In this document: piece after piece, positions 1 to 29,192 of the stretch
Position numbering within the stretch: position 1 is the first letter of the stretch
Layout: each line of letters opens with the position of its first letter
Virus record (IMG/VR): IMGVR_UViG_3300029448_000285
Span: 1 to 29,192 of that record
Reading direction: 5' to 3' (one strand)
DNA: 29,192 bases
DNA from: a virus
Notes under the pieces: generated by a model
Told to the model about the DNA's origin: nothing
The model's input: the letters and a program-made list of their open reading frames with translations, nothing else
Databases searched by the model: none
Program-made: the position numbers and the translations under genes

Positions 1-81
1 TTGCGCTCCAACTCCTCTTGGTCGAGGTCGTATGAATCATTCGCATAATCTCGTGCCAACTGCGCCGCTTCACCCTCCAAA
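1..81. repeat. 81-bp terminal direct repeat, left copy (circular contig overlap)
   Basis: Bases 1-81 are identical to bases 29,112-29,192. The overlap is a multiple of three, and the tape-measure reading frame passes through it without interruption. This is the usual mark of an assembled circular molecule whose ends share one assembly k-mer. It implies a unique length of about 29,111 bp, from a circular or terminally redundant, circularly permuted genome. An 81-bp true terminal repeat inside a tape-measure gene is much less likely. Confidence 0.95.
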
Positions 82-1175
82 GCGGTCTGCTCCAAGATGG
101 CGTCGGCTAGCCTCCCCTTGGCCTCTCTGCGGGCGTCGTCTGTGGTGGCCGCGGCAAGCTCCATTCTCGCAATCTTTGCATCGAGCTCGGCAGTCTCCTT
201 CTTTTGTGCCAATAATCGCTTCTCTGCCGCGTACGCTGCGGCCAAGGCTTTGGCGCGTTCGTCATAGGTCTTGAGCTCGTTGTCTGCAATGTCGCGCTGT
301 TTATCCGCTTCGGCCGTTAGACGTTCCTCCGATAGCGCCACCTCCTCATTTAGTTTCTTGAGGGATGAGCGCATCTCCACCAACTGCTTTGCTTTTTCCA
401 CAGCCTGAACCGTGGCTTCGGCCATCTCTTCATACACCTCGACGAGCTTTGTGCCAACTGCGACCGCGGCCCGTGTGGCGATGACGACAGGGTTGATTTG
501 GTTGTTCAACCTAATGAACGCCTTGCCGGCAGACTCCGCGGCACCGGAGAAATCGCCCTCGAACAGCTTCTTGAATGCGTCGCCCACCAAGCCCAACGTT
601 TCCATCAGATACTCGAATTGGTCAATCACGAAAGACTTGACCGTATCGTAGAATCCCATCACCGCGTCCTTGGGGTTGGTGAACAAACCGATGAGGCCCT
701 CGGCTAGCGGATTAATGACGTTATCTTGGAAGTGCTTAAACGCCATGCCCAACGCCTCGGTGGCAATCTTCAGTATTTTGGTGCCCTTCTCAGACTCCAT
801 AAACCAATTCACCAAAGCCCCAAGCAGCGCGACCAACGCCCCCAATCCGGTAGAAATCAAAGCGGACTTCATGCCTTTGAGGCCACCTGAAAAATCTTGC
901 ACTCCGTCTTTCAGGTCGACGAACCCCGGCACCACGGAATCCACCATGTCCAATGCCCTGTCTCCGAACAGTGAGAAGTCGACCGAAATCTGTTCTACCT
1001 TTTCGCTGACTTCGGCCACCGCTTCGCCTGTTTCCCTGAAGCCTTCATCCATTTGGTCTCCGAGGTCTTCCACAGAATCGCGGACCTCGTCAATCGCCTC
1101 GGTCAATTTCTCGACCTCTTTGGTCGCGTTGCCTGTTTTTGCGTCTACTTCGACAACAACTGTGCCATCTGCCAT
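1..1175 (-). CDS. Tape measure protein, N-terminal part (gene continues at 28169..29111)
   Basis: This is the N-terminal 391 codons of a protein that, joined across the circle (1175 to 1, then 29,111 to 28,169), has 705 residues. It begins at an ATG (MADGTVVVEV). Residues 1-100 are a charged helical region, followed near residues 105-125 by a hydrophobic segment (LISTGLGALVALLGALV) and then long Ala/Glu/Lys/Arg-rich coiled coil. A very long helical protein with one internal hydrophobic segment, between tail-tip and head genes, is the normal profile of a phage tape measure, which sets tail length and is ejected with the DNA. No strong ribosome site is visible. The start overlaps the 65-aa ORF upstream by 31 nt. 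Confidence 0.85.
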   Translation of the reverse strand, partial: MADGTVVVEVDAKTGNATKEVEKLTEAIDEVRDSVEDLGDQMDEGFRETGEAVAEVSEKVEQISVDFSLFGDRALDMVDSVVPGFVDLKDGVQDFSGGLKGMKSALISTGLGALVALLGALVNWFMESEKGTKILKIATEALGMAFKHFQDNVINPLAEGLIGLFTNPKDAVMGFYDTVKSFVIDQFEYLMETLGLVGDAFKKLFEGDFSGAAESAGKAFIRLNNQINPVVIATRAAVAVGTKLVEVYEEMAEATVQAVEKAKQLVEMRSSLKKLNEEVALSEERLTAEADKQRDIADNELKTYDERAKALAAAYAAEKRLLAQKKETAELDAKIARMELAAATTDDARREAKGRLADAILEQTALEGEAAQLARDYANDSYDLDQEELER

Positions 1176-1342
1176 GCCAAACGAATTACCCCGTAATAAA
1201 AGAACAGCGCAAATACATGGATTGTCGCTCCACACATGAGCTCAGCCACCTTGGCCACCTTGCGAGATGGTTTATTGGCATACCCGCTGCAAACCGCGTC
1301 GATATGTTCTGCCGTGATTGGGTCTCCGATTTTAGTGGTCAT
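1145..1342 (-). CDS. Small membrane protein, 65 aa, upstream of tape measure
   Basis: The ORF starts at an ATG whose first 11 nt overlap the end of the 53-aa gene upstream, suggesting translational coupling. It could also begin at 1378 (77 aa), but that would overlap more deeply. Residues near 42-58 form one hydrophobic segment (VFALFFYYGVIRLAW), so it is probably a single-pass membrane protein. It lies between the tail-tip protein and the tape measure and ends inside the tape-measure start. Function is unknown. The overlap with real genes on both sides lowers confidence somewhat. Confidence 0.5.
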   Translation of the reverse strand: MTTKIGDPITAEHIDAVCSGYANKPSRKVAKVAELMCGATIHVFALFFYYGVIRLAWQMAQLLSK

Positions 1343-1493
1343 TCGATGGCCCGATAAACAACCCAACAACTTCCTCAAGCTTTTCTACAAGCTCGTTTAT
1401 CTTGGCGACAATCTCTGCAGTAGACGCATCGGATGCAAGCGGTGCGGTTGGCACGTAGTTATCCCGTGTAAGGTCTTCAGGCAAGTGTGACAT
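1332..1493 (-). CDS. Small acidic protein, 53 aa
   Basis: The ATG overlaps the TAA of the 1185-aa tail gene by one base (TAATG), a classic coupling arrangement. The product starts MSHLPEDLTRDNYVPTAPL and then has a regular amphipathic helix (EIVAKINELVEKLEEVVGLF) suited to coiled-coil pairing. No family is recognised. Its position suggests a minor tail factor or tape-measure partner, but that is inferred from context only. Confidence 0.6.
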   Translation of the reverse strand: MSHLPEDLTRDNYVPTAPLASDASTAEIVAKINELVEKLEEVVGLFIGPSNDH

Positions 1494-4400
1494 TATTCTG
1501 TAATTGTAAGGGAGTGAGTATAGTACAGGTAGTGCGTCGAGGTAGTCGCAACGCCGCTTGGCTTAAACACGACGTGCAAATAATCCCCGGCAGACAGGCT
1601 CAAGCTAGATGCACTTGCACTCCATTGGATTACTCGTCGAGTGCTCTCCGGCATTTCTACGCTGACATTCAATATCTGCGTGGCTGTGTGTCGGTTGGCA
1701 CTCGATGTGTTGTTGGGCACAAGCTTGTAGACATACACGTCTACGTCCTTTTCTGTGAGCGCACTAGAAGTTGTATGGAATGAACCACGAATCGCCGCGC
1801 TAGTGCAGTCAGCGGGTACCACGAAGCTGTTAATATGGAAGTCATCAATCAAGTAGGACACTACAGACCCCGTAGTGTACGAAGACAGCGCGTAGTTTTT
1901 TGCATTGTCAGACAGGCCGTAGATGGAGTCACCTACGTGGTAGTAGTTGTCTTGGCTTCCGCTGAACTGTCTCCTACCTGCGTCGTGAAATGTATAGACT
2001 TTCGCAGATGCGCCGCCGCCCGATTGGTCTACAAACTCCAAAGCCGTTGCGCCCGTGTTTACCGCTAACACCTGACCCGCGGTACCAAGCGAAGCAGGAG
2101 TGTCGCCAAGGTCTGTTAGGTCAGCCGGTGTTGTAGGCGTGTTGTCAAGGTCGTTGTAGTCGATACCTGATGTCGAGCCGCTGAACGTAGAAGCACCTTG
2201 AAATGCCACGGCACTTCCGCTGTTGAACTGCACCGGAGTGTTAGTGAATCGACAGTCTCCGCTTGTAAAGTTGATTGTGGCTTTGGTGTTGAGCGATGCG
2301 CTGCCTGAAATTTGAACTGCCGTCACCTCCGCTTCCGACCCCGATGCGCCCGCCTGCACTTTGAACGCAAGCAAGCCGGGCGAGGTCTGTGTTGCTTCGA
2401 CGGCTGTTTTGTCCCCTGCTCGAAGAATCGCGCTTGTAGTTGTGACTTTAACCGAGCCTTTCGTCTCGTCTGTGGTGTTTGAGAACACCCCGAGCTTGTC
2501 GAGGGTTTCGCCTTCAATCTTCTTCCGCAGGTCGCCCAAGTCAGTGGCGTTGCCTGAGATGGCCGTCTCTTGGGCAGAGGTCACGAACCTCCGGTCGGTG
2601 GTCTCCTTGATGTCTTCGGCTTTGATGGCCTCCTCTCCATCTTTCACCACAATCGCCGTGACACCGTCTCGGTCGCTGTGGATGTGCTCCACCTTCTCTT
2701 TCAGCCTTTGAATCTCGCCAATGAGAGCGGGCACGGTGGTCGCGCCGGCAGTGGAGCCGGCAGTGGACAGTGAGCCGGCAGACGACGCGTTAAACCGGCC
2801 GGTGGCAGGTGGGGTCACTTGGCATTTGGCACCCGTCCAATAGAACCCGTATTGCAAGCAGCACGATTCGTTGCCGAGGCTAGTGTTGCCGTCTGCATCC
2901 TCGAACGTCACCACGCCGGCAGACGTTGAAGCGACCGTGTATTCGCATTCCACATACGGGTCGGACAGTCTGCGCAATAGCTTGAGACGAACCGGTGTCC
3001 CCTCCATGGCGGAGTACCCGTCGATGCTCAAAACGCGGAACCGGCCCTCTCTCAGCAACACGTCGTCACTCCATTCGAAGCTAGCGATGTCTGCCGGGGT
3101 CAAGAAAGCGTCACACTCGACCATGCGTGACTCCACCGAATAGAGCTCGCTGAAGTATTGGTCCCAATACTCAAAGTAGAGGGTGCGTGTAGGAGGTTCT
3201 CCGGACAAGTTAGCGTTGGCCGTGTCGAACCCGAAATTCAAGGTCTTCGCGTCTACCCCGCCATCGAGGGTGTTGCAACTGCTGAATACCGGGAACCCGG
3301 TGCCTATGTTCACGGTGCCATCCCCAAAGCCCACGGCATAGGAGAACCCGGTGCGCTTGCCCGCGAAATACGCCAACATGGGCTTGTGCTCCCGAATTGG
3401 GCTGCCGTCGTCGCTGTACAGGGATAGAATCTCGAATCCGTTGACCAAGGACTCAATCCATGGGGCGAATCCGGTCGATAGCTCCGTTTCTCCAGATGCG
3501 AAATCGTTTTCGGTGTCAAGGATTCTATATCGGCCGAAGGTTCGGTTGGCCGTGTTTATCCAAGACTGCGCCAATATGTCCGAAGACTCCGCGTGCGTGA
3601 ATGTGTACTCCGCGGACTGCAGGTCGGAAGTGGGCTTAATGACGAAATCCTTGTCATAGTCCACCTTCTTAGACCAATCCAACACGTCGCCCGTGTATAG
3701 GTAGGACTGCGCCGGCAGGACTTCGAAGCTGTTGAGCCCCGGTATGAACAATAGGTTGAACGCCACCTGCAACCCCCGCAGCACGTCGAGCGCCGTCATA
3801 TCCGGCGCGTTGCGGTCAAAGTCGAAGTTCAGGTTGCCGTCGTTGACTGTGCCGATATTGAGCAGCACCTTGGACCTGAAAATGCCGTCGCCCTCTAGCG
3901 TGATGTTGGGTAGTGCGCCGGACGCGTCGACGGGGAATCCCTGTGCTCGAAATTCGTACACGTTGCCTTCGACAAGGTTTGCCTCGAACGTAAACTGCCG
4001 GATTCCTGTGCCCAAATCGCCCCCGCCGTCAATAAACAGTTCTAGCAACTGTTGGTCAGCGTTGATTCCATCCGTGGTGTCCCTCAGCACGAATTGCACC
4101 CCCCCGTCTTGGGTGATGGTCACCACATTTAGCAGGACTTGGAATTGGTAATATCCGCCAAACGGTGCTGTGTACTGAAACGCGGTTTCGTCGTAGTTGC
4201 CCCCGTAGTCGTACACGTCGGTGGGAAGGAAACCATCCTCGGCGGCGATTCCGGTATCTTTCCACTGCAGCGTCAAGTTCTGCCCAACAGACGTGAAGTT
4301 GAGCGTTTGGTCACCGTCCAACCGGCCTTGGAACCCATAGTCTTCTTGACTCGCATACTCGTTGGCCGCGCCACCGCGAGTCCACGCCATGAAGACCTCT

Positions 4401-5050
4401 TGACCTTCGCCACCCGACGCAAAGAAGCTGCCGCCTAGGTCGTACCCGGCATGACCCAAAATCCTCTCCACCACTTGGTCGAGCCTGAGCATGACGACCA
4501 TGTTGCCCGGGTTCGATTGGGTGAAATCCACCTGTTGGGTCCACCCGAATCCGCGGTCCACGATGGCATACCGCACTGTACCCGATGCGATGCCGTTGTT
4601 TAGGGCATCTTGAACGTTCGATTCAGACTGTTGGTGGGCGTAGGTGCTCCAATCGATGTCCTTCATTTGGACACCTCTGAGGACCGTTGCCAAGTCGGCT
4701 GTTCCACCGTATACCGTTAGCTCGTACTCGTGGTGTTGCCCACTTTGCACGTAGCACGCGAGTAGTTGCAACGAACCCTCCATTACGACCATGCCGGCCT
4801 TTGCCAACACGCACTTTCTGCGGCGCTTGGAGTCGAACCCCCCGTTCACGTTCGCATCGAAGTATGCCCCGAAGTACTCCCTGTTGGTCTTGGTTGCGGG
4901 AACCCGGAATGTCTGCGTGAAACTACCCTGTGCCGAGTTCACGTCGGACACGTCTTGGAATCGCTTGTTTAGCGCAACGGGGCTGTCCTCGTATAGGTCG
5001 AGGAACACATCGGGGTCGTCGTTTGAGTCGAATACCTGTAGGGTCAGCAT
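1493..5050 (-). CDS. Large tail-tip / receptor-binding structural protein, 1185 aa
   Basis: This is the largest gene in the genome. The N-terminal ~130 residues (LDLYEDSPVALNKRFQDV, then SFTQTFRVPATKTNREYFG) resemble the start of large tail proteins found in Bacteroidota phages, where this domain probably docks on the tail tip. The middle is beta-rich. A short helix near residue 780 (EIQRLKEKVEHIHSD) precedes fibre-like repeats, including LGDTPASLGTAGQVLAVN, a motif common in trimeric tail fibres. The last ~150 residues are Ser/Thr/Tyr-rich and beta-rich, plausibly a receptor-binding head. It overlaps the upstream tail gene by 7 nt. The fibre and receptor role is inferred from architecture. 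Confidence 0.8.
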   Translation of the reverse strand: MLTLQVFDSNDDPDVFLDLYEDSPVALNKRFQDVSDVNSAQGSFTQTFRVPATKTNREYFGAYFDANVNGGFDSKRRRKCVLAKAGMVVMEGSLQLLACYVQSGQHHEYELTVYGGTADLATVLRGVQMKDIDWSTYAHQQSESNVQDALNNGIASGTVRYAIVDRGFGWTQQVDFTQSNPGNMVVMLRLDQVVERILGHAGYDLGGSFFASGGEGQEVFMAWTRGGAANEYASQEDYGFQGRLDGDQTLNFTSVGQNLTLQWKDTGIAAEDGFLPTDVYDYGGNYDETAFQYTAPFGGYYQFQVLLNVVTITQDGGVQFVLRDTTDGINADQQLLELFIDGGGDLGTGIRQFTFEANLVEGNVYEFRAQGFPVDASGALPNITLEGDGIFRSKVLLNIGTVNDGNLNFDFDRNAPDMTALDVLRGLQVAFNLLFIPGLNSFEVLPAQSYLYTGDVLDWSKKVDYDKDFVIKPTSDLQSAEYTFTHAESSDILAQSWINTANRTFGRYRILDTENDFASGETELSTGFAPWIESLVNGFEILSLYSDDGSPIREHKPMLAYFAGKRTGFSYAVGFGDGTVNIGTGFPVFSSCNTLDGGVDAKTLNFGFDTANANLSGEPPTRTLYFEYWDQYFSELYSVESRMVECDAFLTPADIASFEWSDDVLLREGRFRVLSIDGYSAMEGTPVRLKLLRRLSDPYVECEYTVASTSAGVVTFEDADGNTSLGNESCCLQYGFYWTGAKCQVTPPATGRFNASSAGSLSTAGSTAGATTVPALIGEIQRLKEKVEHIHSDRDGVTAIVVKDGEEAIKAEDIKETTDRRFVTSAQETAISGNATDLGDLRKKIEGETLDKLGVFSNTTDETKGSVKVTTTSAILRAGDKTAVEATQTSPGLLAFKVQAGASGSEAEVTAVQISGSASLNTKATINFTSGDCRFTNTPVQFNSGSAVAFQGASTFSGSTSGIDYNDLDNTPTTPADLTDLGDTPASLGTAGQVLAVNTGATALEFVDQSGGGASAKVYTFHDAGRRQFSGSQDNYYHVGDSIYGLSDNAKNYALSSYTTGSVVSYLIDDFHINSFVVPADCTSAAIRGSFHTTSSALTEKDVDVYVYKLVPNNTSSANRHTATQILNVSVEMPESTRRVIQWSASASSLSLSAGDYLHVVFKPSGVATTSTHYLYYTHSLTITE

Positions 5051-6309
5051 CTTTGTTCGTCGGCCATTGTGAGGTTAAACGTAATCGGACGGTTCAGGCT
5101 AGACTCGTCTTTTGAGTATGGGAAGTCTACGGAATCCACGATAACCGGTCGCCACTCTCCGTCGTACCACAGCATGACCTGCCGCGAGCGTTGGCAACTG
5201 CGGGCCAACTCTAGCTCCTCCACCGTTGCGTCCACAGTTCTACACACCGCGGTCGTAGTCGAAGTGTTGCCGTACGACACTATGGACCCGGCGTGTTGGT
5301 TCACCGATGTCAACGCCGTATTGAAGTCTCCCACTGCCGTGCGCCTCGTCTTGCGGTCAACCGTTTCTGACTTCTCCACCCGGGCGTCTACCAACATCCA
5401 ATCAAAGCCCCCATATCGATTCCACCACAGGATGAGCGCTTCCTTGTGCTTGCACGGTGCGTCCTTGAACTCGAGTTTGAGCTTGGGAGTCAGGTCCGAA
5501 TTGTCGGCGTTGCTCGTCTTGGCCACCTCCACATACGTCGCCTCATTCCATTCCGACAGGGTCAAGGTGGCATCTTGGTCTACCAACAGGTCGCGTTCAA
5601 CCACGATGTACGACAAGAAACCGGCGCCCGTGGCACCTGTCACCGTGTGAGACCCGCCCTGTAGCGTGCTTGTCAGAGTAAACGGCTCGTCGCTAGTCTG
5701 CGTGGTCCCATTGTACGTGCGCACGTCAACTGTAGCACTTATACCAAATGCCGCGCCGTCGGTGTTCAATATGTCCTGTGTAGCAGCCACAGGAATCGGC
5801 AGCCGAACGTCGCGAAGCATGGGCATGGTGATGAAGTCCCCGTCTGCTGTGCGCTCGGTGAGCCAATCCTGCATCAAGTCGTCCCGGTCCGGCCTCAACC
5901 CCTCTTTTTGGTACCCATATCCTTTGAACACGTGTATGGTGTCGGTGGATTCAGCGCCCTGCAACGAATCGCTGTAATACTCTTGAACACCGACGATTAC
6001 GGTGGCGGCGTTGGTGTCCGCCGTGATGACCTTGCGAGCGGTAGAATCCGAGTAGTCCCTGAACAAGCCCTTGCCGCTTTGTATTGGGCTCGTCTCCACC
6101 AAGTCCTCGATTACCGCAGAGACATCGAAAATAACTTGGTCTTGAGCATTGGGGAAGTGGTAGCCGCTGTAGCGCTCGGTGCCGTTAACATCCACGGTCA
6201 CCCGCAGCCGAAATCCGAGCTGCGATACGTTCGTGCTCGACACTCGGTAGAAAAGGTAGTCGCCGCTTAGGCTCACCGGGTTCGGGCTCTCCTCTATTGT
6301 CACGCTCAT
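5044..6309 (-). CDS. Minor tail protein, 421 aa
   Basis: A beta-rich protein starting MSVTIEESPNPVSLSGDYL. Near residue 290 it carries the segment KHKEALILWWNRYGGFDWML, which resembles the 'WLNxxGGFD' motif of minor tail proteins I associate with Bacteroidota phages. The ATG directly follows and overlaps the gp10-like gene (shared base at 6309), and its end overlaps the 1185-aa gene by 7 nt. The likely role is a distal-tail or baseplate component beneath the large receptor-binding protein. Catalytic motifs are not visible. Confidence 0.7.
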   Translation of the reverse strand: MSVTIEESPNPVSLSGDYLFYRVSSTNVSQLGFRLRVTVDVNGTERYSGYHFPNAQDQVIFDVSAVIEDLVETSPIQSGKGLFRDYSDSTARKVITADTNAATVIVGVQEYYSDSLQGAESTDTIHVFKGYGYQKEGLRPDRDDLMQDWLTERTADGDFITMPMLRDVRLPIPVAATQDILNTDGAAFGISATVDVRTYNGTTQTSDEPFTLTSTLQGGSHTVTGATGAGFLSYIVVERDLLVDQDATLTLSEWNEATYVEVAKTSNADNSDLTPKLKLEFKDAPCKHKEALILWWNRYGGFDWMLVDARVEKSETVDRKTRRTAVGDFNTALTSVNQHAGSIVSYGNTSTTTAVCRTVDATVEELELARSCQRSRQVMLWYDGEWRPVIVDSVDFPYSKDESSLNRPITFNLTMADEQRC

Positions 6310-6782
6310 CAGATATCGAGTTCGGCGTTAATGTCGTTTTTCAGGCCCTCGGCCACTAGCTTTTGTAGGTCCCCCATTTTCGCATCGATAGCCGGTTGGT
6401 AGTATGGCAAATCGGGTATGCCCCGGTCCTCGATTGCATTTTGGATGACGTAGGCTGCGCTCCGGTCCGGGTCTTTGCCACCGGCCCACGACGTATCCAC
6501 GCCTTTCGTAGCAATCCAATCCATTAACTCGGAGATGCCGGGCGTTGATATCGTGCCGTATTCCACATCGGCGGCATAATCGGCATCACTCATAAACCGC
6601 ACGTCTAGCCCGTCAATTTCGGCATATAGGCTTTTTTTGAGTGTACCACTTGAATCAAGCGGAGAGGTCACGCCCGTTGCCGTGTACCCCCTGTACCTCG
6701 GCTCTTCGATGTTGTATTGCGCCTGTTCTACGACGCTGTCTGCCCATCGCTGCAGAGCCCCCTCAAGGTTGTCGAACTTCAT
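6309..6782 (-). CDS. HK97 gp10-like tail completion / head-tail joining protein
   Basis: The start is the ATG at 6782, which overlaps the amidase stop by 4 nt (ATGA); an upstream in-frame ATG at 6827 would overlap far more. The 157-aa product has an N-terminal helix, then GTLKKSLYAEIDGL and DADYAADVEYGT. This pattern, a strand-rich core ending in 'Y...VEYGT', is characteristic of the HK97 gp10-like family, which completes the head-tail interface or tail. It lies between the endolysin and minor tail genes. Confidence 0.7.
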   Translation of the reverse strand: MKFDNLEGALQRWADSVVEQAQYNIEEPRYRGYTATGVTSPLDSSGTLKKSLYAEIDGLDVRFMSDADYAADVEYGTISTPGISELMDWIATKGVDTSWAGGKDPDRSAAYVIQNAIEDRGIPDLPYYQPAIDAKMGDLQKLVAEGLKNDINAELDI

Positions 6783-7219
6783 AGGTAGAACATAGGGAAT
6801 TTGTCCGCCACATGGAATGACGGGCACGCCTTTTTAGAGTGCTCGTTGTGTCCTTCCATTGGGATTGGTCCGTACAACACGCGAATAGCCGTCATCAGAT
6901 AGTGCACCGATGTCTCCTGCTCGGGCGTCATCGTGTCCTTTGCCACCCATGCCGGTTGTGGAGCATCTGTTTCTTCGACTCCACCGATGTAGCAAATTCC
7001 GATGCTGTCGTGGTTGTGTCCTTTCGTGTGGGCACCCTGCAAGTGCAGGTGGCGGCCCCTTTCGATTGTGCCATCTAGGCGCACGACAAAGTGGTATCCG
7101 ATGTCGGCCCACCCTCGGTCTAGGTGCCACTTCTTGATATCCGCGGCTGTGATGTCCCTGCCTTCGGGCGTGGCGCTGCAGTGTAGGATGACCTTGTTCG
7201 TTTGGCTTCTCGTTTTCAT
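6779..7219 (-). CDS. N-acetylmuramoyl-L-alanine amidase (endolysin)
   Basis: The 146-aa product is a single Amidase_2/PGRP-type domain like T7 lysozyme, a zinc amidase that cuts the amide bond between muramic acid and the stem peptide. Visible motifs are VILHCSATPEG with the first zinc His near residue 13, the central WADIGYHFVV strand and GHNHDSIGICYIGG, and the C-terminal MEGHNEHSKKACPSFHV, which should supply the second His and the Cys ligand. It has no signal peptide or wall-binding domain, so it would need a holin for export. It is translationally coupled to neighbours on both sides inside the tail operon, away from the holin gene. Confidence 0.92.
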   Translation of the reverse strand: MKTRSQTNKVILHCSATPEGRDITAADIKKWHLDRGWADIGYHFVVRLDGTIERGRHLHLQGAHTKGHNHDSIGICYIGGVEETDAPQPAWVAKDTMTPEQETSVHYLMTAIRVLYGPIPMEGHNEHSKKACPSFHVADKFPMFYL

Positions 7220-7749
7220 GAGTATGGAGTAAAGCAGGTGTCGTACGGGTTGCTCACTTCGATGGTCAGCTCAGCAACAACCCCGCAGAGGAGTTTGGTG
7301 TTTTCGTCTATCATCGGGCGCACGTTTACCGTGCCAACTCCGAACGAGCGGTCCGTGCCTAGGCGGTTGGAATTCTCCCCTTTGTACACCGTGACGTTGT
7401 CGAGGTACTCGTTTTGGGGTTGGGCTAACGTGCCCGTGTACGGCGTGCCGAGCGGGTTTTTCATTTCAGACACCAAGTCATTCAACACCATCTCCATGTC
7501 TGACACCAACTCGTACTGTTCGGTGGTGGTGGCATCAATCGGCGTTTTCGACAGGCAGTACACGGTGAAGTCCATGTCCTTTGTGCGCTCGTTTAGCGTC
7601 GTGCCCCGGTAGAACAGATGGACAAGCGGCAACTCGTAGTCTTTCGTGTCTGCCATGTTGACCACGGGGCCGAAGGTGAAGGATTGCACCATCTTGTGCG
7701 CGTCGGCCCACCCTTTGACTCTATTAGCGATGTTTGATACGGTCAGCAT
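7216..7749 (-). CDS. Putative tail terminator / tail completion protein, 177 aa
   Basis: The product begins MLTVSNIANRVKGWADAHKM and continues with an alpha/beta core (FTFGPVVNMADTKDYELPLV, MDFTVYCLSKTPIDAT). In phages I associate with Bacteroidota, proteins of this shape and size sit next to tail chaperone and gp10-like genes and resemble tail terminators. The ATG lies inside the -1-frame extension of the tail chaperone, and the stop overlaps the amidase start by 4 nt. The assignment rests on position and general fold pattern, not on a diagnostic motif. Confidence 0.6.
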   Translation of the reverse strand: MLTVSNIANRVKGWADAHKMVQSFTFGPVVNMADTKDYELPLVHLFYRGTTLNERTKDMDFTVYCLSKTPIDATTTEQYELVSDMEMVLNDLVSEMKNPLGTPYTGTLAQPQNEYLDNVTVYKGENSNRLGTDRSFGVGTVNVRPMIDENTKLLCGVVAELTIEVSNPYDTCFTPYS

Positions 7750-7963
7750 TTCGTTTCCTTTCTTGCGCGAGGTCCCTCAAGTAGCACAGGTGCAGCAGTG
7801 TTCGTTGGATAGTCCATGCCTCTACCTGTTCGATTTTGGTGGCGTCTTCTCCGGCGAGGGTGTTGAGTGTGTGGTACCAACCGTAATGGCGTCCAACGTC
7901 GCTCTGCCCCGAGCCGCCAAGGAGCGACCCAAACTCCTGTAATAAGCTTCTTTGCCAAGGTAA
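7724..7963 (-). CDS. Tail assembly chaperone, -1 frame extension (gpGT-like T domain)
   Basis: If ribosomes slip back one base at the T9 run (7,962-7,970), translation enters this 79-codon frame and makes a fused protein of about 234 aa. The frame has no start codon of its own at its head but is clearly protein-like: YGWYHTLNTLAGEDATKIEQ followed by EAWTIQRTLLHLCYLRDLAQ. This resembles the 'GWYxxLxxLAxGDxxKxxxV...LLxLxxxKD' C-terminal domain of chaperones in this phage type. It ends in TAA at 7,724, 26 nt inside the next gene. An indel in the homopolymer would give the same picture. Confidence 0.75.
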   Translation of the reverse strand, partial: LPWQRSLLQEFGSLLGGSGQSDVGRHYGWYHTLNTLAGEDATKIEQVEAWTIQRTLLHLCYLRDLAQERKRNADRIKHR

Positions 7964-8427
7964 AAAAAAAGAACCGCCGAAGCGAGAACCTCAGCCGGTA
8001 CTTTGCGCATCCTGTCGGCCGTGAGCGGCCCGTCGTATGGTATTAGCCTCTCGCCGTACCACTTCTTTTCCACCGGTCGGTAGCAGACGGACAAAAACTT
8101 GTCGGCGCTTTTTCCTAATTCGGCCCCGAACGCCTCGAGGTCGATGTACTCCCCGGTGGACAGCTCTTCCCAATGGTCGATGAACTTGTGGTGTATGGTG
8201 TCGATTTCAATGGCGGCGTGGAACCGCGTGGGCCTAGCCGCCAAAACCGCATCCACCTGTGCCGCCGCCGCATCCACGGCCTTCTTCGGCAGTTGCTTCA
8301 GCTCGTCCACCGTGTAGTTGCTCAGAGCCGCCACCCGGGCCAACGGATTTTCGGCGTTTGATGTAGCCTTCATCCATTGACCCACGGTGAACGTTCTCCA
8401 ATCAGTCGGTATGCGAATCTTCTTCAC
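7822..8427 (-). CDS. Tail assembly chaperone, zero-frame product (gpG-like)
   Basis: The likely start is GTG at 8427, giving VKKIRIPTDWRTFTVGQWMK and overlapping datZ by 26 nt. The 201-aa product is helical with a 'FTVGQWMKATS...VAALSNYTVDELKQLP' N-terminal region, the usual start of tail assembly chaperones. After residue 155 the zero frame runs into low-complexity Pro/Ser/Arg sequence and stops at 7822, whereas the -1 frame encodes a well-formed domain. This matches the gpG/gpGT pair of lambda-like phages, in which the short and the frameshifted long forms escort the tape measure during tail assembly. Confidence 0.78.
   Translation of the reverse strand: MKKIRIPTDWRTFTVGQWMKATSNAENPLARVAALSNYTVDELKQLPKKAVDAAAAQVDAVLAARPTRFHAAIEIDTIHHKFIDHWEELSTGEYIDLEAFGAELGKSADKFLSVCYRPVEKKWYGERLIPYDGPLTADRMRKVPAEVLASAVLFFYLGKEAYYRSLGRSLAARGRATLDAITVGTTHSTPSPEKTPPKSNR
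7960..7971 (-). promoter_or_regulatory. Probable -1 frameshift slippery site (C-T9-AC)
   Basis: On the minus strand the chaperone reads CTT TTT TTT TAC, a run of nine T. Both P- and A-site tRNAs can re-pair after a one-base backward slip, and the -1 frame then stays open for 79 codons of chaperone-like sequence. Polymerase slippage on the same run could have the same effect. Confidence 0.7.
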
Positions 8428-9013
8428 GCTGCAGGGCTTCCTTCCAAAAAAACGACGACTCCTCCTCCCTTGGCGTTCTGATTCCGTCCTGCCCGAAGAG
8501 CTCGTCATCGATGGCACGGTGTATGTCGTCCCAAAGGAATTGGCCCCCCTCGAGCTTGGTAACGGCGTCGTTCAGATAAGCCGTTAGTCCACACAAAACA
8601 CCAAACACCGAGCGATTCCCGGTGCTGTACTCCTCAGCCAATTTCAATACTGCTTCTAGCAGGTCCGCCACCTTGACAATGTCGTGGGCCGCGTCCGTGT
8701 ACTCGGTCGGGGTGCCGAACCGACGCTTCATGATGTCGTCCTCGTACTCTTGCATTTTGCCCGGCGTGCTGATGACGCGCTTGACCGGTGACGGTAGGTC
8801 GCCGGACTCCACCTCGGGCAGGTCGTGCTTGAGCGCAAGGTCTACGACCTCTAGCCAATCGCCTTTGTATTTTATGGCCTCCATCACGTCCATTGCGTAC
8901 ATCGCCACTAGGGCTGTGTGCTCGAGTACCGACTGCTGCCTGTTGAGCCTCATGATGCTCCACCTTGGCACGCAACCAAGGGTGCGATAATGACGATTAA
9001 ACCTCATCTTCAT
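8402..9013 (-). CDS. datZ: DatZ-like dATP triphosphohydrolase (HD domain)
   Basis: The 203-aa product is a YfbR/DatZ-type HD phosphohydrolase. The motifs line up with E. coli YfbR: VPRWSIMRLNRQQSVLEHT (conserved RW and first metal His, H32), KHDLPEVESGDLPSPVK (HD pair H63-D64, E67) and IVKVADLLEAVLK (final metal ligand D117). In Z-genome phages DatZ removes dATP by releasing triphosphate, so that adenine is kept out of phage DNA. It follows mazZ with a 17-nt overlap (ATG 9013; ATG 9007 is an alternative) and overlaps the tail chaperone. On motif alone it could be a general 5'-deoxynucleotidase; adjacency to purZ and mazZ makes DatZ the better call. Confidence 0.88.
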   Translation of the reverse strand: MKMRFNRHYRTLGCVPRWSIMRLNRQQSVLEHTALVAMYAMDVMEAIKYKGDWLEVVDLALKHDLPEVESGDLPSPVKRVISTPGKMQEYEDDIMKRRFGTPTEYTDAAHDIVKVADLLEAVLKLAEEYSTGNRSVFGVLCGLTAYLNDAVTKLEGGQFLWDDIHRAIDDELFGQDGIRTPREEESSFFWKEALQREEDSHTD

Positions 9014-9338
9014 CTCGGGTCTGTTTGTGGTACATACGGTTGTCGTACTTGCCGTATTTCTCCGGGTTGCGCTCGTAGTACATCAGGAACATGACGTTGC
9101 ACGCGACGTGGGCGAGATGTGAAAGCTTCGATTCGTGGTCCACGGCCTCCCCGGTCTCGAACGCCTCTAGGTGCCGTTTCATCGAGTCCAACACCGTCTC
9201 GTATGTTTGGCCCTTGAACCAATTATCGCGGTCGTACTTGTTGGCTCCCATGGCGGCGACCTCGGCCACCTCGTGCGTGAATAGCGGGTCCACTAGAGAT
9301 AGGCGCGTTTTGCCTCGGTTACTTCTTTGTGCGGGCAT
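8997..9338 (-). CDS. mazZ: MazZ-like dATP/dGTP diphosphohydrolase
   Basis: The 113-aa product matches the 'dATP/dGTP diphosphohydrolase, N-terminal' family (formerly DUF5664). Visible conserved blocks are HEVAEVAAMGANKYDRDNWF, a SMKRHLEAFETGEAVDHES helix and LSHLAHVACNVMFLMYYE, with Glu/Asp/His positions typical of an all-helical MazG-like metal site. In aminoadenine phages MazZ converts dGTP to dGMP, the substrate of PurZ, and can also remove dATP. The gene overlaps the end of purZ by 20 nt and the start of datZ by 17 nt, so the three are translated as a unit. The family also occurs in phages without purZ, so the specific role rests on context. Confidence 0.85.
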   Translation of the reverse strand: MPAQRSNRGKTRLSLVDPLFTHEVAEVAAMGANKYDRDNWFKGQTYETVLDSMKRHLEAFETGEAVDHESKLSHLAHVACNVMFLMYYERNPEKYGKYDNRMYHKQTRDEDEV

Positions 9339-10407
9339 GGTGCATAGTCATTTTTACATCCGAGTGCAGCGGCCCCCAACCGGTCCATACGACCGGAACT
9401 CCGGTCAACGCTTCGATGCGCTCTACCAATTCCCACGCCGGCCCCGTGTCGCCATCTTCCTGCAGGTAGTTGCAGAAATTCAGGAAGATTCCGGTGGTCC
9501 CGTTTACCTTGACCGCCTCTTGAATCTGACGGTCCGACCACGTGAAGATGCGGCGCGGCAACTTGGTCACGGTGGTGAACTCGGTCTTTTGGCCGATTGC
9601 TTCGAACGTCGTCTCTTCTTGGTCCGGGTAGCACGGTCCGCTCCATCCGCTGTAGGTCGCGCCGTCCTTGGTGCGGTTGGCCACGCGGATTGGGTACGTC
9701 CGGCACGCGCCGTACTTGTGTTGAATCATGGCCGGGTCGAACAGGGTGTCCGATGCGAGCTGTGCCACGGTGCACTCCCTGCTTGTCGTGTACGGGTAAA
9801 ATCCGCTATGCACCCCGAGGCTATAGCCCTGTGCACCCTCCAAAGCGAGCAGCTCCGCGCCGTACAACTTGTCCATGTACTCGGCGTGGTCGCACACCCG
9901 CACCTCCACATCGGTGCCGACAATGCCGGAGATGTAGCCATGGGGGTAGAGTCGGCCGGCCGTCACGGGCACTGCCGGGTCGCGGCGAAGTCGCTCCATA
10001 ATGGCCGCGCCGCTGCCCTTTTGCGTGGAGCCAATGCGAGTGATTTCGTTGCGCTCGAATTCGCTGTGCCGGGGCTGCAACACCGTCGCGTTTTCGTGCA
10101 CCAACACTTCGATGTTGTCTTTGCACGTCCTGTTGCGCACCGCGTGGTTCAATTCTCGCAGCAGGGCGTCCACATCTAGCACGGTGGCCGGAGCAATAAG
10201 AACGGTCTTGAGCTTGGGCGACACCACGCCATTCGCGAGCATGGTGTGAATCATCTCGGTGCCGTTCGGGTGAAAGTAGGTGTGACCGGCATTAGGCATC
10301 CACGCCGTAACCACGACGTCCGGTTTCATTATCATCGCCTGAAATCCGGCTAGCAGTCCTTTCCCGGTGCTGCCGAATTGTAAATCTGTAATTGAGTAGC
10401 TTTCCAT
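9319..10407 (-). CDS. purZ: PurZ: N6-succino-2-amino-2'-deoxyadenylate synthase (Z-genome biosynthesis)
   Basis: The 362-aa product is an adenylosuccinate-synthetase homologue, shorter than bacterial PurA (about 430 aa) as PurZ enzymes are. In order: LQFGSTGKGLLAGF (residues 9-22; the P-loop that in PurA is QWGDEGKG), NAGHT with the catalytic His42, STQKGSGAAIMER, ALEGAQGYSLGVHSGFYPYT, ACRTYPIRVAN, and a C-terminal RRIFTWSDRQIQEAV...VNGTTGIFLNF region. The catalytic Asp of PurA is Ser13 here, a change reported for PurZ that helps accept dGMP. The reaction joins dGMP and aspartate using (d)ATP; host PurB and kinases then make dZTP. The ATG at 10407 starts one base after the terminase stop, giving a strong coupled start. 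Upstream in-frame ATGs would overlap terminase. Confidence 0.93.
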   Translation of the reverse strand: MESYSITDLQFGSTGKGLLAGFQAMIMKPDVVVTAWMPNAGHTYFHPNGTEMIHTMLANGVVSPKLKTVLIAPATVLDVDALLRELNHAVRNRTCKDNIEVLVHENATVLQPRHSEFERNEITRIGSTQKGSGAAIMERLRRDPAVPVTAGRLYPHGYISGIVGTDVEVRVCDHAEYMDKLYGAELLALEGAQGYSLGVHSGFYPYTTSRECTVAQLASDTLFDPAMIQHKYGACRTYPIRVANRTKDGATYSGWSGPCYPDQEETTFEAIGQKTEFTTVTKLPRRIFTWSDRQIQEAVKVNGTTGIFLNFCNYLQEDGDTGPAWELVERIEALTGVPVVWTGWGPLHSDVKMTMHHARTKK

Positions 10408-10408
10408 T

Positions 10409-11554
10409 TTATCCAAAGGTATAGGTTCCATAATTAGGCCGCTTGGCCTTCCACATCGCAATATAGCGCAAAGCGTCGATTGCGTGGTCAGGTCCTTGCG
10501 GTTTGTTTAACAGGTGGCCGTTTTTGTCTTCTATCCACCGGTAATTGCGCAGTTCTTTGATTAGATTGGTTGCGTTTGGGCTCACCCCGAGTGGGCGAGA
10601 CCGCAGATAGTCAATCCCCGCCCGCACCGAGTCTGCGCCTTTCTCGCACGGGTGGATGTTGAACTTCCTGCTGTGTATTTGGTCAATCGATTTGGGCTCT
10701 GCGGAGTCCGCCACGACCAAGTCGTTTGGAGTCACGCCCCATTCGCGCAACTCGTCTGCTATGTTGTCGTTGGTCATGCCGGTGCCGTACAGGATTTCCG
10801 ACACCCACAGTCCCCAACCGTCAGAGAAGACCGAGACCACCGCTGTCGGGTCGTTGGTGTACCCGAAGTCTAGGCCGTAGCCCAAGAAGGTGTAGCCATC
10901 GGGCATGGGGCATTCGCGCCAATGGGTCAGAATGGATGCCCTCGGCAGTCCGCGCTCACCCAATCCATACACGCGCCAATAGTTCTCGTCGACCTCCTTG
11001 AGCCGTTCAATCTCGGCCACGATGTCCTTTGACAGGAACGGATTGTCTTTGTAGGTGGTCTGAAAAAAATCTGCGTCGTCACGCGGCAGCACCTGCTCGT
11101 ATATCCAATGATACTCATCCGATGGGTTGTAGTCGATGATGACACGACCCGTGGTCCGGAGCAGCAGTTGCCGCCAATCCTCAAGGTCGAGCTCATTCGC
11201 CTCGTTGACAAACAGAACGTCGCGCTTCCGGCCTCGCACCTTTTGCGGTTGGTCGATAGACAGGAACTCCACCATATTGTCCCATAGGCGGTACGTGTTT
11301 TCCGATTTGTTGTGCAAATCCGGGTTGTACACGCCTTCGCCCTCGAGAATCTCGAAGAAGTCACGCATGGCCGTGCCCTTAAGGCTTGGCAACGTCTTCC
11401 GCACGATGGTAATGACGAGGCCGGTGTTGTAATAGCACAATTCGATAAGGCATTGGAGAATCGAATACGTCTTGCCTGAGCGCGTGCCGCCCTGATGCAC
11501 CTGCACCTTGGCATCGCTGTTCTTTACATGGTAGTATGTGGCCGGCTGCTTCAT
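10409..11554 (-). CDS. terL: Terminase large subunit
   Basis: The start is the ATG at 11554, overlapping the small-subunit stop by 4 nt. The 381-aa product has the packaging ATPase Walker A at residues 22-29 (GGTRSGKT), Walker B in DVLFVNEANELDLEDW, and a C-terminal RNase-H-like nuclease with GYGLDFGYTNDPTAVV, DLVVADSAEPKSIDQI and GPDHAIDALRY. This is the ATP-driven motor that cuts and packages concatemeric DNA. It is compact compared with many TerL proteins but all main motifs are present. It sits directly upstream of purZ in what is probably one transcript. Confidence 0.96.
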   Translation of the reverse strand: MKQPATYYHVKNSDAKVQVHQGGTRSGKTYSILQCLIELCYYNTGLVITIVRKTLPSLKGTAMRDFFEILEGEGVYNPDLHNKSENTYRLWDNMVEFLSIDQPQKVRGRKRDVLFVNEANELDLEDWRQLLLRTTGRVIIDYNPSDEYHWIYEQVLPRDDADFFQTTYKDNPFLSKDIVAEIERLKEVDENYWRVYGLGERGLPRASILTHWRECPMPDGYTFLGYGLDFGYTNDPTAVVSVFSDGWGLWVSEILYGTGMTNDNIADELREWGVTPNDLVVADSAEPKSIDQIHSRKFNIHPCEKGADSVRAGIDYLRSRPLGVSPNATNLIKELRNYRWIEDKNGHLLNKPQGPDHAIDALRYIAMWKAKRPNYGTYTFG

Positions 11555-11865
11555 TCGAACCAAGTGAGCGGTTTCTTTTGCACGGTCTCCACCTCTTGTC
11601 GCTCTACGTATCCGCGGCCCTTGCCTTTGGTCTTCAGGAAGAAGATGGTGGCGGCAGGGTTGCCGTCTTGGATGAGCTTGTGCAAGTGGGATTCGCCGAA
11701 ATCGATGGCGGACTCGGTTATCTCCTGCACGCGGCGCTTGTACTTCTCGTCTTTCATCCACCGGTAGTGGCTCACCCGGCCGATGCCGGTCGCCTTGCTC
11801 GCGGTCGTGACCACGCCCAACGAGCGCTCCAACGCAGCGAGGAATTGTTCCTGTTTTTCTGTCAT
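11551..11865 (-). CDS. terS: Terminase small subunit
   Basis: The 104-aa product starts with a helix-turn-helix (LGVVTTASKATGIGRVSHYRW) and continues with a helical oligomerisation region ending in PAATIFFLKTKGKGRGYVER, the usual pattern of helix-turn-helix small terminases. It recognises the packaging start site and delivers DNA to TerL. ATGA overlaps occur at both ends, with the ParB-like gene upstream and terL downstream. Confidence 0.9.
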   Translation of the reverse strand: MTEKQEQFLAALERSLGVVTTASKATGIGRVSHYRWMKDEKYKRRVQEITESAIDFGESHLHKLIQDGNPAATIFFLKTKGKGRGYVERQEVETVQKKPLTWFE

Positions 11866-12281
11866 AGCTTCTTACCGCATTTGTCGCAAGTCTCGGATTC
11901 GGCAGTCTCTTCTACCTGTGGCGTCCACACGTCAAGGCCCCACTCCTGCAGGGACACGGCCTCCCAATCGTTGGCCAAAAGGTCCCAATCCCATTGGCCG
12001 AACGAAACGTTGTCCTTGATGAGGAACTCCCGGCTGCGCTTGTCGTCCCAATCGGCGATGTATACCGGAACTTCGGTAATCCCTGCCTCTTTCGCCGCTC
12101 GCAATCGCATGTTGCCGCCGAGCACAACGAACTGTGGGTTAACCACTAGTGGTCGCGCCTCTAGCATCTCGGGAAACTCCTTGACGCTCTGTACCAACAC
12201 CCGGAACTTGTCAGCGCTGATTGACCGCGGGTTTTGCGGGTTGGGGCTTAACACCTCGATTGGGACTCGTTCGAACTTCAT
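11862..12281 (-). CDS. ParB/Srx-fold nuclease-domain protein, 139 aa
   Basis: The start is the ATG at 12281, overlapping the stop of the 47-aa membrane ORF by 4 nt. The N-terminal part is a ParB-like domain: VPIEVLSPNPQNPRSI, RPLVVNPQFVVLGGNMRLRA and AAKEAGITEVPVYIADWDD; the GGxxR motif is the nucleotide-binding signature of the fold. The C-terminal part ends in CDKCGKKL, a possible single zinc knuckle. Phage ParB-domain proteins often sit beside terminase genes and may assist DNA processing or methylation control. Whether this one is a CTPase, a nuclease or a DNA adaptor cannot be told from sequence. Confidence 0.85.
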   Translation of the reverse strand: MKFERVPIEVLSPNPQNPRSISADKFRVLVQSVKEFPEMLEARPLVVNPQFVVLGGNMRLRAAKEAGITEVPVYIADWDDKRSREFLIKDNVSFGQWDWDLLANDWEAVSLQEWGLDVWTPQVEETAESETCDKCGKKL

Positions 12282-12421
12282 GAAATCGCAACTCCGGTTA
12301 CTGACAACACACAGACCGCCAATTCGTCCACGGCCACTTCTTGCATGTAGTACAAACGTCGGCACATATTGATGAGAGTGAGCATGGCGATGAAAGCAAA
12401 CAGGGCCTTAGAGACTGACAT
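12278..12421 (-). CDS. Small membrane protein, 47 aa
   Basis: A short ORF lies between the Cys-rich gene and the ParB-like gene. The ATG is 14 nt inside the upstream gene and the TGA overlaps the next ATG by 4 nt, the same coupling seen throughout the genome. The N-terminal residues SKALFAFIAMLTLINM form a plausible transmembrane helix, followed by basic CRR and a second apolar stretch at the C terminus. It fills an otherwise empty 126-nt gap. Function unknown. Confidence 0.6.
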   Translation of the reverse strand: MSVSKALFAFIAMLTLINMCRRLYYMQEVAVDELAVCVLSVTGVAIS

Positions 12422-12818
12422 GAAGGGCGCGTTTCATTTCGTCTCGCATCTGCTTCAGGCACGGGCCGCACCCGGTAGTTTTGCGGTTGGTCTTGAGGAT
12501 TTCGTTACTGAGCTCCACCAACTCGTCAATCTCCGGTCTGCTGAACCTCCTTTTCCCCTCGGTGCGCTCTACAAAATCCTTGGCCTTCGCATAGGACGAT
12601 TCTGGCACGTCGCGCCCCCAAAATCCCACCGGGCAGCCCGATGCTGCTATGCGGGTCTTGACTTCCATAACGCAACCGCAGAGCTTGTATTTCTCCCCTT
12701 TGAGCTGCACGCGCTTTCCTGTGCCCAATGGGCCGCAGCTGCCGGTTGACTTTTGGTAGTATTTGCATTGGCGGCAAATGTTCATCCGCGCTTGGCTTAC
12801 CTTCCTATTTGTGAACAT
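12408..12818 (-). CDS. Cysteine-rich, probable zinc-binding phage protein, 136 aa
   Basis: The first half has a set of paired cysteines: ICRQCKYYQKSTGSC, KYKLCGCVMEVKTRI and SGCPVGFWGR, consistent with one or two zinc sites. This layout resembles a family of small Cys-rich proteins in Bacteroidota phages. The C-terminal half is helical, with TTGCGPCLKQMRDEM at the end. It overlaps the sigma-like gene by 14 nt. An alternative start is the internal ATG at 12785. A DNA or protein adaptor role near replication and packaging genes is possible but unproven. Confidence 0.75.
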   Translation of the reverse strand: MFTNRKVSQARMNICRQCKYYQKSTGSCGPLGTGKRVQLKGEKYKLCGCVMEVKTRIAASGCPVGFWGRDVPESSYAKAKDFVERTEGKRRFSRPEIDELVELSNEILKTNRKTTGCGPCLKQMRDEMKRALHVSL

Positions 12819-13278
12819 CGAAATGCGTTTTCAGTGTTTTGTGTGTCTTTCTCAGGCTGTAGTATATCGTGCCTATCGGTATCCCGCTCTCCTCGGCTAG
12901 CTCTGTCATCGACTGCCCCTGCAGCCTCAACTCGAACAGCGTCTTGTCGAACCAAGGCAGCCGGCGCACCACTAGGTCGATGTACTCACGTAAAAAAACG
13001 ATTGTCATATCATCCTCGGCCGGCAAATCGACCTCGGGGTGGTCTAGTATTTTGTACATCCGGGCGAATTTGCCCGTCTTGGCTTGTCTAAATAGAGCGA
13101 GGATGTGGTACCCCCACGGCTTGCCATCTAATATGGCCTGTAGGTGCGGCAGGTCTCGAATCCTCAGGTACACCGTGTGCAGAAGGTCGTGCGGGTCTCT
13201 GTGGTACCGACGCGCGTACTTCATCAAACCGCCGTAATTTGCGGTTATCCACCGGTCGTATTGGTCCTTAGGCTCCAA
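12805..13278 (-). CDS. Sigma-70-like transcription regulator
   Basis: The 157-aa product (from a TTG start at 13278) has two sigma-factor-like parts: a region-2-like helical segment (YARRYHRDPHDLLHTVYLRI) and a region-4-like helix-turn-helix (SMTELAEESGIPIGTIYYSL followed by RKTHKTLKTHF). No ATG lies before the region-2 homology, so a TTG or other rare start is required; TTG 13278 overlaps the NinG stop by 11 nt. Placed just before terminase and the structural genes, it is a good candidate for switching host RNA polymerase to late promoters. Confidence 0.78.
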   Translation of the reverse strand: MEPKDQYDRWITANYGGLMKYARRYHRDPHDLLHTVYLRIRDLPHLQAILDGKPWGYHILALFRQAKTGKFARMYKILDHPEVDLPAEDDMTIVFLREYIDLVVRRLPWFDKTLFELRLQGQSMTELAEESGIPIGTIYYSLRKTHKTLKTHFDVHK

Positions 13279-13675
13279 GCTTTCTTGCCTCGTGCCGATA
13301 GTGCTCAAGTATTTCCTCCAATTCCTCAATCGAGTATTTGCGCATCTCCTTTGACATCCGCACCAACTCGTCCGCCGTGCCTTCTCCGTAAACGCGGTCA
13401 AGCTCTTGAGCGAATTTGTACTGCTCACCGCTGCGGAATCCGTTGCACGGCTTACACTGAAACTGCACATTGAGCTCGTGCCACCTAGTAGACATCGCCG
13501 CCCTGCTCATGAAATGGCCGGCATCGACCTCCTTCCAATGCTTGGTGGCACCGCAGGTGAAACAGGTAGCGTAGCCACGACTATCGGCATTTCTCAGCCG
13601 GACGTATCGAGAGAATTCCCGGTCAATCGCCTTCTTCAGCACGTTTCGTGGTCTCTTTTTTTTTGATTTCGCCAA
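13268..13675 (-). CDS. ninG: NinG/Rap-like recombination protein
   Basis: The product (135 aa from TTG 13675; GTG 13642 would give 124 aa) has a basic N terminus and the lambda NinG signature: TCFTCGATKHW with Cys38/Cys41, DAGHFMSR with His54, RWHELNVQFQCKPCNGFRSG with Cys74/Cys77, and a helical tail. NinG (Rap) is a Holliday-junction/D-loop endonuclease with an HNH-like zinc fold that helps recombination-dependent replication. The start region overlaps the upstream gene across an A9 tract. No ATG is available near the N terminus. Confidence 0.85.
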   Translation of the reverse strand: MAKSKKKRPRNVLKKAIDREFSRYVRLRNADSRGYATCFTCGATKHWKEVDAGHFMSRAAMSTRWHELNVQFQCKPCNGFRSGEQYKFAQELDRVYGEGTADELVRMSKEMRKYSIEELEEILEHYRHEARKLGA

Positions 13676-14090
13676 GTTGCAATAAGTCTTCTTCCGTCAA
13701 AGAAACGAAATCCGGCTTACGCGCACTACTCCTTTCGTGGTCGTCGCGCCTCGGCTCGTTTGCCCGTTCCCTCCACTCCGCTGCTGTAGACCCGTCGTAC
13801 TTAATCAAAAGACCCACGATGTCCGGCGTCTTGAGGCGACCGTATAAATCGACCCGCCCTTGCTCAATCTGCCGTAACACCAACTCCACCTCCTCTACTT
13901 TTAGAGTGGGCACAGCCTCGATTATAGAATCCACACAATCCGTGTACTCGTCCTGCGTGGTTAGGCGCTTGGTTGCGTCTACGCGGTCGGACAATTTGAC
14001 CACCCGCACTAACATCCACATCTTGAGGATTGGCTGCCTCGTCAGCCGGCTTACACTTGTACCTTGGTGTGCGGTCTGTGCAGACAGCAA
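13623..14090 (-). CDS. Conserved phage protein following the replication initiator
   Basis: The reading frame is clearly coding from about 14,090 to 13,623. The ATG at 14021 would remove a helix (SRLTRQPILK) that looks genuine, so I prefer TTG 14090, 10 nt after the upstream stop; the start is uncertain. The product has LTTQDEYTDCVDSIIEAVP, LKVEEVELVLRQIEQGR and VDLYGRLKTPDIVGLLIKYD. This 'LYGRLDxxxIxxxxxxYxxER' layout recalls a protein often paired with replication genes in Bacteroidota phages and mobile elements. A role as replication accessory or helicase loader is inferred only from location. Confidence 0.7.
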   Translation of the reverse strand: MLSAQTAHQGTSVSRLTRQPILKMWMLVRVVKLSDRVDATKRLTTQDEYTDCVDSIIEAVPTLKVEEVELVLRQIEQGRVDLYGRLKTPDIVGLLIKYDGSTAAEWRERANEPRRDDHERSSARKPDFVSLTEEDLLQLGEIKKKETTKRAEEGD

Positions 14091-14100
14091 GCACCGCGGG

Positions 14101-14745
14101 TCACTGAGAAGCCCAATCGTTGAGGGCCTGATGGTCGAATCCCGGGTCAACTCGTTTTTTAGACTTGCGGTCAAAGAAAATGCCTTGGTATCCATTGGCT
14201 ATGCTGTTGTTGATTGCCGCAATCGCGGCGGCCATGTCGCCACCCGACTCGGCCTGCAGTTTGTGCAACGCGGCCTGTTCACCACGCTGCGTATATTTTT
14301 TTATTCTCCGTTCTGCTCGGTCCGTTTTCCATGTGGCCCAAACCGACCTGAACTCCTCGCAATCCCAAGGGTAGAGGATTTGTTCCTTGGTTTGGGTATT
14401 TGTTTTTTTCTTCGGTAAGACGTGCCTATCAGACAGGAACTCCGTGCCGCTCAGGTCGGCAGCGCGTGCCGGGTTGCTCGGCAGGAGAGAGCATAAGTAG
14501 CGCTTGCGTCCGTCGAACCCGCTGCGCTCCACTAGGCCAAGCTCGACCAAGTGGGCAAGGCTCTTTCGCACCGTTCGTTGCGCGATACCCACGAATTCCG
14601 ACAGATGCCGGTCGCTAACGAAACAGGGTTGGTCTCGCTGCGTGAACGAGTCGATTTCCATCAACACTATCTTGTCATACCAAGTCATCCGGTCGTCCTC
14701 CCAAACCTCACGCGGTATCCAAATTCCCTTCCAATCTCTCGGCAT
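14101..14745 (-). CDS. Replication initiator-like protein (winged helix + DnaD-like C-terminus)
   Basis: The N-terminal ~100 residues form a winged helix typical of DnaD/RepA-type initiators: IWIPREVWEDDRMTWYDKIV, CFVSDRHLSEFVGIAQRTVR and KSLAHLVELGLVERSG. The C-terminal part (EEFRSVWATWKTDR and MAAAIAAINNSIANGYQGIF) matches the helical region that in many phage initiators ends with 'SIANGWxGLF'. It probably binds the origin and recruits the host helicase. It is the only obvious replication gene; no polymerase, primase or helicase was found. Confidence 0.82.
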   Translation of the reverse strand: MPRDWKGIWIPREVWEDDRMTWYDKIVLMEIDSFTQRDQPCFVSDRHLSEFVGIAQRTVRKSLAHLVELGLVERSGFDGRKRYLCSLLPSNPARAADLSGTEFLSDRHVLPKKKTNTQTKEQILYPWDCEEFRSVWATWKTDRAERRIKKYTQRGEQAALHKLQAESGGDMAAAIAAINNSIANGYQGIFFDRKSKKRVDPGFDHQALNDWASQ

Positions 14746-14932
14746 CGATTTGTTTTTTGAGGACCGCGGCGTATTCGCTCAGTTTAACGTACTCGTCGCT
14801 GAACATCCCGCGATGCCGACTAATGAGGCACGGCGCGACCGTGTCGATAGTCAAGTGGAACGTTTCCACCACTCCGCGGTCGATGTAGTCCTGCACATCT
14901 TTGTGATGCTGCACTAGCTCCTTCCCTGTCAT
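14708..14932 (-). CDS. Hypothetical protein, 74 aa
   Basis: The start at ATG 14932 overlaps the stop of the HTH gene by 4 nt; the end overlaps the initiator gene by 38 nt. The product (MTGKELVQHHKDVQDYIDRG...) is helical, with LSEYAAVLKKQIDAERLEGN at the C terminus. No family recognised. Sandwiched between a regulator and the replication initiator, it may be a replication or regulatory accessory. Confidence 0.65.
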   Translation of the reverse strand: MTGKELVQHHKDVQDYIDRGVVETFHLTIDTVAPCLISRHRGMFSDEYVKLSEYAAVLKKQIDAERLEGNLDTA

Positions 14933-15135
14933 CCTCTCATCTCGGTTTCGTGTTGTACCACTGCGAAGCACAGCCGCGAAGGTTCCACCTTCCTGCCAAT
15001 CTCCGGGGCGTACTTCAAGAATCCGCGCGGGTTGAGTCTCATCCAATTACGCACGGTGGCCGGGGCCACGCCAAGGAATTTGGCGCAGCCTACCGGTCCT
15101 CCGAACTCATTGACCACGTCGTGCAAGGATGTCAT
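14929..15135 (-). CDS. YdaS/Cro-like helix-turn-helix regulator, 68 aa
   Basis: The product is a single small HTH: HDVVNEFGGPVGCAKFLGVA followed by PATVRNWMRLNPRGFLKYAP. 'GG...CAxxLGVxxxTVxxW' matches YdaS/Cro-type DNA-binding proteins. No partner lysogeny repressor or integrase was found, so it is more likely an early-gene or replication regulator than part of a genetic switch. It overlaps the upstream gene by 29 nt and the next by 4 nt. Confidence 0.82.
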   Translation of the reverse strand: MTSLHDVVNEFGGPVGCAKFLGVAPATVRNWMRLNPRGFLKYAPEIGRKVEPSRLCFAVVQHETEMRG

Positions 15136-15502
15136 CTCGCATTTTTAAAAGGATTTCCGCGGTACTCTCAATCGCCGGTGGATGAGGAGTAGACCCAAGT
15201 ATGGTAATTGCCGCGTTGATGGCCCATTGCACGCCGACTTCGGCGCCTCGGGCGTTGTTGTTGGTGCGCGGTTGGTTGAACGGCATTTCTTTCTTGATTT
15301 TGAGCTTGACGCCCCAATTAGACTCCACCTTCTCGTAGAGCACCTCATCACCCACTTTGTATGGCGGGTTGAGCGGGTCTGTGCTTGAACATTGGCCGCA
15401 CATTCCATCTTCCATTCTCACCTCGTAGTCGTAGAACTTCTTGCCATGGGCTTCCCATTCGCCGTCCTCGCGCATCAAATAGAGTATCTTACTTTTGTTC
15501 AT
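15107..15502 (-). CDS. Hypothetical early protein, 131 aa
   Basis: The ATG at 15502 overlaps the upstream stop by 14 nt (an in-frame start at 15532 is possible). The N-terminal region is strand-rich (KILYLMREDGEWEAHGKKFY, GMCGQCSST), followed by VGDEVLYEKVESNWGVKLKI, a small beta-barrel-like pattern, and a C-terminal helical segment. Two Cys (CGQC) could bind a metal. No family recognised. Confidence 0.7.
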   Translation of the reverse strand: MNKSKILYLMREDGEWEAHGKKFYDYEVRMEDGMCGQCSSTDPLNPPYKVGDEVLYEKVESNWGVKLKIKKEMPFNQPRTNNNARGAEVGVQWAINAAITILGSTPHPPAIESTAEILLKMRDDILARRGQ

Positions 15503-15812
15503 TGGGTATATATTTTTCGAGTGCCTCGTCAATCGGGACCAAGAACATATTGACCCGTGCTTTTTCTTTGAACGCGTCGTCCGTTTTGCTTACTGCGTAC
15601 ATGGTGTACCCGCCCTCGGACTTTCGCAGCCACGTGTCGTGATGACCCCACCATTTGAATCCGTCCTCTTTGAGAGCAAGGATGGAAGACCGGGTGTACG
15701 CTGCTTCTTCTGTTATCCGGCGATAGTCTTTGGTGTCCGGGTGTTCTTGGTTGATTCTGTGCAGCGTGTCGTGGCGGCGCGGAATCAGAGGGTGGTCAGA
15801 TTCGTAACTCAT
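15489..15812 (-). CDS. Hypothetical early protein, 107 aa
   Basis: The product begins MSYESDHPLIPRRHDTLHRI and contains ITEEAAYTRSSILALKEDGF and KWWGHHDTWLRKSEGGYTMY. It has a high content of His, Trp and Tyr, with a mixed alpha/beta pattern. It overlaps neighbours by 4 and 14 nt in the early operon. No family recognised. Confidence 0.7.
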   Translation of the reverse strand: MSYESDHPLIPRRHDTLHRINQEHPDTKDYRRITEEAAYTRSSILALKEDGFKWWGHHDTWLRKSEGGYTMYAVSKTDDAFKEKARVNMFLVPIDEALEKYIPNEQK

Positions 15813-16054
15813 CGTTCTTGGTTCTCAAATTGCAGGCACTTCTTGTGCTCCGTCTGTTGTGCAAGCATCAAAGAGGCCCGTGCTTGTTTCAGGCAGTCAG
15901 TAAAGTCCTCCCAATTTCGGCGGTCCGAGGTCATTGGGTCTCGGTATCGTTTCAGCGTCTCGATGGCGGAGGTAAGGAGAGAGTCGGCGTGTCCCAACTC
16001 TACCATCATCCGGTCGTGATTGTCTGAATTGTAAGTGTGTTTGACCTTCGGCAT
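15809..16054 (-). CDS. Hypothetical early helical protein, 81 aa
   Basis: Predicted all-helical protein (VELGHADSLLTSAIETLKRY, WEDFTDCLKQARASLMLAQQ) with a short basic N terminus. It overlaps the upstream stop by one base and the next start by 4 nt. No family recognised. Confidence 0.68.
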   Translation of the reverse strand: MPKVKHTYNSDNHDRMMVELGHADSLLTSAIETLKRYRDPMTSDRRNWEDFTDCLKQARASLMLAQQTEHKKCLQFENQER

Positions 16055-16305
16055 TAGTCCTTGTATTCGATTTCGTGTCCGCGGAGTTGGCCGTTGCTGA
16101 TGTGCACGTTTCCGTACTCATCATTGAAACGCTCGAACATGTCGAGCCAACACTCCTTAAGGTCGTCGCCAAAACCGTACCAATATTCTCTCTTGTGTTT
16201 GCCGTTGAGCTTGAACGCGATGTCCACTCTCATTTGGTACCGTTTCGGTCGTCCTTCCTGTTTCACCATCCTTACCGGTCCGGCGATGTGTCCTTTGTTG
16301 CTCAT
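16054..16305 (-). CDS. Hypothetical early basic protein, 83 aa
   Basis: The start at ATG 16305 overlaps the upstream stop by 4 nt, so I prefer it to an earlier in-frame start at 16392. The product is beta-rich and basic in its first half (GPVRMVKQEGRPKRYQMRVD) and acidic in its second (GFGDDLKECWLDMFERFNDE). No family recognised. Confidence 0.7.
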   Translation of the reverse strand: MSNKGHIAGPVRMVKQEGRPKRYQMRVDIAFKLNGKHKREYWYGFGDDLKECWLDMFERFNDEYGNVHISNGQLRGHEIEYKD

Positions 16306-16613
16306 TCGTTCGGGGTTGTGAGTATCACGTGGGCGAGCTCGTAGAACCGTACGTCGAGCTTGCGCTTTCGAACGTCGGACCAACACGACCACTCTTCGAT
16401 GTTCATTTCATGCTCGAGGTAGCGGGCCACGAGACCGAGCAAATAACCCGGTTCGCGGCTGCGCGTTCTCTCTTCTTTCTCCAAACGCGCCCGCAGCGCT
16501 TGGTTTGTAGGGTCATCGTTGCAAATGTGCCTGTAGGCAGCGGCCGTGTCTTGGGTGCTGAACCCGTCCACGCCTCTGTAGTAGTAGGTGCGGTTGAAAT
16601 TCCAATGTCCCAT
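16302..16613 (-). CDS. Hypothetical early protein, 103 aa
   Basis: The product (MGHWNFNRTYYYRGVDGFST...) has an aromatic N terminus, a charged helix (LRARLEKEERTRSREPGYLL) and a C-terminal helical region (SDVRKRKLDVRFYELAHVIL). It shares one base with the previous gene's stop. No family recognised. Confidence 0.68.
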   Translation of the reverse strand: MGHWNFNRTYYYRGVDGFSTQDTAAAYRHICNDDPTNQALRARLEKEERTRSREPGYLLGLVARYLEHEMNIEEWSCWSDVRKRKLDVRFYELAHVILTTPNE

Positions 16614-17320
16614 CAGTCCTCTTTTTTGGGGGTGAGCAATTCAGTGATGCGCTCGGCCTGTCGGACGACCTCGATGTCGGCGTGCATCGCCTTGAGTGGG
16701 CATTCTTCCTCGAAGGTGAGGTCTTCGCGCCAAGTGGCCACCATGCTGTAGGCCGTGGTGCACGCCACCGACTCGTAGTCGTTGCCGCTCTCGACGCCGT
16801 AGTAGTACCTACGCTCGCCGTTATGCGCATCCACCGCATCTCGGTCCTCAGACTTAAGGACGAGGTCGAAGGTGAACAGGTCGCGCTCAAGGGAATCGCG
16901 AACCTCGATGGCGTCTGCTACGTATTGCGGGTCGGCCGGGTCGTCGTCGCCCAAGTAGATTGCACCGCGCGGAGATTCGTGCGCCTTTGGCGTGTAAAGG
17001 TTCTCGGCACGGGCCTCTTGCCACCACGCCGCAACAAGGCGGCGGGTGAATTGGCAGTCATTGGTGATGCCGTTGGCCATCAGGAATTGGACCGCGTTGG
17101 CGCGCATTTGCCACCCGGTACGACCGGGCCACTCGGCCCGGAAGTACTCGTTCAGGCGTCGCGCCCAATCTGGCCACGGCGTGTGCCACCGCCCGTGGGC
17201 TTGGCCCTTGCGCGGGTCGAACTCAGGATGGAAGGGGAACGGGTTGTGGGTGATGCCAACCGGGGCGCCGTCGTAAATCATCGGTTCCTTGGGAACGTTG
17301 ATAAGTTTGGTCACTCGCAT
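16613..17320 (-). CDS. Hypothetical early protein, 235 aa
   Basis: Either ATG 17320 (sharing one base with the preceding stop) or GTG 17323 could start it. The N-terminal half is rich in Pro, Trp and Arg (FHPEFDPRKGQAHGRW, WPDWARRLNEYFRAEW), and the C-terminal part is acidic (AIYLGDDDPADPQYVADAIE, FTFDLVLKSEDRDAVDAHNG). No enzyme signature was recognised. It is the largest gene in the early block and the second gene downstream of the promoter at 17,781-17,811, so it is a candidate host-takeover protein. Confidence 0.72.
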   Translation of the reverse strand: MRVTKLINVPKEPMIYDGAPVGITHNPFPFHPEFDPRKGQAHGRWHTPWPDWARRLNEYFRAEWPGRTGWQMRANAVQFLMANGITNDCQFTRRLVAAWWQEARAENLYTPKAHESPRGAIYLGDDDPADPQYVADAIEVRDSLERDLFTFDLVLKSEDRDAVDAHNGERRYYYGVESGNDYESVACTTAYSMVATWREDLTFEEECPLKAMHADIEVVRQAERITELLTPKKED

Positions 17321-17754
17321 CACTTGGCGTCGTTTTCAGGTGCAACTTCAGTGGACTCGGTCTCCTCGACCTTGGGAGTGGTCGGCGGCAGCATCAGGTC
17401 GACGAAATTCTTGGCCGCCCAATCCCGCAGGAGGGTCATGCAGTCGTCTTCGGCTTGGTCGCTCCACTCGGTCTTGAGGATTTCGATGTCGCTGCCGTCG
17501 ATTTCGGCCGTGGTGTCGATTTCTCCTTCGATGTGGACACCGAGTCCGCGCCACGAGTTGCCGACTTCTTCGTCGATGTTCACGGTCACTTCCACTTCTT
17601 GGTCTTGGACCTTAGTGTAGGCTTGGCCTAGCGTCCATCCGACCTTCATGATGGCCATGGCGTCGTCGATGGCAATTTGGGTGATGTTGGCCTCTTGGGC
17701 CTCGATTTCCGTGGCGAGTGCACGGAGCTTGGTGGTGATGTCAGACAATTTCAT
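17320..17754 (-). CDS. Hypothetical early acidic protein, 144 aa
   Basis: First gene after the promoter at 17,781-17,811. The ATG follows an AT-rich leader with a tandem TAATTGAT/TATTTGAC element and no Shine-Dalgarno. The product starts with a helix (MKLSDITTKLRALATEIEAQ), continues with strands in EVEVTVNIDEEVGNSW and GVHIEGEIDTTAEIDGSDIE, and ends in an acidic, disordered-looking tail rich in Glu and Thr. Function unknown; strongly acidic early proteins are often host-directed inhibitors, but this is only a hint. Confidence 0.75.
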   Translation of the reverse strand: MKLSDITTKLRALATEIEAQEANITQIAIDDAMAIMKVGWTLGQAYTKVQDQEVEVTVNIDEEVGNSWRGLGVHIEGEIDTTAEIDGSDIEILKTEWSDQAEDDCMTLLRDWAAKNFVDLMLPPTTPKVEETESTEVAPENDAK

Positions 17755-17770
17755 GTCAAATAATCAATTA
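17755..17770 (-). promoter_or_regulatory. Leader element TAATTGAT-TATTTGAC before the 144-aa gene
   Basis: Two adjacent 8-nt repeats lie immediately upstream of the ATG at 17754. A near copy (TAATTGAC-TAATTGAC, 14 of 16 identical) lies just before the ATG at 18308. Both genes have their own promoter of the same type. The element could be an operator or a translation signal in a host that does not use strong Shine-Dalgarno sites. Confidence 0.5.
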
Positions 17771-17780
17771 TTGTGTGTCG

Positions 17781-17811
17781 CAAAGAAAAAACCCGTTTGC
17801 GCTTCGGGCAA
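17781..17811 (-). promoter_or_regulatory. Bacteroidota-type promoter P2 (TTG-N20-TTTCTTTG)
   Basis: Read on the minus strand, TTG (17,811-17,809) is followed by exactly 20 nt and then TTTCTTTG (17,788-17,781). It resembles the Bacteroidota -33 TTTG and -7 TAnnTTTG boxes. The expected start, a few bases after 17,781, gives a ~22-nt leader to ATG 17754. Its spacer contains a short CCCG...CGGG inverted repeat followed by T6, which could also act as a weak terminator for the transcript from upstream. Confidence 0.75.
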
Positions 17812-17848
17812 GACTTTTTTGCGTGAGTCATCAACACGATGTTGTTAA

Positions 17849-17932
17849 TAAGGGGTGTTCAATGAGCGGTTTCGGTGACTAAACCTTCCTGTGAACGCTG
17901 TCCGGAGTTCTCCTCCGACTCTATGCCCCTTA
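17849..17932. other. Structured intergenic region (three nested inverted repeats)
   Basis: The ~180-nt gap between the 123-aa and 144-aa genes holds an outer inverted repeat (TAAGGGG 17,849-17,855 with CCCCTTA 17,926-17,932). It encloses GGTTT/AAACC (17,868-17,872 with 17,881-17,885, flanked by GTTCA/TGAAC) and CGGAG/CTCCG (17,903-17,907 with 17,913-17,917). The outer stem can extend with G-U pairs only if the plus strand is the RNA. It may be a non-coding RNA, a processing or termination structure, or part of an origin. It lacks tRNA geometry. A separate small hairpin, CAACA/TGTTG, lies at 17,832-17,844. Confidence 0.35.
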
Positions 17933-17936
17933 AGCC

Positions 17937-18308
17937 TTAGCCGTAGACGACCTCTGAGAAGAGCGCGAGCTGCAGGAAGACGTCGCTCGTAGTGGCGTCG
18001 TCGTTTTCGGCGACCATGTCGCGGAAGTGGCGGTAGTGCTTCTCCTGCATCAGCTGCCAAGCGTTCCAAAGTCCGGCAGAGGTGCCGGTGTGGATGTCGC
18101 CGTAGTCGTCGCGGACCGTGAAGTGGAATGCCTCTTCGTCTCGAAGGCAGCGGCTCAGAGCATTATACCAACCCTCGTTTTCGTCCAACCGGGGGATGCC
18201 TTTCAGGCTGACGGGGAATCCGTCGTTAAATCCAAACCAATAGGTGCTTCCGCCCTCGATGGCGCCGGTGACCATGTCCGTAATTCGTTGTGCAATTTCT
18301 TTGTGCAT
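17937..18308 (-). CDS. Hypothetical early protein, 123 aa
   Basis: First and only gene after promoter P3, with a ~50-nt leader ending in TAATTGAC repeats. The N-terminal segment AQRITDMVTGAIEGGSTYWF recalls a group of phage early proteins in which a helix is followed by 'EGGxxYW', but I cannot name the family. The rest is mixed: FHFTVRDDYGDIHTGTSAGL then helices to the end. It is monocistronic, since a structured gap and a new promoter follow it. Confidence 0.72.
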   Translation of the reverse strand: MHKEIAQRITDMVTGAIEGGSTYWFGFNDGFPVSLKGIPRLDENEGWYNALSRCLRDEEAFHFTVRDDYGDIHTGTSAGLWNAWQLMQEKHYRHFRDMVAENDDATTSDVFLQLALFSEVVYG

Positions 18309-18310
18309 CT

Positions 18311-18326
18311 GTCAATTAGTCAATTA
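18311..18326 (-). promoter_or_regulatory. Leader element TAATTGAC-TAATTGAC before the 123-aa gene
   Basis: A perfect tandem repeat of TAATTGAC, two bases upstream of ATG 18308. It is nearly identical to the element before ATG 17754 (14 of 16 positions). No Shine-Dalgarno is present. It is probably a shared regulatory site for the two early transcripts. Confidence 0.5.
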
Positions 18327-18362
18327 ATCGGGTGCCGGGTCTTTCCCTCCACCCTTGTAATA

Positions 18363-18393
18363 CAAAGAAAAAATATAGAAGCCCCCCGCGCAA
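18363..18393 (-). promoter_or_regulatory. Bacteroidota-type promoter P3 (TTG-N20-TTTCTTTG)
   Basis: On the minus strand TTG (18,393-18,391), 20 nt, then TTTCTTTG (18,370-18,363). It shares TTGCGCG with P1 and the preceding T-run with P1 and P2. It drives the 123-aa gene. Confidence 0.75.
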
Positions 18394-18401
18394 GTCACGC
18401 G

Positions 18402-18419
18402 CGTTAAAAGCTGTTAACG
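18402..18419. promoter_or_regulatory. Near-perfect 18-bp palindrome just upstream of P3
   Basis: CGTTAA-A-AGCT-G-TTAACG: six-base arms are exact, with one mismatch pair around a central AGCT. It ends 9 bp upstream of the P3 TTG box and 6 bp after the stop of the preceding gene. The position fits an operator or activator site; it could equally form a short hairpin at the end of the upstream transcript. Confidence 0.4.
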
Positions 18420-18424
18420 GCCCC

Positions 18425-18760
18425 TCAGTCCTTGCGGTCGCACTCCGGTTCCCCGAGCTCGCAGAGCTTGTTGTGGGCCCATCGCTTCGCTGCCTTCCCG
18501 CCCCAAAGCAGGTAGGAGATGGTACCACACGCGTCGCTGTCGTTTGGGTCGTAATTCTTTTCATGACGACTCAAGAAGTTGTACATCCTCTTAATCGTCT
18601 TCTTGGAGACACCACGGCCGGCGGCGAGGTCTGCCGCTCTTTGCTTGCCCGTTGCCGTCGCGCATTTGTTCCCGTTGCGCTTGTTCAATTCAATGCCACG
18701 TTTGGCGTTGTTCTTCACGCTGTCCGGGTAGTCCGCGAAGGACTCGAGCTCTACCCTCAC
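18425..18760 (-). CDS. Conserved phage helical protein, 111 aa
   Basis: The preferred start is GTG 18760, which overlaps the upstream TGA by 4 nt; ATG 18796 is possible. The product has FADYPDSVKNNAKRGIELNK, VSKKTIKRMYNFLSRHEKNY and GTISYLLWGGKAAKRWAHNK. This 'P.sVk.NAkRgIel...KxGN...WGGxaAxRWA' domain is widespread in phages, sometimes fused to prohead proteases or other enzymes. Its molecular role is not established to my knowledge. It ends the P1 transcript. Confidence 0.82.
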   Translation of the reverse strand: MRVELESFADYPDSVKNNAKRGIELNKRNGNKCATATGKQRAADLAAGRGVSKKTIKRMYNFLSRHEKNYDPNDSDACGTISYLLWGGKAAKRWAHNKLCELGEPECDRKD

Positions 18761-18909
18761 GCCTCCTGTGCCGCAGTGCGCGGTTCCAATCCGCAAAACA
18801 CCTGCGCACCCGACACATTGTAGAGCGCACTAACGGCAGACGAGTTCATGCTGTTCCGGGATGTGACGACCAACTCGCCGGCAAACGCTGCAGGACTCAT
18901 GCCGGCCAT
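18757..18909 (-). CDS. Small hypothetical protein, 50 aa
   Basis: The ATG shares one base with the preceding TAA (TAATG), and the TGA overlaps the next GTG by 4 nt, so the frame sits exactly between its neighbours. The product (MAGMSPAAFAGELVVTSRNS...) is Ala/Ser-rich with no recognised family. The precise coupling at both ends is the main evidence that it is translated. Confidence 0.55.
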   Translation of the reverse strand: MAGMSPAAFAGELVVTSRNSMNSSAVSALYNVSGAQVFCGLEPRTAAQEA

Positions 18910-19121
18910 TATTCAGCGGGCTTTTTGCGGTCTGAAATGACGGCGTTAATTAGGGTGTCAATCCACCCGAACACTTGGTTGTCGGTCTCGGTTGGGGTCA
19001 GGTTCACGATGACCTTGATGAATGCCAAGAGGCCGACCACGAGGGCGACCCAATTATCGGCGATAAAACCGCCCCATGAGGCCGTCTCGGTCGCCACTGC
19101 GAGAGTGTCGATGTTGTTCAT
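18909..19121 (-). CDS. Small membrane protein, 70 aa (holin-like candidate)
   Basis: A single hydrophobic helix, WVALVVGLLAFIKVIVNL (about residues 24-41), is followed by a polar segment and a basic tail (DRKKPAE). One-helix phage membrane proteins of this type are sometimes annotated as holins or inner-membrane effectors. The only other lysis-like candidate nearby is the 3TM holin upstream. The gene is coupled by ATGA to the upstream gene and by TAATG to the next. Confidence 0.72.
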   Translation of the reverse strand: MNNIDTLAVATETASWGGFIADNWVALVVGLLAFIKVIVNLTPTETDNQVFGWIDTLINAVISDRKKPAE

Positions 19122-19354
19122 TTTGTTGAATCCAAGATTGTGGTGACCGCCTTAGCCCAATCCTTTTGGAACTTGGTAAATTCCTTGTCGATGGCGGCTA
19201 ATTCGTTCACGAGTTTCCGTTTTGCAGAGTCGTCGAGCGTGGTGAACCACGGGCTGTCGATTGCCGCGTTTACCACCTGCGACTCGAAAAAAGACATCAG
19301 CGGACGGTAATAGCGCGGGAAGTCCTGCCATGCTTGATATAAGGTGCGGTTCAT
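19118..19354 (-). CDS. Small helical protein, 78 aa
   Basis: The product begins MNRTLYQAWQDFPRYYRPLM and is otherwise helical and charged (DDSAKRKLVNELAAIDKEFT). It is part of a run of small genes downstream of P1, with 4-nt overlaps on both sides. No family recognised. Confidence 0.7.
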   Translation of the reverse strand: MNRTLYQAWQDFPRYYRPLMSFFESQVVNAAIDSPWFTTLDDSAKRKLVNELAAIDKEFTKFQKDWAKAVTTILDSTK

Positions 19355-19638
19355 TTGATGCGGTCTAATTTGTCAAGCCGGCGCATGATGCCATCAAGGG
19401 ATTTGAGTGCCTTGGCCATCTCCTTGTTCTGCTGCTTGAGCATCTTGGCCACACGCGGGTCTCCGGTCAGCCATGGTTCGTACAACTTGGCCTGCTCATC
19501 CACCGTGTCCATGAAGTCGCGCAATTCACGGTCCATCTCGGGCATGAACTGCCTAGTCATGACCCGAACGTTGGCCATGAAGTCCTTTTGGGACTTGACC
19601 TTGACGAACTCGTTGTATATGCGCTCGGCCTCAGTCAT
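19351..19638 (-). CDS. Small coiled-coil protein, 95 aa (cluster paralogue)
   Basis: Starts MTEAERIYNEFVKVKSQKDF, close in pattern to the starts of neighbours at 19,981 and 20,301 (M-x-x-A-x-x-I-aromatic). The rest is helical with a heptad-like C terminus (GIMRRLDKLDRIK). It overlaps the previous gene by 8 nt and the next by 4 nt. Function unknown; perhaps host-directed. Confidence 0.7.
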   Translation of the reverse strand: MTEAERIYNEFVKVKSQKDFMANVRVMTRQFMPEMDRELRDFMDTVDEQAKLYEPWLTGDPRVAKMLKQQNKEMAKALKSLDGIMRRLDKLDRIK

Positions 19639-19879
19639 AGTCCTCGGTGTAGTCCAACGCTTGCTCGAGTGCGGACACGAATTCTTCGGCCGCAGACGTG
19701 ACCTCGCGGAACGCGTCGTACACCGATGGGTCGTACAAATCGCGTGATTGCCTCATCTCGCGCTCGTAGTACTTGGTGAACGTCTTGACGCTGTTAACCA
19801 TCTCGGCCATGTCCCTCTCCTGATTGACCATTCCCGCTTGGCGGAACTCCTCGAACAGTTTAATTGCCTCTTTCATCAT
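19631..19879 (-). CDS. Small acidic helical protein, 82 aa (cluster paralogue)
   Basis: Starts MMKEAIKLFEEFRQAGMVNQ and ends in a very acidic helix (EEFVSALEQALDYTEDYD). Predicted all-helical. A second ATG follows immediately. It is coupled to the damaged or frameshifted gene upstream if that gene is read in its +1 frame. Function unknown. Confidence 0.7.
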   Translation of the reverse strand: MMKEAIKLFEEFRQAGMVNQERDMAEMVNSVKTFTKYYEREMRQSRDLYDPSVYDAFREVTSAAEEFVSALEQALDYTEDYD

Positions 19880-19981
19880 GCTACACTATTAAGTTCGTCA
19901 AGCAGCTGCTTGCAAGCTGCGCCGCTTGGGCACGTCGATTGCGCGAAGGTGTTCCCGGTAGATTTCCTCGGCCTTGTTCAT
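19876..19981 (-). pseudogene. Small cluster gene with apparent +1 frameshift (about 34 aa)
   Basis: From ATG 19981 (ATGA overlap with the gene before) the zero frame gives MNKAEEIYREHLRAIDVPKR and stops after 27 codons at 19,898. The +1 frame continues as CPSGAACKQLLDELNSVA and stops in TGA at 19,876, overlapping the next ATG by 4 nt, exactly the spacing used by its neighbours. A one-base indel (natural or assembly) or programmed +1 slippage near GTG-CCC-AAG would join the parts. The first 12 residues closely match the gene starting at 20,301. Confidence 0.55.
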
Positions 19982-20301
19982 CGCACGTATGGAATGCGAG
20001 CATTCAGGCCGGCGGCATTCACGGTGTTCTCGGCTACAGTGATTGCAAGATTAACGGCGTTCTTCAGGTCCTTCCGCACACGCGGAAACTCGCGCATATT
20101 GGATTCCACCTCTCGTCCGGCAACCGGGTCCTCGTCGTGAATTTCGTTCGCGGCGTCGCGCACGAAGTCCTCCATCCGGTCGAGCATCTCGACGAGTTCT
20201 TTGCCGACTTCGGCGAAGCGGTGGCCCATGTGCTCTACATCGGACACGGCACGGTCGATATACGACATCTCGGCTTTGAAAATTTCTTGTGCTTTGTTCA
20301 T
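19978..20301 (-). CDS. Small helical protein, 107 aa (cluster paralogue)
   Basis: Starts MNKAQEIFKAEMSYIDRAVS, nearly the same N terminus as the 19,981 gene (MNKAEEIYREHL). The rest is helical (FAEVGKELVEMLDRMEDFVR, LKNAVNLAITVAENTVNAAG). ATGA overlaps occur at both ends. No family recognised. Confidence 0.72.
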   Translation of the reverse strand: MNKAQEIFKAEMSYIDRAVSDVEHMGHRFAEVGKELVEMLDRMEDFVRDAANEIHDEDPVAGREVESNMREFPRVRKDLKNAVNLAITVAENTVNAAGLNARIPYVR

Positions 20302-20672
20302 CCTCGTGACAATTTATCGGCTTCTCTTTCGACAGTTTTGATGTCGTTTAGTGCGCTTGCCAATTCCGTGTAGGCAAGGTCAAAAGAACCATTGAGTTTT
20401 CTTACGTAGTCGTATGCCCGCATATACGTTTCGTACAGTTGGTCGGGCACTTGACCTTTGATTTCGCGTGCGATGGCTTTCATGTCGCGCATTGTTTTCG
20501 TCACCCCGTTTTGGGCTTTGACCAACTCCAAGTCGTACTCCTTCAACTTGTCTTGCGTTTGGTCGGCATACTCGGCGAGCATCTCCAACGTTTGTTGGGC
20601 GCTCAACAGGTCAACACGTTCCTCGCGTGCGATGGCCTCCATGAAGGCCTGCATTTCTTTTTCGTAGTTCAT
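20298..20672 (-). CDS. Small helical protein, 124 aa (cluster member)
   Basis: Predicted entirely helical with long charged helices (QTLEMLAEYADQTQDKLKEY, TKTMRDMKAIAREIKGQVPD). It is the second gene of the P1 transcript with 4-nt overlaps on both sides. It resembles an elongated coiled-coil protein; no family recognised. Confidence 0.72.
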   Translation of the reverse strand: MNYEKEMQAFMEAIAREERVDLLSAQQTLEMLAEYADQTQDKLKEYDLELVKAQNGVTKTMRDMKAIAREIKGQVPDQLYETYMRAYDYVRKLNGSFDLAYTELASALNDIKTVEREADKLSRG

Positions 20673-20959
20673 GACAACCGCTTGATTTGGCGGTAGTAAT
20701 CCACAGCGTCGTTCTCGAAAGACTCGAATTCGTCGATGATGCCCTCAAAGAACTCCGCCATTTCGGACACGGTTTGCTTCAAGTCTTCGTTTGCGGTTTC
20801 GTCCCGCTCAATCGGACCGGCCGTATTGCTGATGTCTACAATAACCTCAATCGCTTTTGCCATCACACGACCAAAATCGCGGATGTGCATTTCCATGTCA
20901 TTCATGTTACGGCTGACGTCTTCCACTCCGAATAGGGCCTGCTCTATTGTCTTGTTCAT
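20669..20959 (-). CDS. First gene of the P1 transcript, 96-aa acidic helical protein
   Basis: The first ATG after P1 lies at 20959, so this start is preferred to the longer in-frame version from 21118, which would run through the promoter and holin gene. The product (MNKTIEQALFGVEDVSRNMN..., later SEMAEFFEGIIDEFESFEND) is acidic and helical. Only 4 nt separate the -7 box from the ATG, so the message may be almost leaderless. Function unknown. Confidence 0.75.
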   Translation of the reverse strand: MNKTIEQALFGVEDVSRNMNDMEMHIRDFGRVMAKAIEVIVDISNTAGPIERDETANEDLKQTVSEMAEFFEGIIDEFESFENDAVDYYRQIKRLS

Positions 20960-20963
20960 ATTA

Positions 20964-20994
20964 CAAAGAAAAAAATCCTTTTTTAATCGCGCAA
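20964..20994 (-). promoter_or_regulatory. Bacteroidota-type promoter P1 (TTG-N20-TTTCTTTG)
   Basis: On the minus strand TTG (20,994-20,992), 20 nt, TTTCTTTG (20,971-20,964). The spacing is identical to P2 and P3, and TTGCGCG is shared with P3. It overlaps the last codons of the holin gene and drives the small-gene cluster. Confidence 0.75.
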
Positions 20995-21396
20995 TTTCTC
21001 GGCGGTTCTTAATCCAAAGTAGCCCGCCACTGCGGACAGCCACACGACCTCGAGAAGAGAGGCCCACGCGTCTCGGACTTCGAACGTCGATATGGCCGAA
21101 TCTGCGATTGCAAGACACAGCATAACCACGGTCATTAATAAAACTACGAGAGGCCGCACGATTTTAGCCAATACGTGAGACGAGTTGTCACTCTTCCATC
21201 TTCGGGTCGTCTCGCTCTGTGCCAACGCTTCGAACTCCTGCACCACCCCCGGGTCCACACCCTCTCTTAGGAGCAGCCGCTTGACCACACCGAGCGCACC
21301 CCGGTCGGGCAGCAGTTCGCCGACCACACCGGCAACCTCCGGCGCCTTTTCTCGCAGGAATTTCCCCGCTTTCGTCTGTTTTATTCGGCGGCCCAC
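20983..21396 (-). CDS. Holin of the 3TM / gene-transfer-agent type
   Basis: The 137-aa product (GTG start, overlapping the phosphoesterase gene by 16 nt) has a charged N-terminal half including a VAGVVGELLPDRGALGVV segment, then two clear hydrophobic helices at about residues 79-99 (VRPLVVLLMTVVMLCLAIAD) and 111-130 (ASLLEVVWLSAVAGYFGL). This matches the 3TM holin family, which permeabilises the inner membrane so endolysin can reach the wall. The amidase it would serve lies about 14 kb away in the tail operon. Confidence 0.82.
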   Translation of the reverse strand: MGRRIKQTKAGKFLREKAPEVAGVVGELLPDRGALGVVKRLLLREGVDPGVVQEFEALAQSETTRRWKSDNSSHVLAKIVRPLVVLLMTVVMLCLAIADSAISTFEVRDAWASLLEVVWLSAVAGYFGLRTAEKLRD

Positions 21397-22202
21397 AGCG
21401 TAGCGGTTGGCGTGACTCGATGCGCAGTAGAATCAACCTCCAACAGGTAGCACCCAATGGGCTTGGGCGGTCGGCCGCGTTCGACATGGTAGTGCATATA
21501 CCCATCGTTGTACTCGTCTTTGTAGCTTGGGGTGCGAATGTGCGTGACGTTCTTGTGCTTCACGTTGAACTGCTTATCCAACCGCTCAACCGTGTGCACC
21601 ATGGTGTATGCCTCGTGCACGTGCCCCATCCACATCACGTCCGCCCCATGGATGGACGCCATGGCTCTTTGGTTTTGTATGACGCCCTTGGTCACCGGGC
21701 CGCCGCCGCCGCTACCATGGTAGTACTTCATCTTGAGCGAGTAGTTGCCGAACTTGAGCACTATCCATCCGCCATATCCGCCCACGTGCACATCCCCGCC
21801 CTCGGTGCGCATCAAGTCTGCGAACCGCTGCAGGGGGTCGGTCTCCAAATTGCGCAGTATCGACGTCTCGTGATTGCCGTAACCCACAAATTTGAGGATG
21901 GACCGATACGGCTTGAACCACTCCACCGCTGTGTGCACCACGTCGTCAAGGTAGGTCGCCGTGTTGTGCTCCGGCCTGATGTCCACCTTGTTCCGGCGCG
22001 GGTCGAACTTGCCCTGCATCAGGCAGAAAAAGTCGCCATTGACAAACACCGGTATATCCTGCCCTAGAGCGCGGTCCAAATGCGCCTTGAGCGAAACCCG
22101 GTCGCAGTGCGGATTGTCCCAATGGAGGTCGGACATCAACAGGAACTTGTGGTGCCCCACCCCCAAATCCCACCGGTGGACGTTTCGAGAAAGCTGTTTC
22201 AT
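21381..22202 (-). CDS. Calcineurin-like metallophosphoesterase
   Basis: The 273-aa product carries the metallophosphatase motifs in order: LLMSDLHWDNP (D-x-H), VFVNGDFFCL (GD), KFVGYGNHETS (GNHE), MKYYHGSGGG (H) and MWMGHVHEAY (GHxH). It is a two-metal phosphoesterase; the substrate could be nucleotide, DNA or a small phosphate ester. It is translated with the small membrane protein upstream (ATGA) and the holin downstream. Its place between connector and lysis genes gives no clear substrate; a DNA-end or nucleotide-salvage role is possible. Confidence 0.9.
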   Translation of the reverse strand: MKQLSRNVHRWDLGVGHHKFLLMSDLHWDNPHCDRVSLKAHLDRALGQDIPVFVNGDFFCLMQGKFDPRRNKVDIRPEHNTATYLDDVVHTAVEWFKPYRSILKFVGYGNHETSILRNLETDPLQRFADLMRTEGGDVHVGGYGGWIVLKFGNYSLKMKYYHGSGGGGPVTKGVIQNQRAMASIHGADVMWMGHVHEAYTMVHTVERLDKQFNVKHKNVTHIRTPSYKDEYNDGYMHYHVERGRPPKPIGCYLLEVDSTAHRVTPTATLWAAE

Positions 22203-22408
22203 TGCATTTGGTTTCGTGCCAACAATATCTTGATTTCGTGTAGCTCCGTGAGGATGGTGGCCATGTCGGCCTTCACGCTGTTCTGCTCTTGCTCTAAGAC
22301 GTATACCCGCGATTTGAGACGGGTGTGGTCGTTGGAATGCTTAATCCACATCCCGACGAGGCCGGCACTCAGCGTGAGGAGCTCGAATTGTGTAATGGTG
22401 TCGAACAT
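22199..22408 (-). CDS. Small membrane-anchored coiled-coil protein, 69 aa
   Basis: An N-terminal hydrophobic helix (FELLTLSAGLVGMWIK, about residues 8-23) is followed by a coiled coil (RLKSRVYVLEQEQNSV, then ATILTELHEIKILLARN). It recalls phage lysis accessory proteins of the XhlA kind, although there the helix order is reversed. It sits between the connector and phosphoesterase genes with a 4-nt overlap to the latter. Confidence 0.7.
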   Translation of the reverse strand: MFDTITQFELLTLSAGLVGMWIKHSNDHTRLKSRVYVLEQEQNSVKADMATILTELHEIKILLARNQMQ

Positions 22409-22494
22409 CGTGGTACCTTGGTATTTCTGTGGTGCTTGTCGCGCTGTTGTCGCTCAAGCCATACACGTAGCTTTTCTTCATTCTCCTTCTTCAT
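22369..22494 (-). CDS. Small basic ORF, 41 aa, overlapping
   Basis: The ATG overlaps the connector stop by 4 nt. The product starts MKKENEEKLRVWLERQQRDK, a basic, charged helix, then becomes Ser-rich. It overlaps the 69-aa gene by 40 nt. The start context supports translation, but the C-terminal part may only shadow the next gene. Confidence 0.45.
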   Translation of the reverse strand: MKKENEEKLRVWLERQQRDKHHRNTKVPRCSTPLHNSSSSR

Positions 22495-23048
22495 GACAGC
22501 GGGAACGCGACGTACCGAAGCGGCGTGTCTTTGAGGTAGTGTGAGCCGCTGATGCTCAAACCGGATTGGTAGTACACGTTGGGTTCGGCACGCATTTGGT
22601 CCTCGGTGTTGGTGTTGTATTCCGCGTACTTCTCGGTGTTGTGCTGCAGGTAACTCACCATGCGCTCGGTGTAGAAGTGTGCGTTTTGCCGTGCCCGTTC
22701 CACCTTGGCATTCACTATCCCTTCCTCAGCGGCGTCTTGGTACGTCACCACTCCGACGTTGTCGATGCGGGTGGACAGCTCCGGAAGCAGCTCGACCATG
22801 GTCCACCAACAGACCGCTCTGCGCACGTAGGTGTCGATAAGCGTCACGTAATCATCGGTGGTCGAACCGGCTTGAACGTCGGCCAACACCTTTTCGTATA
22901 GGTTGGTGCCAAGATACGGTTGAATGTGCTTATCCTGTGCCAAAGCCATAAACGGTATAACCCGTTTGTCCTCCACATTGTTGTCAAGGTCCGTAATAGA
23001 CCGCAGGTACGCCGGCGTGGCGATTAGGTAAATTACCGGTATGCTCAT
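22491..23048 (-). CDS. Head-tail connector-like protein (DUF6712-like), 185 aa
   Basis: The product starts MSIPVIYLIATPAYLRSITD, then KRVIPFMALAQDKHIQPYLG and NLYEKVLADVQ. 'I.pfi..AQ...I...LG..Ly..l' is the pattern of helical head-completion/connector proteins found right after the portal in Bacteroidota phages. It probably forms the ring beneath the portal. ATGA coupling with the portal gene is present. Confidence 0.72.
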   Translation of the reverse strand: MSIPVIYLIATPAYLRSITDLDNNVEDKRVIPFMALAQDKHIQPYLGTNLYEKVLADVQAGSTTDDYVTLIDTYVRRAVCWWTMVELLPELSTRIDNVGVVTYQDAAEEGIVNAKVERARQNAHFYTERMVSYLQHNTEKYAEYNTNTEDQMRAEPNVYYQSGLSISGSHYLKDTPLRYVAFPLS

Positions 23049-24661
23049 CTGTATCCTTGGTTTGGCATATCAATGGGTTTGGTGGCGACCTGCCATGGGT
23101 CGTCCCCCGGGTCGTTGGCTCGTGCCTCGCTGCCGTCCAAGGCATCCAAGAACCGGCGCAGCTCGGACTCGCTCAATTCCGATTGGTCCTCTCTCAGGTA
23201 GGTCAGCCGCTCCCAATGGTGGTAGCAATTCGGTCCGCCTTTGTATAGCCAAACGTTGCCACCGATGCTGTTGTCCATGCCCTCGATGTCGTCCTTGCTG
23301 TACTCGCCGCCGGCAGACACGAGGTCTACGCAGAACTCCCTGCTGTTGCTTCGCGTGCCGCCCTCGTACGTGTACCTGACCAAGATGAGCGGCGTGTCTT
23401 CTCCGCTCAGGAACGTTATGCCGCCTAGGTGGTCGTTAATCTTGCCATCCACGCCGTAGTCCACCGCCCGCTTGTCTACGAGCCTGTACCCCTTCGGTGG
23501 CTGCTTGGCCTTGGTTATTAGCTTTGCGGCGTCCTCTTTGGTGTGGTGCTTGTGGGCCTGAACTTCGAACCGGTCCTCCTCGGGCTCGTCCTCTGAGAAT
23601 GGTGGGCGGCCCAAAACCTCTACCTTGGCCGGAGTGCCGGCCGCGGCCAACAGGTCCTCGAGCACTTCGCAGACGTGAGACCGCATCGGTTTGACCACCT
23701 GCCGCTCAAACAGCAGGCTCGCAGTCTTCAATTCCTCGGTCGCTCCCAACTGCCCCTCTGTCTTCACGCCGAACATTGCCGGTGAAACGACCCGGTGCCC
23801 CACCATAATCTTGTCTGTGACCTCGGATGACAGGAATTCGTACTGCTTGTCTACGTCCGACACCGGGAACGGCTCGAAATCGGGCTTGCGCTCCGGGTCG
23901 TCGGAATAGGTAATGATGAATTTGCCCGCATTGCGACTACCGGATAGCTGCATCTCGATGTCCCTGCGGATGCGTTCTCTCTCCTCAATCGCCGGAATCC
24001 CGTTTTTGAAGTGGATGGAGAAAGACGGGGCGAGACCGTTGCGAATGTTGTTGATGTGGTACTCCGAAATCGCCTTGTCAAGCTCGATATAGTTCACCGA
24101 GCCGATGTAGTCCGGCTTTGGATAGTACGTGCTGCCCGGGCTAAATGGGCAAAAGTAGTATAGTTGCGTGCCATGCTCTTCGCGGTCGGCCGGGTGGTAC
24201 CCCCTTACACGCTGCGCGGAATACTCCGGATTTCGGAAGTGCTCCCAATCCACGGAGTGGTAGTAGTGCCGCACGCGCTCATCAATGTCCATCTCCCCGC
24301 TGCGCACGTTCTCGAACGGCACGTGCCGCACGCGCCGGATGGTGCTGCGGTCGCCGCTCCACTGAATCTCCAATGCGAAACCACCCTGAATTTTATAGTC
24401 CAAGATGGCACGCCGAAATTCGCGGGTGCTCCCCCATTCCTCCAACTTGGCTTGTGCTGCTTCGTTGTCCGCCTTGAACCCCTCGCCCATGACCAACTGC
24501 GCGATGGAGTTGCAAAGGGCAGAGTGCGTGGACGAGCTGTTGTACAGGGAGAGCAAGTATTGCGGGTATAGATTGTCCTCTCCATATTGGACGAACCCGT
24601 CTGTGGTCGGCATCTCCTCGTAGGAGCGCTCTACATACCGTGCAAGATTAATCAGTTCCAT
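23045..24661 (-). CDS. Portal protein
   Basis: The 538-aa product begins MELINLARYVERSYEEMPTT followed by GEDNLYPQYLLSLYNSSSTH and CNSIAQLVMGEGF, the N-terminal pattern of portal proteins I associate with Bacteroidota phages. The core has VNYIELDKAISEYHINNIRN and GQLGATEELKTASLLFER; the remainder includes a Glu/Asp-rich part (PFSEDEPEEDRFE). Portals form the dodecameric DNA gate at one capsid vertex. Here it is placed after the capsid gene rather than after terminase. Confidence 0.88.
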   Translation of the reverse strand: MELINLARYVERSYEEMPTTDGFVQYGEDNLYPQYLLSLYNSSSTHSALCNSIAQLVMGEGFKADNEAAQAKLEEWGSTREFRRAILDYKIQGGFALEIQWSGDRSTIRRVRHVPFENVRSGEMDIDERVRHYYHSVDWEHFRNPEYSAQRVRGYHPADREEHGTQLYYFCPFSPGSTYYPKPDYIGSVNYIELDKAISEYHINNIRNGLAPSFSIHFKNGIPAIEERERIRRDIEMQLSGSRNAGKFIITYSDDPERKPDFEPFPVSDVDKQYEFLSSEVTDKIMVGHRVVSPAMFGVKTEGQLGATEELKTASLLFERQVVKPMRSHVCEVLEDLLAAAGTPAKVEVLGRPPFSEDEPEEDRFEVQAHKHHTKEDAAKLITKAKQPPKGYRLVDKRAVDYGVDGKINDHLGGITFLSGEDTPLILVRYTYEGGTRSNSREFCVDLVSAGGEYSKDDIEGMDNSIGGNVWLYKGGPNCYHHWERLTYLREDQSELSESELRRFLDALDGSEARANDPGDDPWQVATKPIDMPNQGYR

Positions 24662-25185
24662 TATTCAAATCCGTTGCGCACAGGAACGACGTAAGCCGGC
24701 TCGGTGTCTCCAAGCCCAAATTTCGCACCCTCTTGAATTTCGTGCGGGTACCGCTCCTCCACGTAACAAAAAAACGACGCGAGCGTGGTGGTTGGGGTAT
24801 TGCTGCCCCCGGGCGCATCCACTACCGATTGGTCAGAAGCTTTGACGACGGCACCCAAGCTGTATTCCACCTCTTCATCGTACCCTTGGTAATCGAGCCG
24901 GTAATAACCCGGTGGTATGTCTGCGATGCCCGGATTGTCAAGCAGCACCTGCCACCTTTGATACAGACCGCGGCTAATGGTGGTGTTGGGCACAAACACA
25001 AAGTAATCGTTTTGTGTCGCCCCCGCCAAACGTTGCCCATGCAGGGTCACCAATCTCGCGTAGGGATGCTCGAAGAAACGGCCGTTTACGATTTGGCGCT
25101 CCGACTCCTTGTTGTACGCGTCCAAGTACCGGCTGAATACCGGCAGAATCAGGACGTTGGTAGCTGTGCGTGAGATTCTTAACAT
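24661..25185 (-). CDS. Phage structural protein, 174 aa
   Basis: A beta-rich protein with RISRTATNVLILPVFSRYLD, NDYFVFVPNTTISRGLYQRW and GYYRLDYQGYDEEVEYSLGA. In phages I associate with Bacteroidota a protein of this type often follows the capsid gene; it may be a head decoration or head-tail structural protein. It shares one base with the portal start. The 78-nt gap before it contains a GGGC/GCCC hairpin without a T-run. Confidence 0.62.
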   Translation of the reverse strand: MLRISRTATNVLILPVFSRYLDAYNKESERQIVNGRFFEHPYARLVTLHGQRLAGATQNDYFVFVPNTTISRGLYQRWQVLLDNPGIADIPPGYYRLDYQGYDEEVEYSLGAVVKASDQSVVDAPGGSNTPTTTLASFFCYVEERYPHEIQEGAKFGLGDTEPAYVVPVRNGFE

Positions 25186-25263
25186 GGCCGAATATAAGTG
25201 AGGGCGGACAAATGCCCACCCCCACCGCGCCTAATTGGAACCAAACCCTGCTGCTGCGAGACC

Positions 25264-25884
25264 TTAGGCAAGAGTCTCGGAGAACGAATCCGTTTGCAGT
25301 GCGAAGGCAGTAGGTGTAGTCAAGGTGTCGAACGGGAAGTTGGCGGTACCGCGGCCGGCTGACTTCTTGAACAACGGCGTGGGCACTGCCGATTGTCCCT
25401 CCATCGTTACCGTGACCATGTGCCCGTCGGCGAAAGTGCCTCCGGTGGTCGCACTCGTACTCGTGATTTCCAATCCCTTCTCAAACCCGGCGCAGAACAG
25501 TTGCCCGTTGTTGTCGAGCACTCCGATGCTGCATCGGTTGCGAGCGAGAGAATCGAGCCAATCCTGCGTGTCGTGACCGACCTTGTGCAGCGTGAACTCG
25601 AGAGTCTCGGTGTAGTAGAAGGTGCCGCCTTCCGGGCTACCCACGATGGCCGTGGTGAAAGAACCGGAGTTCTTCACCAATTCGACCTCGTAGGACTCGG
25701 AACCATTGTATTCTTCGGCAGCACCGGCCTCCACATCGGCAATCTCGCTTGCCGTAATGGTACAGAAAGCGGATTTAATGGTCAAAGGGTTGTCCGAGCC
25801 ATCCGTGAGGATGAAAATGGACTCAATACCTCCAACCGCATCGCGGCAATCAATACCGCGCCCTTGGGTAACGGTACACGGCAT
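25264..25884 (-). CDS. Structural protein following capsid (tail-tube-like), 206 aa
   Basis: The product starts MPCTVTQGRGIDCRDAVGGI, a 'CtxtxGr...CrDavGGI' motif I associate with structural proteins that follow the capsid gene in Bacteroidota phages. The rest is beta-rich, with FYYTETLEFTLHKVGHDTQD resembling tail-tube-like beta barrels. The start overlaps the capsid stop by one base. Tail tube or capsid-associated protein are both possible. Confidence 0.65.
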   Translation of the reverse strand: MPCTVTQGRGIDCRDAVGGIESIFILTDGSDNPLTIKSAFCTITASEIADVEAGAAEEYNGSESYEVELVKNSGSFTTAIVGSPEGGTFYYTETLEFTLHKVGHDTQDWLDSLARNRCSIGVLDNNGQLFCAGFEKGLEITSTSATTGGTFADGHMVTVTMEGQSAVPTPLFKKSAGRGTANFPFDTLTTPTAFALQTDSFSETLA

Positions 25885-26909
25885 CAGGTAGTGGCGTAAC
25901 GGCTGACGAGGCTGCAGTCACCGGCAAATCCGACTTGGACTCCTGCAGTGTAACGGTAGGCGATGCGAACGTTGTCGGAACCGTCAAGCTGCGTCATGTC
26001 TAGGACGACGGCTTGGTTGTGGTCTGACAAGAGGTCCGTGCCGAAAAACAGATTGTCCGGGCGAGCGGCGAGCACCGCGTCATTGGACATTCCCGGGCAG
26101 ACCGCGATGCGGTAGCCGAGGTACCCGGCGAAGGCATCAGTACCGCCGGTGTAGTAGTTGAACTGTGGGTGCGTGCCCGCGCTCAACAGCTTCCGTTGGT
26201 AGATGAAGAACGTTTTGGGGCTCATGTAGAGCACCACCTCCGGGTCTCCCTGCAGCGCAGTTGGCAGGGCGTCCACGCAAAGGTCGAGGTTGGTCAACAC
26301 GTTGCCCGTGGAGAACACCGCACCGGTCGATGTGGCCCGGGTATTCGCGCCGCCGGACTTGATTTTGGCCAAGAGACCTTCGAAATGGTTCTCATCGAAC
26401 GTGTCCGTGACGGAGTTTCCGACTGCGGTGCCCGTGTCACTACCATCGGAGGCCGCGGTTGGGAGCTCGTTTCCGGATGCGTCGTCGTCCCACGTGCCGC
26501 CCTGCCAAATGTTCTCTTCGATGCCCTCGCCAATCTTAGCGGCGACGTGCAAAAGAAGGAATTGGGCGAACTCCGGAGGAAGTTGGTCGTTGATGAAACC
26601 TCGGCCGGTGTTGAGTGCCTCCCAATCGACCCGGAAATCCTTCTTGCAGAGCTCGATGTTGGTCATCAGCTCGGCCGGCTGCAGAATAGCCTCGGTCAAC
26701 TGCACCGGGCCGTTGTCGGTGAAGTCACACGCGGCGTCCTGAATCAGACCTGCGGTCTCGATTTTCCGCAGCACGGACTTGAATTTCACATTCTCCTTGA
26801 CGGTGATGAGACCGTCGGAGAGGGTTTTGGCCGATTTGACGGCAGCGGCAATGTATGGCCGCGCCAATTCACCGGCGTACGTTTTGGAGTTGGTAAATGT
26901 GGTTGCCAT
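25884..26909 (-). CDS. Major capsid protein (HK97-fold type)
   Basis: The 341-aa product (MATTFTNSKTYAGELARPYI...) has LTEAILQPAELMTNIELCKK, WEALNTGRGFINDQLPPEFA and EGIEENIWQGGTWDDDA. Length, and position directly after protease and scaffold, fit the major capsid protein of Bacteroidota phages. It lies 2 bp after the scaffold gene. There is no obvious N-terminal delta domain, consistent with the separate scaffold gene. Confidence 0.88.
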   Translation of the reverse strand: MATTFTNSKTYAGELARPYIAAAVKSAKTLSDGLITVKENVKFKSVLRKIETAGLIQDAACDFTDNGPVQLTEAILQPAELMTNIELCKKDFRVDWEALNTGRGFINDQLPPEFAQFLLLHVAAKIGEGIEENIWQGGTWDDDASGNELPTAASDGSDTGTAVGNSVTDTFDENHFEGLLAKIKSGGANTRATSTGAVFSTGNVLTNLDLCVDALPTALQGDPEVVLYMSPKTFFIYQRKLLSAGTHPQFNYYTGGTDAFAGYLGYRIAVCPGMSNDAVLAARPDNLFFGTDLLSDHNQAVVLDMTQLDGSDNVRIAYRYTAGVQVGFAGDCSLVSRYATT

Positions 26910-26911
26910 CG

Positions 26912-27583
26912 TTATCGGCTGTATTGATTGAAAATCTGTGCAGCGGAGGCCTGCGTGCTGCTCATGTATGTTTTGACGGCCTCGGGAATTTCTTTCTTCT
27001 CCGCAACGCGCTTGATGCCTTCCTGCTTCTCGAGTCGGGCGACAAGCTTGCTGTTCTCGTCTTTGAGCTTCTTGATTTCGGCGGCGTGCTCCTTCCGCAA
27101 CTCTGCCCCCACTTCGGCGAGCATCTCGCGTGCCTGCTCCTTGGACAGCATATCGTGGCGACGGTGGTACCGCTTATGGCCCATCTTTTTCTCTTCCTCC
27201 TCGTCCTCTTCCATCTTCTTTTTCTCCTCGTCCTCCATCTCGTCCTCCTTGTGGTCGGGCGTGTGGACCATTTCTTCCTCTTCCTTGGTCTCGGTCTTCT
27301 CCTCCGCCGGGGCTTCCTCCTGCTTCACGGTGCTTGCGGAGATTTTGCCCTCTTCGATAGTGAACGTGGCACCATCTTGGAGCTTGTATTCACCGTCGGG
27401 CAGTGCGATTTGTTCGCCCTCTTCGTTGACGACGTAGCAAGTTTCACCGACTCCGAAATTGCCGGAGCAGTAGACTTTGGTGCCGTCTTCAAGGACGGCC
27501 TCACCCATCTCTGTCTTGACCTCGTCTTCCAAGGTCAGCCCGTACTTGGACAAGATGGTGGATACGGCTTGTTTGATGTTCAT
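26912..27583 (-). CDS. Capsid scaffolding protein
   Basis: The 223-aa product has a small beta N-terminal part (LEDGTKVYCSGNFGVGETCY, GEYKLQDGATFTIEEGK), a highly acidic middle of Glu/Lys runs, and a C-terminal coiled coil (MLAEVGAELRKEHAAEIKKL). This is the normal build of a scaffold, which shapes the prohead and is then removed by the protease encoded just upstream. Confidence 0.82.
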   Translation of the reverse strand: MNIKQAVSTILSKYGLTLEDEVKTEMGEAVLEDGTKVYCSGNFGVGETCYVVNEEGEQIALPDGEYKLQDGATFTIEEGKISASTVKQEEAPAEEKTETKEEEEMVHTPDHKEDEMEDEEKKKMEEDEEEEKKMGHKRYHRRHDMLSKEQAREMLAEVGAELRKEHAAEIKKLKDENSKLVARLEKQEGIKRVAEKKEIPEAVKTYMSSTQASAAQIFNQYSR

Positions 27584-27599
27584 CTCGTTAATAAAACCC

Positions 27600-28172
27600 T
27601 TAATTCACGATTTTTTCAACCATCTCTCGCACCTCGCGCATTGCGGACTGCTCGTTCTGCTCTCTCATCTTGTTCACGAAATAGCCCTCGATGCTGAATC
27701 CGCGCACCTTGCCTGTCTTGACAGCCTCAGCCCACAGGGTGGTGTCGTCGACCTTGACTGCGACCATCCAAGTGCCGATTGGCACATCGAACCCGTATTG
27801 TCGGCTCTTGTCCGTGTCGCTCTCAACAATCCAAGATTCCGTCAAGTGGATGCCCGACACCTTGGACTCGTGGTCTTTGGTGAAGGAATTGGCCAAGTTG
27901 CGCCGTAGGTAGAGCTCCGAGGCGCGTCGCACGGTGGACTTGCTGAAATACACACTGTACTCGCCACGGTCGTCGTCCCTGCGATATATAAACTTGTCCG
28001 GAATCAAGGCCGGCCCCATTAGTACTTGCCTCTCGCCGCTCTGCTTGAACCGCACCTGCTGTTTCTGCAGTGCGACAAAATCGCGCTCAATCGCCGGTTC
28101 GTCCACTAGGGAAATGGCATCTACGCCGAACACCTGCTCGTCCTCATCAAGGACCAATTCAATCAGTTTCAT
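27600..28172 (-). CDS. XkdF-like prohead serine protease
   Basis: The 190-aa product has FGVDAISLVDEPAIERDFVA near the start, typical of XkdF/Peptidase_S78_2 proteins, then SFTKDHESKVSGIHLTESWI and DVPIGTWMVAVKVDDTTLW, which probably carry the active His and Ser in a herpes-protease-like fold, and GKVRGFSIEGYF before the C-terminal helix. It would process scaffold and capsid during maturation. It overlaps the tape-measure stop by 4 nt. Confidence 0.85.
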   Translation of the reverse strand: MKLIELVLDEDEQVFGVDAISLVDEPAIERDFVALQKQQVRFKQSGERQVLMGPALIPDKFIYRRDDDRGEYSVYFSKSTVRRASELYLRRNLANSFTKDHESKVSGIHLTESWIVESDTDKSRQYGFDVPIGTWMVAVKVDDTTLWAEAVKTGKVRGFSIEGYFVNKMREQNEQSAMREVREMVEKIVN

Positions 28173-29192
28173 AATCGTGCTTTGTCTTCGAGTGCTTGCG
28201 CCAACGCGTCGGCGTCTTGAATTTCTTGGTTGACCACGTAGGCCCGGATACCCCCTGCCTGCTCGGCCTGTTGTTGTAGGAATGACAAGTCAAATCCTTG
28301 GACTTGGAATCCCTCCGACCCGCCGCGACCGAAACCGCCCGGCTCGTTCACGTCGGCGTCAAACCCGCCCCCATCGAATTTTTGTCGGCTGATGGCTATA
28401 ACCTGTGCCGCACCCTGTGCCGCGGCGAATGCCGCCTTAGCAAAGTTGGCCCCCGTCAACGCATCCTGCGGCACGGCAAGTTGGGCGGTAACGGCAGACG
28501 CTGTGTTCATTATGGCTTGCCCCTTCTGCAGGGCCTGATTGCGCTTAAATTGCTTTCGGGCGTCTCGCTCTGTCTCGGCCTCCTGCGCGTTGCCTAACGT
28601 ATCAATGATGTCAAGCAGTGCCGTGCCGTATTCGACGGCCGCGTTTATCTGCTGTTCCTGAAGCGACGCGTCTGCTTCGGCCTGCGTCTTGGCGCGGATG
28701 CCCTGATATCTCTCTCGTACCGCCTGCAATTCCTCCTCATTGGCACCAAGCTTCTGGAGGTCTTCAAGGTGTTGCTTTTCCTCAAGGGCTAACTCCTTCA
28801 TGCGCTGTTGTAGTTGGGCCTGAATCGAATCCTGAACTAACTGTGCGTCGAGGTCGCGCATGGTCGCCTCTCTCTCTTCCCTTATCTCCTTGTCCTCCTT
28901 GGCAAACTCGGTTTCGAGGTTGGCCCGTTGTTGGGCGTAATAATTGCGCAGGGCCTGCTTCTCTTCTTCGGTGGCTTGCAGTAAGGTCAGTTCACGCAAC
29001 GCGTCCTGTTCATCTATCCGCAATTCTTCGCGTTGGACCTCCCTTTGGGCCTCAATCTCGTCCTTGGCCGCCGACAACCGGGCATCCCGAACCATTTCGG
29101 CAATGTCGCGTTTGCGCTCCAACTCCTCTTGGTCGAGGTCGTATGAATCATTCGCATAATCTCGTGCCAACTGCGCCGCTTCACCCTCCAAA
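28169..29192 (-). CDS. Tape measure protein, C-terminal part (gene begins at 1175)
   Basis: C-terminal part of the 705-aa tape measure (bases 29,112-29,192 repeat 1-81). It is strongly helical and charged, followed by NAQEAETERDARKQFKRNQA and ALQKGQAIMNTASAVTAQL, a 'AL...AqaIxxtxxaxxAal' region typical of the C-terminal end of Bacteroidota phage tape measures, then a Gly-rich FDGGGFDADVNEPGGFGRGG linker and a helical tail. A 4-nt overlap links it to the prohead protease gene. Confidence 0.85.
   Translation of the reverse strand, partial: LEGEAAQLARDYANDSYDLDQEELERKRDIAEMVRDARLSAAKDEIEAQREVQREELRIDEQDALRELTLLQATEEEKQALRNYYAQQRANLETEFAKEDKEIREEREATMRDLDAQLVQDSIQAQLQQRMKELALEEKQHLEDLQKLGANEEELQAVRERYQGIRAKTQAEADASLQEQQINAAVEYGTALLDIIDTLGNAQEAETERDARKQFKRNQALQKGQAIMNTASAVTAQLAVPQDALTGANFAKAAFAAAQGAAQVIAISRQKFDGGGFDADVNEPGGFGRGGSEGFQVQGFDLSFLQQQAEQAGGIRAYVVNQEIQDADALAQALEDKARL
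29112..29192. repeat. 81-bp terminal direct repeat, right copy (circular contig overlap)
   Basis: Exact copy of bases 1-81; see the left copy. Joining 29,111 to 1 restores a single 705-codon tape-measure gene. Confidence 0.95.

Follow-up and report, generated by a model that had tools for sequence, protein, structure and literature searches.

The IMG/VR record IMGVR_UViG_3300029448_000285 (29,192 nt), which was analyzed over its full length and is referred to here as the window, is a whole virus record and a complete genome. It belongs to a phage almost certainly of Bacteroidota, whose DNA, we propose, probably contains 2-aminoadenine (Z) in place of adenine (A), produced with the aid of PurZ, a DUF5664 protein, and DatZ, and copied by the host replicase. 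What appears to be new, on the basis of sequence comparisons, is that phages of one Bacteroidota lineage carry PurZ in a cassette where a lone DUF5664 protein takes the place expected for MazZ, and that no polymerase is recognizable in the complete genome. A stronger proposal, which we make tentatively, is that this lineage could maintain fully Z-substituted genomes without a polymerase of its own, using three small enzymes (DUF5664 acting as MazZ) and an unmodified host replicase.

The two ends of the record are identical over 81 bp, and a 725-aa tape-measure-like ORF is continuous across the joined ends; the genome is thus complete and circularly assembled (29,111 bp), and its reading as a fragment was rejected. 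The features that are relevant to this analysis are as follows.

1 to 81, no strand: end identity, copy 1 (identical to 29112-29192)
7822 to 8424, minus strand: other border of the insertion slot (gene found directly after TerL in cassette-free relatives)
8402 to 9013, minus strand: datZ, 203 aa, predicted HD-domain dATP triphosphohydrolase (PF12917, phrog_7076; residues kept)
8997 to 9338, minus strand: lone DUF5664 (PF18909, 100 bits), 113 aa, in the MazZ slot; likely a dATP/dGTP pyrophosphohydrolase by analogy with the DUF5664 protein of phage Wayne
9319 to 10407, minus strand: purZ, 362 aa, predicted succino-2-amino-dAMP synthase (NF038379, motif, pocket residues, trees)
10409 to 11560, minus strand: terminase large subunit (TerL), Bacteroidota type, directly upstream of purZ (PF04466, phrog_2)
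11551 to 11865, minus strand: terminase small subunit (phrog_4044, weak match; conserved with TerL in relatives)
14101 to 14745, minus strand: replication initiator/O-like protein (phrog_270 and others, HTH_36)
29112 to 29192, no strand: end identity, copy 2 (the tape-measure ORF crosses the join)

The three overlapping genes reported in the first-pass annotation were all found at their coordinates on the minus strand, where they follow TerL in the order 9319-10407, 8997-9338, and 8402-9013, with overlaps of 20 bp (9319-9338) and 17 bp (8997-9013). Searches against Pfam, NCBIfam, and PHROGs named their products as PurZ, a dATP/dGTP diphosphohydrolase N-terminal domain, and a YfbR-like protein/dATP triphosphohydrolase, respectively, with matches far above chance (PurZ, E=9e-94; PF18909, E=6e-29; PF12917, E=1e-18; PHROG dATP triphosphohydrolase, E=2e-23). 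The site without the cassette is represented in five relatives (L024, L025, L026, L028, and L032), in which the homologue of the 7822 gene lies directly after TerL. This slot is variable among cassette-free relatives (L015, L016, L017, L019, L020, L022, and L023), being either empty or occupied by small ORFs without assignment that span 0.4 to 1.8 kb. A ParB-N-like protein (11862-12365, minus strand) and a weak sigma-70 region-4-like protein (12805-13470, minus strand), both encoded upstream of the terminase genes, are also conserved in relatives.

The 9319-10407 protein scored 314 bits against the PurZ model NF038379 (E=9e-94), for which the curated cutoff is 300 bits. The same model gave no match above the cutoff in 395 Bacteroidota genomes, so cellular PurA fails it. 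The best solved relative was the PurZ of cyanophage S-2L (7odx). Aligned with PurA and with the PurZ and PurZ0 of phages, the protein showed the motif GSTGKG, in which Ser replaces Asp13, the catalytic residue in PurA; the pocket residues V242, TTVT, N310, and N313 were kept. The residues of PurZ that bind dGMP and ATP (PMC8342488) were either kept or showed substitutions that also occur in other PurZs (F for Y21, T for C204, and N for Q308). In the maximum-likelihood tree, the protein was placed within PurZ (99/96), apart from PurZ0 and PurA. Judging from motif, residues, and trees, it is a true PurZ; grouping with PurA had been named beforehand as the result that would speak against the assignment, and identity as PurA was rejected on the same three grounds.

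The 8402-9013 protein matched the YfbR-like family PF12917 (E=1e-18) and the PHROG dATP triphosphohydrolase family (E=2e-23). All positions of the HD site (H34, H66, D67, E70, and D119; S-2L numbering) were retained, in agreement with the intact site noted earlier. Also retained were R19, K81, and K116, which contact the phosphates, W20, which serves in sugar exclusion, and I22, which excludes the 2-amino group (PMC8065100); A32, a conserved structural position according to the same study, is replaced by Leu. By its matches and residues, this protein is a DatZ in which the metal, phosphate, and base-specificity residues are kept.

The middle gene had been labeled mazZ, a name that we withdraw. 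The 8997-9338 protein matched PF18909 (100 bits, E=6e-29), the family named DUF5664 in PMC12884076, and contains all of the conserved DUF5664 positions (K, Y, W, R-H, D, and H), but it consists of DUF5664 alone; it is not MazZ because the defining DUF550/MazG-like domain is absent. Neither a DUF550/MazG-like nor a MazZ-2 domain was found anywhere in the genome with profiles that were built here and that match most other PurZ loci (a search of the window with PF04447 gave no match, nor did its control). At the other loci compared, the MazZ slot was occupied by DUF5664 fused to DUF550 (SH-Ab 15497, PMBT28, L003, and L005) or by DUF550 alone (S-2L, L004, and L007). The DUF5664 of PurZ phages is distinguished as DUF5664-2 from that of PurZ0 phages in PMC12884076. 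In the DUF5664 tree, the 8997-9338 protein fell on the side of the fused domains of PurZ phages (98/95), a side that also includes the domain from Maribacter phage Panino, which is not a Z phage. Its AlphaFold2 model was confident (pLDDT 89; folded from alignment A6, from which one out-of-frame L318 range was left out) and resembled the proteins of SH-Ab 15497 and PMBT28 (TM 0.88 and 0.85, respectively). No solved structure resembled the model at E<0.001, the MazZ of S-2L being a weak match only (TM 0.36), and a single-sequence scan of viral contigs with the DUF5664 protein gave no match. A small number of further PurZ contigs, the majority having PolA, likewise contained DUF5664 without DUF550; this combination is thus not by itself unique to this lineage. 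In seven contigs (L253, L258, L266, L268, L273, L281, and L318), PurZ, DUF5664, and DatZ occurred in other gene orders, mostly with PolA, and neither DUF550 nor MazZ-2 was detected there.

Several markers indicate that the phage almost certainly infects Bacteroidota. Among the best isolate records for TerL, 24 of 25 were phages of Bacteroides, Parabacteroides, or Phocaeicola (the remaining one, from human feces, was unassigned); all five records matching the portal protein were Nonlabens or Bacteroides phages; and all nine TerL relatives in genome contigs belonged to Bacteroidota MAGs. Their agreement bears out the Bacteroidota-type affiliation proposed from the first reading. Shine-Dalgarno-like motifs preceded only 5 of 29 genes, and few such motifs fit Bacteroidota. 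No full site of the Bacteroidota promoter motif (TTTG/TAnnTTTG) was found in the window, and the amidase, with matches from mixed hosts, was discarded as an uninformative host marker. No Bacteroidota phage was present among the organism names listed for the PurZ-bearing records, of which 197 matched, and we found no Bacteroidota Z phage in the open-access literature. Z phages of Pseudomonadota, Cyanobacteriota, and Actinomycetota are listed in PMC12884076; since these phyla do not include Bacteroidota, the host range of Z-DNA genes is wider, as had been anticipated.

Alignment scans of viral contigs with PurZ and DatZ recovered three sister phages in four records (L130; L131/L132, which are two records of one phage; and L133). 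All have the same type of TerL, followed in the same order and slot by PurZ, a lone DUF5664, and DatZ, and no PolA was found in the contig stretches covered. In L130 and L131/L132, synteny runs from the sigma-like gene through TerL and the cassette to the 7822 gene; in L130 and L132 it also takes in the replication initiator, which the sister phages share at 58% identity. The PurZs of the sister phages and of the window formed one clade (99/96). The cassette holders are a lineage and not a one-off case. No Z genes were detected in the stretches covered for the other TerL relatives (80 viral contigs and 9 genome contigs). In the best TerL tree, the holders lay within a clade together with cassette-free relatives and did not form one clade, although a single clade of holders was not rejected (AU p 0.067); the cassette may have been gained once and then lost, or may have been transferred later.

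Two other PurZ-like proteins were observed. Two Bacteroidota genomes (L348 in G043 and L349 in G027) encode a chromosomal protein of approximately 550 aa that combines an N-terminal P-loop kinase-like part with a PurZ/PurA-like domain; this fusion has GSEGKG (Ser for the Asp of PurA) and scored 217 to 224 bits against the PurZ model, and a normal PurA was matched besides it in G027. Bacillus phage vB_BpsS-140 (L111) has a PurZ-like protein that also contains GSEGKG and whose position in the tree is intermediate between PurZ0 and PurZ, and no DatZ, DUF5664, or DUF550 was present in the stretch examined.

The three genes had been described as the whole phage-specific part of the known Z pathway, which is too broad: a Z-selective polymerase, carried by nearly all PurZ phages, is missing. 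No match to DNA_pol_A (PF00476), DNA_pol_B (PF00136), or Prim-Pol (PF09250) was found in the whole window, while the controls matched; no Z-selective PolA (DpoZ) was found in the complete genome; and Pfam and PHROGs searches over the genome recognized no polymerase, primase, or helicase. The replication initiator/O-like gene (14101-14745) was the only replication protein recognized. PolA lies near PurZ in most other PurZ loci, and the Z phages known at the time of PMC8342488 all had PolA except S-2L, which has PrimPol.

Selection against A-containing restriction sites would be expected to cease in a genome that carries Z in place of A. In an exploratory comparison of related loci, made without phylogenetic correction, A-containing six-base palindromes were hardly avoided in the four cassette holders (observed/expected ratio, 0.85 to 0.95) but strongly so in cassette-free TerL relatives (0.47 to 0.73; 19 loci). 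G+C content was similar for most of the holders and cassette-free relatives compared, and nonpalindromic control words gave ratios of about 1 in both. In 108 other PurZ loci, the ratio was 0.82 for A-containing and 0.49 for GC-only palindromes, a larger gap than in the loci without PurZ (0.60/0.50 and 0.72/0.61). GC-only palindromes were relaxed as well (0.88) in the Bacteroidota holders, so the footprint is not A-specific in this clade and the host restriction repertoire could also explain it. The pattern is nevertheless what Z would produce, and it represents a possible sequence footprint of Z-DNA.

According to the proposed mechanism, PurZ would form succino-2-amino-dAMP from dGMP, aspartate, and ATP, and host PurB and kinases would complete dZTP. 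The lone DUF5664 protein would cleave dGTP (and dATP) to monophosphates, thus supplying dGMP, and DatZ would destroy dATP. The host replicase would then copy the genome from the dATP-emptied pool, such that the composition of the pool, rather than a Z-selective polymerase, would determine which base is incorporated. We infer copying by the host replicase because no phage polymerase is recognizable. It is a reasonable assumption, since E. coli DNA acquires Z when the Z-cluster is supplied on its own and Klenow accepts A and Z indiscriminately (PMC8342488).

Since nearly all other PurZ phages have PolA, its absence might leave the substitution partial. The cassette would then shift the nucleotide pool, and the genome would be a mixture of A and Z, as in E. 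coli, where replacement by means of the S-2L Z-cluster was incomplete and reached approximately 12% Z for plasmids and 4% for the chromosome (PMC8342488). We consider this outcome unlikely: S-2L is fully substituted even though its PrimPol is not Z-selective (PMC8065100), DatZ and DUF5664 should together deplete dATP, and the avoidance of palindromes has nearly disappeared. It seems highly improbable that full substitution is the work of a phage polymerase that escaped recognition through divergence. Many small proteins of this genome are unassigned, and several of 120 to 240 aa (e.g., those encoded at 16613-17323 and 17320-17754) have no family match and could be proposed for this role, but the unassigned proteins are small apart from the tail-region genes, the searches for PolA, PolB, and PrimPol were negative with matching controls, and relatives measuring 12 to 33 kb likewise show no PolA.

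The function of the middle gene allows for another reading, namely, that DUF5664 removes only dATP (or dUTP) and that dGMP comes from host turnover. The lone DUF5664 of Arthrobacter phage Wayne, which hydrolyzes dATP, dGTP, and dUTP to monophosphates in vitro, is approximately tenfold faster on dATP than on dGTP (PMC12884076), and this preference, along with the use of dUTP, makes such a reading worth considering. It is nonetheless the less probable one to us; in each of the four phages, the gene sits where MazZ would be expected, with purZ and datZ on either side, and dATP is already removed by DatZ. The Wayne enzyme does cleave dGTP to the monophosphate, which makes dGMP supply plausible, and by this analogy the role first proposed for the 8997-9338 protein probably stands. 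It is also very unlikely that the cassette manages the nucleotide pool of an ordinary A-containing phage without base replacement: lone DUF5664 proteins and HD hydrolases do occur in non-Z phages, whereas no other role has been described for a PurZ whose dGMP pocket is kept, and PurZ and DatZ occur together in conserved order across lineages. Most TerL relatives lack the cassette, as would be expected had misassembly attached it to the contig of a Bacteroidota phage; the chance of this is negligible, and a chimera was ruled out by the independent sister contigs, in which the same junctions appear with diverged sequence (three other phages in four separate records).

The reading that we prefer, a Z genome copied by the host replicase, would add Bacteroidota, a phylum prominent among gut and marine bacteria, to the host phyla of Z phages. 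A complete candidate Z phage with no recognizable polymerase makes the need for a Z-selective polymerase directly testable, and a cassette of approximately 2 kb without MazZ offers a small candidate set of genes for laboratory production of Z-DNA. The palindrome footprint suggests a way to seek base substitution from sequence alone.

Nonlabens phage P12024S has related portal and head genes, with no Z genes annotated in the stretch examined, and Bacteroides and Parabacteroides gut phages have a related TerL; all of these were absent among the PurZ matches listed. Acinetobacter phage SH-Ab 15497 and Salmonella phage PMBT28 share the order of PurZ (45% identical to that of the window), a DUF5664-containing protein, and DatZ, but they have a DUF5664-DUF550 fusion (MazZ) and PolA just upstream, whereas the window has a lone DUF5664 and no polymerase was recognized. 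Cyanophage S-2L resembles the window in its purZ-mazZ-datZ order, in the overlapping or abutting arrangement of these genes near a terminase gene, and in lacking PolA; it differs in its DUF550-type MazZ, its own PrimPol, and its cyanobacterial host. A counterpart of the middle gene is DUF5664-1 of Arthrobacter phage Wayne (a PurZ0 phage), likewise a lone DUF5664, for which hydrolysis was measured (PMC12884076); Wayne combines it with PurZ0, DutZ, and DmtZ, while the window combines it with PurZ and DatZ.
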